The notes under the pieces were generated by a model. It did not search any database and had not been told where the DNA came from. It saw only the letters and a program-made list of their open reading frames with translations. A stretch of 64,000 nucleotides of DNA from a virus. Position 1 is the stretch's first letter, and each line of letters begins with the position of its first letter. A program made the position numbers and the translations under genes. The DNA is taken from positions 250,001 to 314,000 of IMG/VR virus record IMGVR_UViG_3300020469_003050. The stretch is one strand, 5' to 3'. Positions 1 to 64,000 of the stretch are shown one piece after another.

Positions 1-2
1 CT

Positions 3-620
3 ATCGACTTGACTAACAAAACTATTATATGGAAAATGTACGATAGAGAAACGAGAGAGAACGTACTATTCAAATACCTTACCGTCACCAACGCAACCAA
101 AGGTATGGCACAATTAACTATATTTACAACAGATACGATAATGCTACCTCAGGGCTTTTATCAATTTGCTATGTATACTGTAGAAAATGGTGTAGAACAA
201 ATCATATACACTGACACATACGATAATGCTAAAGGCGTAATCGAAGTCATAGACGATGTATATCCAGAGTTTGTAGATTCACAGGAAAGTTCAACATTTT
301 TTAACGATGGCTCTTACTTTATGTCAACTGCTTTCGATGGATCTTCATCAACATCTAAGTCAAAATCAATTCATACTGTAGCTTTATACTTTGACAATTT
401 CTCTGGAACTGTTAATTTACAAGGCGATTTAAGTGAACAACCAAGTTCACAACACTCAGATTGGTTCAATATCAATCCAAAACTATTCTCAAATCCAGAT
501 ATCACAGTTAATAATGAGACTGGTGTACAAGCATTTGTGCTTGAAGCAAACGTAAATTGGATAAGAGTTAGATACACTGCGACTAACGGTTCTATTAAAA
601 AAGTTCTACTAAGAAACTAA
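3..620 (+). CDS. Virion/baseplate-type protein, 5' partial
   Basis: The reading frame is open to the left edge, so the gene begins outside the window; the first possible start inside is a TTG at 9 that follows in-frame codons and has no ribosome site. The N-terminal ~85 residues are beta-rich (IIWKMYDRETRE, then a GFYQFAMYT stretch) and resemble the immunoglobulin-like N-terminal domain of phage baseplate upper proteins; this is inference from the look of the sequence. The C-terminal part is Ser/Asn-rich with no recognised enzyme motif. It ends just before an early-type promoter, so it closes a block of virion genes. Function not proven. Confidence 0.6.
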   Translation: MDLTNKTIIWKMYDRETRENVLFKYLTVTNATKGMAQLTIFTTDTIMLPQGFYQFAMYTVENGVEQIIYTDTYDNAKGVIEVIDDVYPEFVDSQESSTFFNDGSYFMSTAFDGSSSTSKSKSIHTVALYFDNFSGTVNLQGDLSEQPSSQHSDWFNINPKLFSNPDITVNNETGVQAFVLEANVNWIRVRYTATNGSIKKVLLRN

Positions 621-628
621 TATAGCAC

Positions 629-657
629 TTGACTTTCTGGTCCTAGTTTGCTATTAT
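629..657 (+). promoter_or_regulatory. Sigma70-like promoter, primase
   Basis: TTGACT (629-634), a 17-bp spacer and TATTAT (652-657). Six bases (ACTAGT) separate the -10 box from the ATG at 664, so the predicted +1 is the A of the start codon. Confidence 0.8.
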
Positions 658-663
658 ACTAGT

Positions 664-1665
664 ATGGACCTTCAACAAGTAATATTCACACATATCCCTG
701 GAAAGAACAGACAATCTAGTGGTGGCTGGACTAGTTTCAACTGCCCATGTTGTATCGAGGAAGGCGAGCCTCGTTTGGATACTAGAATGCGTGGGGGTGT
801 TCGTAGCGACGGTGATTCCATATCATACCACTGTTTTAACTGTGGGTTCACTGCAAGCCATCGTCACGGAAGAATACTTAACAAGAAATTTTTAAAACTC
901 ATGCGAAATATGAATATTTCTGAAAGCGAGATTAAGCGTTTACAGTTAGAAGCAATCCGTCAGAAAGAGTTGTCTGAAGGTCCATACCTATTTACATCTA
1001 AAACACAAGTGACACGTGTTCCAAGTTTTCCTGATGTCGAACTACCTGAAGGTTCGGAAGATTTGGAAGTTTTACTAGCAAAAGATAGTCCTCCAGAAGG
1101 AGCCATCTATGCAGTTAAATATTTGATTGATAGAGGAGTATATGATAATATAGAGGATTGTTATTGGTCTCCAGATAAGTTTTTTAAAAATAGAATTATA
1201 TTTCCATTTTATCAAGGAGATAGAATAGTAGGATATACTGCTAGAGATATAACTGGAAAGTCCTCGTCTAAATACATGACGAAAGCACCGAGAAAATTTT
1301 TACATAACGTAGACAAGGTAAAATCTAATAATAAATACTTAATCGTATGTGAAGGTATAATCGATGCTCTTGCATTGGATTGTATTGCGATTACAAGTAA
1401 CGAGGCTTCACAAGACCAAATTGATTATATAAATCAGTTTAAAGGAGAGGTTATTGTTTGTCCCGACAGAGACAAAGCTGGAGAGAAGTTAATCAAACAA
1501 GCCCAAGAAAATGGTTGGAGTGTATCTTTCCCTATGTGGGAGGACGACATTAAAGATGCCGCAGATGCAATTCAACGATATGGTAAACTATATACCTTAC
1601 AAAGTATTATAGATGCACGTATAAGTAACAACACTAAAATAAGTGTGAAAATGAGAATAGGATAA
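664..1665 (+). CDS. DNA primase, T4 gp61-like
   Basis: Makes RNA primers for lagging-strand synthesis together with the helicase encoded at 4301. An N-terminal zinc-binding site is visible as C27-x2-C30 and C57-x2-C60. A TOPRIM catalytic fold follows, with YLIVCEG at about 225-231 (E230) and the acidic pair in CPDRD (D268, D270). The length of 333 aa fits the T4 gp61 class. The start at 664 has no Shine-Dalgarno sequence but lies exactly at the predicted transcription start of the upstream promoter, suggesting a leaderless mRNA. The primase is followed after 3 bp by the ClpP gene. Confidence 0.88.
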   Translation: MDLQQVIFTHIPGKNRQSSGGWTSFNCPCCIEEGEPRLDTRMRGGVRSDGDSISYHCFNCGFTASHRHGRILNKKFLKLMRNMNISESEIKRLQLEAIRQKELSEGPYLFTSKTQVTRVPSFPDVELPEGSEDLEVLLAKDSPPEGAIYAVKYLIDRGVYDNIEDCYWSPDKFFKNRIIFPFYQGDRIVGYTARDITGKSSSKYMTKAPRKFLHNVDKVKSNNKYLIVCEGIIDALALDCIAITSNEASQDQIDYINQFKGEVIVCPDRDKAGEKLIKQAQENGWSVSFPMWEDDIKDAADAIQRYGKLYTLQSIIDARISNNTKISVKMRIG

Positions 1666-1668
1666 ACT

Positions 1669-2310
1669 ATGAAAAAAGTAAAGAGTACAATTATACCACA
1701 ACCCAAAGAACAACCGGCACCACCCCCACCCCCTCCGATGCCAACTCCGCCAGTACCACCAAAGCAGGCAGGTGAGTTCTTAAGAGAGAATGGTGTATTG
1801 TTCATGGACAAAGAGTTCAACCAAGACAACTGTATGCCTCTTGTAAGAATGATTTTAGAATACAATCTGATGCCAAAAGATAAAGCACCAGATATTATTC
1901 ACTTATATATTAATTCACCAGGTGGTTTGGTAGACAGTTGTATGCATCTAATTGATACAATCAAACAATCACGTATTCCAGTATATACATATGGAATGGG
2001 TTCTATTGCAAGTTGTGGAGTTATGTTGATGATGAGTGGTGTAAAAGGTCATCGTTATGTCACACAAAATACCGCAGTAATGTCACATGAATTCTCAGGT
2101 GGTCAAAAAGGTCAATATCATGATATGTTAGATAGTAAAAAACATATGGATTGGACTAACGAAAAGTTATTAGAACATTATATCAAGTGTACAGGTAAAA
2201 CAAAAACTTACATTCGTAAACATCTATTAGCACCCAAGACAGACCATTGGCTTACTCCAGAAGAAGCAGTTAAGCATGGTATCGCAGACGAATTAATTAC
2301 AACTTATTAA
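1669..2310 (+). CDS. clpP: ClpP-like serine protease with proline-rich N-terminus
   Basis: Proteolytic subunit of a Clp protease, expected to form a barrel fed by an AAA+ unfoldase. The catalytic triad can be read: Ser115 in GSIASCG (usual GxxASMG), His140 in VMSHEF, and Asp192 in the APKTDHWLTPEEA segment. Residues ~10-32 are an unusual proline-rich extension (a run of seven prolines) ahead of the normal protein, giving 213 aa. It sits directly behind the primase. The same window encodes ClpX (41179) and ClpS (44607), so a complete phage ClpXP-ClpS machine is plausible. Whether it pairs with phage or host ClpX is unknown. Confidence 0.93.
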   Translation: MKKVKSTIIPQPKEQPAPPPPPPMPTPPVPPKQAGEFLRENGVLFMDKEFNQDNCMPLVRMILEYNLMPKDKAPDIIHLYINSPGGLVDSCMHLIDTIKQSRIPVYTYGMGSIASCGVMLMMSGVKGHRYVTQNTAVMSHEFSGGQKGQYHDMLDSKKHMDWTNEKLLEHYIKCTGKTKTYIRKHLLAPKTDHWLTPEEAVKHGIADELITTY

Positions 2311-2320
2311 CAGTTTTCTA

Positions 2321-2349
2321 TTGACTCTTTCAACTAAATCTGTTATTCT
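2321..2349 (+). promoter_or_regulatory. Sigma70-like promoter, prs
   Basis: TTGACT (2321-2326), 17-bp spacer, TATTCT (2344-2349). The PRPP synthetase start lies about 33 bp downstream with a Shine-Dalgarno sequence, so this transcript has a normal short leader. Confidence 0.75.
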
Positions 2350-2382
2350 AACAGTAATAATTTTGTAACAAAGGTGGGTTCT

Positions 2383-3327
2383 ATGAAGATTATCGCAGGC
2401 AACAGTAATGTTGAACTGGCTGAGAAGGTAGCTGAACATTGTTTTACAGATATTGTTCCAGCAGAAATAAAAACATTTGCAGATGGTGAATGCTCAGTAG
2501 AGTTTCATGAAAATATCAGAGGTGAAGACGTTTTCATTATTCAAAGCACAAGCACTCCTGTAAATGATAACTTAATGGAATTATTGATTATGATTGATGC
2601 GGCAAAACGTAGTAGTGCTAGTCGTATCACTGCGGTAATTCCTTATTTTGGTTATGCAAGACAAGATAGAAAGAGTGCATCACGTACTCCTATAACTGCA
2701 AAGTTAGTTGCGAATCTGCTTACAAAAGCAGGTGCTGATAGAATTTTAACAATGGACTTACATGCTGGTCAAATTCAAGGATTCTTTGATATTCCTGTTG
2801 ATGATTTAACGAGTAGGTTAGTCTTTGCAAAAGATATTCAAAGAACTATTAAAGTAACAGAAGAACCAATTGTATTTGTTTCACCAGATGCTGGTGGTAC
2901 AGTAAGAGCAAGAAAGTTTGCTGATATGTATCATGCCAATTATGCAATCGTTGACAAACGAAGACCAGAAGCAGGCAAGGCAGAAGTTATGAATTTGATT
3001 GGTGAAGTAAAAGGCAAACATGCAATTCTTGTAGATGATATTGTTGATAGTGGTGGTACTCTTTGTAATGCGGCTGAGGCAATTTTAAATGCAGGTGCAT
3101 TAAGTGTTAGAGCATATATCACTCATGGAGTGCTAAGTAACAAAGCATGTGAAAGAGTTGAAAAAAGTAAATTAGATGAACTTGTTATTACTGATAGTAT
3201 CAATCATAAACTTTCGTGGAAAAAGACACGTTCAGTAAGTGTTTGTGGATTATTAGGAGAAGCAATCAGACGAGTTAATAATGAAGAAAGTGTAAGTAGT
3301 TTATTTAAGGTTAAGATACATTCATGA
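2383..3327 (+). CDS. prs: Ribose-phosphate pyrophosphokinase
   Basis: Converts ribose 5-phosphate and ATP to PRPP, the precursor of nucleotides, NAD, His and Trp. Family signatures are clear: YARQDRK flexible loop, [14 protein letters not shown], and the PRPP-binding loop [10 protein letters not shown]. Length is 314 aa, full size. I choose ATG 2383 because AAAGGTGGG (2370-2378) sits at ribosome-binding distance; a GTG at 2374 lies inside that site. Its own early-type promoter suggests expression with the replication genes, to boost nucleotide supply. The stop overlaps the next gene by 4 bp. Confidence 0.95.
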
Positions 3328-3752
3328 AAATTAAATTAGATATTACTAAGATTAATAGTAGGTTGCATTGGACAACACTTTATAGTGAAAAATTATTATT
3401 AGCAGTAATTGGATTACTAACTATGTTTGCGGCTGGTTCAGATATTTTTCACATGTTAAAGAACATGCAAGTAGAACTAGGCGACTTGTTTTTACTTTTT
3501 ATCTATGCAGAGATTGTAGGAATGGTAGGAGCATTCTATATTAGTAATAGAATACCTGTTACTCTACCTATTATCATTGCTATGACGGCACTTTGTAGAT
3601 TAATTGTTCTACATAGTAAAGAAGCAGATCCTTGGATGCTTGTTGCAGAAGCAGGTGCTATTGCAGTATTGGCAGGCGCGGCATACTTAATGAGTGCAAA
3701 AGAAAAATTAAGTTTAGAGAAAAAAGAAATAAGAGAAAACAAAAATGTATAA
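3324..3752 (+). CDS. PsiE-like membrane protein
   Basis: 142 aa with four hydrophobic segments (about 22-42, 52-72, 77-95, 105-122). The spacing and the segment ending [13 protein letters not shown] resemble the phosphate-starvation-inducible PsiE family of inner-membrane proteins, whose biochemical role is unknown. It overlaps prs by 4 bp and the next gene by 8 bp, so it is translationally coupled. Together with the PiT permease at 36966 it hints at phosphate-stress cargo. The family assignment comes from reading the sequence, not from a search. Confidence 0.6.
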
Positions 3753-4260
3753 AGTTACCGCATATTTTAAAAATCGTACATATACAGAAACTTTTAAAAA
3801 CTTATATGATGCGATAGAAGCCAAGGATAATGCAGATGCATATTATCCAATAAGAGTAACATTAGAAGGAGTATTTTCTATGAAAGAATGGGTATATGAT
3901 TGTTGGAATAGTGTAATGGATGATAAAAGAAATCCTCTAAGTAACATTCCAGATTTTAGTACACGACATATGATTATGCAAATATTAGCATGGATGTGGT
4001 GTATAACTTTTTCGTTTATTGTAGGCAGTTTATGGATAGGTATAATTAGCATGATGGCACATGTAGTATTACTAGGAGCCATTGCCGTAACAGTAGCGAC
4101 ATTTGAAACTGCAAAACGTAACCCTATAAAATTAATGAATTTTGCTAATGGGTATACGTCATATGGACGTGGCAGAAACTATACTATCTACAGAGATAAA
4201 GATGGTAACGCACATAAAGTAGAGTTACCAGAAGGAGACCCGGGCGGCGAACACGAATAA
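3745..4260 (+). CDS. Hypothetical protein with two membrane segments
   Basis: 171 aa. The N-terminal ~70 residues are soluble (AYFKNRTYTETFKNLYDAIEA-type), then two adjacent hydrophobic helices lie at about 75-120, followed by a polar tail rich in Arg and Tyr that ends GDPGGE. It overlaps the PsiE-like gene, so it probably belongs to the prs transcript. No family recognised. Confidence 0.6.
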   Translation: MYKVTAYFKNRTYTETFKNLYDAIEAKDNADAYYPIRVTLEGVFSMKEWVYDCWNSVMDDKRNPLSNIPDFSTRHMIMQILAWMWCITFSFIVGSLWIGIISMMAHVVLLGAIAVTVATFETAKRNPIKLMNFANGYTSYGRGRNYTIYRDKDGNAHKVELPEGDPGGEHE

Positions 4261-4265
4261 AGAAG

Positions 4266-4294
4266 TTGACATTCAACGTTGGATTGAGTAGAAT
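4266..4294 (+). promoter_or_regulatory. Sigma70-like promoter, helicase
   Basis: TTGACA (4266-4271), 17-bp spacer, TAGAAT (4289-4294), then six bases (AGAAGT) and the helicase ATG at 4301. The predicted +1 coincides with the start codon. Confidence 0.78.
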
Positions 4295-4300
4295 AGAAGT

Positions 4301-5704
4301 ATGGCAGAAGAAGTAAAAGATTATAGTTTAGATTTGCAGAAATTGTTTGTTCAGTTTATGATAACTGATCCTGAACTTTATTCAAGAGTCAGAGCGATAG
4401 TCGAACCTAAGTATTTTGATAGAAATATCAGAAAAGTAGTCGAAGTATTAGTTAATCATAGTGAAGAATATGCTACGATTCCAACTACTGAAATTATCAA
4501 AGCACAAACAGGACAAGAGATAGAAAAATTAGATAACATCAATCAACACGTAGATTGGTTTATCGATGAGTTTGAAACTTTTTGTAGACACAAAGCAATC
4601 GAAAAAGCAATCATTGATAGTGCAGACTTGCTTGAAACAGGTAAGTATGGAGAAGTAGAACTTAGAATTAAAGAAGCAGTACAAACTGGACTTGCACGTT
4701 CATTAGGTACAGATTACTTTGCAGATCCTAGAGCAAGACTTGAAAAACTAAAAGACAATAACGGACAAATCACAACTGGTTGGAAATCATTAGATGATAA
4801 ACTTTATGGTGGTATCAATCGTGGTGAGATTTCTATTTTCTGTGGTGGATCAGGTGCAGGTAAATCTTTGTTCATGCAAAATATGAGTTTGAATTGGGCA
4901 GAAGCAGGAATGAATTGTGTATACTTTACACTTGAACTTTCAGAAGAACTATCAAGTATGCGTATGGATGCAATGCTTACTGATAGAAGTACAAAAAGAA
5001 TTTTTAAAGAATTAGATGATGTAGAATTACAAGTTAAAACTAAAGGTAAGAAGTCTGGCATGTTACGTGTTAAGTATCTTCCTTCTGGTTCTTCAATTAA
5101 TGACTTGCGTTCTTACATTAAAGAACTACAGATACAAACTGGCAAACGTGTAGATTGTATGTGTGTAGATTACTTAGATTTGTTAATGCCAGCAACAAAG
5201 AAAGTGTCAGCAAGTGATTTGTTTATTAAAGACAAATATGTAACAGAAGAAATTCGTAACTTTGCAATGGAAACTGAAACTGTTTTGGTAACTGCATCAC
5301 AGTTAAATAGAAGTGCAGTTGAAGAAATCGAATTTGACCATTCACATATCGCAGGTGGTATCTCTAAAATTCAAACTGCGGATAATGTTATTGGTATCTT
5401 TACAAGTCAAGCAATGAGAGAACGTGGTCAATATCAATTACAGTTATTGAAAACACGTTCAAGTAGTGGTGTAGGTAGCAAAATTAATCTAGTATTTGAC
5501 AGAGATAGTCTTAAGATTTCAGATGATACAGAAGGGTTAGCTGATGCTCAAAATACATCAAATACGATGAATGTAGTCGATACATTACGTCAAAAAACCG
5601 TAGTAAAAGCACCAGAAACTAACGAAGAAGAAAAGACTGATGTTGCAATGAACCTGAGAGCAATGTTAAAGACCAAGACACGCACTCCTTTTGATGAAAA
5701 CTGA
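4301..5704 (+). CDS. Replicative DNA helicase, DnaB/T4 gp41-like
   Basis: Hexameric 5'-3' helicase of the replisome, partner of the primase at 664. The N-terminal domain (~1-140) is helical and contains the TTEIIKAQTG segment. The RecA-like core carries Walker A GGSGAGKS (182-189) and a Walker B strand VDCMCVDYLDLL near 280. A Q-rich later motif, TASQLNRSAVE, is typical of the DnaB family. Length of 467 aa matches gp41. No ribosome-binding site is visible; the ATG lies at the predicted transcription start, as at the primase. Confidence 0.9.
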   Translation: MAEEVKDYSLDLQKLFVQFMITDPELYSRVRAIVEPKYFDRNIRKVVEVLVNHSEEYATIPTTEIIKAQTGQEIEKLDNINQHVDWFIDEFETFCRHKAIEKAIIDSADLLETGKYGEVELRIKEAVQTGLARSLGTDYFADPRARLEKLKDNNGQITTGWKSLDDKLYGGINRGEISIFCGGSGAGKSLFMQNMSLNWAEAGMNCVYFTLELSEELSSMRMDAMLTDRSTKRIFKELDDVELQVKTKGKKSGMLRVKYLPSGSSINDLRSYIKELQIQTGKRVDCMCVDYLDLLMPATKKVSASDLFIKDKYVTEEIRNFAMETETVLVTASQLNRSAVEEIEFDHSHIAGGISKIQTADNVIGIFTSQAMRERGQYQLQLLKTRSSSGVGSKINLVFDRDSLKISDDTEGLADAQNTSNTMNVVDTLRQKTVVKAPETNEEEKTDVAMNLRAMLKTKTRTPFDEN

Positions 5705-5710
5705 TAAATA
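5703..5710 (+). promoter_or_regulatory. Late-type promoter box GATAAATA
   Basis: GATAAATAC overlaps the end of the helicase gene, 22 bp before the next start. It resembles the T4 late -10 box TATAAATA and opens the run of late-type genes at 5.7-14.1 kb. Confidence 0.65.
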
Positions 5711-5731
5711 CAGTTAGAACGGAGAAATATC

Positions 5732-5980
5732 ATGGATAAACCTCGTAAAAGTCTATTTGAAGAACTAAATTCTATCTCATATGATAGAGATAATAAACGT
5801 TTAGTAGAGCAAAAAGGCGAACATATCATAACGGGAGCGATAAATCTTATAGAATTTATCAATCGTGAGTTTGATGATGAGACTGCAAATGACTTAACTA
5901 AGAGATTAGTTAATAGTATTAGGTCTCAAGATCCGAGAAAGTTTAAACGTGGTATAAAAAGTGTCAAGGCTAAAACATAA
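5732..5980 (+). CDS. Hypothetical protein (82 aa)
   Basis: A small charged, mostly helical protein without cysteines or membrane segments. It has a basic C-terminus (RKFKRGIKSVKAKT). A GGAG ribosome site precedes it (within AACGGAGAAATATC). Its stop overlaps the start of the next gene (AATG). No family recognised; position suggests a late gene. Confidence 0.65.
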   Translation: MDKPRKSLFEELNSISYDRDNKRLVEQKGEHIITGAINLIEFINREFDDETANDLTKRLVNSIRSQDPRKFKRGIKSVKAKT

Positions 5981-6201
5981 TGACTTTAGAGCAACAGTTA
6001 AATAGATTAAAAGTACTATCAGGTATATATAAACCATATCTACCAGAAGAAACTCAACAAGAGAACATATCTTATACTGGTACAGAGAAATCTAAACTCC
6101 AAAAGAAGCATAATATACAGCCAGGCACAGATGAATGGTTTAAGTTATGGTTTGCTAAGCCTCATTTAACTGGCGAGAGACCTTTTGGGGATAAACAATG
6201 A
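5980..6201 (+). CDS. Hypothetical protein (73 aa)
   Basis: Starts MTLEQQLNRLKVLSGI and ends WFAKPHLTGERPFGDKQ. It overlaps both neighbours by 1-4 bp, so it is translated as part of the chain 5732-7547. Small head or assembly proteins of T4-like phages often have this look, but no function can be assigned. Confidence 0.62.
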   Translation: MTLEQQLNRLKVLSGIYKPYLPEETQQENISYTGTEKSKLQKKHNIQPGTDEWFKLWFAKPHLTGERPFGDKQ

Positions 6202-7547
6202 AAGTAAGAGATATATTAGGCAAAGGCAGAGAGCGTAGATTTAGAGGACCACGTAAACCTCGTTTTAAACAAGTAGGTTTTCATAAAAAATTAAAAGGTC
6301 TATTAGATGCTGAATTAAAAGAAGAAGATAAGAATACACACCTAGACCATGCAGAAGAATTAGTATTCATAAATGGATCAGAAGGTATAAAACGTGTTGT
6401 AGATACGTTCACTAAATTATTAAATACACTTGATGGACAAGGTGGCGGTGATGCAATCACTACTAAGTGGGACGGATCACCAGCAGTATTTTGTGGAACA
6501 GATCCAGCAGACGGACAATTCTTTGTAGGCACAAAAGGCGTGTTTGCTAAAACACCAAAACTTAATAAATCTTCACAAGATATTGAACAAAATCACGGTG
6601 ATACTGTAAAGAACGGCGAACCAGTGAGCAAAGAAGGTCTACGTAATAAACTTAATGCTTCATTAGAACATTTGAAAGACTTAGGTATTGATGGTGTCTT
6701 ACAAGGTGACTTATTGTTTACTAAGGGTGATTTAAAACAAACAAACATAGAGGGCAAAGCCCATATAGCATTCAAACCAAATACAATTACGTATGTTGTA
6801 CCAACAGACAGTCAGATAGCGAAAGAAATGATGGCGGCTGAGATTGGTATTGTGTTTCATACAAGTTATTCAGGAGATAGTTTAGCAGATATGAAAGCAT
6901 CATTTGGTTATGATGCAAGTAATCTTAAATCTACTCCAAATGTTTGGTTTACAGATGCACGTATTAAAGATGTATCAGGACAAGTAAACTTAAAGAAAGA
7001 AAATGTTGCAAGAATAAGACTAGCAATTAAAGAATTAGCAACACTGAAAGTTGATGCAAAGACTTTTAAAGCAATCAATCAAAAGATTGGTCAGATAGAA
7101 TTAGTTGATGCTATTAAGGCACATGCAAATAAACCAATACGTACAGGACAAGCATTAGAACAAGATGCAGATGTCTTTGTTAAAGGATTTTTAGAAGGTT
7201 TACAAGCAAAATTAGATAAAGAAATTAGCAATTTAGCTACAGGACCTGAAGGAAAAGCAGGTCAGGCTAGATTACAAGCAAAAGATGATATAGCAAATAT
7301 CATAAATACATATGAGAAACAGATTGCAGATATGTATCGTGCTTATCTAAAAGTTGAAGCAGTTAAAATGATGTTTCAACAAAAGATGAAGAACATAAAA
7401 GCAATAGACAGTTTCATTGAACAACCAGATGGTTCATTTAAAGTAACAGACCCAGAAGGATTTGTTATTGTTGACCATGTAGGTAAAGCAATGAAGATTG
7501 TTGACAGATTAGAATTTAGTGCGGCAAACTTTGCACCAAGGGATTAG
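6198..7547 (+). CDS. Ligase-fold nucleotidyltransferase-like protein
   Basis: 449 aa. A motif of the DNA/RNA ligase and capping-enzyme superfamily is visible: KWDGSP with candidate nucleotidyl lysine K90 (KxDG motif I). FVGTKG (109-114) could be motif III, GVLQGDLLF (166-174) could be motif IV, and IAFKPN with K193 could be motif V. Order and spacing fit the fold but are compact. The C-terminal half is helical and ends in a conserved-looking EGFVIVDH segment. It lies among late genes, unusual for a repair ligase. It may be a virion-associated or RNA-modifying enzyme; substrate unknown. Confidence 0.6.
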   Translation: MKVRDILGKGRERRFRGPRKPRFKQVGFHKKLKGLLDAELKEEDKNTHLDHAEELVFINGSEGIKRVVDTFTKLLNTLDGQGGGDAITTKWDGSPAVFCGTDPADGQFFVGTKGVFAKTPKLNKSSQDIEQNHGDTVKNGEPVSKEGLRNKLNASLEHLKDLGIDGVLQGDLLFTKGDLKQTNIEGKAHIAFKPNTITYVVPTDSQIAKEMMAAEIGIVFHTSYSGDSLADMKASFGYDASNLKSTPNVWFTDARIKDVSGQVNLKKENVARIRLAIKELATLKVDAKTFKAINQKIGQIELVDAIKAHANKPIRTGQALEQDADVFVKGFLEGLQAKLDKEISNLATGPEGKAGQARLQAKDDIANIINTYEKQIADMYRAYLKVEAVKMMFQQKMKNIKAIDSFIEQPDGSFKVTDPEGFVIVDHVGKAMKIVDRLEFSAANFAPRD

Positions 7548-7551
7548 TTAG

Positions 7552-7749
7552 ATGTTAAGTAAGAAATGCAAATTGCACCTAGAGGAAGTAGGCGAAACAC
7601 GTTGGCAACATTTTAAACATGCAATGTGGGTTTCGTGGCAACTAGAAAAGGCCGCATATGCGTGTATGATACATGCGTTTGCACCAAGATGGTTTACATC
7701 CTATGCAAGTGATAGATGCAATCAAGTATTGCAATCGAGGACAAAATGA
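7552..7749 (+). CDS. DUF6356-like small membrane protein
   Basis: 65 aa. The pattern HLEEVGETRWQHFKHAMW followed by a hydrophobic helix and HAFAPRWF resembles the DUF6356 family of small proteins with one membrane segment. A second relative is encoded at 55468. Function unknown. The stop overlaps the next start (ATGATG). Confidence 0.6.
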   Translation: MLSKKCKLHLEEVGETRWQHFKHAMWVSWQLEKAAYACMIHAFAPRWFTSYASDRCNQVLQSRTK

Positions 7750-8522
7750 TGGAACAATATAAAGGCAAATTACAGTTAGTTAACACATTTACAGAAAGTA
7801 GATTGTTTAGAACAAAACAAAATCAAAATAAAACAAATGTAGATGATGCGGCTGAGTTATCATTTGCTTACATGATGATTTTAAATATGTTTAATAAAGA
7901 CTATGAGTTTGCTCCATTGGCGTCTGATTATGCAAGTAGAACAGTAGCATATCGTAACTTTGATTATTTCAGAACAAGTGGTACAGACTTGTATGTAATG
8001 ATTAATAGATTGATTGGCAAAGAAGTCAACGATGATGATCCAAGAGATAAGATTGCATTAAGTCGTATTAATTTAAAAAGACAAGAAGCTATAAGATATC
8101 TAAGTCATATAGCGGCAAACAAGTCTGAATCAGGATTTGAACAAAGAATGCTACTAAGATTTCAAAGAGATTTAAACATACAAGATGGAATGCTTAAATC
8201 AATGAGAAGATTAATAGGTGACTGGGATAATTTAAGTCAGAATCAAAGAGCCCTAGTTACTACTAGAATGATGCAATATTTACGTAGAAAAGCAATGCGT
8301 AGTGAGTTGATGCCAGCGTTAGCTAAGTTCCAAAAGCGTGGAAACTACATAGTTAATGACAAAAAAGACACTAAAAAGAAGATTTGGGACAGCCCAATCA
8401 CTAAAGCAGGTGTGGCAATTGGTGCAATTTACGGTGCAGGTAAGCTAGGAAAAGAGTTAGGTAAGACTTCTTATCAAACTGGACGTAATTTAGGCGGAAA
8501 ATTCCAGTCTCGTGGCAAGTAA
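7746..8522 (+). CDS. Hypothetical late protein (258 aa)
   Basis: I choose ATG 7746 because GAGG at 7737-7740 is well placed; the frame is open to an ATG at 7716 inside the previous gene. The protein is helical and rich in Arg and Met (LLRFQRDLNIQDGMLKSMRR). Its C-terminus has a glycine-rich hydrophobic stretch, AGVAIGAIYGAGKLGKELG, and a basic end. It could be a virion or assembly protein; no family recognised. Confidence 0.6.
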   Translation: MMEQYKGKLQLVNTFTESRLFRTKQNQNKTNVDDAAELSFAYMMILNMFNKDYEFAPLASDYASRTVAYRNFDYFRTSGTDLYVMINRLIGKEVNDDDPRDKIALSRINLKRQEAIRYLSHIAANKSESGFEQRMLLRFQRDLNIQDGMLKSMRRLIGDWDNLSQNQRALVTTRMMQYLRRKAMRSELMPALAKFQKRGNYIVNDKKDTKKKIWDSPITKAGVAIGAIYGAGKLGKELGKTSYQTGRNLGGKFQSRGK

Positions 8523-8545
8523 ACGCCCACTTTTTTGCAAAAAAA

Positions 8546-8553
8546 GATAAATA
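8546..8553 (+). promoter_or_regulatory. Late-type promoter box GATAAATA
   Basis: AAAGATAAATAAAAG lies 61 bp before the gene at 8614. The leader between them has a GAGCA...TGCTC hairpin and then a TAGGAG ribosome site. Confidence 0.65.
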
Positions 8554-8613
8554 AAAGCATAGAGCAATACAATTTTATAATGCTCGAGGAAATATCTATT
8601 TAGGAGAACTAAA

Positions 8614-8877
8614 ATGGCAAAAGTACATGAAACATATTCAGCAGGTCAATTCCTTACTGGTAACTTAAATCACTTCACAGTGACAAAGACTGGTATGGCG
8701 GCGTCTGACATGAAAGCAGTAATCGAAGGTGCAGGAACACGTGCTACAGTAGTACTAGTTGGTGCTATCGATGGTAACGATGTAAGAATCGCAGTAGAAA
8801 ACAACGGCGCATGGGATGCCGCTGGTTTAGACGCGGCTCTAGGTGCTGATTTCTCAGTAGCCGACTTCGCATACTAA
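8614..8877 (+). CDS. Small virion-type protein A
   Basis: 87 aa, starts MAKVHETYSAGQFLTGNLN. It shares this opening (MAK-[VI]-H, SAG, GN-[LI]-N) with the 130-aa product at 9018, so the two are probably diverged duplicates. The composition (Ala, Gly, Val, few charges) fits a capsid or tail surface protein. It has a strong late box, a TAGGAG ribosome site and its own terminator, an arrangement that fits high-level expression. Confidence 0.65.
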   Translation: MAKVHETYSAGQFLTGNLNHFTVTKTGMAASDMKAVIEGAGTRATVVLVGAIDGNDVRIAVENNGAWDAAGLDAALGADFSVADFAY

Positions 8878-8926
8878 TTTTTACCCCCCTGGACTTAACA
8901 GTCCAACCCACACTTTGCGTGTATTT

Positions 8927-8957
8927 AAAAAGACCCTTTAACGAGGGTCTTTTTTTA
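8927..8957 (+). terminator. Rho-independent terminator
   Basis: Stem AGACCCT/AGGGTCT with loop TTAACG, an A run before it and seven T after it. It closes the single-gene unit at 8614. Confidence 0.9.
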
Positions 8958-8979
8958 CCTCTAACTTACCAACCACTTT

Positions 8980-8987
8980 GATAAATA
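8980..8987 (+). promoter_or_regulatory. Late-type promoter box GATAAATA
   Basis: GATAAATAC directly after the terminator, 31 bp before the gene at 9018, which has a TTGGAGA ribosome site. Confidence 0.7.
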
Positions 8988-9017
8988 CATATATAATTAA
9001 ATATTGGAGAAAACAAT

Positions 9018-9410
9018 ATGGCAAAGATACATGGTGCCGCTAGTGCAGGCGAAACTTTAGGCGGTAATATAAATTTTTATACATTATATGTTAGTGGTTT
9101 AGATATAACTGCAACAGGTAGTGTAGCAGACCAGACACAACAAAACCTTGATGATGTTGTTAACCTAATTTCATTGGTTGCACAGCCAATCATAATGAAT
9201 AATCCAATCGCAGTTACACTTAATGGTCTAGCACCGTCGTTAACAGGCGCAGGATTTTTATTTAAGTTTGCAGTAGAGCATGGTAGAGTATTTGAAAGAA
9301 ACGGAGATACAACTTCTGTTCTTAAAGAACTATTTGAAAACGTAACTATCGATGGTGTTACGTTAGTAGAAGGTTCGAATATCGAATACGTAATGTCAGA
9401 TATACTTTAA
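9018..9410 (+). CDS. Small virion-type protein B
   Basis: 130 aa. The first ~25 residues mirror the product of 8614 (MAKIHGAASAGETLGGNIN). It then continues with an extra region containing two predicted beta segments and ends SNIEYVMSDIL. It has its own late promoter. Likely a structural or decoration protein; the family is not recognised. Confidence 0.62.
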   Translation: MAKIHGAASAGETLGGNINFYTLYVSGLDITATGSVADQTQQNLDDVVNLISLVAQPIIMNNPIAVTLNGLAPSLTGAGFLFKFAVEHGRVFERNGDTTSVLKELFENVTIDGVTLVEGSNIEYVMSDIL

Positions 9411-9425
9411 TTCTAGGAGTTCACT

Positions 9426-10094
9426 TTGGATTGGAATCAGTTAATAGAATCCAGAGTACAAACCACTACTTGGGATTTAGAAAAAGAAGTTTCAAAAGAT
9501 ACAGTTGAATCTATTATGGATGAAGTCCATAAACGTTCAGCTTCCAAACAAAATCTAGTAAGATACGAAATTCAAATATTCGATTGGTCAGATACAGAGT
9601 TTAGAAATCATTTCAATGAACTTTGTATCAGAGAACCATATAAGACACCGGTAGAATACAATACTCAAGTCTTAGCACCTTGGTTAATTATATTAAAACG
9701 CAGAGACGGAATACATTGGAATAGAGCAGGAGACCAACCAGGATATCCTGATTTAGATTATTCGACACAACTTTATAATAGATTTGTACCAAGTGCTATG
9801 GAAACTGGTATAGCATCAGCTAACATAATATTATCTGCTAAAGCAAAAGGTATAGATACAGGCTATTGTCAGTGCTTTAATTGGGAATATGAACATGCAA
9901 ATGTAATACTAGATAAACTAGGAGTAGATGATGCAAAGGATGTTTATGTATCTCTAGGACTAGGACATGGTTCTTCTCTAAAAAGAACACTTAATTTACA
10001 TACAAATCAATGGTATAATACTTTTGCACATGTTGGTAATATGTGGGAAAGAGAACCTAAGCCAAATAAAGAAGATTACATTAAATTCGCATAA
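9426..10094 (+). CDS. Nitroreductase-like flavoprotein
   Basis: 222 aa with TTG start behind CTAGGAG. The N-terminal motif ESRVQTTTWDLE and the segment ETGIASANIILSAKAKG, followed by DTGYCQCFN, match the layout of the nitroreductase/FMN-reductase fold (helix lining the flavin, then the G-x2-T turn). The C-terminal glycine-rich LGLGHGSSLKR could bind the FMN phosphate. Nitroreductase-type enzymes reduce quinones, nitro compounds or serve as flavin dehydrogenases. Presence inside a late virion block is odd; a virion role is possible. Assignment moderate. Confidence 0.55.
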   Translation: MDWNQLIESRVQTTTWDLEKEVSKDTVESIMDEVHKRSASKQNLVRYEIQIFDWSDTEFRNHFNELCIREPYKTPVEYNTQVLAPWLIILKRRDGIHWNRAGDQPGYPDLDYSTQLYNRFVPSAMETGIASANIILSAKAKGIDTGYCQCFNWEYEHANVILDKLGVDDAKDVYVSLGLGHGSSLKRTLNLHTNQWYNTFAHVGNMWEREPKPNKEDYIKFA

Positions 10095-10113
10095 AAAATT
10101 TTTGAATTAAAAT

Positions 10114-10121
10114 GATAAATA
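10114..10121 (+). promoter_or_regulatory. Late-type promoter box GATAAATA
   Basis: AATGATAAATAC 42 bp before the gene at 10163; a TTTGGAGT ribosome site follows in the leader. Confidence 0.68.
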
Positions 10122-10162
10122 CAAACAATGGGATTATAGTTCCCTAGTTTGGAGTTATTATT

Positions 10163-10420
10163 ATGGCAGGAATTGATAGCAAATTAGCACAGTTAGAGAC
10201 AGAGAGTTTAGAAACTCATGTGGCTGTTGCTCATGAACGATTTAAAAACCTTGATACAAGCATTGCTAGACTAGAAAGTGTAGTCGAAAAGAATGCCTCT
10301 GAAACTAAGGAAGGTCTTTCAGAACTTAAAAAAATTATTATCTGGGCAAGTTCTACATTATTTGCCACTATGTTATTAGCCTTATTGACAACTGTTTTTG
10401 GTACATCGGTAGGTTTATAA
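10163..10420 (+). CDS. Coiled-coil protein with C-terminal membrane anchor
   Basis: 85 aa. Residues ~5-55 are heptad-like and polar; residues ~58-82 (IIIWASSTLFATMLLALLTTVF) are one hydrophobic helix. The C-terminal anchor suits a membrane or spanin-like role, but nothing decides it. Overlaps the next start by 1 bp (TAATG). Confidence 0.62.
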   Translation: MAGIDSKLAQLETESLETHVAVAHERFKNLDTSIARLESVVEKNASETKEGLSELKKIIIWASSTLFATMLLALLTTVFGTSVGL

Positions 10421-10698
10421 TGCAGGTATTTGAAGTACTCCAGCCAGTAGAAGAAGCCAAGCTAGTTTATGCCAGAAAGGGCAGACAGATTGTACGTAAG
10501 TACAGATGTTCATCTGGCAGACTAAAGGGTAAAACTGTTTCAAACCCAACTGCTTGTTTTAAGCCAGTTGATATTAAAAAGAGATTTACTCTTGCAAGAA
10601 CTAAAGCAAAGCTGGGATCAAGACTAAAAAGAAAATCAGCTATGACAAGAAGAATGAACCCGGCAAGTAGACGTTTAAAAACGTTGAACAAAAGGTAA
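10420..10698 (+). CDS. Small very basic protein
   Basis: 92 aa, dominated by Lys and Arg. It contains a conserved-looking core, GRQIVRKYRCSSGRLKG, with two cysteines (in RCSSG and TACFKP), and ends NPASRRLKTLNKR. It may bind nucleic acid, for example in genome condensation or packaging. It is coupled to the preceding gene by TAATG. No formal family known to me. Confidence 0.62.
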   Translation: MQVFEVLQPVEEAKLVYARKGRQIVRKYRCSSGRLKGKTVSNPTACFKPVDIKKRFTLARTKAKLGSRLKRKSAMTRRMNPASRRLKTLNKR

Positions 10699-10710
10699 AG
10701 AGAGGATATT

Positions 10711-11601
10711 ATGGATTTAAAAAATAAAATCAAAGAGTCTATGAGAACAGAAAGTATAAATGATAAGATTGCCGACATTGCAGATTTAGTTGGTGAGAAA
10801 GAAGAAGTTGTACGTGAAAGATTAAAGACTTTAGATTTCAGACAATACATTGAACTTATTAAAGCAGTTAGAGATACACAAATGGAAACTGCTAGAGACA
10901 TTTTAGGTCTTGGTATGGGTGAATCAAAGTATTATTATGATGGAAAAGTATCCCTAATATCTCCAGAAGAATTCAAAAAAATTCATAAAGATTTTAAAAA
11001 TGACACACCAGGTGAAGAACGTATGGTTATTTTAGATCCTGAGTCAGGTGCAACTATTTCAGTACCAGTTAAATTTATGAATGAAGAAACAGAAGAAACA
11101 GAAGAAGTAAACGAAGACGAAAAACAAATCGCGGCAGATATTAAAGATTATGTTGACGACCACAAAAAACATTTTGATGCATATCCAATGGATGTAGAAG
11201 TTGATGATAGAGTTTACGACTATGATGAGTACTGGAAAATATTAGATAAGTATTATCCAGTGAATGAATATAATCAAGGTGGAACAATGTCTCCGGGCGA
11301 AATGAGAGGTGCTCAAGCACAACAATCAGCGGCGGCTCAACAACAAGGACAAGATACGTCTCCACAAAATAAAACTAAAAAAGCACAAGCAATGCAGAGA
11401 TTAGGTAAAAAGAATTTAGGTGGTGCTACTGCACAACAGGCGGCAGATGCATTAGACAAAGCAGGACAAGGTAAAACACTTACACCAATTCAACGTAAAG
11501 CAATGGCCCAACAAGCGGCATCAGTTGACCAATTAGCGGCAGATCCAAAAACTGCAACACAGTTTAGAAATTTATTAAATAAACTAAATCAAGGGAAATA
11601 G
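10711..11601 (+). CDS. Hypothetical late protein, Gln/Ala-rich C-terminus
   Basis: 296 aa with AGAGGA ribosome site. Residues 1-130 are helical; 130-150 are acidic (an EETEETEE run); 185-296 are Gln-, Ala- and Lys-rich, with a repeated AMQRLGKK / KAMAQQAA pattern. Low-complexity tails like this occur in scaffold or internal head proteins. Function unknown. Confidence 0.6.
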   Translation: MDLKNKIKESMRTESINDKIADIADLVGEKEEVVRERLKTLDFRQYIELIKAVRDTQMETARDILGLGMGESKYYYDGKVSLISPEEFKKIHKDFKNDTPGEERMVILDPESGATISVPVKFMNEETEETEEVNEDEKQIAADIKDYVDDHKKHFDAYPMDVEVDDRVYDYDEYWKILDKYYPVNEYNQGGTMSPGEMRGAQAQQSAAAQQQGQDTSPQNKTKKAQAMQRLGKKNLGGATAQQAADALDKAGQGKTLTPIQRKAMAQQAASVDQLAADPKTATQFRNLLNKLNQGK

Positions 11602-11605
11602 TTTT

Positions 11606-11800
11606 ATGAGATTGCAAGAAGTTTTAGGCGGAATTTATGTAATGATTACTGAGGAAGAAAGTGATTTATTTCTTAAGTACTTTTCAGAAAATCAATACGT
11701 ACATGAATCTCAATTATCTGAAAGAGAACAGGTAGTTGCAGAAAGACTATCACACAAAGGTGTTCTTGTACCTTCACTCAGAGGGTATAGGACTGTATAA
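11606..11800 (+). CDS. Hypothetical protein (64 aa)
   Basis: Starts MRLQEVLGGIYVMITEEE. The block ESQLSEREQVVAERLSHKG could form a short winged-helix-like element. It lies 4 bp after the previous gene. Function unknown. Confidence 0.55.
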   Translation: MRLQEVLGGIYVMITEEESDLFLKYFSENQYVHESQLSEREQVVAERLSHKGVLVPSLRGYRTV

Positions 11801-11811
11801 CGGAGGACAAA

Positions 11812-12453
11812 ATGACTGGACCAAGTAGAGCGGATGTAGGTGCAATGGCAAATCTTCTTAAAGCATTAAATGGCGATAAGAATGGATTAAAAGCACAGAC
11901 AGAAGCACAACAATCTCAGGGTGGGAACGAGATAGTGGATGTAAGTCCTGGTGTAAAAACTGCGGACATCAAAGCAATGGAAAATATTATGAGAAATTTC
12001 CAGAGTGCTACATCTAATGTTGCACAGAAAGTTGCAACAACAATTAATGAGTCGAAAAAAACCGAAAAAGGAGTACAGGTAGGTTTATATTCTGTAGAAA
12101 AAACTCCTGAAACATCATTTAATATTGTAGACAGTAGAACAAATGATACTCTATTTGAAGATTTAAGAGCATATGAGACAGCATATGTGATTGTACATCA
12201 TTTAAATGAAGGTAAAAAGATTAATTCACAAGAGATAACTAAGGTTATTTCAACAAATGCAGTATTCGAAAAATTCTATTTCGATGCTTTACAGCATAAA
12301 AATACTTATAAACAAGCAAAAAAGCGTGGTGATTTAGGCAAGATGGACATTGCAGAAGCTAGATTTAGCAGAGCAAAAGCAGAAGCCTGGAACGCAAAAA
12401 AGCAAGTAAATGAGATATATGAGGCTGTGTCTAATCAAAAACCACTAATTTAA
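11812..12453 (+). CDS. Hypothetical late protein (213 aa)
   Basis: Preceded by GGAGGAC at a good distance. It is helical throughout, with an N-terminal repeat of MANLLKALNG / MENIMRNFQ type and a charged C-terminus (KQAKKRGDLGKMDIAEARF). Probable assembly or structural protein in the 10.1-12.5 kb late unit. No family recognised. Confidence 0.6.
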   Translation: MTGPSRADVGAMANLLKALNGDKNGLKAQTEAQQSQGGNEIVDVSPGVKTADIKAMENIMRNFQSATSNVAQKVATTINESKKTEKGVQVGLYSVEKTPETSFNIVDSRTNDTLFEDLRAYETAYVIVHHLNEGKKINSQEITKVISTNAVFEKFYFDALQHKNTYKQAKKRGDLGKMDIAEARFSRAKAEAWNAKKQVNEIYEAVSNQKPLI

Positions 12454-12461
12454 TTTAAAAA

Positions 12462-12469
12462 GATAAATA
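12462..12469 (+). promoter_or_regulatory. Late-type promoter box with overlapping palindrome
   Basis: GATAAATAC starts a perfect 10-bp inverted repeat (12468-12477 and 12484-12493) that spans the predicted transcription start. It precedes the gene at 12508, which has a GGGGC-type weak ribosome site. Confidence 0.65.
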
Positions 12470-12507
12470 CATAATATAAACACATATTATGTAATGGGGC
12501 AATTACC

Positions 12508-13344
12508 ATGAGAAGTACAAACTTTTTTAAAACAGATACTATAATAGTATCGTCAAAATTAAATGACTATCTAAAGTCTAACTTCAATTATTCAGTTGAA
12601 GGTGACTTAGAATCATTAAGCGAGGCTAAAGATAAGCTGGAAGCTAAGAAACGTGAAATGCGTTCAGACTATCAAAATCGTGAGTATGTAGAGACTATGA
12701 TGATGCTAGAAACAGTAAAATCATTGTTAAAAGCACACAAAGAGCAAACACTAGACGAAGGTGGAAAACACAAGTATGTCAGTGATGCTCAACGTAAAGC
12801 AGTTCACGCCAAGAAGGCCGAAGAAAACACTAAAACAAAGGAACCAAAAATGGAAAACACAGATAAAAAATCTGCCGAGGTTTCTAATGAAAATTTAGAA
12901 GAAAGTCTTTTAGACCAGTTGAACAAACTACTAGAAGGTGATGCGGCTGAGGCTGAAATTACAATGGCGGCACGTGGTATCGTAGATGAACTACAAGACG
13001 TTATCGAAAAATTAGGCAAAATTCAAAACGACCAGATAGGACCACTATCTGATGAAATGGCTTACACACATGGACCAGACCAAGCAGAGACATTTAAATC
13101 TTCTGTTGATTCAGCGATTGCTAGTTTACTAGACTCGGCTCGTTCAGCAAAAGATTCAGTAAACAGTGCGGCTCTAGTTCTTTCAGGTGAAGCACCGGCA
13201 AGCGATATGGCACCAACTGATACAGAACTTGGTGGCGATATGCAGGCAGATATGGAAGATGATATCACAGCCGATATTGCAGGTGGCGATGAGTCAGCAT
13301 CAGGTGAAGTTGATGAACCTCTTGGCCGTGCGAAAAGAGACTAA
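12508..13344 (+). CDS. Hypothetical acidic late protein (278 aa)
   Basis: The N-terminal ~110 residues are charged and helical. The Lys/Glu-rich middle (AKKAEENTKTKEPKMENTDK) is probably disordered, and the C-terminal half is acidic and Ala/Asp-rich (ADMEDDITADIAGG). Such composition fits a scaffold or head-core protein. It is followed after 2 bp by the next gene. Function unknown. Confidence 0.6.
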   Translation: MRSTNFFKTDTIIVSSKLNDYLKSNFNYSVEGDLESLSEAKDKLEAKKREMRSDYQNREYVETMMMLETVKSLLKAHKEQTLDEGGKHKYVSDAQRKAVHAKKAEENTKTKEPKMENTDKKSAEVSNENLEESLLDQLNKLLEGDAAEAEITMAARGIVDELQDVIEKLGKIQNDQIGPLSDEMAYTHGPDQAETFKSSVDSAIASLLDSARSAKDSVNSAALVLSGEAPASDMAPTDTELGGDMQADMEDDITADIAGGDESASGEVDEPLGRAKRD

Positions 13345-13346
13345 GA

Positions 13347-13670
13347 ATGAAAATTTCGAGTCTGTTAAGCGAAGATGCTAATTATAATGCACAGATGCGT
13401 AACGATGTAAATGCGTATCTAGTGAGATTAAAAGCAAATGATATTGGTACTGTTGGTACTGATATGATGGTTGACGAATTGACTCAAATGGGGTACAGTG
13501 TTACTCCCGAAAGTTTAGTAGATATGTTAGCTAACAGTAAGTATGTTAGCAAAGTAACAGTTGACACTATTGATTTAGCTGGAGCCCCATCCGGCAAAAC
13601 TGATGGTGAAAAGGATAGTGAGAAAGTTAAAAAACTTGCTATCAAAACAGCGAATAAGAGGATAAAATAA
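13347..13670 (+). CDS. Hypothetical protein (107 aa)
   Basis: Starts MKISSLLSEDANYNAQMRND. A compact helical domain (~15-75) includes MVDELTQMGYSVTPESLVDML, which looks like a small winged-helix or SAP-like fold. Coupled to the next gene by TAATG. Confidence 0.6.
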   Translation: MKISSLLSEDANYNAQMRNDVNAYLVRLKANDIGTVGTDMMVDELTQMGYSVTPESLVDMLANSKYVSKVTVDTIDLAGAPSGKTDGEKDSEKVKKLAIKTANKRIK

Positions 13671-14113
13671 TGGGCTTAATTGTAAAAGGCGAACATAAAA
13701 TTATTTCTAAAAAAGAAATGGCAAATAAGGTCGCTCAGGATATCGAAAATAACGCTAAAGACGGTATGGAAAAAATGACCGATTCTCAAAAAGAAATTCG
13801 TAAAGAAATCGCCAGTGCTAAAAGACACCGTGAATTCATGCAAAGAGTAGCTACGAAAAAAGCAGTTTCAGTTAGAGAAGAACGTGAAATAGCTGAGAAA
13901 GAAGTTATCGAAACACCTGAGATTATTGTTGAAGCAAGAGCAGAAAAAGAAGAAGTAATGGCTTCTAAATCTGTATCACTTGGACAAAGACCAGATTTCA
14001 ATTCAATGACTAAAAAAGAAATTGATATGTGGGCTGATGAAAATCTAGGTTTAGCACTAGACCGTAGAAAAACTAAAGCAGATTTAATTAAACAAATCAA
14101 CGAAAATCTATAA
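13670..14113 (+). CDS. Hypothetical protein with SAP/HeH-like C-terminus
   Basis: 147 aa. The first ~105 residues are charged and helical; the last ~35 (MTKKEIDMWADENLGLALD then RKTKADLIKQI) match the helix-extended-helix pattern of SAP/HeH domains that bind nucleic acid or proteins. It is the last gene before an early-type promoter. Confidence 0.6.
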   Translation: MGLIVKGEHKIISKKEMANKVAQDIENNAKDGMEKMTDSQKEIRKEIASAKRHREFMQRVATKKAVSVREEREIAEKEVIETPEIIVEARAEKEEVMASKSVSLGQRPDFNSMTKKEIDMWADENLGLALDRRKTKADLIKQINENL

Positions 14114-14120
14114 GTTTCTC

Positions 14121-14149
14121 TTGCATTGTTTAAGTTTTTATAGTATACT
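14121..14149 (+). promoter_or_regulatory. Sigma70-like promoter, exonuclease
   Basis: TTGCAT (14121-14126), 17-bp spacer, TATACT (14144-14149), six bases (ATAAGT), then ATG at 14156. Predicted +1 equals the start codon. Confidence 0.78.
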
Positions 14150-14155
14150 ATAAGT

Positions 14156-14845
14156 ATGCTAAATGAAAAATTTAAATATCAATCGCTTGAGCGTGTCAAT
14201 ATTGATGGTTCCCGCCATTATCAGACACCCGGAGGCAAACCATTGCCAAGTGTAACTACAGTACTAGATGCACTTAAAGACAAAACAGCATTACATGAAT
14301 GGCGTAAAAGAGTAGGCGATGATGAAGCAAATCGCATTATGAAACTTGCTACAGGCATAGGCACACAAGTTCACTTACATATCGAAAAATTTATACTTGA
14401 AGAAGATAGACCAAATGGATCTAATCTTATTCATCAAATGGCAAAAGAATTATCAAACATTGTTATTGAAAAAGGACTCTCAAATGTAGATGAAGTTTGG
14501 GGTACAGAAGTTCCTCTGTATTATCCCGGATTATATGCAGGCACCACAGATTGTGTTGGTGTATGGAAAGGTAAACCTGCAATCATCGACTTTAAGACTT
14601 CTCGTAAACCAAAGAAACGTGAATGGATTGATGATTACTTTTTACAAGGTGCCGCATATTCGGCCGCACACAATGAAATACATGGAACAGATATTAAAAC
14701 TATTGTAATTATGATGATTGGTTGGGACGAAGAAGCAGACAATAAAGGCAATTATCAAGAATTTGTCGTAGAAGAACCTGAATTTAATAAGTATTCACTG
14801 CAATGGGCGAACAAGGTTCAAGAGTATTTTGATAAATACATGTAG
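14156..14845 (+). CDS. PD-(D/E)xK exonuclease, MGME1/RecB-like
   Basis: 229 aa. Nuclease motifs are in order: PSVTTVL (31-37) and the W-R pair of the helical entry, G-T-x2-H (69-73), E118, D132, and the catalytic D145-x-K147 in IIDFKTSRK. The C-terminal Q-gaaYsaA-like helix (LQGAAYSAAHNE) is typical of RecB-family nucleases. Members of the MGME1-like group cut single-stranded DNA ends in replication and recombination. It is the only early-type gene in this late block and appears leaderless. Confidence 0.85.
   Translation: MLNEKFKYQSLERVNIDGSRHYQTPGGKPLPSVTTVLDALKDKTALHEWRKRVGDDEANRIMKLATGIGTQVHLHIEKFILEEDRPNGSNLIHQMAKELSNIVIEKGLSNVDEVWGTEVPLYYPGLYAGTTDCVGVWKGKPAIIDFKTSRKPKKREWIDDYFLQGAAYSAAHNEIHGTDIKTIVIMMIGWDEEADNKGNYQEFVVEEPEFNKYSLQWANKVQEYFDKYM
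14831..14838 (+). promoter_or_regulatory. Late-type promoter box GATAAATA
   Basis: GATAAATAC inside the last codons of the exonuclease gene, 25 bp upstream of the tail protein ATG (14863), which has TAGGAG. Confidence 0.7.
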
Positions 14846-14862
14846 TAACTAGGAGTTTTTAG

Positions 14863-16725
14863 ATGGCTACAACAAATGTTAAAATCTTATTAAGACGCGG
14901 ATTCAGAAATGAAATTGGCAACGATACCCTTGAAACTGGCGAAATGGGTTTTGCTACTGATACTAATCAATTATACATTGGTATAGATAAAGCAATAAAC
15001 GAAGTACGTTTTGATCCATTTGCAAACGCACAATCAGTTATTCAATCTTGGTTAGACAGTGCAGATAATCCAGAACCTGGATTAAAAGTTGATGAAGACC
15101 TAGTTATTCGTCAAGTAACAGATGTTGATGCATTACTTGATGCAATGAATTTCTTTGTACAGACAATTACATTTGATACGATATCAACAACATTTACACC
15201 CGGTCATACTTTAAATCAAAAATATAATAAAGAATTAACAGATCCTGCTCAATATGTAATTTATGAAACAGGTGAAATTCTTTCTACAACTGTTACAGCC
15301 ACTACTACTGAGGTTACAGTAAAAATAAGTGAATCAGGACGATTTGATGAAGTTGGTCAATTTTATACACCAGGCGGATTCAGAGGAGTAGCTGATGTAA
15401 CAAAAACTCTTACGGCAGATATCAACGATGCAAGTGATCCACTAATCACTCCTGTTAGTTCAGTAGAGATAAGTGATCCAGCTTTATTACCAGATGATTA
15501 TTATATTCCTGAAACTATAGATGTTAATAATGGGGTAGATGCAGAATATCAGTTAACTAGAGCAAATGCAGATTATACATATGTATACGATAGTACTAAT
15601 AAAAAGTATACTATTACTTTTGCTACACCTATTGCAGATGGTAAAGTTCAACAAGAACAAATTGGTTCAACAAGTACACTAACAGGTGATGGAACAGAAA
15701 CACAATTTAATTTGTTAACTTATCCAGACCCAGCACCATCAAGTGTTGTAGTTAAAGACAGTGGCGGAAATGTATTGGCAACTCCAGCAGATTATGAAAT
15801 CTATGACCAAAATCATGCAAACTATAATGGTGTCGTAGAAGAAATAAAATTTACTACTGCTCCAGCAATTGGTACAGTTACTATTGAATATAATGAAAAC
15901 GTTGACGTAGATGAAAACGCAAGAGTTGACACACTAAAAGTTAATTTTTCTGATAACGGTGCATTTATATATGAAACAGTTGACACTGCCGATGTAGTAA
16001 CAGATTTATCATCATTGGTTACAGTTGCTCCACATATCACAGGTGGTTCTGATTTTCGTGTAAACAGATATGCAGGTGCAAGACGTAATGTAGAAGTAGT
16101 AACAGAAAACTCATTTAATCAAATGTTTGCAGACCAACATTTAGAGGCTTTAGATGCCTCAACAGGTCTACGTTCAAGTTTATTCAACAAAGAATTAAAG
16201 CAAAGACAACACGGTCCTGATAAGTTAGAGACTGGTTTAGAATATAAGATATTAGTTGTTGGTACAAATACTGATGCCCAAGCAAATTGGAATACAGTAG
16301 CAGGAACAACTGGCGTAACATATGCAGTAGGTGATACTTTCACTGCTACTAGTCAAGTAGCGGCAGAAACAAACCAAGGTTCTGCAATTACAAATCAAGG
16401 TACATTTTTAAAATACCCTAAAAACGATTGTACATCATTTTTTATTGATTACTCGCTAAAACAAGCAGATGCAACTAATACATATGTAAGAGTTGGACAG
16501 ATAAAAGCAATTAATGGTGTGCCTCAAGGTATCAATCAAGTAAAATTAAGTGATGATAACACAGAAATTTGGCAAGACGATGGTGACAATATTGCGGAAG
16601 CTGATGAATTTTCAAACATAACTTTCACTGCTACTATAGTTGGTGATGATGTCATATTTAAATTTACACAAGATTACGACTTTGAGACAAATATAAGTTT
16701 TACGGTTAAAAGATGGACAATGTAA
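14863..16725 (+). CDS. Tail fibre/baseplate protein with Mtd-like N-terminus
   Basis: 620 aa. Residues ~6-42 (KILLRRGF, LETGEMGFATDTNQLYIG) match the small N-terminal domain first seen in major tropism determinant and now in many tail fibres (xRRG...GE-[IML]-G...DT...L-[YK]-IG). The rest is Thr/Asp/Val-rich and beta-rich without cysteine repeats, as in fibre shafts; the final ~150 residues may form a head domain. Expected at the virion tip or fibre. Late promoter and TAGGAG site. Confidence 0.72.
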   Translation: MATTNVKILLRRGFRNEIGNDTLETGEMGFATDTNQLYIGIDKAINEVRFDPFANAQSVIQSWLDSADNPEPGLKVDEDLVIRQVTDVDALLDAMNFFVQTITFDTISTTFTPGHTLNQKYNKELTDPAQYVIYETGEILSTTVTATTTEVTVKISESGRFDEVGQFYTPGGFRGVADVTKTLTADINDASDPLITPVSSVEISDPALLPDDYYIPETIDVNNGVDAEYQLTRANADYTYVYDSTNKKYTITFATPIADGKVQQEQIGSTSTLTGDGTETQFNLLTYPDPAPSSVVVKDSGGNVLATPADYEIYDQNHANYNGVVEEIKFTTAPAIGTVTIEYNENVDVDENARVDTLKVNFSDNGAFIYETVDTADVVTDLSSLVTVAPHITGGSDFRVNRYAGARRNVEVVTENSFNQMFADQHLEALDASTGLRSSLFNKELKQRQHGPDKLETGLEYKILVVGTNTDAQANWNTVAGTTGVTYAVGDTFTATSQVAAETNQGSAITNQGTFLKYPKNDCTSFFIDYSLKQADATNTYVRVGQIKAINGVPQGINQVKLSDDNTEIWQDDGDNIAEADEFSNITFTATIVGDDVIFKFTQDYDFETNISFTVKRWTM

Positions 16726-16726
16726 T

Positions 16727-17167
16727 ATGCAAGATAAAGCTACTTTGCTTTATGAGTGGCGACAGATTAGACTAAAACTACAAGAAAACTTCACACAAAA
16801 GCAACTACAAGATACTATGGATTGGTTCAATAAATTGAATCCAGCAGTCCATGGATTCAATTATGATGATATGTATACTTGGCCAGATATTTGGGAATAT
16901 ATCAATGAAGGTTGGTATACACTCAGTGGTAATGGTCTGGCATGTTACTTTACTTTAGATTTTGCATATCCGAGTAAAGATGTTGAGTTATGGTTAATAC
17001 ATGACATGTTCTATGGTGATATGTATTTGGTTGCATATGTAGATGGATATGTGTTAAACAGGTCAGATGGGAAAGTATGTAAGTATGAAGAACACAAAAA
17101 AGACTTGCATATTATGGAAAAATTTGATAGAATGAAGATTATTTCGACACTTAAGGATCGGAAATAA
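16727..17167 (+). CDS. Hypothetical protein (146 aa)
   Basis: Begins 2 bp after the tail protein. It is rich in aromatic residues (WFNKLNP, YTWPDIWEYINEGWYTL) with a basic C-terminus. It may be a fibre-associated chaperone or attachment protein by position; no family recognised. Confidence 0.6.
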   Translation: MQDKATLLYEWRQIRLKLQENFTQKQLQDTMDWFNKLNPAVHGFNYDDMYTWPDIWEYINEGWYTLSGNGLACYFTLDFAYPSKDVELWLIHDMFYGDMYLVAYVDGYVLNRSDGKVCKYEEHKKDLHIMEKFDRMKIISTLKDRK

Positions 17168-17186
17168 ATACATACATAATTAACTA

Positions 17187-17194
17187 GATAAATA
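17187..17194 (+). promoter_or_regulatory. Late-type promoter box GATAAATA
   Basis: GATAAATAC 12 bp before ATG 17206; a second AAATAAATAC box lies at about 17163-17172. The predicted mRNA leader is only ~6 nt. Confidence 0.62.
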
Positions 17195-17205
17195 CGAGAA
17201 AGCAA

Positions 17206-17511
17206 ATGTTAAAACAAAAAAGATACGATAAAGATGATATTGTCACACTAGTAATGGTAGGTGGACAAGAATTATTAGGGAAGTTTGTTAGTGAAAGTGG
17301 AGAATATTTTATTCTAAAAAAACCATTAACACTGGTATATGGAAAGCAAATTTCATTTCAGCCATTTACTGTAACAGGTGATAGTGAAAATGAAGTAGTT
17401 CTATATTCTGATAAGATAGTTTCAGTTTTACAAACAAACAAAGAAACAACAAAGGCTTATCAATCTGCAACAAGTGGATTAGTAACGCCAGATAAAGGAT
17501 TAATTACGTAA
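17206..17511 (+). CDS. Small beta-barrel (Sm-like) protein
   Basis: 101 aa. The pattern DIVTLVMVGGQELLGKFV...FILKKPLTLVYG...VVLYSDKIVSVLQ resembles the five-strand Sm/LSM fold. In phage context such proteins sit near baseplate genes; an RNA-binding role is also conceivable. Overlaps the PAAR gene by 1 bp (TAATG). Confidence 0.55.
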   Translation: MLKQKRYDKDDIVTLVMVGGQELLGKFVSESGEYFILKKPLTLVYGKQISFQPFTVTGDSENEVVLYSDKIVSVLQTNKETTKAYQSATSGLVTPDKGLIT

Positions 17512-17801
17512 TGCCGGGAGCCGCAAGAACAACAGATAGCACAACTGCACACTCACCCTGTAGTCCAGGTAAATGTGATATGGGTTCTGATAATGTTATT
17601 ATCAATGGACTGAATGCATTTAGAGTTACGGACAAAGATACACCACACGGTTATATTTTATGTGTACCTCACGTTACTCCACTATCTGCAGGATCACCAA
17701 ATGTAATTGTCAATGGTAAACCATTAGGCAGAATTGGTGATGCGTTTAGTTGCGGTATTAAGGTAGCATCAGGCTCAGGCAATGTTATCGTAAATGGTTA
17801 G
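17511..17801 (+). CDS. PAAR-repeat spike tip protein
   Basis: 96 aa. PAAR proteins cap the central spike of contractile tails and help pierce the outer membrane. Here three repeats of the type [DS]-NV-I-[IV]-NG occur (SDNVIINGLNAFRVTDKDT, SPNVIVNGKPLGRIGD, SGNVIVNG), with cysteines and histidines in SPCSPGKC, LCVPHV and FSCG that could bind the tip metal. This is good evidence that the virus has a contractile tail. Confidence 0.9.
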   Translation: MPGAARTTDSTTAHSPCSPGKCDMGSDNVIINGLNAFRVTDKDTPHGYILCVPHVTPLSAGSPNVIVNGKPLGRIGDAFSCGIKVASGSGNVIVNG

Positions 17802-17810
17802 GAGTTGAGG

Positions 17811-19550
17811 ATGGCCAGTGAAGCAGAAATCGAAAGACTATATCAGGAATTTGTAAATAGAGGCGGAGGTCAATTTACATTCTCTAATATAAACACTACA
17901 CCTGCACAATATTATAGTGCAACATCTTCTACATCGTTAACACCAGGACAACAAGCGGCCTTATTAGCAAAGCAAGAACAGTTTAATAGACAATCTGCAT
18001 TATCAACTATTGCCAGTGAGTTAGCTGGAAACAATTTTTCTAATCCTTATATAGCAAGAGCAGATAACAGTACAGGTATAATAAACAATTTTACAAGTAT
18101 TGGATTAAATCCAACATTAACAAATATAACTGCATTAGCAGGTGCATTCGGTTCGTTTTCTGCTATTGAACAAACTGCTATTTTTGCCGGCATATTAGAA
18201 ATGACTGGTGTAGATATGGGTAGTTTTATTAAAGTACTAGGAATAGGTGCATTAGGTCTTGCGTTATTCAGTTCTTTAAAAAATCATACATCAGGTCAGA
18301 TGGCTGATTTACCAAAAACATTATCAGATGCAAGTGCATTAGCAGGAATGAATTCACAGTTTGGTGAACAAAGAGATAGTTGTTCATTTTTTAATGAAAT
18401 ACTAGGAGTTCTAAGTGGTGCATTCGATGGTACAATGGATTTTATCGATAGTGCTTTTGAAAAGATAAGTGGATTTTTACAACAATCTGGATTAGGCGGA
18501 ATTATAGACCAAATTACAAATGCAATTAGTGGTGCAGGAGGAATTATAGGTGATGTTATTAATGCAGTAGGTAATATTATAAATGGTGCAACATCTTTAC
18601 TCAGCAATGCATTAGGACAAATAGGAAGTTTAATAGGTAAAGTAACAAATGCAATAGCAGACGTAGTAAATCAAATAGCAAAAGAGGCAGAAAAACTTTT
18701 AAATTTAGCAACAGAATTAGCAAGTAAGGCATTAGCTTTAGCAATGGCGGCCGCGGCATTAGACCCATGTCAAATGGCAGTTATTCTTAATACAGGAAGT
18801 AGTGAAATGAAAGGTGCAGTTAATAAATTAACTCAACCTATGGATACACTTTCTACTGTACCAACTACTATTGATGGTAGAGCCGATGCAGGTACAGTTA
18901 TAAAAACTATGGATCAAGCAAAGAGAGAGGCTTCACAAGCACCTGGTGTACCACAATCTCCATTTACTGATACTGCTAAACAACATCAACCATTAGATGC
19001 ATACTTGCATAATTTATTTAATGAAGTTACAGGTATCTTTGGTGATACATTCGATACTATAAAGAATGCAGTTGGTGGAGCAGTAGTATCTACTGCATCT
19101 AACACAGGTTCTTTAGGATCCTCATCAACTTCAACTCCAGCTAAAACGACAACAACTATTTCAAGTGATGCTTGGAGACAATGGCAAGGAACTTTTTCAA
19201 ATACATTATTAGGATTAAAAAGAGATATCAAACATCTTAAGATGTTTATACAACAAGCAATTAATACTAAAACTTTTTCTACAGAAGAATTAAAGAAACA
19301 AGCAATCATATTATCAGAAGTGTTAGCAGAAAACGAAACTGCGGTATCTGCCGAATTAAAAAGTGCAAACAATCAGCTAGTATATGAATCAGAAGGAAAC
19401 AAGTTTAGAATTGATACTAAAGAAAAAGAAAAAATTGAACTTTTAAATTCTAAAGTTGCACCTCATACACAAAGATTAATCAATCGTGTACAAAGAGCAT
19501 ATTCTGATTCAGTTGTACAGTGGAATTCTATAGACCAAAACGTTAGATAA
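17811..19550 (+). CDS. Large Ala/Gly-rich baseplate-region protein
   Basis: 579 aa. ATG 17811 is chosen over TTG 17805 because GGAGTTGAGG lies directly upstream. A hydrophobic segment (~130-165, with VLGIGALGLALFSSL) precedes a long Ala/Gly/Ile-rich repetitive helix (~205-310) and a charged C-terminal coiled-coil-like part. It follows PAAR by 9 bp and could be a tail-tip, membrane-interacting or ejected protein. No family recognised. Confidence 0.62.
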   Translation: MASEAEIERLYQEFVNRGGGQFTFSNINTTPAQYYSATSSTSLTPGQQAALLAKQEQFNRQSALSTIASELAGNNFSNPYIARADNSTGIINNFTSIGLNPTLTNITALAGAFGSFSAIEQTAIFAGILEMTGVDMGSFIKVLGIGALGLALFSSLKNHTSGQMADLPKTLSDASALAGMNSQFGEQRDSCSFFNEILGVLSGAFDGTMDFIDSAFEKISGFLQQSGLGGIIDQITNAISGAGGIIGDVINAVGNIINGATSLLSNALGQIGSLIGKVTNAIADVVNQIAKEAEKLLNLATELASKALALAMAAAALDPCQMAVILNTGSSEMKGAVNKLTQPMDTLSTVPTTIDGRADAGTVIKTMDQAKREASQAPGVPQSPFTDTAKQHQPLDAYLHNLFNEVTGIFGDTFDTIKNAVGGAVVSTASNTGSLGSSSTSTPAKTTTTISSDAWRQWQGTFSNTLLGLKRDIKHLKMFIQQAINTKTFSTEELKKQAIILSEVLAENETAVSAELKSANNQLVYESEGNKFRIDTKEKEKIELLNSKVAPHTQRLINRVQRAYSDSVVQWNSIDQNVR

Positions 19551-19565
19551 AGGATTTAAAACCAT

Positions 19566-20165
19566 ATGAACAGAGTTTGGTTATTTGGTGAAACATCTGA
19601 TTTTTCTAAGACTTTATTAAGAGCAATACGAGAGAAAACATCAGATGTTCAAACATTTGGTAGAAGAAATATATCATATGATGAAGATTTAAGGACACAG
19701 ATTAGTTTAAATGAAAATCTTCCAGATAAAGTAATCATAAATGTAAATTTAGGTTTTACTTGGGGTAAAACAAAGGCACTAAAATGGGTAGATCCTTTAC
19801 AAGTTATATATTTTATTTCAGAGTTACTTAAGGCTTTTCACGAATCAAATAAAGATATAACAGTTGTATATATTACAAGTTCAATAACAATGGGTGTATG
19901 CCCTGAACAATATTTTCTAAAACATAAAGATTATGTTTCTATCAGGCATGTACAACAAACTATGTGGTCTGCATATACATCAGACAAACTTAAAGTATTA
20001 GCAGTTAGCCCTTCTAATGTGAATACTGATAATATGGAAAAGTATGCTGAAAGAATAGTAGGGTTTCTTTATAATCCTCCTTCTGTCAGAAAACCAATAA
20101 TAGATTTAAACCAACATAAAAGTATTAGAGATGAATGGTTTGAATTGTACAAACTTGATAAATAG
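19566..20165 (+). CDS. Rossmann-like hypothetical protein
   Basis: 199 aa. Starts VWLFGETSDFSKTLLRAI and has a central strand ITVVYITSSITMG and VLAVSPSNVNT, an arrangement like a degenerate short-chain dehydrogenase (G-x3-G turn imperfect, no clear Y-x3-K). An AAGGAT ribosome site precedes it. Function unknown. Confidence 0.5.
   Translation: MNRVWLFGETSDFSKTLLRAIREKTSDVQTFGRRNISYDEDLRTQISLNENLPDKVIINVNLGFTWGKTKALKWVDPLQVIYFISELLKAFHESNKDITVVYITSSITMGVCPEQYFLKHKDYVSIRHVQQTMWSAYTSDKLKVLAVSPSNVNTDNMEKYAERIVGFLYNPPSVRKPIIDLNQHKSIRDEWFELYKLDK
20157..20164 (+). promoter_or_regulatory. Late-type box placing +1 on the start codon
   Basis: GATAAATA at 20157-20164, five bases (GATAT), then ATG 20170. 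If the box is used like the T4 late box, transcription begins at the A of the ATG. The same spacing occurs at 38098. Confidence 0.65.
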
Positions 20166-20169
20166 ATAT

Positions 20170-20859
20170 ATGCGTGTAGAAGAAATTATAAAATCAGTTG
20201 AAGAAGGGATAAATGACCCTCATATATTTAAAGCAGTATTCATGGCTGGCGGCCCTGGCTCCGGTAAGTCTTTTGTTGCTAAAAAGTTTCTTTCAGGAAC
20301 AGGCTTAAAGATGGTCAATTCAGATGAAATATTTGAACACCTAATGAAGAAAAATGATTTACCACTAGAACCAGACACTATTGTTTCACCACAAGGTAGA
20401 GAACAAAGAGATAGAGCAAAGATACTAACTAAGTTGCGTAAAGATACTTATATCGACGGACGTTTAGGTTTAGTTATTGATGGTACTGGTAAAGATGTAA
20501 TGAAGATTGGTAAGATTAAAGAAAAATTAGCACAAATCGGCTACGATAACATGATGCTATTTGTTAATACAAGTGAAGAAGTAGCACAAGACCGTAATAC
20601 TCAACGTACAAGAAGTATTCCAACAGAACTAGTAACAAAGATGTGGAAACAAGTACAAGATAACATTATGAAATTTCAACAAATGTTTAGTGCAGGTCGT
20701 TTCTTTGTTGTTGATAATTCTGGTGGACTAGAAGATCCAGAAAGAGCAGAAAACTTTACAAAAGTCAATAAGCAAATTGATAAGTTTCTTGTTCAACCAC
20801 CAACTAAGCGAGAAGCTAAGAAGTGGATCGAAGACCAAAAAGCAAAACGTTCAAGTTAG
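20170..20859 (+). CDS. P-loop kinase, zeta-toxin/AAA-type
   Basis: 229 aa from ATG 20170 (an upstream in-frame ATG at 20131 lies inside the previous gene). Walker A GGPGSGKS is followed by MVNSDEIFEHLMKK (zeta-toxin-like Asp after strand 2), VIDGTGKD as Walker B-like, and an arginine-rich lid (DRNTQRTRSIP). Such proteins phosphorylate small molecules or nucleotides, for example T4 polynucleotide kinase-like and zeta families. Substrate unknown. Confidence 0.72.
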   Translation: MRVEEIIKSVEEGINDPHIFKAVFMAGGPGSGKSFVAKKFLSGTGLKMVNSDEIFEHLMKKNDLPLEPDTIVSPQGREQRDRAKILTKLRKDTYIDGRLGLVIDGTGKDVMKIGKIKEKLAQIGYDNMMLFVNTSEEVAQDRNTQRTRSIPTELVTKMWKQVQDNIMKFQQMFSAGRFFVVDNSGGLEDPERAENFTKVNKQIDKFLVQPPTKREAKKWIEDQKAKRSS

Positions 20860-20862
20860 CAC

Positions 20863-20891
20863 TTGACATTCCCCACTAAATATAGTAACAT
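20863..20891 (+). promoter_or_regulatory. Sigma70-like promoter, glycosyltransferase
   Basis: TTGACA (20863-20868), 17-bp spacer, TAACAT (20886-20891). The gene start at 20915 has AAGGTGAAG, so this mRNA has a normal leader. Confidence 0.72.
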
Positions 20892-20914
20892 ATAATAAAC
20901 TATAAAGGTGAAGA

Positions 20915-21772
20915 ATGGACAATAGTGTAATAGAAAAATTTCAAAACTATCGTAAAGATATTGACATGGATTTTATACAAAAAACTCATGTTCATTATTG
21001 CACACCTTGTTACGGTGGACAAGTAACAGAACCTTTCTTTCGTAGTTGGAGTCGGGCACATATGATGTTTACAAAATATCAAATACCCTATTCAGTTACA
21101 ACAAGTGCAAACGAATCTCTCATTTCAAGAGCAAGATGCCATATGGTGGCTTACTTTATGGCTAATCCAAAAGCAACACATATGATGTTTATCGATGCAG
21201 ATGTTAATTTTGATGCATTAGATATATTACATATGTTACAACATGATAAAGATATCATTGTAGGTGCATATCCAAAGAAAGATTTAGATTGGAGAGGAAT
21301 AGAACGTAAAGTTTTAGGAGGTCGTGCAGATACATTAGAACAACTGCAACGAGCAGGTGCCAACTATGCATTAAACTTTGATTGGGAAATACTAGAAGAT
21401 AACACACGTAGAATAAAAAACAAAGATGGTTTAGTGAAATTACGTGATGCGGCTACTGGATTTATGTTAATTAAACGAGAAGTAATTGAAAAGATGATTG
21501 CTTCATACCCAGAGTTGTATTTTGAAAATGATTTAAACTTAGATGAAGAATTCGCTAAGTGGACTTATCTATTTTTTGATTGTATGCATGAACAAGATAC
21601 TAAAAGATATTTGTCAGAAGATTATGCATTTTGTCGTAGATGGCAAGCATTAGGTGGGGAAGTTTGGTTAGACCCACTAATCAATTTAGACCACGTAGGT
21701 CATTTTACTTTTTCTGGAAATGTTGGTAAGATATTCCAACACGATGCTTCAATAGAAGATGATATAGAATAA
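20915..21772 (+). CDS. GT-A glycosyltransferase
   Basis: 285 aa. The N-terminal strand HVHYCTPCYGG, the segment NESLISRARCHMVAYF, and the metal-binding FIDADV (D94-x-D96) mark a GT-A fold family 2-like transferase. The later EDYAFCRRW is the typical ED acceptor-side motif. It transfers sugar from a nucleotide sugar; target may be phage DNA, virion protein or the host surface. Single-gene unit between a sigma70-like promoter and a terminator. Confidence 0.78.
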   Translation: MDNSVIEKFQNYRKDIDMDFIQKTHVHYCTPCYGGQVTEPFFRSWSRAHMMFTKYQIPYSVTTSANESLISRARCHMVAYFMANPKATHMMFIDADVNFDALDILHMLQHDKDIIVGAYPKKDLDWRGIERKVLGGRADTLEQLQRAGANYALNFDWEILEDNTRRIKNKDGLVKLRDAATGFMLIKREVIEKMIASYPELYFENDLNLDEEFAKWTYLFFDCMHEQDTKRYLSEDYAFCRRWQALGGEVWLDPLINLDHVGHFTFSGNVGKIFQHDASIEDDIE

Positions 21773-21795
21773 AGGGGACCTAAGCCCCCTTTAAA
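21771..21795. terminator. Bidirectional terminator
   Basis: AAAGGGG...CCCCCTTT stem with A/T runs on both sides, lying between the plus-strand glycosyltransferase and the minus-strand cluster that ends at 21798. Confidence 0.85.
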
Positions 21796-21797
21796 AT

Positions 21798-21845
21798 TTA
21801 CTCACCGTTAATAAAATCTAGTTCTTCATCTGTATAAGGCCACAT
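21798..21845 (-). CDS. Micro-ORF, 15 aa
   Basis: Encodes MWPYTDEELDFINGE behind an AGAGGAAAAAAGC ribosome site. It is acidic with an aromatic start and is the last gene of the minus-strand cluster. It is very short, but the ribosome site, cluster position and terminator right after it support translation. Confidence 0.4.
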   Translation of the reverse strand: MWPYTDEELDFINGE

Positions 21846-21969
21846 AGCTTTTTTCCTCTTGTTTGTTTCGTTTAGATTTTTTATCTAATATTCCTCTACC
21901 AGAATCATCAGATAAGAATATCGTTGATACTAATAGAGAAACAATAACTGTTCTAATGAACTTAGGCAA
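21826..21969 (-). CDS. Small membrane peptide (47 aa)
   Basis: TTG start at 21969 with AGGAGG touching it. One hydrophobic helix (TVIVSLLVSTIFLS) is followed by a charged tail (ILDKKSKRNKQEEKS). It overlaps the previous gene's end and the 15-aa ORF. The start is uncertain (a GTG lies 12 bp upstream). Confidence 0.35.
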   Translation of the reverse strand: MPKFIRTVIVSLLVSTIFLSDDSGRGILDKKSKRNKQEEKSYVALYR

Positions 21970-22084
21970 CCTCCTGGTCACACATCAAGCGTTTTGCTTG
22001 TTGATGATAACCTTGTCTTGCCAATTCGCTTGCCGCTCTCATACGACCAATATGTTCAAACCATACTACTAATCTCTTAAACAT
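21962..22084 (-). CDS. Small basic protein, DUF1127-like (40 aa)
   Basis: Starts MFKRLVVWFEHIGRMRAASE and continues LARQGYHQQAKRLM. The Arg-rich helical pattern recalls the short DUF1127 (YjiS-type) proteins of alphaproteobacteria, though length and end differ. Start is coupled to the upstream stop by TAATG. Missed by length-limited gene finders. Confidence 0.5.
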   Translation of the reverse strand: MFKRLVVWFEHIGRMRAASELARQGYHQQAKRLMCDQEVA

Positions 22085-22236
22085 TACACCCACCCTTTTA
22101 AATTCTTATTCATTAAAACTCTTTGTCTACGTTCTAAGTCTTGCAAATCATGTGAGTTAGCAAGATAATCATACTCTTGTTGTGCCTGTGTTCTAGGTCT
22201 TATTGCATTCCATACTTTCTTTATCAACTTAATCAT
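22084..22236 (-). CDS. DUF3563-like small protein (50 aa)
   Basis: Reads MIKLIKKVWNAIRPRTQAQQ, then EYDYLANSHDLQDLERRQR. The combination of RPRT, DYLA-S-DL-DLE-R matches the DUF3563 family of short proteobacterial proteins of unknown role. It is linked on both sides by TAATG stop/start overlaps. Confidence 0.6.
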   Translation of the reverse strand: MIKLIKKVWNAIRPRTQAQQEYDYLANSHDLQDLERRQRVLMNKNLKGWV

Positions 22237-22436
22237 TAATTTTTACCTTTCGTTGGAAACATCTTTCCATTGATATATGTAGTCTTTGGTCCAATACCTG
22301 TTTGGATCATTGTTTGATAGGCATATTCCCAATCGTTCTTGTACTCTGTTTTGGCCCATGTTTCAAATTCTCTTTCTCTACGCCCAGGTTTAGCCGAAAA
22401 GACATTGATAAGGCCGCTGAAAAAATTCAACGTCAT
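22236..22436 (-). CDS. Hypothetical protein (66 aa), first of minus cluster
   Basis: Has an ACGGAGAACG ribosome site. The N-terminus is hydrophobic (LNFFSGLINVFSA), then polar with REREFETWAKTEYKNDWEYA. Last codon overlaps the DUF3563 start (TAATG). The cluster of five tiny genes shares one late-type box at 22560. Confidence 0.6.
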   Translation of the reverse strand: MTLNFFSGLINVFSAKPGRREREFETWAKTEYKNDWEYAYQTMIQTGIGPKTTYINGKMFPTKGKN

Positions 22437-22554
22437 TTTACGTTCTCCGTATTAAATAAATTTTTGTTATGCTTGAGGACAGCAATACCCTGAGTCTTTT
22501 CTCAGTGTCACAGGTCTTTCCCAGTCGCCAATACAAAAAAGGACTTTTTGTATC
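22437..22554 (-). promoter_or_regulatory. Structured leader of the minus cluster
   Basis: About 118 nt between the predicted late start and the first ORF. Read on the minus strand it has a hairpin ATACAAAAA/TTTTTTGTAT followed by CTGAG-AAAAGA-CTCAG inside a GC-richer stretch, unlike the AT-rich surroundings. No known RNA family was recognised. The rest of 22568-22680 holds nothing I can name. Confidence 0.4.
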
Positions 22555-22559
22555 ACTTT

Positions 22560-22567
22560 TATTTATA
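22560..22567 (-). promoter_or_regulatory. Late-type box TATAAATA, minus strand
   Basis: The sequence TATTTATATAAATA is palindromic, so a TATAAATA also reads on the plus strand at 22566-22573. On the minus strand it drives the cluster 22436-21798. Confidence 0.55.
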
Positions 22568-22681
22568 TAAATATAACAGAAAAAACAAAGGAAATACAGT
22601 GTTTTTTCGACATTCCCGCTATGTCGAAAATGCAACGCTAGTTCATAGTTGACATAACTAAACAACATATGCAAATAGCTA

Positions 22682-22710
22682 TTGATTTTCTATAGTAAAT
22701 ATGTTATTAT
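22682..22710 (+). promoter_or_regulatory. Sigma70-like promoter, yggX
   Basis: TTGATT (22682-22687), 17-bp spacer, TATTAT (22705-22710). AAAGGAG precedes the ATG at 22736. Confidence 0.75.
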
Positions 22711-22735
22711 AGTTATGTAATATTACAAAGGAGAC

Positions 22736-23023
22736 ATGATGCCTAAAGTTTTTTGTGCAAAATATAATGAAGAACTACCCGGATTAGAAAAGGCACCCTT
22801 CCCTGGAGAAGCAGGTAAGAGAGTGCTTGATACTGTTTCAGAAAAAGCATGGAATGAATGGTTAAACTTTCAAACTATTCTTATTAATGAAAATAGATTA
22901 AATCTAATGGACGAAGGTGCTAGAAAGTTTCTATCAGAAAATAGAGATAAGTTCTTATATGAACCTGGTGAACTTGCAATGCCTGAGCAATATAGAGATC
23001 CGAATGTTCCTGATTTGAGATAG
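22736..23023 (+). CDS. YggX-like Fe(II)-trafficking protein
   Basis: 95 aa. The sequence VFCAKYNEELPGLEKAPFPG, then AWNEWLNFQTILINENRLN and ARKFLSENRDKFL, follows the YggX family almost end to end, including its single conserved Cys (C7). YggX proteins protect iron-sulfur clusters from oxidation and buffer iron in the cytoplasm. It is unusual in a phage. It has its own early-type promoter and heads the run of enzymes that follows. ATG ATG doublet: the second Met is equally possible. Confidence 0.92.
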   Translation: MMPKVFCAKYNEELPGLEKAPFPGEAGKRVLDTVSEKAWNEWLNFQTILINENRLNLMDEGARKFLSENRDKFLYEPGELAMPEQYRDPNVPDLR

Positions 23024-23038
23024 AAAGAGATAGTAAAA

Positions 23039-23644
23039 ATGGAAATAAGATGTGTAGACCCAGAATATCCCGTATGGGAGTTGACTAAACTTGAACTACC
23101 TGATTTAGACGTTAATGCATTAAGAGGTGACGAAAGTAAAAGTGCGTTACCGATTAATAAGAAACGTGAACCAATGATGTTGAATTGGAGTAATCAAAAT
23201 CATTTTAATTTTAAGGAATGTTGGATTCAACGTAAAGCAATCTTACAAGATTATATAAAGGGACGAGCATACGAAGAATGTGATGAAATAATGCCTATGT
23301 GGCCTAATAAGTTTGAAACGTTTGATTGGGGAACTGGAGAAGGTTCTGTACAAATAATACACGATAGAACAGGATTTCAAATGGGACCTCATATTGATAA
23401 TCGTATGGTAATAGGAGTAATGATTGTAAATCTACAAGATAACCCAGAAGGATCTGGTACAAATTTTCATGTAGATAGGGATACACCAGAGCATTGGTAT
23501 AGTGGTCCTACAAGAAGAAACACAGGAATATTTTTTCTTAACAATTGGAATACATGGCATAGTATTCAAAACAATGGGCATGACAGACTTATCTGCTATG
23601 ATATTATGCATTTAGGTGAAATGTTCAGATTTGGAAACGGATAA
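23039..23644 (+). CDS. 2-oxoglutarate/Fe(II) dioxygenase
   Basis: 201 aa. Double-stranded beta-helix residues are visible: H118-x-D120 in GPHIDNR, distal H174 in TWHSIQ and R183 in HDRLICY, the last for 2OG. Such phage enzymes hydroxylate proteins, nucleobases or small molecules. It is one of three in the window. It lies between YggX and a thioesterase-like gene. Confidence 0.78.
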   Translation: MEIRCVDPEYPVWELTKLELPDLDVNALRGDESKSALPINKKREPMMLNWSNQNHFNFKECWIQRKAILQDYIKGRAYEECDEIMPMWPNKFETFDWGTGEGSVQIIHDRTGFQMGPHIDNRMVIGVMIVNLQDNPEGSGTNFHVDRDTPEHWYSGPTRRNTGIFFLNNWNTWHSIQNNGHDRLICYDIMHLGEMFRFGNG

Positions 23645-23646
23645 CA

Positions 23647-24048
23647 TTGAAGAAATTAGTTTGGAAAATACACTTAACAGCCTCAGATGTCAATGCTGGC
23701 GGGACAGTTAGTGGTGGCAGATTGTTTGATATGGCAGACGTTTCTGCTTATACAATGATTAATGAAACGTTTACTAGTATGAGACCAGAGTTATCAGTTG
23801 TAACAAATGGTGCAAATGTAAAATTTATTGCACCTGCATTTGCTTATGGTTTTATAGAATCATATGCAGAGATAGTTGAAGTTACTCCTGCAAAGATAAA
23901 TGTACTTATTACTATGAATTATAGACAAAATAAAGGCTTAGATTGGTATAAATGTTTTGAGGGTATATTCAGTTTTACTTGTTTAAATGCTGATACTCGT
24001 AAAGTTTATAAAATGACGAAAGAGGATATGAATGAAATTCAAGGCTAA
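23647..24048 (+). CDS. Hotdog-fold thioesterase-like protein
   Basis: 133 aa, TTG start 2 bp after the oxygenase. The motif SDVNAGGTVSGGRLFDMAD matches the D-x3-G-x-V-x-GG-x4-MD helix entry of YciA-type acyl-CoA thioesterases. It would hydrolyse acyl-CoA, a rare phage activity. The C-terminus overlaps the epimerase gene by 17 bp. Confidence 0.72.
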   Translation: MKKLVWKIHLTASDVNAGGTVSGGRLFDMADVSAYTMINETFTSMRPELSVVTNGANVKFIAPAFAYGFIESYAEIVEVTPAKINVLITMNYRQNKGLDWYKCFEGIFSFTCLNADTRKVYKMTKEDMNEIQG

Positions 24049-24952
24049 AGTATTAGTAACAGGTGGTGCAGGTTATATAGGCACAGAATTAGTTAAGCAA
24101 TTACTGGATAAAGGATACGATGTAACAATATTAGATAAAAAAGAAAAGCCTGAATTAGATAGTAGAGTAAAATATATTCAAGGAGATTTGCAGAGTGCCG
24201 CACGTTGCGTAATGGCATGTGCTGGTCAAGAATTTGTTATTCATCTAGGAGCAAAGCCTCGCATACCAGAAAGTTTTATTAATCCAGATGAGTACTTTGA
24301 TAATAATGTTACTGGTACTAAAAATATACTAACAGCCGCAAGTGCAGTTGGTGTAAGAAAGTTTGTATTTGCTAGTAGTAGTTCTATTTACGGTAATAAT
24401 CAGACTCCACATAAACCTTATCATAAGCCTGATCCACTAAATTATTATGCAATGACAAAAATATTTGGTGAACATTTGTGTAAACAATATAAGAATATGT
24501 TTGGATTGACATATAACATATTGCGTTTCTTTACAGTATATTCAGAAAATCAACCAAACTCTAATACTGGTGGACTGATGATAGGAAAGTTTGGAAGACT
24601 TGCAAAAGAGAATAACCCATTGACAATACACGGCGACGGAGAATATAAAAGAGATTATATACATGTTTCTGATGTAGCAAAAGCATGTATTTCTAGTATT
24701 GAGTCAAAAGTAAGAAATGAGATATTTAATGTAGGAACAGGAACTAATATTTCAGTTAATAAAGTAGTAGATATTATAAGAGAGTTTAAAGATGTTACTG
24801 TAGTACATGAAGAAAATCCAAGAGGTTATGCACAAGAAACATTAGCAGATATAAGCAAAGCAAAGAAGTTATTAGGGTGGGAACCTAAAATCAATCAAGT
24901 AGAAGGAATAAGAAAAACATATAAGGAGATATTTAATGAACAAACAGATTGA
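24032..24952 (+). CDS. NAD-dependent nucleotide-sugar epimerase/dehydratase
   Basis: 306 aa extended SDR enzyme. Rossmann TGGAGYIG (10-17), HLGAKP after strand 4, SSSSIYG, and catalytic Y139-x3-K143 (YAMTK) are in order; the C-terminal HVSDVAKA and NVGTGTNIS are typical of UDP-sugar epimerases (GalE/WbpP group). It would supply sugars for glycosylation with the transferase at 20915. Exact sugar unknown. Confidence 0.88.
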   Translation: MKFKAKVLVTGGAGYIGTELVKQLLDKGYDVTILDKKEKPELDSRVKYIQGDLQSAARCVMACAGQEFVIHLGAKPRIPESFINPDEYFDNNVTGTKNILTAASAVGVRKFVFASSSSIYGNNQTPHKPYHKPDPLNYYAMTKIFGEHLCKQYKNMFGLTYNILRFFTVYSENQPNSNTGGLMIGKFGRLAKENNPLTIHGDGEYKRDYIHVSDVAKACISSIESKVRNEIFNVGTGTNISVNKVVDIIREFKDVTVVHEENPRGYAQETLADISKAKKLLGWEPKINQVEGIRKTYKEIFNEQTD

Positions 24953-25259
24953 ACCTATTAGAGAAAAATTAGACGAAAAAATTAAACAACTTAACTCTAG
25001 TAGAGTATTCAAAAAGGTTACACCTAAATATGATTTATCTTGGTATGTAAAATGGGTTGCTTCTATAATGATATTGATTGCGACTTGTGCCAGAGCAACT
25101 GGAACTATACCGCAAGTTGATTTATGGTTTGGTTTGTTTGGGACACTAGGTTGGTTTTGGGTAGGTATGTTGTGGCATGACAGAGCATTAATAATGCTTA
25201 ATGGAGTGCTTGTAACCCTAATTTTCATGGGTCTATTAAAGTTTTATTTTGGAGTTTAA
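24936..25259 (+). CDS. Small membrane protein (107 aa)
   Basis: A charged N-terminus is followed by three hydrophobic helices (~37-55, 62-82, 84-105) including GLFGTLGWFWVGMLWHDRALI. The product at 51576 has the same arrangement (GASGWIYVGYKWNEKAII), so they are paralogues of an unassigned small membrane family (DUF6552-like). AAGGAG site inside the epimerase end. Confidence 0.6.
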   Translation: MNKQIEPIREKLDEKIKQLNSSRVFKKVTPKYDLSWYVKWVASIMILIATCARATGTIPQVDLWFGLFGTLGWFWVGMLWHDRALIMLNGVLVTLIFMGLLKFYFGV

Positions 25260-25262
25260 ATT

Positions 25263-26258
25263 ATGCACAGACAAGCATACATACCACCCGGAGCAGGTAA
25301 AAATTTCATATCATTATATGTTTTATGGGAAGGTGACCGTTCTAAGATTTTAAAGTATCAGGAACAAGTAAATGAGTTTCAAGTACTAGGTCAACACTCT
25401 ACTCTTTGGGATTATACACAATTAAGAAACCCAACTGTTGAAGGTGCTATAAAAGAATTTGAAGCTAAGAATCCAAAAGTAGTAAATTTGTTGAAACCGT
25501 TCAGAAGCAGGGTAAAAAAAGAATGGTTTCTTGAAACTGCTGAAAAATTTGGTGCATCACCTCAGGGTTTACATGTACTTGAAAGAGATTGGTATTGGCT
25601 ACCTATAATGGATTTCTCAATATTTTATGTATTATTTTTTGGTAAAAACAAAGAGTTAGATTATGTTATAAATCAACTTTGCGATTATCCTTGGTCATCA
25701 CATAACGTAGCTAAAAAAGAATTAACATCTATAATACATTATTCACCAAATGATACTCTTGGTATGTCTCAAGTAAAAAATGAAATTAAAACATTACGTA
25801 TATCATTTAAGGATAGTGAAGAATATATATCAGACTTGCTTTATGCAAAACATTCCATTCCTACTCAACATGAAAGAAATAATGCTGATACAGTAGCAGA
25901 AGAACGTTTCTATATAAAAGATACATCAACAACTGTAGTAGACGAAGTAATATCATATAGAAAGATATTTATGGAACAAAACAAGGCAGAATTAGAAAGG
26001 CTATTTGGATTTTTTGGGAAAGAAGAATATTTTGATAAGAATACAGAAACGATTATACAAGATTTTCAAGAATATCATAAGACAAATAAAACTATGGTTA
26101 GAAATTTTGATTTCTCAAATGTACCTGGATATGAAAAATCTTTTTTTAAAGGCTGGAAAGATAAACACGCCTCTGTAGAACATGTCGCTAACCTTGAAAA
26201 ACATGATAAAGAATTTGGAACAAACTGGAAAGCAGAACACGATGCCTCAAAAATTTAA
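25263..26258 (+). CDS. GAG-N-F paralogue 1, sulfotransferase-like
   Basis: 331 aa. A short N-terminal PPGAGKNFISLYVLW could be a phosphate-binding loop as in sulfotransferase-type P-loop proteins. The C-terminal YRKIFMEQNKAELERLFGFF and FDKNTETIIQDFQEYH are shared with the next two genes. These three tandem paralogues look like products of local duplication. Function inferred only from the loop and cluster; a phage glycan sulfation or modification role is possible. Confidence 0.6.
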   Translation: MHRQAYIPPGAGKNFISLYVLWEGDRSKILKYQEQVNEFQVLGQHSTLWDYTQLRNPTVEGAIKEFEAKNPKVVNLLKPFRSRVKKEWFLETAEKFGASPQGLHVLERDWYWLPIMDFSIFYVLFFGKNKELDYVINQLCDYPWSSHNVAKKELTSIIHYSPNDTLGMSQVKNEIKTLRISFKDSEEYISDLLYAKHSIPTQHERNNADTVAEERFYIKDTSTTVVDEVISYRKIFMEQNKAELERLFGFFGKEEYFDKNTETIIQDFQEYHKTNKTMVRNFDFSNVPGYEKSFFKGWKDKHASVEHVANLEKHDKEFGTNWKAEHDASKI

Positions 26259-27192
26259 AGAGTTATATGCTTTGCCAGGTGCGGCAAGTAATTTTATTTC
26301 ATACATGGCATTATATGGAGAACCCACAGACCTTGGTATAGTAGGACAGAAACACAACGTATCAAATGAATATGATATATGGAGAGAGAAATCAAAATTC
26401 GTATTTACTGAGAACTTACAAAGATTAACTGTAAAGCGGATGCATCTTGAAGGAAAAAAGCATTGTTGGCATTGTGGGTTTCCAAATAATACTACATACA
26501 AGTATGGCAATTCTTTGGGTATGTGGTTACAGGATAAGTTGAGACATGAATATCCTAAGCAATGGGGAAAATGTCAGGCTTTCTTAGCAGGCAAAAAACC
26601 ATGGTTTGAAGACTTTGTAGAAAAATACAAAGATGAACCTAACCACAGTGATAGAGTAGATTTTCTCAAGTATCATTGGGATCTTATAGGAATTTATGAT
26701 GTTACAATGTACATAACATCATTTTTAGGATACGAAGATGAAATGGATAAGTGGATTGCTAAATGTATAAATTTACGATATGCGATTGCTATAGATGTAG
26801 GACTTGAACCATATGTTATTACTCACTTTCACCCATTAACTCAGTTTAAGTATTTAAAAATGCCTGATGCAATTAAATTCGATACAATGGCAATTAGCAT
26901 AGACAAAGATGAAGACATAGAATTAGTTAATGCAATACATTACAGAAAGAGACCAGAAGTAGTAATCATTGACGAAATGAATAAACTTAGTATTGCTAAT
27001 AAAAAGTTTTCAGATAGGAGTATAGATTATAGAGATTTGTTCATCGAACCTAAAAAAGAATCGATAAGAGAATTATATGATTTTTTTGATAATGTAGAGT
27101 TATTTGATTCTAAACCAAATTATATAATCAGTAAATTCAAGTCTTACCATGAAATAAACTTAGGGTTATTAGAAGATGCAAAAAGTAGATAA
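26242..27192 (+). CDS. GAG-N-F paralogue 2
   Basis: 316 aa from ATG 26242 (the frame is open to 26182 inside gene 1). N-terminus LPGAASNFISYMALYG keeps the motif but lacks the Lys of gene 1. A CWHCGFP pair of cysteines near 75 is unique to this copy. C-terminal YRDLFIEPKKESIRELYDFF aligns by eye with the neighbours. Overlaps both neighbours. Confidence 0.6.
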   Translation: MPQKFKELYALPGAASNFISYMALYGEPTDLGIVGQKHNVSNEYDIWREKSKFVFTENLQRLTVKRMHLEGKKHCWHCGFPNNTTYKYGNSLGMWLQDKLRHEYPKQWGKCQAFLAGKKPWFEDFVEKYKDEPNHSDRVDFLKYHWDLIGIYDVTMYITSFLGYEDEMDKWIAKCINLRYAIAIDVGLEPYVITHFHPLTQFKYLKMPDAIKFDTMAISIDKDEDIELVNAIHYRKRPEVVIIDEMNKLSIANKKFSDRSIDYRDLFIEPKKESIRELYDFFDNVELFDSKPNYIISKFKSYHEINLGLLEDAKSR

Positions 27193-28213
27193 CTTAAGGT
27201 TATTAATAGTAGGTGCTGGAGCTGGTAGTAATTTTATTGCATCTAGGCTAATTGATGGACAAACCGATGATGCGAAAGAATCAGATTTAAATAATGAGTA
27301 CCGTGCAAACAGAGAGTATGGTGGAATAAGAAATACAGTAAAAAATGAAGTCAAACATATGTCAGGAGAAGTATTTGACTTCAAAGAAAATGAACGATAT
27401 CAGATTCTTATAGATGGAATATTAAAATCTAAATTTCCAACTGCGTTAGAACTTAGCAGAAAAGTAAAGAAACCTAAGTTATTATCAAGTATTATAAATG
27501 TCATAAATCTAATGAGTAGATGGGATGGAGAAAAATTCTTAGATAAACCTCAAGCAGGTTATATAACATTAACTAACAGAATAAAACGTCAGTGGAGATA
27601 TAATCTTTTTTGGAGACAACCACATTTTTGGTTTGAAAAAATTGAAATGTATATGGCTAATTTTGAAAAATGGACTAGGGAAAATAAACATAAAAGTAAT
27701 ATGTCAATATTGCTTACTGATGATTATAAAAGAACTAAAGAGTTTATAAGCAAATGGAATATGTTGGCTTGGGAAGTGCATAAGATAGAAAATCAACCTT
27801 TGACTTCTATAGAGCATTACTTGCCTTTGTTTATGGATAAGAATGTTACGAAAGAGTTATCTAAACTAGTAAATATATGTGTAGTACACGTAGATGATAA
27901 TACTACGGGCTTTGTTACAGATATACTAAATATGAAACATATGACTGAAACTATTAGAGAACAAACAAATTCTGTTAAAGTGATGGGACCAAACTACGAA
28001 GAATTAGAATATGCAGATGTTGTAGTAAGTTATAGAAAGTTGTTTTATGATGCTAGTCCTACAGAAATACGTAAGTTATTTAAGTTTGTGGGTAGGGAAG
28101 AGTATTTTGATAATAATAAAGAAAAAGAAATAAAAGCATTTCACGATTATCATATGAGTAATGTAAACTATTACGTTGATAATTGGGAAGAACTAAGCGA
28201 GGAGATTGTATGA
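27176..28213 (+). CDS. GAG-N-F paralogue 3
   Basis: 345 aa. N-terminal LLIVGAGAGSNFIASRLI and C-terminal YRKLFYDASPTEIRKLFKFV plus FDNNKEKEIKAFHDYH show descent with the two previous genes. The hydrophobic strand before the loop makes a nucleotide- or PAPS-binding P-loop more likely. Overlaps the deformylase start by 4 bp. Confidence 0.6.
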   Translation: MQKVDNLRLLIVGAGAGSNFIASRLIDGQTDDAKESDLNNEYRANREYGGIRNTVKNEVKHMSGEVFDFKENERYQILIDGILKSKFPTALELSRKVKKPKLLSSIINVINLMSRWDGEKFLDKPQAGYITLTNRIKRQWRYNLFWRQPHFWFEKIEMYMANFEKWTRENKHKSNMSILLTDDYKRTKEFISKWNMLAWEVHKIENQPLTSIEHYLPLFMDKNVTKELSKLVNICVVHVDDNTTGFVTDILNMKHMTETIREQTNSVKVMGPNYEELEYADVVVSYRKLFYDASPTEIRKLFKFVGREEYFDNNKEKEIKAFHDYHMSNVNYYVDNWEELSEEIV

Positions 28214-28725
28214 CTGTATTACAGTTGATAGATGAAAAAGACGAGAGACTAAAACAAGTATGTGCTAAACATGAAATAGATGAAGCTACAGAAAAATTAG
28301 TATATGATATGATTGTAACAATGCAAGAACATGATGGTATAGGACTTGCGGCACCGCAGTTAGGTGTTATGGAACAGATATTTGTAATAGGACACAAAGA
28401 TGCAGGATTTGTTGTTTGTATAAATCCAACTTGGGTTCCTACTACAGATGCTAAGTTAGAAAAGTTTCAAGAAGGTTGCTTAAGTTTTCCTCATCTAGCA
28501 TTGAACATAGAAAGATACAATCAAGTACATTGTACATTTACTAATCTAAAGGGCGAAACACAAACTCGTTTGTTTAATGGTGTATGGGCACAAGCGATAC
28601 AACATGAACACGACCACTTAATGGGTATAACATTTGATAAGAGAGCAAAGACAAGTCAATTAAGTAGAGCATTAGCAATACGTAAAGAGAAACTAAAAAG
28701 AATTAAAAAGAGAAGTAAAGATTAA
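28210..28725 (+). CDS. def: Peptide deformylase
   Basis: 171 aa from ATG 28210 (GAGGAG upstream; ATGA overlap). Removes the formyl group from nascent N-terminal Met. All three motifs are intact: GIGLAAPQ (43-50), EGCLSFP (metal ligand C90) and QHEHDHL (H132, E133, H136). The C-terminus is extended and basic (KLKRIKKRSKD), perhaps for ribosome contact; many marine phage deformylases lack a tail. It joins IF-3 and bS21 as translation-related cargo. Confidence 0.95.
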   Translation: MTVLQLIDEKDERLKQVCAKHEIDEATEKLVYDMIVTMQEHDGIGLAAPQLGVMEQIFVIGHKDAGFVVCINPTWVPTTDAKLEKFQEGCLSFPHLALNIERYNQVHCTFTNLKGETQTRLFNGVWAQAIQHEHDHLMGITFDKRAKTSQLSRALAIRKEKLKRIKKRSKD

Positions 28726-29651
28726 TGGACTATTCCAACTATACATTACTAACCGTAGGGTGTAGTTTTACTTTTGGACAAGGCGCAGTTCCGCATTTCG
28801 ATAAAAGTAAGTCAACTCCTGAGAATAATGAAGCTAGAGATAGATGGCGTAAAGAATGTAACTTACTTTCTTATAGTCAAAGAGTTAAAGAAATAGTAAA
28901 ATTTAAAAAAGTTGTTAACTTGGGTACACCTGCAGGAAGTAATGAACTTGCTTTACTCAATATGAATACTTGGTTGGATAAAAATAAAGGTGAAAATGTT
29001 TTTGTATTATTCAGTTTAGCTGATCCACAAAGAGAAATGTTCTTTACTAAGAATAAAATTAGTAGACAACCAGATGCTTATGGATTAGAAGTATTCAATG
29101 TAAATCACACACAAGGTTTACATCCTAACGTAATAGAAGGTTTCTATACATATATTAATACTGACCTTAATATGACATTTAAGAACTGGATATTTAGAAA
29201 ACAACTAAGTTCAATATTGAGTTATAGAAATTTACCGAACTTAGTATTTCATGCTTATGACCCAATGGATATTAGAATTACTAAATTAAGAAAAATATTT
29301 AAATTAACTGAAGGTACTACGCATTGGCATGATTTAGATATTATATCAGACTTTATACAATGGATGGAAACAATAGAAGATGAACCTACATTTGAAAATT
29401 ATATAAGCATTAACAAAATTAAAGAGTGGGCCCTATCAGAAGACTGGTCTAAAGACCTAAAAAATATAATAAAAATAGAAGATTACTTACAAGCATATTG
29501 TAAAAGAAACAAAAGACACCTCTTTGCACACAAAACACAGTACGGTAACAGAGGAGAAGCATATTCACCTTTCGATAATGCTCATTATAATAAACAAGCA
29601 CATGTGATTTTAGGTGACAAATTGTCGCAAGAAATACACAAAATCAGTTAA
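28725..29651 (+). CDS. SGNH-hydrolase-like protein
   Basis: 308 aa. Starts with a strand and LLTVGCSFTFGQG, where the Ser in GCSFT is the block I nucleophile position; NLGTPAGSNE gives blocks II/III, and near the C-terminus DNAHYNKQAH supplies the D-x2-H pair of block V. Such enzymes act on acetyl or acyl esters of glycans. It starts 1 bp into the deformylase stop. Confidence 0.62.
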   Translation: MDYSNYTLLTVGCSFTFGQGAVPHFDKSKSTPENNEARDRWRKECNLLSYSQRVKEIVKFKKVVNLGTPAGSNELALLNMNTWLDKNKGENVFVLFSLADPQREMFFTKNKISRQPDAYGLEVFNVNHTQGLHPNVIEGFYTYINTDLNMTFKNWIFRKQLSSILSYRNLPNLVFHAYDPMDIRITKLRKIFKLTEGTTHWHDLDIISDFIQWMETIEDEPTFENYISINKIKEWALSEDWSKDLKNIIKIEDYLQAYCKRNKRHLFAHKTQYGNRGEAYSPFDNAHYNKQAHVILGDKLSQEIHKIS

Positions 29652-29708
29652 AAATCAACTAAATACAATAGGGTATTATGATATACCCGCAAAACAAAGG
29701 AGATTAAT

Positions 29709-29870
29709 ATGATGAAATGGATAAAAGATAGAACCAAAGAAAGAACATCATGGGATGGTGCAGTTTGTATAGCACTAGGTCTTATGATTTTATTCATGGC
29801 ACCTCTGGCAAAAATAGCGGCAGGCCTTGCTATTGCATGGGGCGTTTGGACAATCTGGAAATCAGAGTAA
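29709..29870 (+). CDS. Small membrane protein (53 aa)
   Basis: MMKWIKDRTKERTSWDG, then one long hydrophobic segment (CIALGLMILFMAPLAKIAAG). AAAGGAG at 29697-29703 is a good ribosome site. A GGGTAT/ATACCC hairpin (29671-29688) and a degenerate late box (CTAAATAC, ~29659) lie upstream. Below usual length cut-offs. Confidence 0.6.
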   Translation: MMKWIKDRTKERTSWDGAVCIALGLMILFMAPLAKIAAGLAIAWGVWTIWKSE

Positions 29871-29887
29871 GATTGTGAATTTTCTGT

Positions 29888-30106
29888 ATGACACCTGAAT
29901 TCCGAAAAGAAGCATACCGTATGTTTTGGCTCGTAAAGGGCCATCTTGGGTGTCATACGTGGCCAGACGAAGACATTATCAAAATGCATGATAGTTATTT
30001 TGTAAGAAATTGGAGATCCGGATGCGACGGAGCGCCGCATTATGAGAGAGAAGAAGGATTTGAAGAAGCATACGAGGAAATAATTGGAACAGAAAATACC
30101 CCCTAG
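29888..30106 (+). CDS. Hypothetical protein (72 aa)
   Basis: Contains FRKEAYRMFWLVKGHLGCHT and a Glu-rich C-terminus. Overlaps the next gene by 23 bp. No clear ribosome site and no family, but in a packed run of same-strand small genes. Confidence 0.5.
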   Translation: MTPEFRKEAYRMFWLVKGHLGCHTWPDEDIIKMHDSYFVRNWRSGCDGAPHYEREEGFEEAYEEIIGTENTP

Positions 30107-30335
30107 ATTAATACTTTTGTCTGAGTTTTTAGACCAGAGCAAAAGAAAAGAAGATGAAATTCACTTTTATGAAAAGGAACTCAGAAAGATTGAAGAAAAA
30201 CTATATTGGCTACGTAGAGAAAAAAATCTAACAGAAACGATTATCAATATAATCACTCAGGAAAAAGTTGTCGATATTAAAGAAGAAATGGAAAAGCGAT
30301 ACCTAGCAGAAAGAGAAACACAAGAAGATAAATAA
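30084..30335 (+). CDS. Coiled-coil protein (83 aa)
   Basis: Almost wholly charged heptads (SKRKEDEIHFYEKELRKIEE). The frame could start further in; ATG 30084 is taken as the first in frame. No function assignable. Confidence 0.5.
   Translation: MEQKIPPRLILLSEFLDQSKRKEDEIHFYEKELRKIEEKLYWLRREKNLTETIINIITQEKVVDIKEEMEKRYLAERETQEDK
30327..30334 (+). promoter_or_regulatory. Late-type promoter box GATAAATA
   Basis: AAGATAAATAAAAAAG overlaps the stop codon of the coiled-coil gene, 22 bp ahead of 30356; AAAAGGCG is the ribosome site. Confidence 0.6.
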
Positions 30336-30355
30336 AAAAGAAAAAAGGCGAAGTA

Positions 30356-30733
30356 ATGGATTTATTTTTATTCTACCTTGCAGTAAGCGTAATCGTTACT
30401 TCAAGTCTCATCATATATTTTAGAGAACATTTAAGAAAGCAGATTGGCTGGTACTTACTAGGCATGTTGGCCTTTATGGTCATTACAAACTGGAACGAGT
30501 ACTGGTGGATGATGTTTTTTAGTTTGGTAGTATTTTTTCAAGTTCCACCATTTAGTGTGGAAGAAAAACTACTTACAAAGGCCGCTAATTCGGACAACCG
30601 GTTCAAGAGGTGGCAACGGAAGAAAGGAAAGTTTGTACAATTTATAGTATACATTTTATGTATGATATTATTGAGTGCATTCGTTACCTGGATTTCAGGC
30701 GATGGAAATATACATTTCATCTTGATAGGATAG
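30356..30733 (+). CDS. Membrane protein (125 aa)
   Basis: Four hydrophobic helices (~2-22, 32-44, 48-62, 98-114) with a short basic loop RFKRWQRKKGKFVQ. The topology fits a small integral inner-membrane protein; no family recognised. Confidence 0.6.
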   Translation: MDLFLFYLAVSVIVTSSLIIYFREHLRKQIGWYLLGMLAFMVITNWNEYWWMMFFSLVVFFQVPPFSVEEKLLTKAANSDNRFKRWQRKKGKFVQFIVYILCMILLSAFVTWISGDGNIHFILIG

Positions 30734-30736
30734 CTA

Positions 30737-30765
30737 TTGACTCACAATACAACCTATGATATAAT
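30737..30765 (+). promoter_or_regulatory. Sigma70-like promoter, exported peptide
   Basis: TTGACT (30737-30742), 17-bp spacer, TATAAT (30760-30765): the strongest match in the window. Confidence 0.82.
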
Positions 30766-30821
30766 GCAATTAGTATTAATCTAAGAACAGGATTAGTATG
30801 GACTTAACTAAGGAGGATGTT

Positions 30822-31175
30822 ATGAAAACATCAATTATCGGACTGCTAGTCGCAGTCTTTTTTTCTGCAACGGCGTTTGCAGAAGACACAAGTGTATCAA
30901 ATGATATTTCTTGGTCTCTAACATTAGAGAGACAAACAGAAGCAAATGCTAATACAGGCGAACTAATGGGGACTATGGAAGTTTTAGGACTTGATGTTTC
31001 TGCGGGTGGACTGTGGAACATTGATAAATCAGGTGAAGATTTTATTGACTTGAATAAAACGATGTTAAATGTTAGCCACTCGCTTTCTGACCAAGCAAAA
31101 GTGTATCTAAAGAATGACTTTAGTACAGATTGGGACAGAACTGAGTCAACAATAGGTCTACAAATTACGTTTTAA
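30822..31175 (+). CDS. Exported beta-barrel-like protein
   Basis: 117 aa from ATG 30822, which has AAGGAGG; an earlier ATG at 30798 lacks one. A signal peptide is clear (KT, hydrophobic core, AFA cleavage at ~20). The mature part has alternating polar/hydrophobic strands (SWSLTLERQTEAN, KVYLKNDFSTDW) and ends TIGLQITF, with terminal Phe as in outer-membrane porins recognised by BAM. Too short for a full barrel by itself, perhaps oligomeric. A phage protein that changes the host surface, for example for superinfection exclusion, is a reasonable guess. Confidence 0.65.
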   Translation: MKTSIIGLLVAVFFSATAFAEDTSVSNDISWSLTLERQTEANANTGELMGTMEVLGLDVSAGGLWNIDKSGEDFIDLNKTMLNVSHSLSDQAKVYLKNDFSTDWDRTESTIGLQITF

Positions 31176-31179
31176 TTTG

Positions 31180-31210
31180 TTGACAAAAACACCTCTATAG
31201 TGTATAAATA
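31180..31210 (+). promoter_or_regulatory. Dual promoter of tmRNA
   Basis: TTGACA (31180-31185), 17-bp spacer, TATAAA (31203-31208). The same bases extend to TATAAATA (31203-31210), the late box. Both polymerase forms could start at about 31215. Confidence 0.72.
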
Positions 31211-31214
31211 TAGA

Positions 31215-31492
31215 TGTTAACGTTGAAGCAAGTTCAACACTATACAGGACCTGGGGGCAGTACCCAGCAGGTCCACCATAAACACATTATCAGTTTGCAT
31301 TAGTGTGTTTATGATGGGCCTGAACTAGGATCGACTGGTGGTTAATAGGCGAGTGGAGTTAACCGAGTGACTTCGTTATTGGTCAAACACTATAATTGCA
31401 AACGACAATTATCAGCCAGAAATGGCAATGGCGGCCTAATTTAGGCACGTAGGGGTTGGTGACTTGCCTGGCAACAGAAAAGTCACATTTTT
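31215..31492 (+). ncRNA. ssrA: Circularly permuted two-piece tmRNA
   Basis: The acceptor piece comes first: T-arm CTGGG/CCCAG with 7-nt loop GGCAGTA, then CAGGTCC and ACCA ending at 31278. A spacer hairpin follows (31279-31315, TAAACACA/TGTGTTTA), to be cut out. The messenger piece starts at 31316 with GGGCCTG, which pairs over 7 bp with CAGGTCC to rebuild the acceptor stem, and continues with GGATCGACTGG, a tmRNA signature. The tag frame is at 31398. The 3' end has hairpin GTGACTT/AAGTCAC and a T run. This permuted layout is the alphaproteobacterial (and some cyanobacterial) form, so the gene was probably taken from the host lineage. Rescues stalled ribosomes and tags products for ClpXP. Confidence 0.93.
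31398..31439 (+). other. tmRNA tag reading frame
   Basis: Codons from GCA 31398 to TAA 31437-31439 read ANDNYQPEMAMAA. The AND(N) start is typical of alphaproteobacterial tags and the final Ala-Ala is the ClpX degron. Interior YQPEMAM differs from tags I know, which may alter recognition by ClpS/ClpA or SspB adaptors. Confidence 0.92.
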
Positions 31493-31515
31493 ATTTGGGA
31501 GTGGGTTTTTTGTAA

Positions 31516-31854
31516 ATGGCATACGTAGTAACGCAAGATTGTATAAAATGTAAGTATACTGATTGTGTGGAAGTTTGTCCCGTTGATTGCTTTTATGAGG
31601 GCAAAGATACTTTAGTTATTAACCCAGATGAATGTATAGATTGCGGTGTTTGTGAACCCGAATGTCCTGCAGAAGCAATAATTCCTGATACGCATGAAAA
31701 ATTTACAATGCGACTCTACGATATAAATAAAAAGTGGTCAGAACAATGGCCAGTAATTACAGAAAAGCAAGATCCCTTACCTGATGCTGATTCACTAAAT
31801 CCAGCAATGGGATATTCAGAAGATAAGACAAAGTTGTTAGATGAATACGATTGA
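31516..31854 (+). CDS. fdxA: FdxA-type 7Fe ferredoxin
   Basis: 112 aa. [14 protein letters not shown] (C9, C12, C17, C21) and [12 protein letters not shown] (C40, C43, C46, C50) bind a 3Fe-4S and a 4Fe-4S cluster. C25 and the [11 protein letters not shown]-terminal extension are as in the alphaproteobacterial FdxA family. Small soluble electron carrier. It lies 24 bp after the tmRNA terminator without an obvious ribosome site of its own except GGGAGTGGG. The end overlaps the next gene. Clearly host-derived; its partner enzyme in the phage is unknown. Confidence 0.95.
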
Positions 31855-32740
31855 TGATACTATCTGGAATGAAAGAGGCTGGGAATCAGTTACTTTATCT
31901 TCATTTAATCAGTATAAAGAAATAACAACAAAAGCCGATACAATATCAAAACAAACTACTTGGATTTATAAAGCAACTTTATTAGATATTTGGGAAAATA
32001 TACGAGGAGTTAAAACTTTTTATAAATCACTTGACAATTCTTTCAGACAAAATATTGACGAACTATTTGCTAAAGGCAATAAAGTTTGGAGTAATGCAGA
32101 ATGGCTACAAGAATATTATGCACCTGCTGATTGTTCTTTAGCAGACCATTTGTTAACAAGAATGAGTGCTATGCATTATATGTTAGAAGAATTAAGAAAT
32201 GGTGGAAAGATTAATGACCCTATAAGTTGTTGTTGGTACCCAGATTGGTATATGCCAGGTATACCCGCTGAAAGACAAAAAGTAGAATTACAAAAAATTA
32301 AGAAACTTTATAAAAGTTCGGTTGGTAGATTTTTTATGCATCCTGGAACTACTAGGATATATCTAGCAGGAGTATATAAAGAAGAAGTCGATGTAATTAT
32401 AACAGATTACTCAAATGGAGAATTATATAATCTTTTTCCACAACCTGAAAAACTAAAACATATAAATGATGCCAAAGAGTTTGATGTAACAGGTAGAACG
32501 TTATATTTCTGTTACTCAGGATCTAAATCTCCTTCTCTTAATAAAGGTGACATAATATCGCCACGTACTCATATTAAAGATAAGTACAGAGAGTTATACG
32601 ATGATACTGTAAGAACTAAATTACAATCACCAGGTAATAAAGTTCCTCCTGAGTTTTACGAAAAAAAGAATAATGAAATATTAGTAAATGGAAAAGTAGT
32701 ATTAAGATGTAGTAATAATTTATGGGAATTAGTTTTATGA
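31841..32740 (+). CDS. Tandem paralogue 1 (299 aa)
   Basis: Shares with its neighbour the segments [13 protein letters not shown], a following [10 protein letters not shown] strand and the C-terminal [20 protein letters not shown]. The HPG-x-[ST]-R core is conserved in both and could be an active site. No named family known to me; proteins of this kind occur in modification islands of marine T4-like phages (recollection, not tested). Overlaps fdxA by 14 bp. Confidence 0.6.
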
Positions 32741-33534
32741 AGGAACCTATAATTGTTCATTGGGGTAATAACTATATAAATGTTGAAGATTATCAAACCA
32801 ATGATTGTAAAATAAATGATTGGGAACATTTTGTTGCTTTAACTAATCAAGCAGATGCGATTTCTAAAACTAAGACTTTTATATATAAAGGTTCTATAAG
32901 TTCAGTAGTAAAAGACTTATTGAAATGGGGTGACGATTATGATGAATATTCATCGCATAGATTTAGTCAAGAAATCGAAATGTTGTTTAGAAAATCAGAT
33001 AAAGTTTTAAGTAATCAAGTTGGTCCAATTAAAAGTACAAAAATAAATGCATTTGATTACATACTTGAAACCTTCAGAAAAGGATATACAATTATGGATC
33101 CACTTAATCTTCATTATTTTGGAAACGGTAAACTTACACCACACCCAGGTTATACTAGATTATTGTTTGGAAAGTTATACACAATGAATATTAATTGTAT
33201 AATATATGATTACACTAATGGAAAATTTGTGCAAGATTTTAAAGACATAAATATCTTTACACCAGACGAAACAAACTTTGATATTAGTGAAAGAAGATAT
33301 ATGTTTAGTCACACAGGACAAACTAAAAAACCTAAACAGATACATAAAATGTCTGGCAAGAAAAATGGAGTTAAGTATAGAGAAGTTAATGGCAAAGATC
33401 CAATTCCAAAAGAATTGGGAGATCCTAGATTATATAATCCTCCAAAAATATATATAAAACAAAATAATTTAGTAACAGTAAATGGTAGGAAAGTACTTAA
33501 AAACAATAATGGACTTTGGGAGTTAGTATTATGA
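32737..33534 (+). CDS. Tandem paralogue 2 (265 aa)
   Basis: Starts at ATG 32737 in an ATGA overlap. HPGYTRLLFGKLY, IIYDYTNGKF and the C-terminal VTVNGRKVLK, NNGLWELVL correspond to the first copy, confirming tandem duplication with divergence. Unknown function. Confidence 0.6.
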   Translation: MKEPIIVHWGNNYINVEDYQTNDCKINDWEHFVALTNQADAISKTKTFIYKGSISSVVKDLLKWGDDYDEYSSHRFSQEIEMLFRKSDKVLSNQVGPIKSTKINAFDYILETFRKGYTIMDPLNLHYFGNGKLTPHPGYTRLLFGKLYTMNINCIIYDYTNGKFVQDFKDINIFTPDETNFDISERRYMFSHTGQTKKPKQIHKMSGKKNGVKYREVNGKDPIPKELGDPRLYNPPKIYIKQNNLVTVNGRKVLKNNNGLWELVL

Positions 33535-34082
33535 TAATGACTAAAAAAGATTATGGTTATCCTGTTTGGGTAGTTGAAGAAGTATTTGAAACTAATGTGG
33601 CAGATGATGTATTAAGACAATCAAAAGATTTACCATTTGTTCCAATGGAAGGCAAGAGAACAGATAAAACAGGTAAAAGAAATTGGATGAATCAATATAA
33701 AGGCAAAGAATGGAATTCATTTGAAGAAGTATGTTTATTGTTTGATAGTAAATATATGAAAAAAAAGTTTAGTGACGTTTGTGAAAAAGACTTTACTAAC
33801 TTAGGTACAAGAATAGAATTATGCAAAGATGCAAAAGGAAGTTGGTTGCACAATCACTTTGACGATAAAGCAAAGTTATTTACTTTACAGATTTACTTAA
33901 CAGACACAGATACAAGTACAAGTTTTATGAAGAAAGATACTCCTGCAAGAAAAAATACAGGTTGGTTCTTTGCAAATACAGGAACTGAACTTCATGGACT
34001 AAGTGCTTTGACACAAAATAGAATAAGCATCATTGTTAACTATTGTGATGAATCATGGAGAGATAGGTCTGTAATTGTATGA
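33531..34082 (+). CDS. 2-oxoglutarate/Fe(II) dioxygenase, small
   Basis: 183 aa from ATG 33531 (ATGA overlap). HNHFDD supplies H109-x-D111; the distal site is H155 in TELHGLS with R164 in NRISII. The fold position resembles the prolyl-4-hydroxylase-like phage oxygenases. Coupled to genes on both sides, so it is part of a modification unit 31841-34801. Confidence 0.7.
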   Translation: MIMTKKDYGYPVWVVEEVFETNVADDVLRQSKDLPFVPMEGKRTDKTGKRNWMNQYKGKEWNSFEEVCLLFDSKYMKKKFSDVCEKDFTNLGTRIELCKDAKGSWLHNHFDDKAKLFTLQIYLTDTDTSTSFMKKDTPARKNTGWFFANTGTELHGLSALTQNRISIIVNYCDESWRDRSVIV

Positions 34083-34801
34083 GATATAAAAATAGTAATC
34101 AAAGAACTAAAGACTATCTAGCTAGATTTGACAAAAATAAAGTTTTACAAAACTTGGTAGGTACGGATACGCCTGTAATTTTAGATATTGGTGCTAACAT
34201 TGGTCAAACTGTAGAAAAGTTAAAGATTATATGGGAGAATGCAGTAATACATTCTATAGAGCCTTTACCAGAAGCATATCAGGAACTATACTTAACGAAG
34301 GGCATAATGTCAGATGTATATGTGTATAATCATGCTCTAGGCTCAGTAAATGGTTGGCAAGAGTTTAATGTCAATAAACATCAACCTATGCTTAGTGGTT
34401 TCTATAAGCTAAATGAGAATAGCAAAGATAGTATTGCTATCAATAAACCCGAAAAGGCACATAAGAACTTCTTAGAATCTGAACCCACACAGATACCTGT
34501 TATGACATTAGATACGTTTACAAAGCAACATAACATAGAAAATATAGACATAATTAAGATGGACGTTCAAGGTGCTGAGCCTGAAATACTAGAACATGGT
34601 ATTGAAACATTAAAAAATACACGAATCGTTCTTACCGAACTATCACTATATGATTTGTACGAAAAGCAGTGTAGTTTCTATGATATAGAAAAAACGTTGA
34701 TTCCCTTGGGTTTTGAATTATATGATGTTGCTCATGTCAGCAAAAATCCAATGAATGGTCGTACAGATTGGGTTGATTTAATTTATTTGAAAAAAAGTTA
34801 A
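34079..34801 (+). CDS. FkbM-family methyltransferase
   Basis: 240 aa. SAM-binding motif ILDIGANIGQT, then SIEPLPEAYQEL, a central NIDIIKMDVQGAE (FkbM signature D-V-x-G-x-E) and LTELSLYDLY. FkbM enzymes O-methylate sugars. Last gene before the structured RNA at 34845. Confidence 0.85.
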   Translation: MRYKNSNQRTKDYLARFDKNKVLQNLVGTDTPVILDIGANIGQTVEKLKIIWENAVIHSIEPLPEAYQELYLTKGIMSDVYVYNHALGSVNGWQEFNVNKHQPMLSGFYKLNENSKDSIAINKPEKAHKNFLESEPTQIPVMTLDTFTKQHNIENIDIIKMDVQGAEPEILEHGIETLKNTRIVLTELSLYDLYEKQCSFYDIEKTLIPLGFELYDVAHVSKNPMNGRTDWVDLIYLKKS

Positions 34802-34809
34802 AAAAAGGG

Positions 34810-34838
34810 TTGACTTTCCCGAATCATTATGCTATATT
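34810..34838 (+). promoter_or_regulatory. Sigma70-like promoter, unassigned RNA
   Basis: TTGACT (34810-34815), 17-bp spacer, TATATT (34833-34838), immediately behind the FkbM stop. Predicted start near 34845. No ORF follows. Confidence 0.75.
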
Positions 34839-34844
34839 AATAAA

Positions 34845-35095
34845 CATAAGCATAAAACAATTTAGCGGTTGTTTTATTGTAGTGCAAGGAAGAGGCTGTT
34901 ACCAGACGGTCGAACTTGACTAGTTAGGGGTGGTACCCAGGCTTAAAGCTGAGAGGCTAAGAGTCACATCGTTCTACCGAACGGAACTAGGTTCCCTGGA
35001 TTCAGAATGGTATCTGTGTCGAGGGGTTGGGGGTGTAACCAAGTCCCTCCTACTTTGCTTATATTTCTGATTGCAATACCAAGCAATCAAAATTA
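34845..35095 (+). ncRNA. Unassigned structured RNA
   Basis: About 250 nt (310 with the terminator) with no ORF. Helices visible: ATAAAACAA/TTGTTTTAT (34853-34878), TGACT-TTAG pairing with CTAA-AGTCA around 34918-34967 and enclosing GGGTGGTACCC, CGTTC-TACC-GAACG (~34970-34983), GGAAC-type GGAA/TTCC, and GAGGG...CCCTC enclosing TTGG/CCAA (~35020-35048). It is GC-richer than its surroundings. It is not tmRNA, tRNA, 6S or RNase P as far as I can tell. Own promoter and terminator argue for a stand-alone RNA. Confidence 0.7.
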
Positions 35096-35158
35096 AGAGA
35101 CGGTTAGCAAACCATATTTTACTCACTTTCATTTCATATTGCTAACTGTCTCTTTTTT
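35096..35158. terminator. Long-stem terminator of the RNA
   Basis: 15-bp stem with one mismatch (35096-35110 and 35139-35153), AGAGAC...GTCTCT, T run after it. It may also serve the converging minus-strand gene that ends at 35157. Confidence 0.82.
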
Positions 35159-35852
35159 ATTTCTCTCCAATTATAGATTTTATTTTCCAAGGTGTAAAGC
35201 ATACAGTACCTAAACTTATGTGGTCTGCTCCTGCATCTATATAAGTCTGAGCATCTTCTTTAGAATATACTCCACCACCTGCTATGACTTCTACGTGAGG
35301 ATACTTATCTTTTATATAAGCAATAGTCCCCAAGGTATAGGGTTGAAGAATCTTTCCAGAAAGCCCACCCTTTTCACTGTGTAATGTGTTACTTGCATGA
35401 ATTTGTTTATATCCTTTATCTACTATTTTATCTATTAATTTATGTTTTGCAGTTGGAGGTATTTTAACTATACACCATTTATTCTGCATATGTTCTGGAA
35501 ACTTATCGAAACCTTCAAATGTCGTAGTGTCTTCATGTGAATCTAAGTTAGGACAACTTATATTTAATTCTATATTTCTAACACGACTAATAGTTGTTCT
35601 TATTGTTTCCCAATCTGATTTTTCTATGGCCGCAAGTGATAACAAATTATCATATGATGTCTTCATCATTCCAGCACGTAATCCAGGATTGCGTAAACCT
35701 AATTTGTTTCTCCAACCCTGTTTAGTATATCTTAATGTTTTGATTATTTGTTTTAGTCTTCCTGGTCTTGGTTCTACTGTCCAGGTACCTGTAACACTAA
35801 CTGTATCTTTAAAGTTGAGATAGTTTCCAAATGGTGCGGCTATAAAAAACAT
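35157..35852 (-). CDS. Dihydroorotate dehydrogenase-like flavoprotein
   Basis: 231 aa, shorter than cellular enzymes (~300). TIM-barrel landmarks: APFGNYLN at the very start, ELNISCPN, GGLSGKILQP, and the FMN-phosphate site IAGGGVYSKEDA with AGADHISLGT. In the first strand the usual V-T-K-T lysine is V-T-G-T here, so FMN or substrate handling may differ. DHODH makes orotate for pyrimidines; the altered site leaves the reaction open. Confidence 0.75.
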   Translation of the reverse strand: MFFIAAPFGNYLNFKDTVSVTGTWTVEPRPGRLKQIIKTLRYTKQGWRNKLGLRNPGLRAGMMKTSYDNLLSLAAIEKSDWETIRTTISRVRNIELNISCPNLDSHEDTTTFEGFDKFPEHMQNKWCIVKIPPTAKHKLIDKIVDKGYKQIHASNTLHSEKGGLSGKILQPYTLGTIAYIKDKYPHVEVIAGGGVYSKEDAQTYIDAGADHISLGTVCFTPWKIKSIIGEK

Positions 35853-35873
35853 TTATTATTTTCCTCATAAAAC

Positions 35874-35881
35874 TATTTATA
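35874..35881 (-). promoter_or_regulatory. Late-type box TATAAATA, minus strand
   Basis: Reads TATAAATAG on the minus strand, 22 bp before the DHODH-like start, with GAGGAAAA as ribosome site. Confidence 0.65.
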
Positions 35882-35886
35882 TAAGA

Positions 35887-36708
35887 TTATTTCTTATCTA
35901 GTGCAGAAATCATCCTAGTCATTCCAATTCCTCCACCAACTCTTGGGAAGAAATCAAATTCTAAGAATTTTTCTAGTTCTGCTTCTACTCTTTCTTTAGA
36001 AAATAGTTTGTACAATAATTCTGAGTATTCACCATTTGTTATTGTGTGAAAAGTATCTCTCATCATTTCTACATCACATGAACGTTCTGCGGATCCAATA
36101 GTTTCCATTCCACCTAAGATAACATCTATCTTCTTACTAGTTGCACCGCCTTCATTTCTGCTCATATTCCAGAACGGAGATGTCATTTCAGGAAAATCTG
36201 TAATCATTGTTGAACCGAATTCTTCAAACATTTTAGTTTCATGTTCTGCTTCCATTTCTACTGTTGGTTCTAAGTTGTAATGTTTTTGCCAATCAGCATA
36301 TGTTCTTTCTTCTGGTTTAGGGAACTCTAAGTATTCACATAGTTCGTATTCCATCTTTTTCAAATCATCAATGTCACCTGGCATTTCAAATTCAAACATT
36401 GGGAAGATAATATCGTGTCTACCTGGAATTGCATTTGGCTCTTGTCTATAGGACGTGGAGACACAAAAAAAGCCCTTTGTATCGGGCTTTGAGAGTAATT
36501 CGTGTTCTAACCACATTTGGCCTGTTTGGGGAAGCGGCCAGACTTGGCCTGCGTAATTGTATGTTGCTACATTGAACGGGTCTTCACATGCCGCCAATAT
36601 AGATAATCTGTTTTGGGTATGGACTTCTAAAAATCCTTTATCCAAAAAAAATGACCTTAAAAGGCCAACTGTTCTTGTAAATTTATCCGGAGATATTAAT
36701 TGTGTCAT
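35887..36708 (-). CDS. Class II aaRS-like ligase (Asp/Asn type core)
   Basis: 273 aa from ATG 36708 (AAGGAAA site; a TTG at 36732 is in frame). Motif 2 can be read as STSYRQEPNAIPGRHDIIF with FEFEMPG, and motif 3 as GGGIGMTRM near the C-terminus. There is no N-terminal anticodon-binding barrel, so it is unlikely to be a normal AsnRS. Class II cores without that domain act as amino-acid ligases (for example AsnA or PoxA types). It may aminoacylate or amidate an unknown target. Confidence 0.75.
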   Translation of the reverse strand: MTQLISPDKFTRTVGLLRSFFLDKGFLEVHTQNRLSILAACEDPFNVATYNYAGQVWPLPQTGQMWLEHELLSKPDTKGFFCVSTSYRQEPNAIPGRHDIIFPMFEFEMPGDIDDLKKMEYELCEYLEFPKPEERTYADWQKHYNLEPTVEMEAEHETKMFEEFGSTMITDFPEMTSPFWNMSRNEGGATSKKIDVILGGMETIGSAERSCDVEMMRDTFHTITNGEYSELLYKLFSKERVEAELEKFLEFDFFPRVGGGIGMTRMISALDKK

Positions 36709-36782
36709 TTTCTTTTCCTTTTTGTTATCCAAAAAAAAATATAGCCAAAAAAAAATTTGGTATTCGTTTTTGATGTTGTTTT

Positions 36783-36790
36783 TATTTATC
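36783..36790 (-). promoter_or_regulatory. Late-type box GATAAATA, minus strand
   Basis: Reads AAAGATAAATAAAAAC on the minus strand, 75 bp before ATG 36708. Confidence 0.62.
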
Positions 36791-36833
36791 TTTTTTATTT
36801 AAAAAGTTATCAACAATTCAATTAAAAATTGTA

Positions 36834-36870
36834 TTGATTTCATATCTATTTTGTGTTACATTTATAAATA
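36834..36870 (+). promoter_or_regulatory. Dual promoter of phosphate permease
   Basis: TTGATT (36834-36839), 17-bp spacer, TACATT (36857-36862), followed at once by TATAAATA (36863-36870). GTTAC...GTAAC inverted arms flank the late box. No convincing Pho box was found. Confidence 0.6.
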
Positions 36871-36876
36871 TGAAAG

Positions 36877-36962
36877 TAACAATGAGGTTACAACCAGGCA
36901 CCAATCGAGCCTGGTCTAATTATGTGAGCACCGTGGTAAAGACGGTAAGCAGAAGGAGATAA
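36877..36962 (+). promoter_or_regulatory. Structured leader of phosphate permease
   Basis: Two hairpins, CCAGGC/GCCTGG (loop ACCAATCGA) and ACCGT/ACGGT (loop GGTAAAG), precede AGAAGGAG and the ATG. The GC-rich stems stand out. Could be a cis-regulatory element; no riboswitch class recognised. Confidence 0.5.
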
Positions 36963-36965
36963 AAA

Positions 36966-37928
36966 ATGGATGCACTCACCCTATGGATGGCAATAGGATT
37001 TCTATTTGCCGCATATTCAGTAATCGCAAACGATTCAGTACAAACTCTTGGTACTTGGATTGCATCAAATAACGAAAAATTTAATTGGAAGATAATGTGG
37101 GGAGCCGCAAGTGCGGTACTGCTTTATACTTTGTGGTATGGTTGGACAACTAATGGCGGAGATATTAGTTACGGACGATTAAACAAAATTCCATTTCAAG
37201 AAATACAATGGTATCATGCCGCCGCACCAGGCTTACTATTGATATTAACAAGAATAGGTGTACCAGTAAGTACAAGTTTCTTAGTGCTAAGTGCATTTGC
37301 TAGTACGTTTGTATTAGAGAAGATGCTAGTCAAATCAATGATGGGTTATGCAGTTGCGGCTGTGGCGGCATATGTAATCTGGATTGGTGTTACTAAAATA
37401 CTTGATGAAGCAAAACCAGTCGCTGAAAATCATAAAATGTATTGGCGAGTAGGTCAGTGGGTAACAACTGGCTTTTTATGGTTTACTTGGTTATCACATG
37501 ATATGGCAAACATTGCCGTATTCTTACCAAGACAAATCCCATTTGATTTAATGGTAATGGTAAGTGCAGTATTTGTATTTGGCTTAGGTTATATATTTTA
37601 TACTGGTGGTGGTAAAATACAAAACATCGTAATTGAAAAACATAACACACGTTATGTAAGAAGTGCTACAATAATTGATTGTGTATATTTTCTAATTCTT
37701 TGGTTCTTCAAAGAACTGAATGATATACCAATGTCAACAACTTGGGTATTCGTAGGATTACTTTGTGGTCGTGAACTTGCTATGGCAACTATTACAGGTA
37801 AAGAAAAGTTTAAAACTGTTTTCCCTCTTGTAACTAAAGACTTCATAAAGATGATGATTGGTTTAGGTGCAAGTGTTGGTGTAGTCTTATCTATTCACTA
37901 TATAATTGTTCCCAACGGTTTACACTAA
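36966..37928 (+). CDS. PiT-type phosphate permease
   Basis: 320 aa, about nine membrane helices. The paired signature of the inorganic phosphate transporter family is present: IANDSVQTLGTW (20-31) and, inverted in the second half, SHDMANIAVFLPR, with GVPVSTSFLVLS and IPMSTTWVFVG as the two GxPVS/T-like loops. Proton- or sodium-coupled phosphate uptake in the host membrane. Strong AGAAGGAG site, structured leader. Host-derived cargo for phosphate-poor water. Confidence 0.88.
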   Translation: MDALTLWMAIGFLFAAYSVIANDSVQTLGTWIASNNEKFNWKIMWGAASAVLLYTLWYGWTTNGGDISYGRLNKIPFQEIQWYHAAAPGLLLILTRIGVPVSTSFLVLSAFASTFVLEKMLVKSMMGYAVAAVAAYVIWIGVTKILDEAKPVAENHKMYWRVGQWVTTGFLWFTWLSHDMANIAVFLPRQIPFDLMVMVSAVFVFGLGYIFYTGGGKIQNIVIEKHNTRYVRSATIIDCVYFLILWFFKELNDIPMSTTWVFVGLLCGRELAMATITGKEKFKTVFPLVTKDFIKMMIGLGASVGVVLSIHYIIVPNGLH

Positions 37929-37931
37929 AAA

Positions 37932-38074
37932 GATAAATAACTTTATAGAACAAAACTAATAACTAAGTACGCATAGGATTATAAACAAAAGTATAAGTGT
38001 GTCGGACACTGCGTAACACATTCTGACATTCCACAAAACAAATTTATTGGAGCCCATTCTTCGGAATGGGTTTT
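37932..38074 (+). ncRNA. Candidate small late RNA
   Basis: A late box GATAAATAA (37932-37939) is followed by ~130 nt without an ORF, ending in a perfect terminator at 38053-38074 (CCCATTC-TTCG-GAATGGG, TTTT). It may be only the 3' end of the permease mRNA; the box right after the permease stop makes a separate RNA possible. Confidence 0.4.
38053..38074 (+). terminator. UUCG-loop terminator
   Basis: CCCATTC, loop TTCG, GAATGGG, then TTTT. Confidence 0.88.
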
Positions 38075-38097
38075 CCATTTGTACCTGTGACATAAAT

Positions 38098-38105
38098 GAT
38101 AAATA
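38098..38105 (+). promoter_or_regulatory. Late-type box placing +1 on the start codon
   Basis: GATAAATA, five bases (CATAT), then ATG 38111; same geometry as 20157-20172. Confidence 0.65.
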
Positions 38106-38110
38106 CATAT

Positions 38111-38893
38111 ATGCGTTATTCAGATATTATAAACATCACATTTAACCAAACACTCAATGAAGCATTCGATGTCAATGAGGCAGGAGAAAGTGCGGAAAGA
38201 CAAGAGAATGGTTTTGTGAAAACAATAGCAGAAGCGATAGAACAGAATGGTGGTAAGCCTATTAAATTAATAGCAGGCGAAACTACTATTGATGGAGTAA
38301 CCGGTGCAGTAAAATACACTGGTAGACAAGATTCAGGTTCAGAGCCATATACAGATATTGTACTTAAAACAAGTAAAGGTGATTTAAATCTTTCAATGAA
38401 AGGCCCATCAGCACCATCATTAGCTGGCGGTGGGTTACGTGGTATTCAAGCAATTATACCAGATATCGGTGAAAACTTTTTTACTGCGGCCTATAAGAAT
38501 TTATTAAATAATGGTTACAAATCTGGAGATAAGATTCCAGATACAGTAGGTAAATTGAACGATAAGGACAAAATGTTACTTGTAGTTGGAACAAAGGCTA
38601 TGGGAGGTCCTATAGATTATATGTATATTGGTCCAATGGACGTATCGCATGAACAAAAAGATAATACAGTAAAAGTCAATGGATCTTTATATACATCAAA
38701 GTACTATGCAGAAAAGAAAGACTTATATTTCAGACTACGTGCTAGACGTATAGACCAGACGTTTGATGAGGACGCAAAATATAGTAATGGAATCCCTAAA
38801 ATATATGGAAAATCACCATCAAAAGGTGATAGTGCAGGAAGACTTGTTATCACAGATAAGCCATCTTCTAAGGCATTAAAGATTATATTCTAA
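38111..38893 (+). CDS. Hypothetical late protein (260 aa)
   Basis: ATG 38111 is preferred over 38096 because the late box gives +1 there. Residues ~65-105 (IVLKTSKGDLNLSMKGPSAP, SLAGGGLRG) have the look of a beta-hairpin with a conserved K-G-P loop, possibly a restriction-nuclease-like core (D-x-K not certain). Basic C-terminus. Function unknown. Confidence 0.58.
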   Translation: MRYSDIINITFNQTLNEAFDVNEAGESAERQENGFVKTIAEAIEQNGGKPIKLIAGETTIDGVTGAVKYTGRQDSGSEPYTDIVLKTSKGDLNLSMKGPSAPSLAGGGLRGIQAIIPDIGENFFTAAYKNLLNNGYKSGDKIPDTVGKLNDKDKMLLVVGTKAMGGPIDYMYIGPMDVSHEQKDNTVKVNGSLYTSKYYAEKKDLYFRLRARRIDQTFDEDAKYSNGIPKIYGKSPSKGDSAGRLVITDKPSSKALKIIF

Positions 38894-38944
38894 AAAAACA
38901 TCTAAAAAGCAAGTAAAATATGGCGTTTTTTACGCCTTTTAAAC

Positions 38945-38973
38945 TTGACAAAACCACCAAAACCGTGTATACT
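38945..38973 (+). promoter_or_regulatory. Sigma70-like promoter
   Basis: TTGACA (38945-38950), 17-bp spacer, TATACT (38968-38973), followed by GTAAGT, the same discriminator type as the leaderless promoters, but the gene start lies at 39006. Confidence 0.78.
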
Positions 38974-39005
38974 GTAAGTATATTAACAATGAGAAAGGTA
39001 TATGA

Positions 39006-39540
39006 AATGAAAAAACTAATTGTAATGATAACTGGTGCAGTTATGCTATTCTCAAGTGTAGCAATGGCTAATGCACATCATATTAATAAAACTGTAAGAG
39101 TACAGGCAGAAGTTGTATCTTCTACTGCAATCACACAACAGGTAGTACAAAGAGTACCTGAGCAACAATGTACAGTTGTAGACGTACCTATCTATAGTAC
39201 ACAAAACAATGCTACTACGGGTGACGTAATAGTAGGTGCTATTATTGGTGGTGCAATCGGTAATCAATTTGGTAAAGGTAAAGGTAACGATGCGGCGACA
39301 GTATTAGGCGCTATCATCGGTGCAGATTCAGTTAACAAAAAGAATAGTAGTAAAACTATTGTTGGTTACAAACAAGTAAATCAATGTAATACTATCTTTA
39401 TCGAAACAGTTGCAGACAAGATTGTAGGTTATACTACAACTATGAAAACTACTGAGGGCGAAACATATACGTTTCAAACTAGTTCTCAATATGCAGTTGG
39501 AACAATCGTATTCTTAAAAAAGCAAGTTTCACTAAACTAA
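39006..39540 (+). CDS. Exported glycine-zipper protein
   Basis: 177 aa from ATG 39006 (GAAAGG upstream). Signal peptide KKLIVMITGAVMLFSSVAMA. A glycine zipper (VGAIIGGAIGNQFGKG then AATVLGAIIGA) matches the Rickettsia 17-kDa antigen/SlyB-type domain. No lipobox Cys, so it is periplasmic or membrane-inserted, not a lipoprotein. May disturb or mark the host envelope. Confidence 0.75.
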
Positions 39541-39575
39541 ACATAACATAGAAGTTAAATTCTCCTTCTTAATTA

Positions 39576-39583
39576 GATAAATA
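39576..39583 (+). promoter_or_regulatory. Late-type promoter box GATAAATA
   Basis: GATAAATAC; an ATG 3 bp after it (39587) would lie upstream of +1, so the real start is 39614 with AAGAAGGAG. Confidence 0.66.
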
Positions 39584-39613
39584 CAGATGAGGTCTACTAA
39601 GAAGGAGAATATT

Positions 39614-41161
39614 ATGTTATTTCCAATTATTACCTTTGCTACGGCTATTGCGATTGCTTTTATAGCCGCGTGGTTTTCAATCGTCGGACTTATGGCGATT
39701 TTTGCCGCCTCAGCAATACCAGTAGCATTAATGGCAGGTTCACTTGAAGTCGGTAAATTAGTTGCCGCCTCATGGGTGTACCGTAATTGGAAGAGGGCTC
39801 CATTTCTATTAAAATTTTATTTGACAATAGCAGTTGTCGTTTTGATGTTCATCACAAGCATGGGTATTTTCGGTTTCTTATCGAAAGCACACCTTGAACA
39901 AGCCGCTCAGGGAACGGCTAACGTGGCAAAGGTTGAACGTATTGACAACGATATTATCAGGTTTAATGCATTAATAGAACGTACTGAAATTAAAATAGCT
40001 AAACTTGAAAATGAAACTAGTGATGATTCATCTGATATCAATGCTCAGATTGATGCAGAGCAACAACGTATGGATAATGCGTATGCTCGTATTCAACCTG
40101 CTATTGATGAGCAAATGGAAATCATTAGAGAAGAACAAAAAGGTTCTGATGAACAAGTAAAATCTTATACAGAACAAATTAATCGTATAGATGACCAGTT
40201 ACAAAAGTTACAAACTTATGCTGATAACATCGAAGATGAAAATAATGTTAAGAAAATTCAGGCTATGATTGGTACAAAAGTAGATGGAAGATATGGATAT
40301 CGTACTGCTGGCAAGGTTACTGATTTTATTGAGAAATCAAATGCTGAAAAACAGAAACTAATTGCTATTGTAGAAGATATTCGTAATTCAGTAAACACAG
40401 ATATTATCGACCAGGCACGTGAAGAAATCAAAAGACTACGTGCAATGGCAGACAGAGAAATACAAAATGCACAAGATAATATTAATCGTCTACGAAACGT
40501 CTTATCACAAGTAGGAGAAATAGACAATACAGATGAAATCGATACTTTAGTTATAAAGGTGTCAGATACAGAGCAAAGAATCGAAGTTCTTTTAGATGAG
40601 AAGTTTGAAATTGAAAGCGAAGTTAGACAACTTGAAGCAGAAGTAGGACCAATAAAATATATAGCAGAACTAATATATGGAGAAACCAATCCCACTATTA
40701 TTGATTCGGCTGTACGTTGGTTAATCATCGTGTTTATATTTGTTTTCGACCCATTGGCTGTTATATTATTGGTTGCGGCAAACTACAGTTTTGCTAATAG
40801 AAATAACCATGAAAACAGACAACAAGAAATGTTTGATGGACTTTTTCACAGAAATGAAGAAAAAACGCTTGACAAAACGACCTCAATGAGCGATAATAAA
40901 GATATTGATTTGGATACAGAAGAAGAAACTGTTGAAGAAATTAAAGATGAAATTAAAGATGAAAAAGAAACTGAAAACGTGGAAGTAGTTAAATCAGAAA
41001 CTAAAAAGCCAGGTGGCGTATATTTAGATCCAGCTGAAATTGATTTAAAGAACATCGATGAGAAATCATTGAAAGAAATTAAATCGAAAGTAGAAAGAGA
41101 AATAAATACTAAAGCAGAGAAACGTTCTGGCTGGCTAGATGATTTAAACAATGGAAAATAA
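39614..41161 (+). CDS. Membrane-anchored coiled-coil protein
   Basis: 515 aa. Two to three N-terminal membrane helices (~5-45, 65-95), a long coiled coil (~105-365; EQQRMDNAYARIQPAIDEQM and similar), another membrane helix (~375-398; LIIVFIFVFDPLAVILLVAA) and an acidic disordered tail (EEETVEEIKDEIKDEKETE). Could scaffold the inner membrane or a replication body. Followed by clpX after 17 bp. Confidence 0.68.
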   Translation: MLFPIITFATAIAIAFIAAWFSIVGLMAIFAASAIPVALMAGSLEVGKLVAASWVYRNWKRAPFLLKFYLTIAVVVLMFITSMGIFGFLSKAHLEQAAQGTANVAKVERIDNDIIRFNALIERTEIKIAKLENETSDDSSDINAQIDAEQQRMDNAYARIQPAIDEQMEIIREEQKGSDEQVKSYTEQINRIDDQLQKLQTYADNIEDENNVKKIQAMIGTKVDGRYGYRTAGKVTDFIEKSNAEKQKLIAIVEDIRNSVNTDIIDQAREEIKRLRAMADREIQNAQDNINRLRNVLSQVGEIDNTDEIDTLVIKVSDTEQRIEVLLDEKFEIESEVRQLEAEVGPIKYIAELIYGETNPTIIDSAVRWLIIVFIFVFDPLAVILLVAANYSFANRNNHENRQQEMFDGLFHRNEEKTLDKTTSMSDNKDIDLDTEEETVEEIKDEIKDEKETENVEVVKSETKKPGGVYLDPAEIDLKNIDEKSLKEIKSKVEREINTKAEKRSGWLDDLNNGK

Positions 41162-41178
41162 CAGAGAAAGTATAAACA

Positions 41179-42453
41179 TTGGCTGACAAAAAAGATTATC
41201 ATTGTTCATTTTGTGGGAAACATAAGAATGAAATTAGTACATTAATTGCAGGTCCTTCGACATTTATCTGTAATGAATGTATTGACCTATGTCACTCTAT
41301 CGTATATGAACGCAAGAATGTAACTAAAAAATCTAAAACTGTAAACAGTGACATTCCGACACCTGACGAAATTAATGAGTTTTTGAATGCTCATGTAATT
41401 GGTCAGGGAGAAGCTAAAGAAGTCCTGAGTGTGGCTGTTTACAATCATTATAAAAGAATTAATCAATCAGAAGATGATGATGTAGAGTTAGAGAAATCTA
41501 ATGTTATGATGCTCGGTCCTTCTGGTACAGGTAAAACACTCTTAGCAAAAACAATCGCAAAATTCTTAGATGTTCCTTTCGCACAAGTCGATGCAACTAC
41601 ATTAACAGAAAGTGGTTATGTAGGTGAAGATGTTGAAAACGTAATACAACGTTTACTTATGAATGCAGACTTTGAAATTAAGAAAGCAGAACAGGGTATT
41701 ATCTACATAGATGAGATAGATAAGAAAGCTAAAAAGGGTGAAAGTATTTCAATCACTAAAGATGTTAGTGGTGAAGGTGTTCAACAAGCCTTATTAAAAA
41801 TTGTTGAAGGCACTGTTGTTCGTGTTCCGCCAGGTGGTGGGAGAAAACATCCAGGTGCTGATATGCTTGAAGTTAATACTGATAACATTTTATTCATTGT
41901 AGGTGGTGCATTTGTAGGACTTGATAAAGTAATCAAACGAAGATTGAATTCAAATGGTTCAATTGGTTTTGGTGCAAGAGTTATGGCACAAGATAGCAGT
42001 GATGATATGACAGTATCACAAGAAGTGTTGCCAGAAGACGTAATTAAATATGGTATCATTCCAGAATTTATGGGTCGTTTTCCAATACTTGTAGGCATAG
42101 ACGATTTAACTGAACGTGAGTTAAGTCGTATATTAACAGAACCTAAGAATAATTTAACTGCACAATTTAAGAAGATTTTTAAATTAGATGGTGTAGATTT
42201 AAATTTTACTGAGGATGCAATAACAGAGATATCTAAAATAGCAAAAAAGAATAAGACTGGAGCAAGAGGTCTAAGAAGTGTTTTAGAAAAGTCATTGTTA
42301 AAATTACAATTCAAATTACCTAAGCTATCAAAGAATGCTGGCTTAACGTCTGTTGAAATAACTGGTGACTTTATTAATAAAAATGCTGATCCAATTTTGG
42401 TATTTAAGGATGAAACAGAGGAAAATATAAACATTAATGAAAAGAAACTTTAA
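41179..42453 (+). CDS. clpX: ClpX AAA+ unfoldase
   Basis: 424 aa, full length, TTG start. Zinc-binding domain C9, C12, C31, C34; Walker A GPSGTGKT (113-120); Walker B GIIYIDEIDKKA; GYVGEDVE pore-1 loop; RKHPGA RKH loop; IGF tripeptide (262-264) that docks into ClpP; arginine finger in FMGRFP. Unfolds ssrA-tagged proteins and feeds ClpP. The complete IGF loop means it can work with a ClpP, phage (1669) or host. Overlaps infC. Confidence 0.97.
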   Translation: MADKKDYHCSFCGKHKNEISTLIAGPSTFICNECIDLCHSIVYERKNVTKKSKTVNSDIPTPDEINEFLNAHVIGQGEAKEVLSVAVYNHYKRINQSEDDDVELEKSNVMMLGPSGTGKTLLAKTIAKFLDVPFAQVDATTLTESGYVGEDVENVIQRLLMNADFEIKKAEQGIIYIDEIDKKAKKGESISITKDVSGEGVQQALLKIVEGTVVRVPPGGGRKHPGADMLEVNTDNILFIVGGAFVGLDKVIKRRLNSNGSIGFGARVMAQDSSDDMTVSQEVLPEDVIKYGIIPEFMGRFPILVGIDDLTERELSRILTEPKNNLTAQFKKIFKLDGVDLNFTEDAITEISKIAKKNKTGARGLRSVLEKSLLKLQFKLPKLSKNAGLTSVEITGDFINKNADPILVFKDETEENININEKKL

Positions 42454-42982
42454 AGATGAAAGAGGGCGAAAGCCTTTTATTATCGCTAACCAACGTATCC
42501 GTGCAGACGAGTTACGTGTGGTAACAGACCAAGGTGAGCAACTTGGTATCATGCAAAAAAATCAAGCACAACAAAAAGCGGATGCTGACGGATTAGATTT
42601 AGTTCTTATAGTTCCTAACGCCAATCCTCCTGTAGCAAAAATCATTAGTATAAATAAGTACAACTACGAAATCAAAAAACGTGAGAAAGAGAAGGCAAAA
42701 CTAGCCAGACAAAATTCAGTTGAAGTTAAAGAAGTTAAGTTCAGACCAGCTATAGGCGAGAATGACCTAAAGATGAAACTTAACCAAGTTCAAAAGTTTA
42801 TTGACAAAGGCAATAAAGTAAAAGTGACAATACAAATGAGGGGCAGGGAAAATGCAAAAGCTACAGAAGTTTTAGCATATTTCAATTCCCAAATCTCTGA
42901 ATACTTGAGTAGTTTTAAGTATGACCTTCCTCTAAAAACTAACGGGAATAGAATAATAGGTGTAATAATAAAAAATGACTAG
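42437..42982 (+). CDS. infC: Translation initiation factor IF-3
   Basis: 181 aa, both domains intact: N-domain IANQRIRADELRVVTDQGEQ and C-domain VKEVKFRPAIGENDLKMKL, VTIQMRGRE. Binds 30S, checks start codon and leaves space for initiator tRNA. Cellular infC usually starts with AUU for autoregulation; here it is ATG, so that control would be lost. Overlaps clpX and rpsU. Rare in phages. Confidence 0.96.
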   Translation: MKRNFKDERGRKPFIIANQRIRADELRVVTDQGEQLGIMQKNQAQQKADADGLDLVLIVPNANPPVAKIISINKYNYEIKKREKEKAKLARQNSVEVKEVKFRPAIGENDLKMKLNQVQKFIDKGNKVKVTIQMRGRENAKATEVLAYFNSQISEYLSSFKYDLPLKTNGNRIIGVIIKND

Positions 42983-43241
42983 TTACAATAATAGTTATAG
43001 AAACAAAAATAATAGAAATGATTTTTCACAAACAGGTAAATCAGGTCTAACAGTAGAAGTAAGAAACGGGCAGTTTGAAAGAGCATTAAGAAAGTTCAAA
43101 AAGAAAGTGCAAGAAGCAGGTATCATACAGGAAGTACGAGACAGAAAGGCTTATGTTAAACCAAGTGAAGTTAAACGTAAGGCTAGGGACGCCGGAAAAA
43201 AACGTTGGTACAGAAAAATGAAAATGCAGGAACTAGAATAA
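42975..43241 (+). CDS. rpsU: Ribosomal protein bS21
   Basis: 88 aa. GLTVEVRNGQFERALRKFKK then VRDRKAYVKPSEVKRKAR is bS21 over its whole length, preceded by an Asn/Arg-rich N-terminal extension (~20 aa). bS21 sits at the 30S platform near the anti-Shine-Dalgarno and affects mRNA choice. Phage copies can replace host bS21. Overlaps infC by 8 bp, followed by a terminator. Confidence 0.95.
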   Translation: MTSYNNSYRNKNNRNDFSQTGKSGLTVEVRNGQFERALRKFKKKVQEAGIIQEVRDRKAYVKPSEVKRKARDAGKKRWYRKMKMQELE

Positions 43242-43268
43242 AAAAGGGGAACCTAAGTCCCCCTTTTA
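43242..43268. terminator. Bidirectional terminator
   Basis: AAAAGGGG...CCCCCTTTT stem between bS21 and the minus-strand gene ending at 43290. Confidence 0.85.
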
Positions 43269-43289
43269 ATCTTAATAATTATGTCTCTA

Positions 43290-43607
43290 TTAGAACAAAT
43301 GATTATCAGAGAATTCTTCAAAGATAGGTTGACTATCAGCAAATCCTTGCATTTGAGTACCGATAGCAGTTTCAATAGCATTCATAGTTTCGTTGTTTGG
43401 ATAAACAACTGTAATCATGCCTTCAAACTTATCAGCAGTCAATTCTTCTTTGTATTTTGTAGCATCATTCAAATCAATACCGTTATCAGAAAGAATTGTT
43501 CTCATAAGGTTGTAATATGAACTGTAGCTATTCTCAGAAATCAGTTGAGCATTATCGTCATATTGTTTCACAATATGTGGATAAAATACTTTTGTTTCTT
43601 TAATCAT
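43290..43607 (-). CDS. Hypothetical protein (105 aa), minus strand
   Basis: GGAGG ribosome site and a late box at 43645. Starts MIKETKVFYPHIVKQYDDNA and ends acidic (FEEFSDNHLF). A single gene pointing against its neighbours between two terminator/promoter elements. No family recognised. Confidence 0.65.
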   Translation of the reverse strand: MIKETKVFYPHIVKQYDDNAQLISENSYSSYYNLMRTILSDNGIDLNDATKYKEELTADKFEGMITVVYPNNETMNAIETAIGTQMQGFADSQPIFEEFSDNHLF

Positions 43608-43644
43608 AATAGGTGGCCTCCTAAAGTCTGTTTGATTATACTGT

Positions 43645-43652
43645 TATTTATC
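43645..43652 (-). promoter_or_regulatory. Late-type box GATAAATA, minus strand
   Basis: Reads TTTTGATAAATAAC on the minus strand, 38 bp upstream of 43607. Confidence 0.66.
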
Positions 43653-43675
43653 AAAATTAAAATAAGGATTGTGAA

Positions 43676-43921
43676 TTGGATATAGATTTAGACAAATTAT
43701 CACTAAGAGAACTGCAACAAGAAAGCACCAGAGCATTGCTTACGCAGGACGGAACTAGTGTAGGTATCTCAAAATACAACAAAAAAGCTAATCATAATAG
43801 TCAATTATGGTACAAAGCAGTACTTGAAGACTATATTGAGAAATATGGTGGTTTACCTCGTGATGCAGGCCCATCTAAGGGAATTGTACTTTTTTCAGAA
43901 AAACTTGATAAAGGCACTTGA
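43676..43921 (+). CDS. Hypothetical protein (81 aa)
   Basis: TTG start behind AAGGA. Helical DIDLDKLSLRELQQESTRAL; no cysteine. Its last codons overlap the hsp20 promoter. Unknown function. Confidence 0.55.
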   Translation: MDIDLDKLSLRELQQESTRALLTQDGTSVGISKYNKKANHNSQLWYKAVLEDYIEKYGGLPRDAGPSKGIVLFSEKLDKGT

Positions 43922-43947
43922 CATTTGGAAAAAAATCACTATATTAT
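43918..43947 (+). promoter_or_regulatory. Sigma70-like promoter, hsp20
   Basis: TTGACA (43918-43923), 18-bp spacer, TATTAT (43942-43947). The only early-type promoter here with a spacer other than 17. Confidence 0.7.
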
Positions 43948-43953
43948 AATATA

Positions 43954-44039
43954 TGCATAAAATTATGCATAAATAACTGTGTAGATTGCTTTAGATAGGA
44001 TCTACATTTAAATTAACTTGCTTAATAAAGGAGTAAACA
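43954..44039 (+). promoter_or_regulatory. ROSE-like RNA thermometer leader
   Basis: Three stems in ~86 nt: TGCATAA/TTATGCA, TGTAGAT/ATCTACA (43980-43986 and 44000-44006), and a last hairpin ACTTGCTT/AAGGAGT (44016-44023 and 44028-44034, loop AATA) that buries the AAGGAG ribosome site. The UUGCU arm with one bulged G opposite the ribosome site is the ROSE hallmark known from alphaproteobacterial small heat-shock genes. Confidence 0.7.
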
Positions 44040-44483
44040 ATGACAAACGGACTATCTATTTTTAACCAGTTACGACCTGTAACTGTAGGCTTTGACAACA
44101 TGTTTGACCACTTTGAACGTATGTTCGATGGCGATGTTGCAACATTTCAAACTCAAGTAAACTTCCCACCTTACAATATCGTAAAGACTGGAGATTTCAC
44201 TTATGATGTAGAACTAGCATTAGCTGGATTCTCAAAAGATGATATTACAGTTGACTATGCTGATAACATTTTGACGGTTAAATCTGTTAAGAAAGAAAAA
44301 TCAGATGATGATAAAGACGGTGTTCTTCACAGAGGTATCTCTAAAAGAATGTTCTCTAAAGCATTCACTATTGCAGATGATGTTGAAGTGAAAGGTGCAG
44401 AGTTGAAAGACGGGTTACTGAAAATATCTTTAGAACGTATCGTTCCAGAAGGTAAGAAGCCTCGTAATATCGAAATATCATAA
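44040..44483 (+). CDS. Small heat-shock protein Hsp20
   Basis: 147 aa. Alpha-crystallin domain (~35-130) with YNIVKTGDFTYDVELALAGF, LTVKSVKK, LHRGIS-RMFSKAFTIADD and LLKISLERI, and a C-terminal I-x-I (NIEIS) for oligomer contacts. IbpA-like holdase that keeps unfolded proteins soluble. Own early promoter, thermometer-like leader and terminator. Hsp20 proteins are common in marine T4-like phages, but the ROSE-like leader is not something I know from them. Confidence 0.93.
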   Translation: MTNGLSIFNQLRPVTVGFDNMFDHFERMFDGDVATFQTQVNFPPYNIVKTGDFTYDVELALAGFSKDDITVDYADNILTVKSVKKEKSDDDKDGVLHRGISKRMFSKAFTIADDVEVKGAELKDGLLKISLERIVPEGKKPRNIEIS

Positions 44484-44501
44484 AATATTTCTAATCAAAA
44501 T

Positions 44502-44531
44502 AAAAGCGAGGGATTCGTTCCTCGCTTTTTT
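44502..44531 (+). terminator. Rho-independent terminator
   Basis: AAAAGCGAGG...CCTCGCTTTTTT, loop ~GATTCGTT. Confidence 0.9.
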
Positions 44532-44544
44532 ATATAAAAATCAC

Positions 44545-44584
44545 TTGATAAATTCCTTTATAAATGCTATAATACAGATAAATA
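44545..44584 (+). promoter_or_regulatory. Dual promoter of clpS
   Basis: TTGATA (44545-44550), 17-bp spacer, TATAAT (44568-44573), and four bases on the late box GATAAATA (44577-44584). Suggests expression in both phases. Confidence 0.72.
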
Positions 44585-44606
44585 CTATAGACAGTGAGGA
44601 AAATAA

Positions 44607-44921
44607 ATGCACGTACAAAACGATAGTGAAACAGTAGTTGATGCATCTACTAGGACTTCAATAGAACCTCCTAAGAGATATTATATTGTTATGCATAATG
44701 ATGATTCAACTCCTATAGATTTTGTAGTAAAGGTGTTAATCGAACTGTATAAACACGAAGACCAAACGGCGGCTGACCTAGCAAATAAAATTCACATAGA
44801 TGAAAAAGCTATTGTCGGCATGTTCAATTTAGAAATAGCAGAACAGAAGGTGGAAGAGACTCACGGAACAAGTAGGGCGCATGGTTACCCATTAACGGTA
44901 ACATTAGAACAAGCAGATTAA
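44607..44921 (+). CDS. clpS: ClpS adaptor
   Basis: 104 aa. YYIVMHNDDSTPIDFVV (N31, D32, D33), H63 in KIHIDEKAIVG and the C-terminal GYPLTVTLEQ are ClpS. ClpS hands N-degron substrates to ClpA and blocks ClpA use of ssrA-tagged proteins. No ClpA is seen in this window, so host ClpA would be redirected, leaving tagged proteins to ClpX. Confidence 0.93.
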   Translation: MHVQNDSETVVDASTRTSIEPPKRYYIVMHNDDSTPIDFVVKVLIELYKHEDQTAADLANKIHIDEKAIVGMFNLEIAEQKVEETHGTSRAHGYPLTVTLEQAD

Positions 44922-44935
44922 CCGGAGAACTCCCC

Positions 44936-45643
44936 ATGATTTCCTATAAATTTTTACAATATAACACGGATAACCTCCGCCTCGGATGGCCTATCCTTGA
45001 ACAGTTAGCTGGACAAAGCGACTTTTTATTACTACAAAGATTTCCAAAAGATAAACAAAAAGAACTATGCAACATAACTGGCAAAGCATTCTTAGGTGAA
45101 AGTGTAACGAATAAAAATTTATCACTTGCTATAGGTAGAGCAAATGGTTTAAGTTCAGTTGGAGGTATAGAAACTATAAACTTACCAAGTAGTCAACTAG
45201 TACAAGCAGTTGGTAATGAATGGCAAGGATGTAGTGCCCTAAAAGGTATGTATAATAATAAATTATTAGTTTCAGCATTACCTTGTTATCCCGAATCAAT
45301 TGGAGAATTTCCAATATCAAAGGCAGATAACGAAAAAGATATAAAATTTCTTTTAGAAACATTCAAAGATGAGCCTACTATTATTGCAGGTGATTTTCAT
45401 TTTAGTCCAGAAGACAATGCGATAAATGACTTAATAGAAGCAAATGGATTTAAGAGTTATTTGGATGGACATAAGACATTCAAATCCTCAAGCAATGGAC
45501 AAATGATGAATTTAGATAAATTATTATGTAACTTTCCTATTGACATTTCGGATATAATAGTGCATAATACAGATATAGATATACAACAAGGACATTTTCC
45601 TATAACGTATACATTGAGTTGGGAAGCAAACCCAAAAGACTAA
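44936..45643 (+). CDS. EEP-fold phosphodiesterase/nuclease-like
   Basis: 235 aa. Core motifs of the endonuclease/exonuclease/phosphatase fold: FLLLQR (E of QE replaced by Q), IIAGDFHFSP, NLDKLLCN, and QGHFPITY (the usual D-H is G-H). With two of the usual acidic residues missing, activity is uncertain. Coupled to clpS by 14 bp with ACCGGAGAA. Confidence 0.6.
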   Translation: MISYKFLQYNTDNLRLGWPILEQLAGQSDFLLLQRFPKDKQKELCNITGKAFLGESVTNKNLSLAIGRANGLSSVGGIETINLPSSQLVQAVGNEWQGCSALKGMYNNKLLVSALPCYPESIGEFPISKADNEKDIKFLLETFKDEPTIIAGDFHFSPEDNAINDLIEANGFKSYLDGHKTFKSSSNGQMMNLDKLLCNFPIDISDIIVHNTDIDIQQGHFPITYTLSWEANPKD

Positions 45644-45656
45644 TATGAGGACATAA

Positions 45657-46334
45657 ATGAATTTAAAAATCTTACACGAATTAGATAGAATTCTAAAACA
45701 CAATCCAAGTTTGCAATCAAATAAACACACACTTTGCCAAGTTGTAAATGGTGTATTTGATATTGAACTAAAGCAAATTGATAATACAGAGGTTCATGCA
45801 CTAGCAGAGCAAATTGATAGAGAAGTGTTGTCAAACTATTTTAGTAGAGTTTGGCAACCTGAAACAAAGAAATACAAATATAGCGGTCTTTCAATCATAG
45901 ATGAAGTGAATGCAATGAACCCTGATAATGTAGTCGATATTGGTTGTGGTTATAACGAGTTCAAAGGAAAGATTAGTAATCTAGTTGGTATTGATCCGTA
46001 TAATGATAGAGCGGATATTAGTGTACATACATTAGATTATAAACCAGACGTTGAATTTGATGTTGCCATATGTTTAGGTAGTATTAATTTCGGTAGCAGT
46101 GATAAGATACTTAATGAACTTGAAAATGTAGTAAACATGGTCAAGTCAGGCGGGCTCTTATATTTCAGAGTTAATCCTGGTATTCAACATGATAAACCAG
46201 CGGCTAAATGGATTAACTTTTATGATTGGGATCCAATCTTCATTTCAAATGCCGCAGAACATCTTAATTGTAACGTATTAACATTACGCCAAGACGAAGG
46301 CGATAGATTTTATTTTGTTTTACGTAAAAAATAA
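45657..46334 (+). CDS. Class I SAM methyltransferase
   Basis: 225 aa. Motif I VVDIGCGYNEF, acidic end of strand 2 GIDPYND, motif near VAICLGSINFG, and GGLLYFRVNPG. The helical N-terminus (~80 aa) is charged. Substrate unknown. Confidence 0.72.
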   Translation: MNLKILHELDRILKHNPSLQSNKHTLCQVVNGVFDIELKQIDNTEVHALAEQIDREVLSNYFSRVWQPETKKYKYSGLSIIDEVNAMNPDNVVDIGCGYNEFKGKISNLVGIDPYNDRADISVHTLDYKPDVEFDVAICLGSINFGSSDKILNELENVVNMVKSGGLLYFRVNPGIQHDKPAAKWINFYDWDPIFISNAAEHLNCNVLTLRQDEGDRFYFVLRKK

Positions 46335-46362
46335 GCATATATAATTATATACGAATATAAAT

Positions 46363-46370
46363 GATAAATA
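46363..46370 (+). promoter_or_regulatory. Late-type promoter box GATAAATA
   Basis: AATGATAAATAAAAG, 152 bp upstream of tctC; the long gap forms the structured leader. Confidence 0.62.
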
Positions 46371-46375
46371 AAAGT

Positions 46376-46510
46376 AATACGGAGCCGTATTACTAATACA
46401 TGTATTGCAGAGTTGCAACATGTCTTATCTCACTTAAATCAAAAACAAGAAATAGGATATGGGTGTAATATGCAATTCCATATACTATTCTTTATAACTA
46501 AACTACATAA
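46376..46510 (+). promoter_or_regulatory. Structured leader of tctC
   Basis: Three hairpins: AGTAATACGG/CCGTATTACT, ACATG-TTGCA/TGCAA-CATGT, and AATAG-ATATGG/CCATAT-CTATT around 46451-46487. AAAGGAG and the ATG follow. Nothing codes here. A metabolite- or protein-responsive switch is possible. Confidence 0.5.
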
Positions 46511-46521
46511 AGGAGAAATAT

Positions 46522-47577
46522 ATGTTTAGAAAATTAGTAATGACAGTTGCATTGACTTTAGGTCTAGCAACATCGGCATTAGCTGATTATACATTGATTG
46601 TTCCTCAGGAGCCTGGTAAAGGTACTTCTGTATGGGGAGAAATCATTGCTAAGAACTTAGAAAAGTTCATCGGTGAACCAGTCGTAGTTCGACATATCCC
46701 AGGTGCAAGAGATATTCCTGGATTCAATAAATTCCACAAAAGCCTACGTTTTGATGACAAAACAATCATGGTTGCACACGGTGGTAACGGTGTATCATAC
46801 TTACTAGATAAAGTTGATTACAATTATTTCGATTATGAACTAATTGGTTCAATGAACAATGATATCGTTCTTGGTAAGCATGAAGGCGCAAGTGAAAAAG
46901 AAGACCATTGGACAATCGCAGGCGGATCAGGTTTCGAACCAGATGCGGCGGCAGTTGCAATGTTAATCTGTGGACCAACAGGTAATAATTCAGTTGATGA
47001 TTATCTAGCATGTTGGAGAGAACGTGTAACTTGGGTTAACGGCGTATCAGGCGGTGAAAAACGTCTTGGTTTTAAAAACGGCGAATTCGATGTAGCACGT
47101 GAATCACCAGCGGCATGGAAACGTTTCTATGAAGGTATTGAAGGTAATGAACTATGGTTCACACACGGCATCCTAGACTTAGAAAACAATGTACAAATGG
47201 CAGATCCAAACTTCCCTAACACACAGTTTGAGGATGTATACGAGTCACTATGGGGCGAAAGACCATCAGGTGATTTATATCAAGCATATAAACTAACTCG
47301 TAACTGGCGTGATGCTATTCAAAAATCACTTTGGATGAACAAAGGTAACCCAAATGCGGCAAAAGTTAAAGCGGCTGTAACTGAAATGATTAATGATCCA
47401 GTTGCAAGTGCAGAGATTTATGCTAAGACTGGTGTTTACCCTTGGATTCAAGATGGACCAGCTTTATTGGCGGCTTTGAAATCTTTAATTACAGAGAAAG
47501 CACTTAAAGATGCGGTTCGTTGGAACCAAGAAGCATATGGCTTCCCATCAATCTATAAGCCTGAACTTTTAAACTAA
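46522..47577 (+). CDS. tctC: TctC-type solute-binding protein
   Basis: 351 aa. Signal peptide with cleavage after ALA at ~21, then YTLIVPQEPGKGTSVWGEII (TctC loop that binds the carboxylate), VVVRHIPGARDIPGFN and VAHGGNGVSYL. Periplasmic receptor for a tripartite tricarboxylate transporter. It is followed by TctA after 10 bp. Phage-borne copies are unusual; the codon usage looks like the neighbouring phage genes. Confidence 0.85.
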   Translation: MFRKLVMTVALTLGLATSALADYTLIVPQEPGKGTSVWGEIIAKNLEKFIGEPVVVRHIPGARDIPGFNKFHKSLRFDDKTIMVAHGGNGVSYLLDKVDYNYFDYELIGSMNNDIVLGKHEGASEKEDHWTIAGGSGFEPDAAAVAMLICGPTGNNSVDDYLACWRERVTWVNGVSGGEKRLGFKNGEFDVARESPAAWKRFYEGIEGNELWFTHGILDLENNVQMADPNFPNTQFEDVYESLWGERPSGDLYQAYKLTRNWRDAIQKSLWMNKGNPNAAKVKAAVTEMINDPVASAEIYAKTGVYPWIQDGPALLAALKSLITEKALKDAVRWNQEAYGFPSIYKPELLN

Positions 47578-47587
47578 GGATATAGCT

Positions 47588-49096
47588 ATGGATTATGTTA
47601 TCTGGGCATTAATTGGCACCTGTTATGGAATGCTAGTTGGTATTATACCTATCGCAGGTGTAACTACCGCCCTGATAACTGTCTTTAGCATGGGAGCATA
47701 CTTTATGGCCGACCCCTATTTGGGGTTGGTCTTTTTAACGGCTATCGTGGCAAGTTGTGCCAGTGCAGATAGTTACACAAGTATTCTTACTGGTATTCCA
47801 GGCGCAAGTACAACTGCGGCATGTGTTATTGATGGTTATCCTATGGCGAAGAAAGGCCAAGCGGCCAGGGCAATGGGAATTGCTATCGCAGATTCAACAT
47901 TTAATGGTGTAGTATTTGCGGCTCTAACCTTTTTCTTACTTCCTTATTATGGGAAAGTAATTGTATTATTTGGTCGTCCAGAATTTCTGGGCTTCATGTT
48001 GATGGCACTTGCATGTGTAGGTTTCGTTGCAAGTAAGAATGTTTTCTTAAGTATCTGTGCAATCATATTTGGATTATGTGTGGGTATGGTAGGAGAAGAT
48101 GTTGTAAGTAATCCTAGATTAACATTTGGTTGGGAATATTTACAAAACGGAATAGGCATGGTTGTTCTATTATCAGGTCTGTTTGGTGTTCCAGAATTAT
48201 TAGATGGATTTAGAAGAAAACTAAAATCAGCGGCACCTCCAATGGAAGGAAGTTATTGGGAAGGGCTAAAAGAAGGTTTTGGTGATGTTCGAAAGAATTG
48301 GAAAGATATGATGCGTGGTGGTCTAATTGGTTTTGTTACTGGTTTGTTACCAGGTGTAGGAGGCGCAGTAGGTGACTTCTTAGCATACGGTGCCACAAAA
48401 GCCGCACATAAAGATAAAGACCAAGAAGTACCTTTTGGATCAGGGAATCCAGTAGGGTTATTAGGCTGTGAAGGAGCCAACAACGCACAGAAAGTATCTA
48501 GTATGATACCTGCTTGTTTGTTTGGTATTCCAGCGGCGCCATTTGCGGCTATGGTTATGGCAATCTGTATGTATTTTGGTATGGAAATCGGTACACCTAG
48601 TTTACTAGATGATATTCAATTTACAAATAGTTTAGCATTTGGATATATCTTTGGAACTATTGGTGTAGCACTATTAAGTATATTCTTATACAAATGGATT
48701 CTTAAAGTACTAGAAGTTCCTTTCTGGATTTACGCAACATTTATTTTAGCAGTAATTGTTTATGCTAATATGCAATACACAGGTGGTTGGGAAGACCTAG
48801 CCTTACTGGCTATATTAAGTGCTATTGGTGTTGTATGTAAAATATACAATATTAGTAGACCAGCTATTCTTGTTGCATATGTTGTAGCATTTAAAATTGA
48901 TGAGTATTTTTGGGGAACATTACAGTTGTATGGTTACAAACAATGGAAACCAGGGTTAACTTCAATGTCAGATTTTAGATGGTTTGACTTATTCAACATT
49001 TATAATCACCCTATCTTTCTTGTGTGTATTCTTATAGCTTTAGGAATATTCATAAATAGTCTTGTAAGAAAAGATAAAGGACTCGATTATACATGA
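47588..49096 (+). CDS. tctA: TctA-type large permease subunit
   Basis: 502 aa with about 11-12 membrane helices. Family motifs: GIIPIAGVTTAL near the N-terminus, GIPGASTTAACVIDGYPMAKKGQAARA, and the second-half repeat GLLPGVGGAVGDFLAY. Transports citrate-like carboxylates with TctC. The small TctB subunit is not encoded next to it. Four-bp overlap with the oxygenase gene. Confidence 0.93.
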   Translation: MDYVIWALIGTCYGMLVGIIPIAGVTTALITVFSMGAYFMADPYLGLVFLTAIVASCASADSYTSILTGIPGASTTAACVIDGYPMAKKGQAARAMGIAIADSTFNGVVFAALTFFLLPYYGKVIVLFGRPEFLGFMLMALACVGFVASKNVFLSICAIIFGLCVGMVGEDVVSNPRLTFGWEYLQNGIGMVVLLSGLFGVPELLDGFRRKLKSAAPPMEGSYWEGLKEGFGDVRKNWKDMMRGGLIGFVTGLLPGVGGAVGDFLAYGATKAAHKDKDQEVPFGSGNPVGLLGCEGANNAQKVSSMIPACLFGIPAAPFAAMVMAICMYFGMEIGTPSLLDDIQFTNSLAFGYIFGTIGVALLSIFLYKWILKVLEVPFWIYATFILAVIVYANMQYTGGWEDLALLAILSAIGVVCKIYNISRPAILVAYVVAFKIDEYFWGTLQLYGYKQWKPGLTSMSDFRWFDLFNIYNHPIFLVCILIALGIFINSLVRKDKGLDYT

Positions 49097-49839
49097 TACA
49101 CAAAACAAATTGGTCTAAGACCTTAAAAGACCCGTCTGAATTCGAATCGAATTGGGATTGGACAGTAGCACATAGCGAATATCATTTTGACGATAACAAA
49201 GTTGATAAAGAAGGTGAATGGTTTAAGGTTTTAGGCCGATTTGATAATCCAGATTTGTGGAAAGAAGATAGAGATAAATTAGTTGAGCAATCAACAAAAG
49301 CAATTAATTGGGAAACTCGTAAATTCTACGGAGATAGAGAAGACGAGTCCCCAATGTTGAAACAAGAAGAACATGATATTGCACAAGGTGGTGGGGACCC
49401 TAAAAAACTTATGCTTACAAATATGAAAGATGAGTTAGAAGATTATCCAATGCTTGTTAAAATGAAAGAACACTTTGGAGTAATAGGCGGAAAAGACGAA
49501 TTAAAATACCGGGCCCATGTACAGTTAACAGGTCAAATGTTTAATTTACATATTGATAAACTATGGGATAGATGTATCGATGATCCAGAACAAGTATGTC
49601 GTATTACATTTTTCTTAGATGATTGGAAACCAGGACAGTTTTATATGTATGGAAATTGTATCTACGAAAGATGGAAAGCTGGTGAGGCTCATATTTTTGA
49701 TTGGGCTAACGCACCACATGCCACTGCAAACGCAAGTAATTTTCCTAGACCAAGTATTCAGATTACAGGATTAAAATCTGAAAAGACTAGAGAAATCATT
49801 GCTAACGGATCACGTGATACAGTATGGACACTAGAGTAA
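49093..49839 (+). CDS. 2OG oxygenase, Asp/Asn hydroxylase-like
   Basis: 248 aa. NLHIDKLWDR gives H153-x-D155, RITFFLDDWKPGQFY the central strands, and APHATANASNFPR the distal H209 and R219. Resembles aspartyl/asparaginyl beta-hydroxylase types. Role in the TctA-TctC operon unknown. Confidence 0.68.
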   Translation: MIHKTNWSKTLKDPSEFESNWDWTVAHSEYHFDDNKVDKEGEWFKVLGRFDNPDLWKEDRDKLVEQSTKAINWETRKFYGDREDESPMLKQEEHDIAQGGGDPKKLMLTNMKDELEDYPMLVKMKEHFGVIGGKDELKYRAHVQLTGQMFNLHIDKLWDRCIDDPEQVCRITFFLDDWKPGQFYMYGNCIYERWKAGEAHIFDWANAPHATANASNFPRPSIQITGLKSEKTREIIANGSRDTVWTLE

Positions 49840-50024
49840 GAAGCCTTGTTAAAACTGTATCTTGGAGATTAACAGGAACTCTTTGTACATTTTTAATCAG
49901 TTATGCAATACTACGTGATTTAACTATCAGTGGTTCTATTGCAGTAATTCAATTAACAGCCAACACAGTTGCATTCTATATACATGAACGTATATGGAAC
50001 CTAGTAAAATGGGGTAAACGTTGA
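49824..50024 (+). CDS. DUF2061 membrane protein
   Basis: 66 aa. RSLVKTVSWRLTGTLCTFLI and FYIHERIWNLVKWG are the DUF2061 ends. In bacteria this domain sits near or is fused to sulfate-activation enzymes (CysN/C or CysH regions), which fits the genes that follow. Two membrane helices. Confidence 0.82.
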   Translation: MDTRVRSLVKTVSWRLTGTLCTFLISYAILRDLTISGSIAVIQLTANTVAFYIHERIWNLVKWGKR

Positions 50025-50662
50025 AACCAATATTAACAATAATGACAGGTCCACAAGGAAGTGGTAATCATTTATTCAGTAAAGTATTAGGACAAAATAA
50101 AAATATATTTGTATGGCCGAATCTACAAGAAAAATATTGGGAAGGACATGATTTAGAACCCTTTGCAGAATGCTGGAAAGACCCATCAAAACTAAAAGAT
50201 TTTGATTGGAGACAAAGCAATTATTTCATCACAAGTATCAGTTGTCCTTATTTTGATGATGGAGTAGAAACTATACCACAATATAATGAGTTTATAAATA
50301 TAGCGAAGAAATTTGCTGATATTCAATTTCTTATACTTGGTAGAGATAGAAACATTATGAAATTGCAACAAGAACGTGTAAGAGGAAAACATACTACTCC
50401 TGAATTTATGACACAAATAGATAGTATAATTTTTAATTTTAGGACTATCTTTGCAAGCCAAGAAATGTTATACTTATATAAGTTAAATTATCTACAGTGG
50501 TTAGAAAAAGAATTAGGATTGTATCCAATAGAAATAACATTAGACGATATTAAATTATTAGATGTATTACGTAAAGATGCAAATGAAAAATACATATCAC
50601 AAACAGAGTCAGAACTAGACGAAGTAATAAAATTAGCAAGTAGTCGGAAAGGGGCAATATGA
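50021..50662 (+). CDS. Sulfotransferase-like P-loop protein
   Basis: 213 aa, TTG start in a TTGA overlap. TIMTGPQGSGNHLFSKVL is a 5'-phosphosulfate-loop-like motif; FLILGRDRNIMKLQQERVRG resembles the 3'-phosphate binding R-D-x3-S region. Expected to move sulfate from PAPS, which the next gene's product could make. Confidence 0.65.
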   Translation: MKPILTIMTGPQGSGNHLFSKVLGQNKNIFVWPNLQEKYWEGHDLEPFAECWKDPSKLKDFDWRQSNYFITSISCPYFDDGVETIPQYNEFINIAKKFADIQFLILGRDRNIMKLQQERVRGKHTTPEFMTQIDSIIFNFRTIFASQEMLYLYKLNYLQWLEKELGLYPIEITLDDIKLLDVLRKDANEKYISQTESELDEVIKLASSRKGAI

Positions 50663-51150
50663 AAATTTTAATATTTGGTTTACCAGGAAGTGGCAAGAGT
50701 ACTCTTGCTGAACCATTAGCAAAACTTCTTGGAGGGTTTCATGTCAACGCAGATAAAGTACGAGAAAAATATGAAGGACATGATATGAGTAAATGGGACT
50801 TTAGTCCTGAAGGACGTATGAGACAAGCACAAAGAATGAAATTCATTAGTGATGGTGTAGTTATGGCTGGCAAAATTGCGGTTGCTGACTTTGTTTGCCC
50901 CACACAAAAAGCAAGAAAAGAATTTGGTGCAGACTTTACAGTGTGGATGGATACTATTGAAGAAGGTAGATACGAAGATACAAACAAAATGTTTGAAAAG
51001 CCTAGTGCCTATGAAAGAGATTATCATGTCGCAAAATGGTTTGATGATACTCATGTACAGTTAGTACCTATCGTAGAAAGATATATGAAGAAAACATCAA
51101 CAACACCTGTAGGATACAGTGCATGGAGATTAGATAATGACGATATTTAA
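50659..51150 (+). CDS. Adenylylsulfate kinase-like (CysC type)
   Basis: 163 aa. GLPGSGKST (7-15), NADKVREKYEGHD, WDFSPEGRMRQAQRM and ADFVCPTQKARKEFG, then VWMDTIEEGRYEDTNKMFE: typical APS-kinase order. Would phosphorylate APS to PAPS. Overlaps both neighbours. Confidence 0.8.
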   Translation: MKILIFGLPGSGKSTLAEPLAKLLGGFHVNADKVREKYEGHDMSKWDFSPEGRMRQAQRMKFISDGVVMAGKIAVADFVCPTQKARKEFGADFTVWMDTIEEGRYEDTNKMFEKPSAYERDYHVAKWFDDTHVQLVPIVERYMKKTSTTPVGYSAWRLDNDDI

Positions 51151-51547
51151 TACATTTAAACCCACAACACAAATGCTAGGTAGATGGCAACCCTGGCATG
51201 ATGGACATACTGAATTATTTAAACGTGCATTAGCAGAAACAGGGCAAGTTTGTATTCAGATTAGAACTGTGCCACAACAAGAAGATGCAAGTGGAGGGCG
51301 TACAGTAGTACAAGATGATAATCCTTTTATTGCTACAGATGTAGAAGAAAACATTAAGAAAGAATTAGAAAAAGTAGGATATACATATGGGCATGAGTAT
51401 ATCATAATGAGAGTGCCTAATATAGTAGATATTAGCTATGGAAGAGGCGTAGGTTATACGTTCACAGAACATGACTTAGGAAAAGAGATACATAGTATTA
51501 GTGCTACAAAAATACGAGCAGAAATGCGAAAGGAAGGCAAATTATAA
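51137..51547 (+). CDS. HxGH nucleotidyltransferase
   Basis: 136 aa. GRWQPWHDGHTELF carries H21-x2-H24 and the C-terminal HSISATKIR the matching I-S-x-T-x-I-R. This small fold includes NMN, phosphopantetheine and glycerol-phosphate nucleotidyltransferases and is related to ATP sulfurylase. Linked to the kinase by overlap, so a sulfate-activating role is tempting, but NAD or CDP-alcohol synthesis is equally possible. Confidence 0.72.
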   Translation: MTIFNTFKPTTQMLGRWQPWHDGHTELFKRALAETGQVCIQIRTVPQQEDASGGRTVVQDDNPFIATDVEENIKKELEKVGYTYGHEYIIMRVPNIVDISYGRGVGYTFTEHDLGKEIHSISATKIRAEMRKEGKL

Positions 51548-51548
51548 A

Positions 51549-51577
51549 TTGACTTTATAATTTGAATTTGTTATAAT
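51549..51577 (+). promoter_or_regulatory. Sigma70-like promoter overlapping a start codon
   Basis: TTGACT (51549-51554), 17-bp spacer, TATAAT (51572-51577). The ATG of the next ORF (51576) lies inside the -10 box, so this promoter cannot express the full ORF; it may serve mtnN at 51811. Confidence 0.68.
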
Positions 51578-51800
51578 GAACATAGTATATATTAAATACG
51601 CAAGTGCAATCTTAATATTAGTTGCCATGGTTTTACATGTTGCAGGTATTACACCATGGAATAGTATCATACAAATGATAGGAGCAAGTGGTTGGATATA
51701 TGTGGGCTATAAATGGAATGAAAAAGCAATTATATTAAATTTCTTACCACAGTTTGCAATCATAATACCAATGCTAATATGGATTTATTGGATTAGTTAA
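51576..51800 (+). CDS. Small membrane protein (74 aa)
   Basis: Three hydrophobic helices with ITPWNSIIQMIGASGWIYVG; paralogue of 24936. The start is doubtful because of the overlapping -10 box; it would be translated from the upstream operon mRNA or from an unusual start further in. Confidence 0.5.
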   Translation: MNIVYIKYASAILILVAMVLHVAGITPWNSIIQMIGASGWIYVGYKWNEKAIILNFLPQFAIIIPMLIWIYWIS

Positions 51801-51810
51801 GGAAAATAAA

Positions 51811-52524
51811 ATGACAGTAGGTGTAATCTCCGCAATCCCAGAAGAATATTCAAAGTTAAGGTGGGATAGTGAACCAAGAACTGAAACGATTATCAATAAG
51901 ATTTTTCAATTCGGTACAATGAATGATGTAAAAGTTATTGCCGCAGAATGCGGTATTGGTAAAGTTAATGCAAGTATGACAACTTCATTGCTTTTAGGAC
52001 ATTTCGGATGTGATAGTATCATATTCTCAGGTGTAGCAGGAGGGTTAAATCCAAAATATAACATTGGTGATGTATTAGTTGCAGAACAACTTATTCAGCA
52101 TGATTATGGTGCAATAGTAAATGGTCAAGTAATTAGTGCTATACCGGGTAGTTTCCCAGGCATGGTAGATGAGAACGAAGATGTATCATATAAAATGTCA
52201 TTAGACATGCGTGAAGCAATCAAAAGAAATGTAGACGATGATATAAAGTTTGGTAGAATTTTAACAGGTGATACATACCTTGCTTGTTCTAAAACAAGAG
52301 AAATGTTTCATAAACAATTTAAAGCAGATGCAATAGAAATGGAAGGAGGAGCAATCGCTCAAGTGTGTTGTAATTGGCATAAACCATTTGTTGTTATACG
52401 TGTATTAAGTGATTTATCAGGAAATGATTCGCATTTCGATTTTAATGAATTTGTTGACGAAAGTTCAGCAAAGTCGGCAATAGTTGTAAATAGACTATTA
52501 CCGGTATTGGACGCATGGGCATGA
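51811..52524 (+). CDS. mtnN: MTA/SAH nucleosidase-like
   Basis: 237 aa. GVISAIPEEYSKL, AAECGIGKVNASM, FSGVAGGL, the purine-site DAIEMEGGAIAQVC and VIRVLSDLSG with the catalytic Asp. Cleaves SAH or MTA to adenine, removing inhibitors of SAM enzymes; two methyltransferases and a radical SAM protein are encoded nearby. Ribosome site AAGGAAA. Confidence 0.92.
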   Translation: MTVGVISAIPEEYSKLRWDSEPRTETIINKIFQFGTMNDVKVIAAECGIGKVNASMTTSLLLGHFGCDSIIFSGVAGGLNPKYNIGDVLVAEQLIQHDYGAIVNGQVISAIPGSFPGMVDENEDVSYKMSLDMREAIKRNVDDDIKFGRILTGDTYLACSKTREMFHKQFKADAIEMEGGAIAQVCCNWHKPFVVIRVLSDLSGNDSHFDFNEFVDESSAKSAIVVNRLLPVLDAWA

Positions 52525-52964
52525 TTGAGAAATTTGAAGATACTCCTTTTGAAAAAAATAAACAAAAAGTAATAGAAGAAACAGAATACTATAAAGCATT
52601 TGAAGACAAATGGCCCGTATGTGAAGGTCATTTGCTTTTTGTTCCTAAAGAAAATAACACAAAATTCATTACAATAGCCCTACAAGCAACTGTCCAGTAT
52701 GGTGAAAAGCTAATTGAAGAAGGTAAAATCGATGGTTATCATTTTGGAATGAATATGAGAAAGCCAGCTGGTCAATCAGTTATGTGGCCTCATGTTCATT
52801 TTATGCCAAGAAAAGAAGGCGATATAGAAGGTTTTCCCGGAAGTGTAAGATTTGCAGTTAGAAATGGCAAAGGCCCATCGTACTATATGGAACACCCTAA
52901 ATACAAAGAAGAATTTATTGAAAAACATCAAAAAGAAATAGAAGAGGACGGATTTAATTTTTAA
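52521..52964 (+). CDS. HIT-family protein
   Basis: 147 aa from ATG 52521 (ATGA overlap; ATG 52515 also in frame). PVCEGHLLFVPKE and WPHVHFMPR are HIT motifs, though the third His of H-x-H-x-H is Met. HIT proteins hydrolyse AMP-conjugates or dinucleotides. C-terminus is extended and charged. Confidence 0.8.
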   Translation: MIEKFEDTPFEKNKQKVIEETEYYKAFEDKWPVCEGHLLFVPKENNTKFITIALQATVQYGEKLIEEGKIDGYHFGMNMRKPAGQSVMWPHVHFMPRKEGDIEGFPGSVRFAVRNGKGPSYYMEHPKYKEEFIEKHQKEIEEDGFNF

Positions 52965-54406
52965 TGAATGATAAAACTTTCTGCATTGCTCCATGGCATG
53001 ATGTTCATATTATAACAGACGGAACATTCAAAGGGTGTTGCGTGATGAACCACGGAGAAGTAGGAGGGAGACTTTTAACTAACGGTGTTGTTCACACAGT
53101 AACAGATAGTGGTGTGAATGGTGCAATGAATTCTGATACAAGTAAAGAATTAAGATTAGATATGCTACAAGGTAAATGGCATACTAATTGCACACGATGT
53201 AAAAATGAAGAAGCATCTGGTATGCGTAGTATGAGACAGTTATACGGAGACAGATGGAAAAACTTTACATACAAAGATGCAGAGAAAATAACTAATTTAG
53301 ATACTGGCGAAATACCAGTAGACCACAAACCTTTCTATTATGATATTCAGTTAGGTAATTTATGTAATCTTAAATGTAGAATTTGTAATCCACTAGTTAG
53401 TTCTGCTTGGATACCTGATTACATGAAAATGATGAGATTAGGTAATAAAGCTGAGATTAAAGTAAGAGGCGGTAAGAAACCTTTTAAGATTGATATTGAA
53501 CACGTAAAAGGTAAACAATATAATATTTCACCTAATCCATTTGCGTGGGCAGAGTCAGATGAATTTTGGGAACAAATGTCTGCTATTAAAGGAGAGATTG
53601 ACCATCTATATTTGATTGGGGGCGAACCAATGATGATTCATAGACACTTTAAGTTTTTAGAAGAATGCGTAGAAAGTGGTGATGCGAGTCATATTACATT
53701 ACAGTATGATACTAACTTAACAAACATTCCTGAAAAAGTTATGGGATATTGGTCTCATTTTAAATCTCTAATGATTGGTTTTAGTATTGATGGCATGGGT
53801 CCAGAGTTAGAATACATGAGACACCCTGTAAAGTGGTCGCATATTCTTAGAAATATAAACAGAGTAGAAGAATTTGCAAAGAAAAATGATAACGTTAAGT
53901 TAAATGATTCTATCACAATCAATACATATAACGTACTTCATATACTTGATTTCATTGAATGGAAAGTAAAAGCAGGTAAAAATGATTATGAATTTTTATG
54001 GCAATGGCATGATGAGAACTTTTGTGCCCATCCATTGCATGGTCCTGATTTTTTGTGTGTTAAGACTATGCCATTGAGTGCTAAAAAATATGTTACTCAG
54101 AGATATTACGAATGGCGTGATAAAATGCATGAATGGTGTGATAGTATTGATTACTACACAAAGAGGCGTAAACCAGAAGATATCAAAATTGCAGTAACTA
54201 AGTTTGTCGATAGATGGGTAGAATTCATCAACCAAGAAGATTGGTCTCATAGAGTATGGAAATTCTGGGAGTATACGAATGACCTAGATGAAGTCAGAGG
54301 TGAGAATTTTAAAGAAGTATTCCCTGAACTTGCTAAGATTATGTGGGATTATCCAAAGAAACCTAGCTGGATGTTTGCCCCTACGAATACGTATCCAACA
54401 GAATAA
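52964..54406 (+). CDS. Radical SAM protein with N-terminal twitch-like cysteines
   Basis: 480 aa. The 4Fe-4S motif C134-x3-C138-x2-C141 (CNLKCRIC) lies after ~130 residues that contain FCIAPW, KGCCVMNH and NCTRCKNEE, as in twitch-domain radical SAM proteins, where the auxiliary cluster region is N-terminal. YLIGGEPMM is the GGEP motif. It may modify a peptide, nucleotide or tRNA base. Overlaps HIT by 1 bp. Confidence 0.88.
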   Translation: MNDKTFCIAPWHDVHIITDGTFKGCCVMNHGEVGGRLLTNGVVHTVTDSGVNGAMNSDTSKELRLDMLQGKWHTNCTRCKNEEASGMRSMRQLYGDRWKNFTYKDAEKITNLDTGEIPVDHKPFYYDIQLGNLCNLKCRICNPLVSSAWIPDYMKMMRLGNKAEIKVRGGKKPFKIDIEHVKGKQYNISPNPFAWAESDEFWEQMSAIKGEIDHLYLIGGEPMMIHRHFKFLEECVESGDASHITLQYDTNLTNIPEKVMGYWSHFKSLMIGFSIDGMGPELEYMRHPVKWSHILRNINRVEEFAKKNDNVKLNDSITINTYNVLHILDFIEWKVKAGKNDYEFLWQWHDENFCAHPLHGPDFLCVKTMPLSAKKYVTQRYYEWRDKMHEWCDSIDYYTKRRKPEDIKIAVTKFVDRWVEFINQEDWSHRVWKFWEYTNDLDEVRGENFKEVFPELAKIMWDYPKKPSWMFAPTNTYPTE

Positions 54407-54416
54407 TAAGAATACT

Positions 54417-54424
54417 GATAAATA
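54417..54424 (+). promoter_or_regulatory. Late-type promoter box GATAAATA
   Basis: CTGATAAATAG 33 bp before ATG 54457; AAGGAGG site in the leader. Starts the lipase-to-lysis unit. Confidence 0.7.
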
Positions 54425-54456
54425 GTCGTAGTTATCTATTTAAGGAGGACACAACT

Positions 54457-55467
54457 ATGATGATTTTTTTAGTAAGATATTTTATAAAATGGGTTATTCA
54501 GGGTTGGATCCTTGCCAGATTAGCCAAAAGAGTTAGAAAGGCATTAGTAAAAAAGTACAATTTAGAAGGCAAATTTAAAGAAACTGTTAAGAACAAAAAA
54601 GATATAGATTGGAAAAAGATTAAATGGTATGCTGAATTAGCCGGTTATATTTACAAAGATAACAAAAGTATTCAGAAAAAGTACAAGAATCTTGATAAGA
54701 AAATATACATAAACGAGATTAACGAAATCAAGTACTGCATTATAACTGATAATCACAGACAAGCATATTATATATCAATAAGAGGCACGAAGAATTCTCA
54801 TAATGCAATGCAAGATATTAACTTTTTCAAAGATAAGAGTTTCAGACTAGGTATAGAATTACACACAGGCTTTCATAGAACTGCCGAAATGATAGCAGAT
54901 GATATCATGGGTAGATTAGATAAGACTTGGGATATAACTGTAACTGGTCATAGTTTAGGTGGTGCAGAAGCAGTAATCGTAAGTTGGTATTTAGATTATG
55001 CAGGATTTAAAGTTTCTGAGTGTATTACATACGGTCAACCTAAAGTAACAGATTCACACGGTACTAGAGCAATGAGAGGTAAGATTAAACTTACACGTAT
55101 TGTTAATGAAACAGATATAGTTGCATTAGTCCCACCAGCTGGAACGCATAGACATAGATATGCTCATAGTGGTACATTAATTAAATTGCTAGACAATGGT
55201 AAATATTGTCATTTAGAAGAACCAGATAGTTTAAACTTTGGTGTGAATAGTTTCTGGTTGTTCGCGGCAAGAGAAGATTTTTCATTTTGGGAAGTTGGCA
55301 AAGAACTGCCCGACCATTACATGACAGGTTACATCGACAATATTGATAAAATAGTCGATAATGGCGAAGAGGTCTTATGGAATAAAAGACTAGAACATAT
55401 TGAAGACAGTGGCATGTTAGGTGAATGGGTGAAAGATGATAAGAAGAAAGGTAAGGGTAAAAAATAG
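54457..55467 (+). CDS. Class 3 lipase
   Basis: 336 aa. Ser166 in GHSLGG, D220 in NETDIVALVPP and H287 in LPDHYMTGY give the triad of fungal-type (class 3) lipases; ISIRGTKNS holds the oxyanion region. An N-terminal amphipathic or membrane helix (~2-20) and basic stretch may place it at the inner membrane. In the late unit with endolysin, so membrane breakdown at lysis is a possible role. Confidence 0.88.
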   Translation: MMIFLVRYFIKWVIQGWILARLAKRVRKALVKKYNLEGKFKETVKNKKDIDWKKIKWYAELAGYIYKDNKSIQKKYKNLDKKIYINEINEIKYCIITDNHRQAYYISIRGTKNSHNAMQDINFFKDKSFRLGIELHTGFHRTAEMIADDIMGRLDKTWDITVTGHSLGGAEAVIVSWYLDYAGFKVSECITYGQPKVTDSHGTRAMRGKIKLTRIVNETDIVALVPPAGTHRHRYAHSGTLIKLLDNGKYCHLEEPDSLNFGVNSFWLFAAREDFSFWEVGKELPDHYMTGYIDNIDKIVDNGEEVLWNKRLEHIEDSGMLGEWVKDDKKKGKGKK

Positions 55468-55704
55468 ATGGAAGATAAATTAATCGACATTGACCATTTA
55501 GATAAAGCAGAAGCAAATTGGTTTACTCATTTTTACAAGGCGATGTATTTTAACGGTATTGGTTTGCTAATGGTAATAACAGGCATTATTCATGCTTTCT
55601 TTCCACAGTTTTTTGGATTTCTTCCATATAAACTTGCAAAGAAAATAACAGACGGGACAGAAAAGAACTTTCCTGGTTGTTTGAAAGATGCCAATAAAAA
55701 GTAA
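55468..55704 (+). CDS. DUF6356-like membrane protein 2
   Basis: 78 aa. HLDKAEANWFTHFYKAMYF, one helix and IHAFFPQFFGFLP match the pattern of the product of 7552, with a longer C-terminus (TDGTEKNFPGCLKD). Directly adjoins the lipase. Confidence 0.62.
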   Translation: MEDKLIDIDHLDKAEANWFTHFYKAMYFNGIGLLMVITGIIHAFFPQFFGFLPYKLAKKITDGTEKNFPGCLKDANKK

Positions 55705-55716
55705 TTGGAGAGGATT

Positions 55717-56157
55717 ATGTATGAGTACCGATGTAAAATACTAAGAATAGTAGACGGAGACACAGTAGACGTTGATATTGACTTAGGCTTTGGTGTATGG
55801 ATGCACAGAGAAAGAGTTAGGATTATGGGTATTGATACTCCTGAGTCTAGAACCAGAGATTTAACTGAAAAGAAATTCGGACTTGCGGCTAAAGAGTTTG
55901 TAAGATTTTTAATGCCAGTTGGGTCTAGTCAAATTATCATGACACAAAAAGATAAGACAGGTAAGTTTGGCAGAATTTTAGGAGACTTTAAAATCTGGGA
56001 TAAAGATAAAGATGATTATGTAACATTTACTACAGTTATGTTAGACAATCATCATGCAGTCCCTTATGAAGGTCAATCAAAAGACGCCATACAAGAACAA
56101 CACCTGGAAAACAGAAAATGGCTAATAGAAGCAGGCCAAGTTAAATTGGAGGACTAA
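55717..56157 (+). CDS. Staphylococcal-nuclease-like (TNase) enzyme
   Basis: 146 aa from ATG 55717 (GGAGAGG; the TTG at 55705 is inside that region). RIVDGDTVDVDIDLGFG, RVRIMGIDTPES, and KTGKFGRILGDF are the SNase core with catalytic Arg/Glu. No signal peptide, so probably cytoplasmic; digestion of host DNA or RNA is likely. Confidence 0.9.
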   Translation: MYEYRCKILRIVDGDTVDVDIDLGFGVWMHRERVRIMGIDTPESRTRDLTEKKFGLAAKEFVRFLMPVGSSQIIMTQKDKTGKFGRILGDFKIWDKDKDDYVTFTTVMLDNHHAVPYEGQSKDAIQEQHLENRKWLIEAGQVKLED

Positions 56158-56160
56158 AGA

Positions 56161-56991
56161 ATGGCTTTTAAGTTTAATTTCACTGTAGAACATGTAGCAG
56201 AATTACTACCACGCATAGATGCTAACGAATGGCACGATGCAATGACTAGAGTTTTGCCTAGGTGGGATATTGATACCGTTGATAGAGTAGCAGGTTTTAT
56301 TGCTCAGACGGCTCATGAGTCCGCTGGATTTACTGTTCTATCTGAAAATCTAAATTACAGTGCAGATGCACTAGATAAGATTTTCCCGAAATATTTTAAA
56401 CGTGCAGGAAGAAATGCACAAGAATATCATAGACAACCAGAAAAAATCGCAAACGTAATCTATGCAAATCGTATGGATAACGGAGATACTGACTCTGGTG
56501 ACGGTTGGAGATTTAGAGGTGGGGGAATCCTACAACTAACAGGTCGTCACAACTATACAAAGTTTGGAGAGTCAGAAAGAAGAACTGCGGAAGAATGTAC
56601 TGATTTTGTTCGCACACCTATTGGTGCATTAGCAAGTGCATGTTGGTTCTGGGAGACTAACAATATTAATCGTTATTGTGATGCACAAGATATTGTTGGA
56701 ATGACAAAACGTATCAATGGTGGAACTATAGGACTAGAAGACCGTAAGAAACATTATGCACATGCGATAGAAGTACTAGGTGGTCATTATGATCCAAAAG
56801 AAGTACTAGAGACTGTTCGTAAAGGTAGCAAAGGAAGTACTGTTGCAAAAATGCAAAAAGCCCTTGGTATTAGTGCAGATGGAGATTTCGGCCCTGGAAC
56901 AGAAGCGAAGTTGAAAGAATGGCAAACAAGTCAAGGACTAGTTGCTGACGGTATTGCAGGACCAAAAACTTTAGCGAAACTATTGGGTTAA
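56161..56991 (+). CDS. GH19 endolysin with peptidoglycan-binding domain
   Basis: 276 aa. GH19 chitinase-like lysozyme: catalytic E53 in AHESAGF, E62 in LSENLNYS, and the conserved RFRGGGILQLTGRHNY. Residues ~219-276 are a PG_binding_1 domain (VRKGSKGSTVAKMQKALG). No signal peptide, so a holin is needed. Cuts peptidoglycan at lysis. Confidence 0.95.
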   Translation: MAFKFNFTVEHVAELLPRIDANEWHDAMTRVLPRWDIDTVDRVAGFIAQTAHESAGFTVLSENLNYSADALDKIFPKYFKRAGRNAQEYHRQPEKIANVIYANRMDNGDTDSGDGWRFRGGGILQLTGRHNYTKFGESERRTAEECTDFVRTPIGALASACWFWETNNINRYCDAQDIVGMTKRINGGTIGLEDRKKHYAHAIEVLGGHYDPKEVLETVRKGSKGSTVAKMQKALGISADGDFGPGTEAKLKEWQTSQGLVADGIAGPKTLAKLLG

Positions 56992-57089
56992 TGAACCCAC
57001 AACTTATCACAGTTTACCTCATGATAGGTATTTGTATATTATTACACGTTGTTGTAATACCAATATGGATGTGGAGTTTGGGATTATAA
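56991..57089 (+). CDS. Candidate holin (32 aa)
   Basis: MNPQLITVYLMIGICILLHV then VVIPIWMWSLGL: one long hydrophobic helix, coupled to endolysin by TAATG and followed by a terminator. Short for a holin; pinholin- or spanin-like helper roles are possible. Too short for most gene finders. Confidence 0.5.
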   Translation: MNPQLITVYLMIGICILLHVVVIPIWMWSLGL

Positions 57090-57095
57090 AAGAAT

Positions 57096-57123
57096 AAAGG
57101 GATCATAAAGATCCCTTTTTTTA
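57096..57123. terminator. Bidirectional terminator
   Basis: AAAGGGATC/GATCCCTTT stem, T run; separates the lysis unit from the minus-strand block. Confidence 0.88.
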
Positions 57124-57261
57124 TTTGCCTTGACCGTTGTACTTTTTGTACTGTCTTCTTTTATTCTTATTCTTAGGTCTAGTTCTGTTTGAATGTCCTA
57201 TAGATGTTCTTTTCTTAGGTCCCTTTTCATGTGCAGTAGTGTTAGGTGCGTACCTCGCCAT
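57121..57261 (-). CDS. Tiny basic protein (46 aa)
   Basis: MARYAPNTTAHEKGPKKRTS, then SIGHSNRTRPKNKNKRRQYK. AAAGGA ribosome site. Highly positive, likely nucleic-acid or capsid-interior associated. Last gene of the minus block. Confidence 0.58.
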   Translation of the reverse strand: MARYAPNTTAHEKGPKKRTSIGHSNRTRPKNKNKRRQYKKYNGQGK

Positions 57262-57277
57262 AAATCCTTTCTAGTGA

Positions 57278-57694
57278 TTACCACTTCCTACAAGACCAAT
57301 ATCTTGCTTTAGTCTTTGGACCTGGGTTATCACAGTTATGTCTAGCCCTGAAAGATTTTCTTCTAGCAGGATTAGATTTTTTAATTTTCATATTTGGATC
57401 ACCAAAGCTAACTTTGATAACATTGCCTTTATCATTCTTTACATAAACCTTAAACTTCTTAACATCACCACGCATTGGCTTGTTAAGTTTAACTTTACGT
57501 CCTTGATATTCAGCTTCAAACATATCTGCTTCATCTTCTGAGAAAGCTAGATATCCGTATTCTTCATGAAAATCTTGGTCATCTTCTAGTACTACTTCAT
57601 TCGTAACAGTTTCACTGTTGATAGTTTCTTCATCACGAATAGCATCAACAATCGAATCACGCAATCTTTTCATTTCGTTTGATAATTGACTCAT
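57278..57694 (-). CDS. Cys-containing C-terminal domain protein (138 aa)
   Basis: N-terminal helix and acidic middle; the C-terminal ~45 residues (KSNPARRKSFRARHNCDNPG, then PKTKARYWSCRKW) form a short motif with two Cys that recurs in marine phage proteins (recollection). Overlaps the next gene. Possible head-core role. Confidence 0.6.
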   Translation of the reverse strand: MSQLSNEMKRLRDSIVDAIRDEETINSETVTNEVVLEDDQDFHEEYGYLAFSEDEADMFEAEYQGRKVKLNKPMRGDVKKFKVYVKNDKGNVIKVSFGDPNMKIKKSNPARRKSFRARHNCDNPGPKTKARYWSCRKW

Positions 57695-57891
57695 TTCTTT
57701 TTTCCTTTGTTATTACATTCTGAACATCTACAATGCTCACATATCTTTACTTCTCTGTATTCGCCACCATCGATAGCATAATCTTTAAATGTTGCATACT
57801 TTGGTCCACCGCAGTGAGAAGTATGCCCACAGTTTTGACAACAAGTCTGAGTAGTTCTAGTACTAGGAGACTCTATTATCAGTTGTGCCAT
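57691..57891 (-). CDS. Zinc-ribbon-like protein (66 aa)
   Basis: Two Cys pairs, C-C-x2-C (QTCCQNCGH) and C-x2-C-x2-C (ICEHCRCSEC), separated by ~32 residues, with an extra HCGG. Likely binds Zn. Role unknown. Confidence 0.62.
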   Translation of the reverse strand: MAQLIIESPSTRTTQTCCQNCGHTSHCGGPKYATFKDYAIDGGEYREVKICEHCRCSECNNKGKKK

Positions 57892-58088
57892 TATTTACTT
57901 CCTATGTATCCAGCGATAATACCTATTAACCCTGTAAGAGCCATCTTCATAAGAGTAATTACACTTTCGTCTACTGGTCTGTTTTCTTGTAATGCTACAT
58001 AATAGTCACCTACAATAATAACACCTAATAGTGCTAAGACACCTGCAACTAATACAACAATTATTAAGTCTTTTAAATTCTTAATCAT
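57891..58088 (-). CDS. Small membrane protein (65 aa)
   Basis: Two hydrophobic helices (LIIVVLVAGVLALLGVIIVG and MALTGLIGIIAGYIGSK). GAGAGG ribosome site; late box TATAAATA at 58106-58113. Holin-like topology but not next to the endolysin. Confidence 0.6.
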   Translation of the reverse strand: MIKNLKDLIIVVLVAGVLALLGVIIVGDYYVALQENRPVDESVITLMKMALTGLIGIIAGYIGSK

Positions 58089-58218
58089 TTTTCAATCCTC
58101 TCAGATATTTATATTCATATCTAGTATCACCTTGCATATATCTTTGCCATGCCGGAGTGTTTAATCTTTTATCTGCTTCCGTAACTTGCATCTTAATAAT
58201 TTTTTTATTCTTATTCAT
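58081..58218 (-). CDS. Small basic protein (45 aa)
   Basis: MNKNKKIIKMQVTEADKRLN, then TPAWQRYMQGDTRYEYKYLR. Overlaps the next gene by 8 bp. Ribosome site weak (AAAGAAA). Not named by family. Confidence 0.52.
   Translation of the reverse strand: MNKNKKIIKMQVTEADKRLNTPAWQRYMQGDTRYEYKYLRGLKND
58106..58113 (-). promoter_or_regulatory. Late-type box TATAAATA, minus strand
   Basis: Inside the 45-aa gene, 18 bp before ATG 58088. Its coding context (EYKYL) means chance is possible. Confidence 0.4.
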
Positions 58219-58219
58219 A

Positions 58220-58624
58220 TTATTTCTTTGGACGATTACTTACGTTCTTTGCTTTACCTTTACGATTTTTGTTCGGGTCATTTGTCTTTTTACGTTTAAC
58301 TGCATTAGCAATAGCTTTCTTGCCACCACTACTTCTAAGACTTGCGGCTTTAGATTTTGATAAACATTTTGGCTTACCTTCGCCTTTGCCACTATCTCCA
58401 CATTTGCCTACACGTTCACCTTTAGTGTTATAACGATCCCAGCCGCCACCGCCTGCTCCGCCTTTTTTACCTTTACCAAACCAAGCACGTAAATCTTCAT
58501 CTAATACTGATTCTACTTTACGACAATCAGGTACACGTTTACCAAACATCATTTTAGTGCCGTGCTTCTTATAGCCCTTCCAGCACTTTTCGAAAAGTTT
58601 ACTATCTATCTCTGCAATTTTCAT
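58220..58624 (-). CDS. DUF5872-like Cys/Gly protein (134 aa)
   Basis: N-terminus MKIAEIDSKLFEKCWKGYKK, then a Gly-rich linker and GWDRYNTKGERVGKCGDS, KPKCLSKSKAASLRSSGG and a basic tail. The W-x3-Y...G-x-C-G...C-L-x4-A pattern resembles DUF5872, seen in giant viruses and phages. ATGA-type overlap with the gene before it. Confidence 0.6.
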   Translation of the reverse strand: MKIAEIDSKLFEKCWKGYKKHGTKMMFGKRVPDCRKVESVLDEDLRAWFGKGKKGGAGGGGWDRYNTKGERVGKCGDSGKGEGKPKCLSKSKAASLRSSGGKKAIANAVKRKKTNDPNKNRKGKAKNVSNRPKK

Positions 58625-59664
58625 TACTTTGAATTACCCCAATTTTTAGCACCTACTTTACGACACTTAACTAAGGCACCAGATGCATATGCACTAGGCC
58701 AAACTTTGTATCTGCTTTTTACTTTATGATAACAAGCATCTTTTTCACCAGCCGCTTCATCAAATTGTTCTTCTGTTAATGCTTCTGACTTATCAATACT
58801 TTCCATTTGATAATAATCTTCTTCTGGTTTAATCTCTGGTGCGATTTCAACTGTTTGATTTACAATTTCTTCTACTGTATTCATATCAGCGGCATCTTCA
58901 ATGTATAATGTACCTTTGTTAAAGAACCCATTTATACCTTCTTGTTGTAATGCGTTAATGATTGCACCTTCATAACCTTCGTCAATCTTTGCACTTTCAT
59001 CTAATTCATCTTTATAATATCCTTCGCCTTGTTTTATTAAACTTGCTAAGTCTTCACCTGGGTGTGCATCAATCCAATGCATGATATCAGCAATGATATC
59101 GCCTGGAGCATCAGCACCCATGTTCTTTAGGATATTGTCAATATTTTTTACACTTTCGGCTCTGCCTCTAGCAACACTGCCACCTTTTTCTTCTGTCTTC
59201 ATGCCAGTATAGTCATTGTCAAGTTTTTGGAATTCTTCATAAGACATGTACATATCAGTGTCAGGGTCATAGTACTTGCCTTCTTTTGGATCATAGTAAA
59301 CTACTTTACCACTTAGTGTAGAGAAAGGACCTTCTAGTCCATCACGTGATTGATATTTGTCTCTATCAATCGATGGTAGAACTTTGTAACCTTCGTCTAC
59401 TTGTTGGCCGTCCATGTAATCTGCGACATTTTGTAGATAATCTTCTGCCATAGTTAATTTAGATGCAACCCAACCTTCAAGACCGTCTTGTTCTGATAAA
59501 TCTTTAAGATGTTTTGCTATTCTTACTGAACTTTTAACAGATGATAGTAATTGTGACTTTGCCATGCTAACTTCATGGTCTGTGTGATTTGCATCTTCCA
59601 TATCGTGTTCTACTACTTTCATAGCATTTTCAACGATATTCTTCCATTTTTTTACGTCTGACAT
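58624..59664 (-). CDS. Large head-core-like protein with Cys C-terminus (346 aa)
   Basis: Helical and acidic N-terminus (ENAMKVVEHDMEDANHTD), middle with YYDPKEGKYYDPDTDMYMSY, and C-terminal KDACYHKVKSRYKVWPSAYA, ALVKCRKVG, a module also met in other phage proteins. First gene of the minus block, with a late box at 59717. Possibly a scaffold or internal protein. Confidence 0.62.
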   Translation of the reverse strand: MSDVKKWKNIVENAMKVVEHDMEDANHTDHEVSMAKSQLLSSVKSSVRIAKHLKDLSEQDGLEGWVASKLTMAEDYLQNVADYMDGQQVDEGYKVLPSIDRDKYQSRDGLEGPFSTLSGKVVYYDPKEGKYYDPDTDMYMSYEEFQKLDNDYTGMKTEEKGGSVARGRAESVKNIDNILKNMGADAPGDIIADIMHWIDAHPGEDLASLIKQGEGYYKDELDESAKIDEGYEGAIINALQQEGINGFFNKGTLYIEDAADMNTVEEIVNQTVEIAPEIKPEEDYYQMESIDKSEALTEEQFDEAAGEKDACYHKVKSRYKVWPSAYASGALVKCRKVGAKNWGNSK

Positions 59665-59686
59665 ATCTAATTCCTTTAATAAAACC

Positions 59687-59715
59687 TTGACTTTTAGTTT
59701 ATATTGTAATATAAT
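59687..59715 (+). promoter_or_regulatory. Sigma70-like promoter
   Basis: TTGACT (59687-59692), 17-bp spacer, TATAAT (59710-59715), for the plus-strand gene at 59751 (AAAGGAAG site). Confidence 0.8.
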
Positions 59716-59716
59716 G

Positions 59717-59724
59717 TATTTATC
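59717..59724 (-). promoter_or_regulatory. Late-type box GATAAATA, minus strand
   Basis: Reads AATGATAAATAC on the minus strand, 53 bp before ATG 59664. It lies next to the plus-strand -10 box, so early plus and late minus transcription start back to back and partly overlap. Confidence 0.72.
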
Positions 59725-59750
59725 ATTATTGTAAAGGAAGTAAGCAGATT

Positions 59751-60038
59751 ATGACAACACACGAATTTAAATTCAAGTTTAGCACACGTGAGCAATTCTA
59801 TGGTATTGTTAGACTGCTTAATGCTGAATGTGGTAAGGGGAACTGGACTATTAAAGGTAAAGTACTTAAAGGATTGAAACGAATTGAGACTACATGGGGT
59901 GGTTGGGGTATGTCCTCACATAATACTGCTTATACTCCATATGTAGAGAAAACAGTAGTTGTACCTGAAAAGTATAAACACGTAGAATCTATGCTACTTT
60001 TCATATACAAAGATGAACGAATTAAAGCAAATGACTAA
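59751..60038 (+). CDS. Hypothetical protein (95 aa)
   Basis: Compact alpha-beta protein (FKFKFSTREQFYGIVRLLNA, IETTWGGWGMSS). First gene of an early-type operon that runs through UvsE. No family recognised. Confidence 0.62.
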   Translation: MTTHEFKFKFSTREQFYGIVRLLNAECGKGNWTIKGKVLKGLKRIETTWGGWGMSSHNTAYTPYVEKTVVVPEKYKHVESMLLFIYKDERIKAND

Positions 60039-60435
60039 GACTTTACTCACAATAGAAAAATCATTACACAGTAGACTAGATGCGGAAGATATATCTCCCG
60101 TTAGTGTACAAGTATTTCCATCATGGGAAGAGGGCTTTAAAGGACACAAGAGAAAAAGAGGTGTCTATATTATCTTTGATGAAGATGAAATGATTTATGT
60201 AGGTAAAGGATTCTTTTCTGCACGTAATAAAAGCCATTACGATAAAGCGACAAACAAAGCAAATTATAATCCAAAAGGCTGGATATGGTTTAAAGAAAAT
60301 TATAATTATAGTATTGACAACTGGCACCTATTTCTGATAGAATTAGATAGTGAAGTAGATATAACTTTTATGGAAGGCGCATTGATTAAAGATTTGCGTC
60401 CACTCGCAAACGATGAGGTATACATTGACAGGTAA
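60031..60435 (+). CDS. GIY-YIG-like nuclease
   Basis: 134 aa from ATG 60031 (ATG 60013 also in frame). GVYIIFDEDEMIYVGKGFFS corresponds to GxY...YVGkt of the GIY-YIG domain, followed by an Arg (SARNKSHYDKA) and Glu in FMEGALIKDL. Possibly a homing-type or repair nuclease; precedes uvsE with overlap. Confidence 0.65.
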   Translation: MTKTLLTIEKSLHSRLDAEDISPVSVQVFPSWEEGFKGHKRKRGVYIIFDEDEMIYVGKGFFSARNKSHYDKATNKANYNPKGWIWFKENYNYSIDNWHLFLIELDSEVDITFMEGALIKDLRPLANDEVYIDR

Positions 60436-61438
60436 AGTTGGGTTCGCATGTAAATTCATGCACGAAAATCAAAGTCTCAAGCCTAAGGAGTTGAAGGAGA
60501 TTCAACAGCCTCTGAACTTTCGTGGTACAACTATTAAATGGTTACGTGAAAATAAATCACAAGCACAAGAAAAAGTTTACGAACTTGTAGAACATAACTT
60601 GAATGCTACAGAAAATCTTATTGACTATGTAAGCACGTTACCTATGCAACAACGTATGATGCGATTAGGTAGCGACATGTTACCTGCATATACAGAAGTT
60701 AATTTTCAACATCTAACAAAAACTAATTACATCACTAATTTGATAGCAGATAGGCTAAATACAATTGGTGAGAAGGCACGGGCAAATAATATACGTTTAT
60801 CTATGCACCCAGGTCAATTCACTGTTCTTGCATCGGATAGACCCGATGTTGTAGAAAATAGCATAAAGGAATTCGAATACCATGCAGATATCATCAGGTG
60901 GTTGGGCTACGGCAAGTCGTTTCAAGACTTCAAATGTAACGTCCACATATCGGGTAGAAAAGGTCCAGACGGCATCAAAGCAATACTCAGAAGACTCTCG
61001 CAAGAGGCGAGAAACACAATCACAATCGAAAACGAGGAAAACACGTGGGGTCTCGATTCTTGCCTAGAACTAGAGAAAGATGTTCCTCTAGTACTCGACA
61101 TACATCATCACTGGTGTCACACTAACGGTGAATACATTTCTGCGGAAGATGACCGTGTTAAGCGGGTTATTGATAGTTGGCGTGGGGTGCGGCCCACTCT
61201 ACACTACTCAGTGTCAAGAGAAGAACTCTTGCCCGACCACCCGACAGACAGACGGCCTGACTACAAAAGTTTGTGTGAGCAGGGCCTTAACAAACAAAAA
61301 CTCAGGGCCCATAGTGACTACATGTGGAACACAGATGTCAACGAATGGGCAGGCACATTCCGTAGAGATTTCGATATCATGGTAGAGGCTAAATGTAAAA
61401 ATCTAGCAAGTATTCCGTTTGAGGAGAGTACAAGATGA
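60425..61438 (+). CDS. uvsE: UV-damage endonuclease UvsE
   Basis: 337 aa from TTG 60425 (GAGG at 60415-60418); ATG 60413 is also possible. TIM-barrel: GFACKF, SMHPGQFTVLASDRPDVVENS, NVHISGRKG, TIENEENTWGL, LVLDIHHHWCHTNGE, and TLHYSVSRE are the metal-binding and wedge regions of the UVDE family. Nicks 5' to UV photoproducts. In T4 DenV does this work; UvsE is the marine alternative. GC is higher around 60900-61350 than in the neighbours, which may mean recent transfer. Confidence 0.93.
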   Translation: MTGKVGFACKFMHENQSLKPKELKEIQQPLNFRGTTIKWLRENKSQAQEKVYELVEHNLNATENLIDYVSTLPMQQRMMRLGSDMLPAYTEVNFQHLTKTNYITNLIADRLNTIGEKARANNIRLSMHPGQFTVLASDRPDVVENSIKEFEYHADIIRWLGYGKSFQDFKCNVHISGRKGPDGIKAILRRLSQEARNTITIENEENTWGLDSCLELEKDVPLVLDIHHHWCHTNGEYISAEDDRVKRVIDSWRGVRPTLHYSVSREELLPDHPTDRRPDYKSLCEQGLNKQKLRAHSDYMWNTDVNEWAGTFRRDFDIMVEAKCKNLASIPFEESTR

Positions 61439-61572
61439 ATAAAGAAACAATCATCAAAGAGATAGAGAAACTAAAACAAACGTTACACATATCAGAAATT
61501 GAAAAAGTACAACACAAATATTTAGAAGGGATTAGGGACAAGATAAAGGTATTGAGTGCCAAATTAAAATAG
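61435..61572 (+). CDS. Small coiled-coil protein (45 aa)
   Basis: MNKETIIKEIEKLKQTLHIS and further heptads. ATGA overlap with uvsE. GAGGAG inside the end of uvsE is its ribosome site. Confidence 0.58.
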   Translation: MNKETIIKEIEKLKQTLHISEIEKVQHKYLEGIRDKIKVLSAKLK

Positions 61573-61752
61573 ATGAAATCGTATACAATAGAATTAAAAG
61601 TTGGTGATAAAATCGATTTAGGTCGATTTAAAAACGTTCGGTCTGAAATTAAAGACATTAAACTTGATGACCATGGTCAGCCAGTAATTATTACAAGTAA
61701 AGGCGAGAAGAAAGCATTAAGTTTTAGACTTAGAAAGTTAGATACTAAATGA
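61573..61752 (+). CDS. Small protein (59 aa)
   Basis: MKSYTIELKVGDKIDLGRFK, then beta-strands with ITSKGEKKALSFRLRKL; looks like a small beta-barrel. Starts right after the previous stop; overlaps the next gene by 4 bp. Confidence 0.58.
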   Translation: MKSYTIELKVGDKIDLGRFKNVRSEIKDIKLDDHGQPVIITSKGEKKALSFRLRKLDTK

Positions 61753-61988
61753 GACCTACGTTACAACAACTAGTAGAATTAGCAAGAGAATCAAACATAA
61801 CAGATCCAATAGATTGGTCAAACTTAAACGTATCAGAAGATACAGTTTATGAAATGATTGGTCTTAGTGTTATTGAAATGTTAGATAAGATAGAAGGAAA
61901 AGATGCTGAGATAATCATGTCTGCTTCCATACTTAAACTGACGGTTGAAAATTTTGTACTGAATCTGAGGCTCAATGGCAAAATATGA
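61749..61988 (+). CDS. Hypothetical protein (79 aa)
   Basis: Helical, MRPTLQQLVELARESNITDP, with an acidic middle. ATGA overlap with its upstream neighbour. No family. Confidence 0.6.
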   Translation: MRPTLQQLVELARESNITDPIDWSNLNVSEDTVYEMIGLSVIEMLDKIEGKDAEIIMSASILKLTVENFVLNLRLNGKI

Positions 61989-62049
61989 CGGACAGGGCGC
62001 AACACTGTTGCAAGAATCTAAATATAGTAAGGGACGAAACTATGGTTGA
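61975..62049 (+). CDS. Micro-ORF (24 aa)
   Basis: MAKYDGQGATLLQESKYSKG and RNYG. Overlaps both neighbours in the tightly packed run; no ribosome site visible. Existence uncertain. Confidence 0.35.
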   Translation: MAKYDGQGATLLQESKYSKGRNYG

Positions 62050-62158
62050 AAAGAATGGTTTTGTCTTTAAAGTTACTATTACATATTGTAGCAGTTGTGG
62101 TAGCAAGAAATATGGAGGTACAGGAATAAGCGATGGCAAAAAAATACATACACGTTAA
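62042..62158 (+). CDS. Small Cys-pair protein (38 aa)
   Basis: MVEKNGFVFKVTITYCSSCG, then SKKYGGTGISDGKK. One C-x2-C pair followed by KKYGG, a possible half zinc ribbon. Overlaps on both sides. Confidence 0.45.
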   Translation: MVEKNGFVFKVTITYCSSCGSKKYGGTGISDGKKIHTR

Positions 62159-62363
62159 CCAACATAAGATAAGAGCAAACAAAAAGCATGGCACTGATGA
62201 GCCAGTTATAACGATAAAAGAAGGTAAAAAGAATACATATTGTCACGAAGTTAAAATACATGGTGGCTCAGTTATTAGGTATGGAGGTAACGACAAACCT
62301 ATACTATCTTGTGGTGCTAGAGTCGTAATAGAAACAGAGGCAGAAGTAGAGGTATTAAAGTAA
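62133..62363 (+). CDS. Conserved T4-like phage protein (76 aa)
   Basis: Begins MAKKYIHVNQHKIRANKKHG and ends ARVVIETEAEVEVL. From memory, similar short proteins with the KYIHVNQH start are frequent in T4-like marine phages and of unknown role. GGAGG at 62113 is near. TAATG coupling to the next gene. Confidence 0.65.
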   Translation: MAKKYIHVNQHKIRANKKHGTDEPVITIKEGKKNTYCHEVKIHGGSVIRYGGNDKPILSCGARVVIETEAEVEVLK

Positions 62364-62563
62364 TGTCACAAGAATGGATGTCACCAATAAGAAAAAAGTA
62401 TTTTAAGATTATACAAAATCTTACAAATAATGCTGATATATTCAGTAGAATGTATTCACAGACTGGTGATAAAGGTGCATTGGCGGCTTACAATAATTAC
62501 GTAAAAGAAATAAAAGAAATAAAAGAAAAAATTATAACTAAAGAAAAAGAGGATAATAAGTGA
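62363..62563 (+). CDS. Hypothetical protein (66 aa)
   Basis: Charged helical; SPIRKKYFKIIQNLTNNADI then repeated KEIKEIKEKI. TAATG start; overlaps the next start. Confidence 0.58.
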   Translation: MSQEWMSPIRKKYFKIIQNLTNNADIFSRMYSQTGDKGALAAYNNYVKEIKEIKEKIITKEKEDNK

Positions 62564-62751
62564 TACGTTGGTATGACTATGTAGCATGTTTATTGATGGC
62601 AGACTTTATATTAGTTCAAATCAAAATCGCACTTATATCTCCTGTATGGTGGCAACAATCATTAGCCGTGTTTTGTGCCTGGGGTTTATACAATCTTTGG
62701 CTAAATGTTTATTGTATATGGCGATTAAAACAGGAGAATGAAAGAACATGA
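62560..62751 (+). CDS. Small membrane protein (63 aa)
   Basis: GTG start in a GTGA overlap. Two hydrophobic segments (YVACLLMADFILVQIKIAL and AVFCAWGLYNLWLNVYCIW). No family. Confidence 0.58.
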   Translation: MIRWYDYVACLLMADFILVQIKIALISPVWWQQSLAVFCAWGLYNLWLNVYCIWRLKQENERT

Positions 62752-63473
62752 TATTAGTAGTTGGGTGCGGATTTGTAGGGGAAACGGTAGCAAAATCACT
62801 TGAAGAAAATGGAACAGAAGTTGTAAGAATTGATCCAAAGTTAAACGATAACAAAATACACGATTATCCAAAGGCAAAAGGAGCAGTTGTATGTGTTCCT
62901 ACTCCAACAGTAAATGGTAGATGTGATGATAGTATTATCAGAACTGTATTGGAAGAATTAAGAGATACAAAAGTATTATTAAAATGTACAGTACCACCTG
63001 ATATGTTAGCAACATATCCAGACAATGTAACATACAATCCTGAGTTTTTAAGAGCAAATACGGCTAAAGAAGATTGGGATAGACAGAAACATTTTATACT
63101 TGGTGGTGCTCCACAAGGTTGTCACTTCTGGAGAGGTGTGTTTTCATATCTAAATGTTTTCTTTTTCGATGTAGATAGAGCAACGGCGAGTATGATAAAA
63201 TATGTTCATAACTCTTGGTTAGCAACAAAAGTAGCATTTTTCCATGAAATGAAAAATAATCTTGACAATTCCTACAATCATGATAAGATGATAGATATAT
63301 TAGGCTTATTTGAGAATATAGGACCTAGTCATATGAAGGCACCTAACGATGATGGTGGACTTGGTTATGGAGGACATTGTTTTCCTAAAGATACTGAGGC
63401 ATTCTATGATTACTCAAAAAGTGAAATATTAAAAACTGTAATAGAAGTAAACAAGAAATTGAGAAAAGAGTAA
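62748..63473 (+). CDS. Nucleotide-sugar dehydrogenase-like (UDPG/GDPM type)
   Basis: 241 aa. Rossmann ILVVGCGFVGETVA, VVCVPTPTVNGR as in UDP-glucose/GDP-mannose dehydrogenase, LKCTVPPDM, YNPEFLRA, NSWLATKVAFFHEM, and GGHCFPKD with an apparent loss of the catalytic Cys position typical of GCFPKD (here HCFPKD keeps Cys). Much shorter than the ~430 aa enzymes, lacking the C-terminal domain; it may be a minimal form. Would give sugar acids for glycosylation. Confidence 0.75.
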   Translation: MILVVGCGFVGETVAKSLEENGTEVVRIDPKLNDNKIHDYPKAKGAVVCVPTPTVNGRCDDSIIRTVLEELRDTKVLLKCTVPPDMLATYPDNVTYNPEFLRANTAKEDWDRQKHFILGGAPQGCHFWRGVFSYLNVFFFDVDRATASMIKYVHNSWLATKVAFFHEMKNNLDNSYNHDKMIDILGLFENIGPSHMKAPNDDGGLGYGGHCFPKDTEAFYDYSKSEILKTVIEVNKKLRKE

Positions 63474-63475
63474 CT

Positions 63476-64000
63476 ATGCCAACACATGCAACAATCGACT
63501 TAGAAACATTAAGTACGAAACCAGATGCAGTATTACTAACAATAGGTGCAATTAAATTTGATCCTTTTACAACTGACCCTCCTTATAATGAATTTTATTA
63601 TAGAGCAAACGTAGATGAACAAACTGCTATAGGAAGACATATAGAAGAAGGCACTTTACAATGGTGGTCAAGACAAGCACCTGAGATTGTCGAAGAAGCA
63701 TTGTCGGATGATAACAGACATCCAGTTAAAGAAATTCTAACTAAATTAAATAAGTATCTTGTTGGTGTAGATAAGATTTGGTGTCAAGGTCCAGTATTTG
63801 ATATTGTTATTTTAGAAAATTTATATAGACAGTTAGGATTACATTGGAATTGGGCATTCTATAATATCAGAGATAGTAGAACTTTGTTTAGTCTTATGCC
63901 TAGAGATCCTAGAAAAGATATATCCTTTTCGGCTCACAATGCATTAGAAGATTGTAGAATACAAAGTATATGTGTACAGAAGTCTTTAAGAAATTTAGGA
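63476..64000 (+). CDS. DexA-like 3'-5' exonuclease, 3' partial
   Basis: DnaQ-fold exonuclease, open at the right edge. Exo I TIDLETLSTKPDAVLLTIGA (D, E), Exo II WCQGPVFDIVILENL and Exo III NALEDCRIQS (with the H-x4-D pattern, SAHNALED) are present. T4 DexA acts on single-stranded DNA. Last gene in the window. Confidence 0.85.
   Translation, partial: MPTHATIDLETLSTKPDAVLLTIGAIKFDPFTTDPPYNEFYYRANVDEQTAIGRHIEEGTLQWWSRQAPEIVEEALSDDNRHPVKEILTKLNKYLVGVDKIWCQGPVFDIVILENLYRQLGLHWNWAFYNIRDSRTLFSLMPRDPRKDISFSAHNALEDCRIQSICVQKSLRNLG

Follow-up and report, generated by a model that had tools for sequence, protein, structure and literature searches.

tmRNA frees bacterial ribosomes that have become stuck and tags the unfinished proteins for destruction by a protease. 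Phage tmRNAs were included in an earlier survey (PMC4131195), permuted tmRNA is already in print for marine phages, where 53 of 133 unique phage tmRNA structures are called two-piece (PMC9004378), and a 2025 database gives 79 unique tmRNAs for bacteriophages and 11,946 of the permuted kind (PMC11915505). The marine phage Melnitz (EXVC043M, MZ577095) and three sister isolates have a permuted alpha-type tmRNA, as does the sequence described here, which is a 64 kb stretch (bases 250001–314000, referred to throughout as the window) of the 342,607-base IMG/VR virus record IMGVR_UViG_3300020469_003050. Melnitz and the window are 77.5% identical over 108 bases, from the end of the spacer into the mRNA half, and both have TTGACA-N17-TATAAATA just upstream of the tmRNA. 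They differ in the tag (ANDNYVPVDYALAA in Melnitz, ANDNYQPEMAMAA in the window) and in the spacer, which is 142 nt in Melnitz, a phage of 141 kb, and 37 nt in the window. A glutamine riboswitch is reported at the Melnitz ssrA (PMC9004378); there was no match to a glnA-type glutamine riboswitch at E ≤1 in window positions 30700–31700, and control of that type was rejected for the window tmRNA.

A jumbo phage with both a tmRNA and Clp proteins has been described: AP-J-162 of Sinorhizobium has one tmRNA, six Clp ORFs, and clpX beside IF-3, although the AP-J-162 passages of that paper do not link the tmRNA with Clp (PMC11242549). In Phosso (PV764938), also a jumbo phage of Sinorhizobium, clpX is likewise beside IF-3, ClpP is 71% identical to that of the window record, and RF01849 matches at 349553–350242 (locus L068; 108 bits, spacer 410 nt), where PV764938.1 has no RNA feature. 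Both genomes are larger than the record studied here (469 kb for Phosso, and 471.5 kb with 66 tRNAs listed for AP-J-162). The Agrobacterium phage Atu_ph07 (PMC6102473; jumbo phages are reviewed in PMC7824862) also has clpX beside IF-3 and a ClpP 69% identical to that of the record, and RF01849 is without a match across the 490,380 bases of its genome. Permuted tmRNA in phages is already known, and what is added here is a tag that appears to be phage-associated, a promoter-like motif, and the company of ClpX and ClpP.

Structure of the tmRNA gene

A complete permuted tmRNA gene of alphaproteobacterial type was identified with Rfam and ARAGORN in the 64 kb window at about 31184–31489, where it takes up the gap between ORFs 30798–31175 and 31516–31854. 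In cmscan, RF01849 (alpha_tmRNA) matches 31167–31489 on the + strand with 122.6 bits (gathering score 50, E 6e-33) and is covered end to end (1–355 of 355), while RF04321 (tmRNA_permuted) matches 31216–31439 with 114.4 bits against a cut-off of 47. ARAGORN calls a single permuted tmRNA at 31184–31530, with the tag ANDNYQPEMAMAA followed by a stop. No other RF01849 match at E ≤0.001 is present in the 342,607-base record, and the fold is equalled by none of 200 dinucleotide shuffles (z -4.9).

The acceptor half, with its encoded CCA, precedes the messenger half (Table 1). The acceptor 3' strand CAGGTCC (31268–31274) is followed by ACCA (31275–31278) and forms 7 pairs, including G3.U70, with the GGGCCTG (31316–31322) that begins the mRNA piece. 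G3.U70 is the alanine identity pair. The tag frame starts at GCA, with codons at 31398–31436 and the stop TAA at 31437–31439. The first-pass annotation had proposed a permuted two-piece tmRNA of alphaproteobacterial type, with 7 bp of end pairing ahead of ACCA, an intact tag frame, and cuts at about 31278/31316, and had named an Infernal search with the alpha-tmRNA covariance model as one check. The search gave the match reported above, and the form, type, pairing and frame all hold, with the proposed cut points agreeing with the piece ends parsed from the sequence; the cutting of the RNA into two pieces would follow from its likeness to known permuted tmRNAs.

Table 1. Features of the tmRNA locus and of the associated protein genes. 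Positions are those of the window unless marked as those of the record.
Feature	Position	Strand	Basis
Promoter-like TTGACA-N17-TATAAATA	31180..31210 (-35 at 31180-31185, TATAAATA at 31203-31210)	+	Sole mismatch-free match; conservation
Acceptor (3') piece: encoded CCA end, T-arm CTGGG-GGCAGTA-CCCAG, acceptor strand CAGGTCC	31216..31278	+	RF04321/RF01849 alignments and parse; 5' end approximate
Intervening segment, 37 nt, hairpin with continuous end stem of 11 pairs	31279..31315	+	Removal predicted by analogy with known permuted tmRNAs
mRNA-like (5') piece: GGGCCTG start, resume codon, tag, 3' hairpin	31316..31489	+	Sequence, ARAGORN, Rfam; 3' end approximate
Tag reading frame ANDNYQPEMAMAA plus TAA	31398..31439	+	Sequence, ARAGORN, tag comparison
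7-bp hairpin around CCTGGCAACAGAA motif, then T-rich run; possible terminator	31459..31496	+	MFE fold and sequence
ClpX homologue: zinc finger, AAA+, GYVG pore loop, RKH loop, IGFG loop	41179..42453	+	PF06689 3.2e-15, PF07724 6.8e-31; alignment to solved ClpX
IF-3 homologue, overlaps clpX end	42437..42982	+	PF05198, PF00707
Full ClpP	record 167078-167623		Family score 259 bits
Second, divergent ClpP-like protein	1669..2310	+	PF00574 113.3 bits; phrog_94 head maturation protease 3.7e-28

Alphaproteobacterial ssrA has in common with the window copy the whole-model match, the encoded CCA, and a tag of the form ANDN...AA, and the window T-loop, GGCAGTA, is present in 23 of the 76 bacterial copies parsed (GGCGGTA in 45). 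The differences are a PEMA core that is absent from the sampled bacteria, a spacer end stem that is commoner in viral copies, and a lower score. The window copy is divergent, since its 122.6 bits are below the listed bacterial whole-model matches over the cut-off (143–313 bits, aside from the phage contig in genome G004). The hairpin at the 3' end may be a terminator; it is absent from the list produced by a consensus scan.

The promoter-like motif

The motif 5' of the tmRNA is the sole mismatch-free match to TTGACA-N17-TATAAA in the window, where the looser matches (up to 2 mismatches) number 30 against 25.3 expected and show no excess over chance. Among 31 distinct upstream stretches, from the window and from the tag-matched loci with an ARAGORN call (see below), 24 have TTGACA and 3 have TTGACT at the same spacing, one has TTGACA one base nearer, and the other 3 either do not have the exact arrangement or are cut. 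Of 74 other viral tmRNAs, 39 have TATAAATA nearby, as do 2 of 94 bacterial tmRNAs, these being raw counts irrespective of base composition.

TATAAATA is taken here to be the late-promoter word of phage T4. A role as a general late promoter was rejected, and of the two possible readings the σ70-like one is preferred over a T4-type late promoter, because TATAAATA is not in excess in the window (9, with 12.7 expected) and here comes with TTGACA at 17 nt. The Melnitz tmRNA is placed behind an early promoter (PMC9004378), which fits a σ70-like reading of the window motif.

The tag and its distribution

A search for tags of the ANDNYxPE type, in which the pattern predetermined much of the tag sequence and was biased to low-GC genes, found 57 viral contigs, all with a PEMA core; one of these, L027, is from the same virus as the window. 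The same pattern in the genomes of 84,980 bacterial and archaeal species found 2 contigs, both near-copies of viral contigs (L036 and L063 agree in 114 of 115 test words, L064 and L035 in 150 of 160). Among the pattern matches the exact tag ANDNYQPEMAMAA is confined to this virus (window and L027). The 57 viral loci and the window together have YAPEMALAA (22 of 58), YAPEMAMAA (20), YQPEMALAA (9), YQPEMAMAA (2), YAPEMAIAA (2), YSPEMALAA (2) and YEPEMALAA (1). There are 22 distinct DNA versions of the tag in these 58 sequences, with synonymous changes at codons 2–5 and 10–13 and third positions that vary at many codons, and residue 9 is M in all 22 versions, although the search pattern permitted five residues there.

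Viral tags that were not selected by tag sequence are diverse. In this sample, 80 of the at least 120 stretches were used and 52 of the 80 gave an ARAGORN tag, of which 5 are of PEMA type among the matches listed. The bacterial comparison used 120 alphaproteobacterial loci chosen from matched genomes (the 30 best-scoring, 30 mostly small low-scoring, and 60 more leaning to small genomes). No PEMA tag is present among the ARAGORN tags of 94 of these loci, some of which are plainly spurious, the other 26 having given no tag, and no tag with PE is present in the 74 bacterial rows of the tree described below. Related tags such as ANDNYAPVALAA do occur among the 94. The window tag starts ANDN and ends -AA, as do most of the sampled bacterial tags. 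The initial description of its middle as unusual was too strong, given the PEMA core common to 57 viral contigs, although this core was not found in the sampled bacterial tags. Use of a PEMA tag as a host marker was rejected, as it is absent from the 94 bacterial loci and the two genome hits are near-copies of viral contigs.

At least one tblastn match to the window ORFs at 1e-6 was found in 55 of the 57 tag-matched loci (all but L029 and L038), a count in which several loci have a single match, overlapping-frame shadows are included, and Melnitz also has one match. The single-match loci and the match in Melnitz mean that shared proteins cannot serve as proof of one phage lineage; many of the tag-matched loci, though not demonstrably all, would seem to be kin of this phage. 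Within the searches made, ANDNYxPEMAxAA was met in phage DNA only, which would suggest a phage-associated family of tags.

ClpX and ClpP encoded with the tmRNA

The ClpX homologue has PF06689, PF07724 and PF10431 over their cut-offs, a C4 zinc finger and an AAA+ domain. The GYVG, RKH and IGF loops are all present and align with solved ClpX; they are taken to be the pore loop, the RKH loop, and the loop that docks on ClpP. The full ClpP, elsewhere in the record, aligns over residues 4–196, with CSMG, MIHQP and ERD, which presumably hold the Ser/His/Asp catalytic triad, all aligned, and activity is predicted on this basis. The second ClpP-like protein was rejected as the ClpXP partner; it is over the cut-off for PF00574, but its best PHROG is a head maturation protease, as which it is best read. 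A profile search of the 342,607-base record found no SmpB, with a model that matched 10 of 14 control genomes; this result is provisional, as the record may be incomplete. No SspB was found in the record with a model that matched only 2 of the 14.

ClpP is present in 7 of 16 searched records: that of the window, the tag-matched contigs G195, G196 and G197, Phosso, Atu_ph07, and the MAG G001, where it is on contigs other than that of the tmRNA. ClpX is present in 4 of 15 (that of the window, G196, Phosso and Atu_ph07), which includes 2 of the 13 tag-matched records, the window record being one, with many of the negatives being fragments. A further search found ClpX in 1 of 4 records, the contig of L027, from the same virus. 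ClpX was not found in the 150 kb contig of L042 nor in the MAG holding L063, many of the searched records being fragments. The tmRNA and ClpXP therefore occur together in the window record, G196 and Phosso, and Atu_ph07 has ClpXP with no RF01849 match. On these counts, ClpX does not go consistently with the tag.

A functional tie between the tmRNA and ClpXP is an attractive but unproven link. Phage ClpX and ClpP are widespread, with 191 and 1251 phage records respectively at 1e-5, some of which are doubtful, and no paper linking phage tmRNA with phage ClpXP was found among those listed in searches of the open-licence literature. A large phage that brings a tagging RNA, ClpX and ClpP offers an opportunity to test whether phages take control of how stalled ribosomes are rescued and of what becomes of the tagged proteins.

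Proposed function

The locus is best read as encoding a permuted tmRNA that is functional, inherited within phages, and used by a large marine phage presumably together with host SmpB, and the probability of this is put at roughly 0.8. The RNA would be transcribed from its own σ70-like promoter, and the precursor would fold with the spacer hairpin stacked on the acceptor stem. Host tRNA-processing enzymes would excise the spacer to give the two-piece tmRNA, which host AlaRS would charge via G3.U70. Host SmpB would bring it to ribosomes stalled on broken mRNAs, expected to be abundant in infection, where the ribosome would resume at GCA 31398, add ANDNYQPEMAMAA and stop. The tagged fragment would then be passed to ClpXP, possibly with a contribution from the ClpX and ClpP of the phage. 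Steering of ribosome rescue by a phage tmRNA, as had been suggested on first inspection, is plausible.

It may be that the phage has a tag-and-destroy line of its own, in which its tmRNA writes ANDNYxPEMAxAA and its ClpX and ClpP preferentially degrade the products, partly or wholly apart from the host tag and adaptors. This would place both rescue and amino-acid recovery under phage control during infection, if true, but it is doubtful at present.

tmRNA acts on stalled ribosomes irrespective of the product being made, and the window tag begins ANDN and ends -AA in the manner of most sampled bacterial tags, both of which make it unlikely that the tag is chiefly for recycling host protein, or for marking products for phage-specific handling, in place of general rescue. 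In favour of such a role are the difference between the phage tags and the sampled host tags, the presence of phage ClpX and ClpP, and the suggestion by the Melnitz authors that host protein is degraded for amino acids (PMC9004378).

An inhibitor or decoy RNA, which would titrate SmpB or block host trans-translation as proposed for the tRNA-domain-only RNA of DS6A, has a precedent in the inhibition of tmRNA by a TLD-only molecule of the DS6A kind (PMC4131195, PMC11915505). A decoy is considered very unlikely here, as both the mRNA piece and the tag frame of the window gene are complete and synonymous changes leave the tag intact, although much of the tag was set by the search pattern.

Conservation and descent of the viral copies

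Conservation of the viral copies was assessed in a set of 118 sequences: the window copy, 74 loci from the listed matches of a second viral scan that gave an ARAGORN call, and those 43 of the 57 tag-matched loci for which ARAGORN did so. From these, 80 distinct copies were parsed, 17 were unparsed and 21 were duplicates. Opposite G1, G2 and G3, all 80 have C72, C71 and U70, in a parse that demanded G as the first and third bases of the 5' strand and left their partners free, and thus G3.U70 is present in the window and in all 80. Acceptor pairs 4–6 and T-stem pairs 1–3 show two-sided changes with 2 non-standard cells in 480; in total there are 3 such cells, one each at acceptor pairs 4, 6 and 7, and none in the T-stem.

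A tree was made from 182 distinct tmRNA cores (108 viral and 74 bacterial), with the spacer excluded, the tag cut where recognised, identical cores entered once, and L027 representing the window. The 74 bacterial rows are what remained of the 120 loci after parsing and de-duplication, and divergent groups such as SAR11 may be under-represented. It is a rough tree, with 153 columns, 92 of 179 inner branches open, and the bootstrap unsettled. One group holds 73 of the 74 bacterial rows and one viral row (support 85/99, below the starred level), leaving 107 of the 108 viral copies outside it; the one bacterial row left over joins Phosso, on a long branch. The label 'bacterial' takes 3 changes on the tree, compared with 57.7 in shuffles. 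This would suggest that viral and bacterial tmRNAs are mostly apart, rather than that they have never been exchanged. The rows with a PEMA tag take 16 changes and form two main groups and single rows, and L042, which was unparsed, has a PEMA-type tag on a tmRNA with a different T-loop. A single clade for the PEMA tag is unsupported, and the tag and the body of the RNA may therefore have separate histories.

The same 64 kb has genes for a DnaB-like helicase, primase, tape measure, head maturation protease and virion structural protein, the record is classed as a virus by IMG/VR, with 10 tRNA matches, and L027 has the same tmRNA in a contig identical at 2793 of 2794 bases. The initial call of a phage-borne gene stands on this gene content, on the classing, and on the second contig. 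A host chromosomal ssrA, recently picked up or misassembled into the contig, might be considered since the permuted alpha form is normal in Alphaproteobacteria (190 genomes were sampled and 174 exceed the cut-off, G004 only via its phage contig), but it is highly improbable beside these phage genes, a second contig of the same virus with the gene, the lack of any PEMA tag among the 94 bacterial loci with ARAGORN tags, and the position of the viral copies on the tree. The tree and the tags support the view that tmRNA is an established part of marine phage genomes, having tags of its own and mostly separate branches, and not something captured by chance.

ssrA is a known site of integration. That the window gene is the dead scar of a temperate ancestor that used ssrA for attachment, in line with the exchange with prophage raised in the Melnitz paper (PMC9004378), is hardly credible: the gene is complete, a promoter-like motif precedes it, and in many viral loci the stems covary.

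The gene had also been taken to indicate the class of the host, and here the tmRNA type stands as suggestive only, because Melnitz, whose host is an OM43 bacterium (Gammaproteobacteria according to PMC9004378), has an alpha-type tmRNA and L063, a contig with the same type of tag as the window, sits in a Neomarinimicrobiota MAG. The type of a phage tmRNA is thus an unsafe guide to host class. L063 (PBPT01000016.1, 335,231 bases) shares proteins with the window and, being a near-copy of the viral contig L036 where compared, probably comes from a large phage and was placed in a bacterial bin.

The spacer

The spacer ends pair over at least 7 continuous pairs in 57 of 80 viral copies, compared with about 2% of shuffled spacers. 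Such a stem is present in 12 of 76 parsed bacterial copies, of which 22 have spacers of less than 18 nt that could hardly form one. The stem is likely to keep the acceptor ends together until processing.

The spacers of some related phage tmRNAs have small ORFs (L040, L241, L230, L250, L035/L070, L037, L270 and L238). As point estimates, the 62 aa protein of L040 and L241 has a pN/pS of 0.35 in frame (0.84 and 2.62 in the other frames), and the 44 aa protein of L230 and L250 has a pN/pS of 0.14 (2.30 and 0.74). In L035, a 75 aa ORF behind AGAGGA takes up much of the spacer. The DNA motif of the 62 aa protein is present in 117 viral loci, in 27 of which it is between the acceptor-half and messenger-half patterns, and thus in the spacer; in another 22 the two patterns both follow it within 900 nt, 15 times at an identical offset of 249; 9 loci show a single pattern and 59 neither. 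Melnitz (L002) has a 69% identical protein of this type immediately 5' of the tmRNA and a second, unannotated ORF inside the spacer. The tmRNA spacer seems to be a place where small genes nest within the gene of a structured RNA, although that of the window, at its short length, is without one. Spacers with a tRNA gene and a repeat are mentioned in PMC11915505, and a search of the open-licence literature found no report of protein genes in a tmRNA spacer. An Rfam search at gathering scores of 14 loci, mostly chosen for long spacers, gave nothing beyond tmRNA and tRNA.

Other features of the window

Elsewhere in the window are a zeta-toxin-like kinase (20131–20859), a peptide deformylase (28183–28725), a class II (D,K,N) tRNA-synthetase-like protein (35887–36732, - strand) and an Hsp20 (44040–44483). 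Two adjoining ORFs at 46522–49096 have no PHROG match; by eye their starts resemble, presumably, a tricarboxylate-transporter binding protein and its membrane partner. A manA RNA motif at 34861–35059 (59.8 bits, E 9.7e-13) lies between an FkbM methyltransferase gene on the + strand and a following gene on the - strand, with no same-strand gene nearby downstream, and this region matches an unannotated part of Pelagibacter phage Mosig (75% at the DNA level over 229 bases). Directly after the tmRNA is a ferredoxin-like gene (31516–31854; Fer4, DUF3470), which has matches of 64% and 68% identity in the tag-matched loci L032 and L012.
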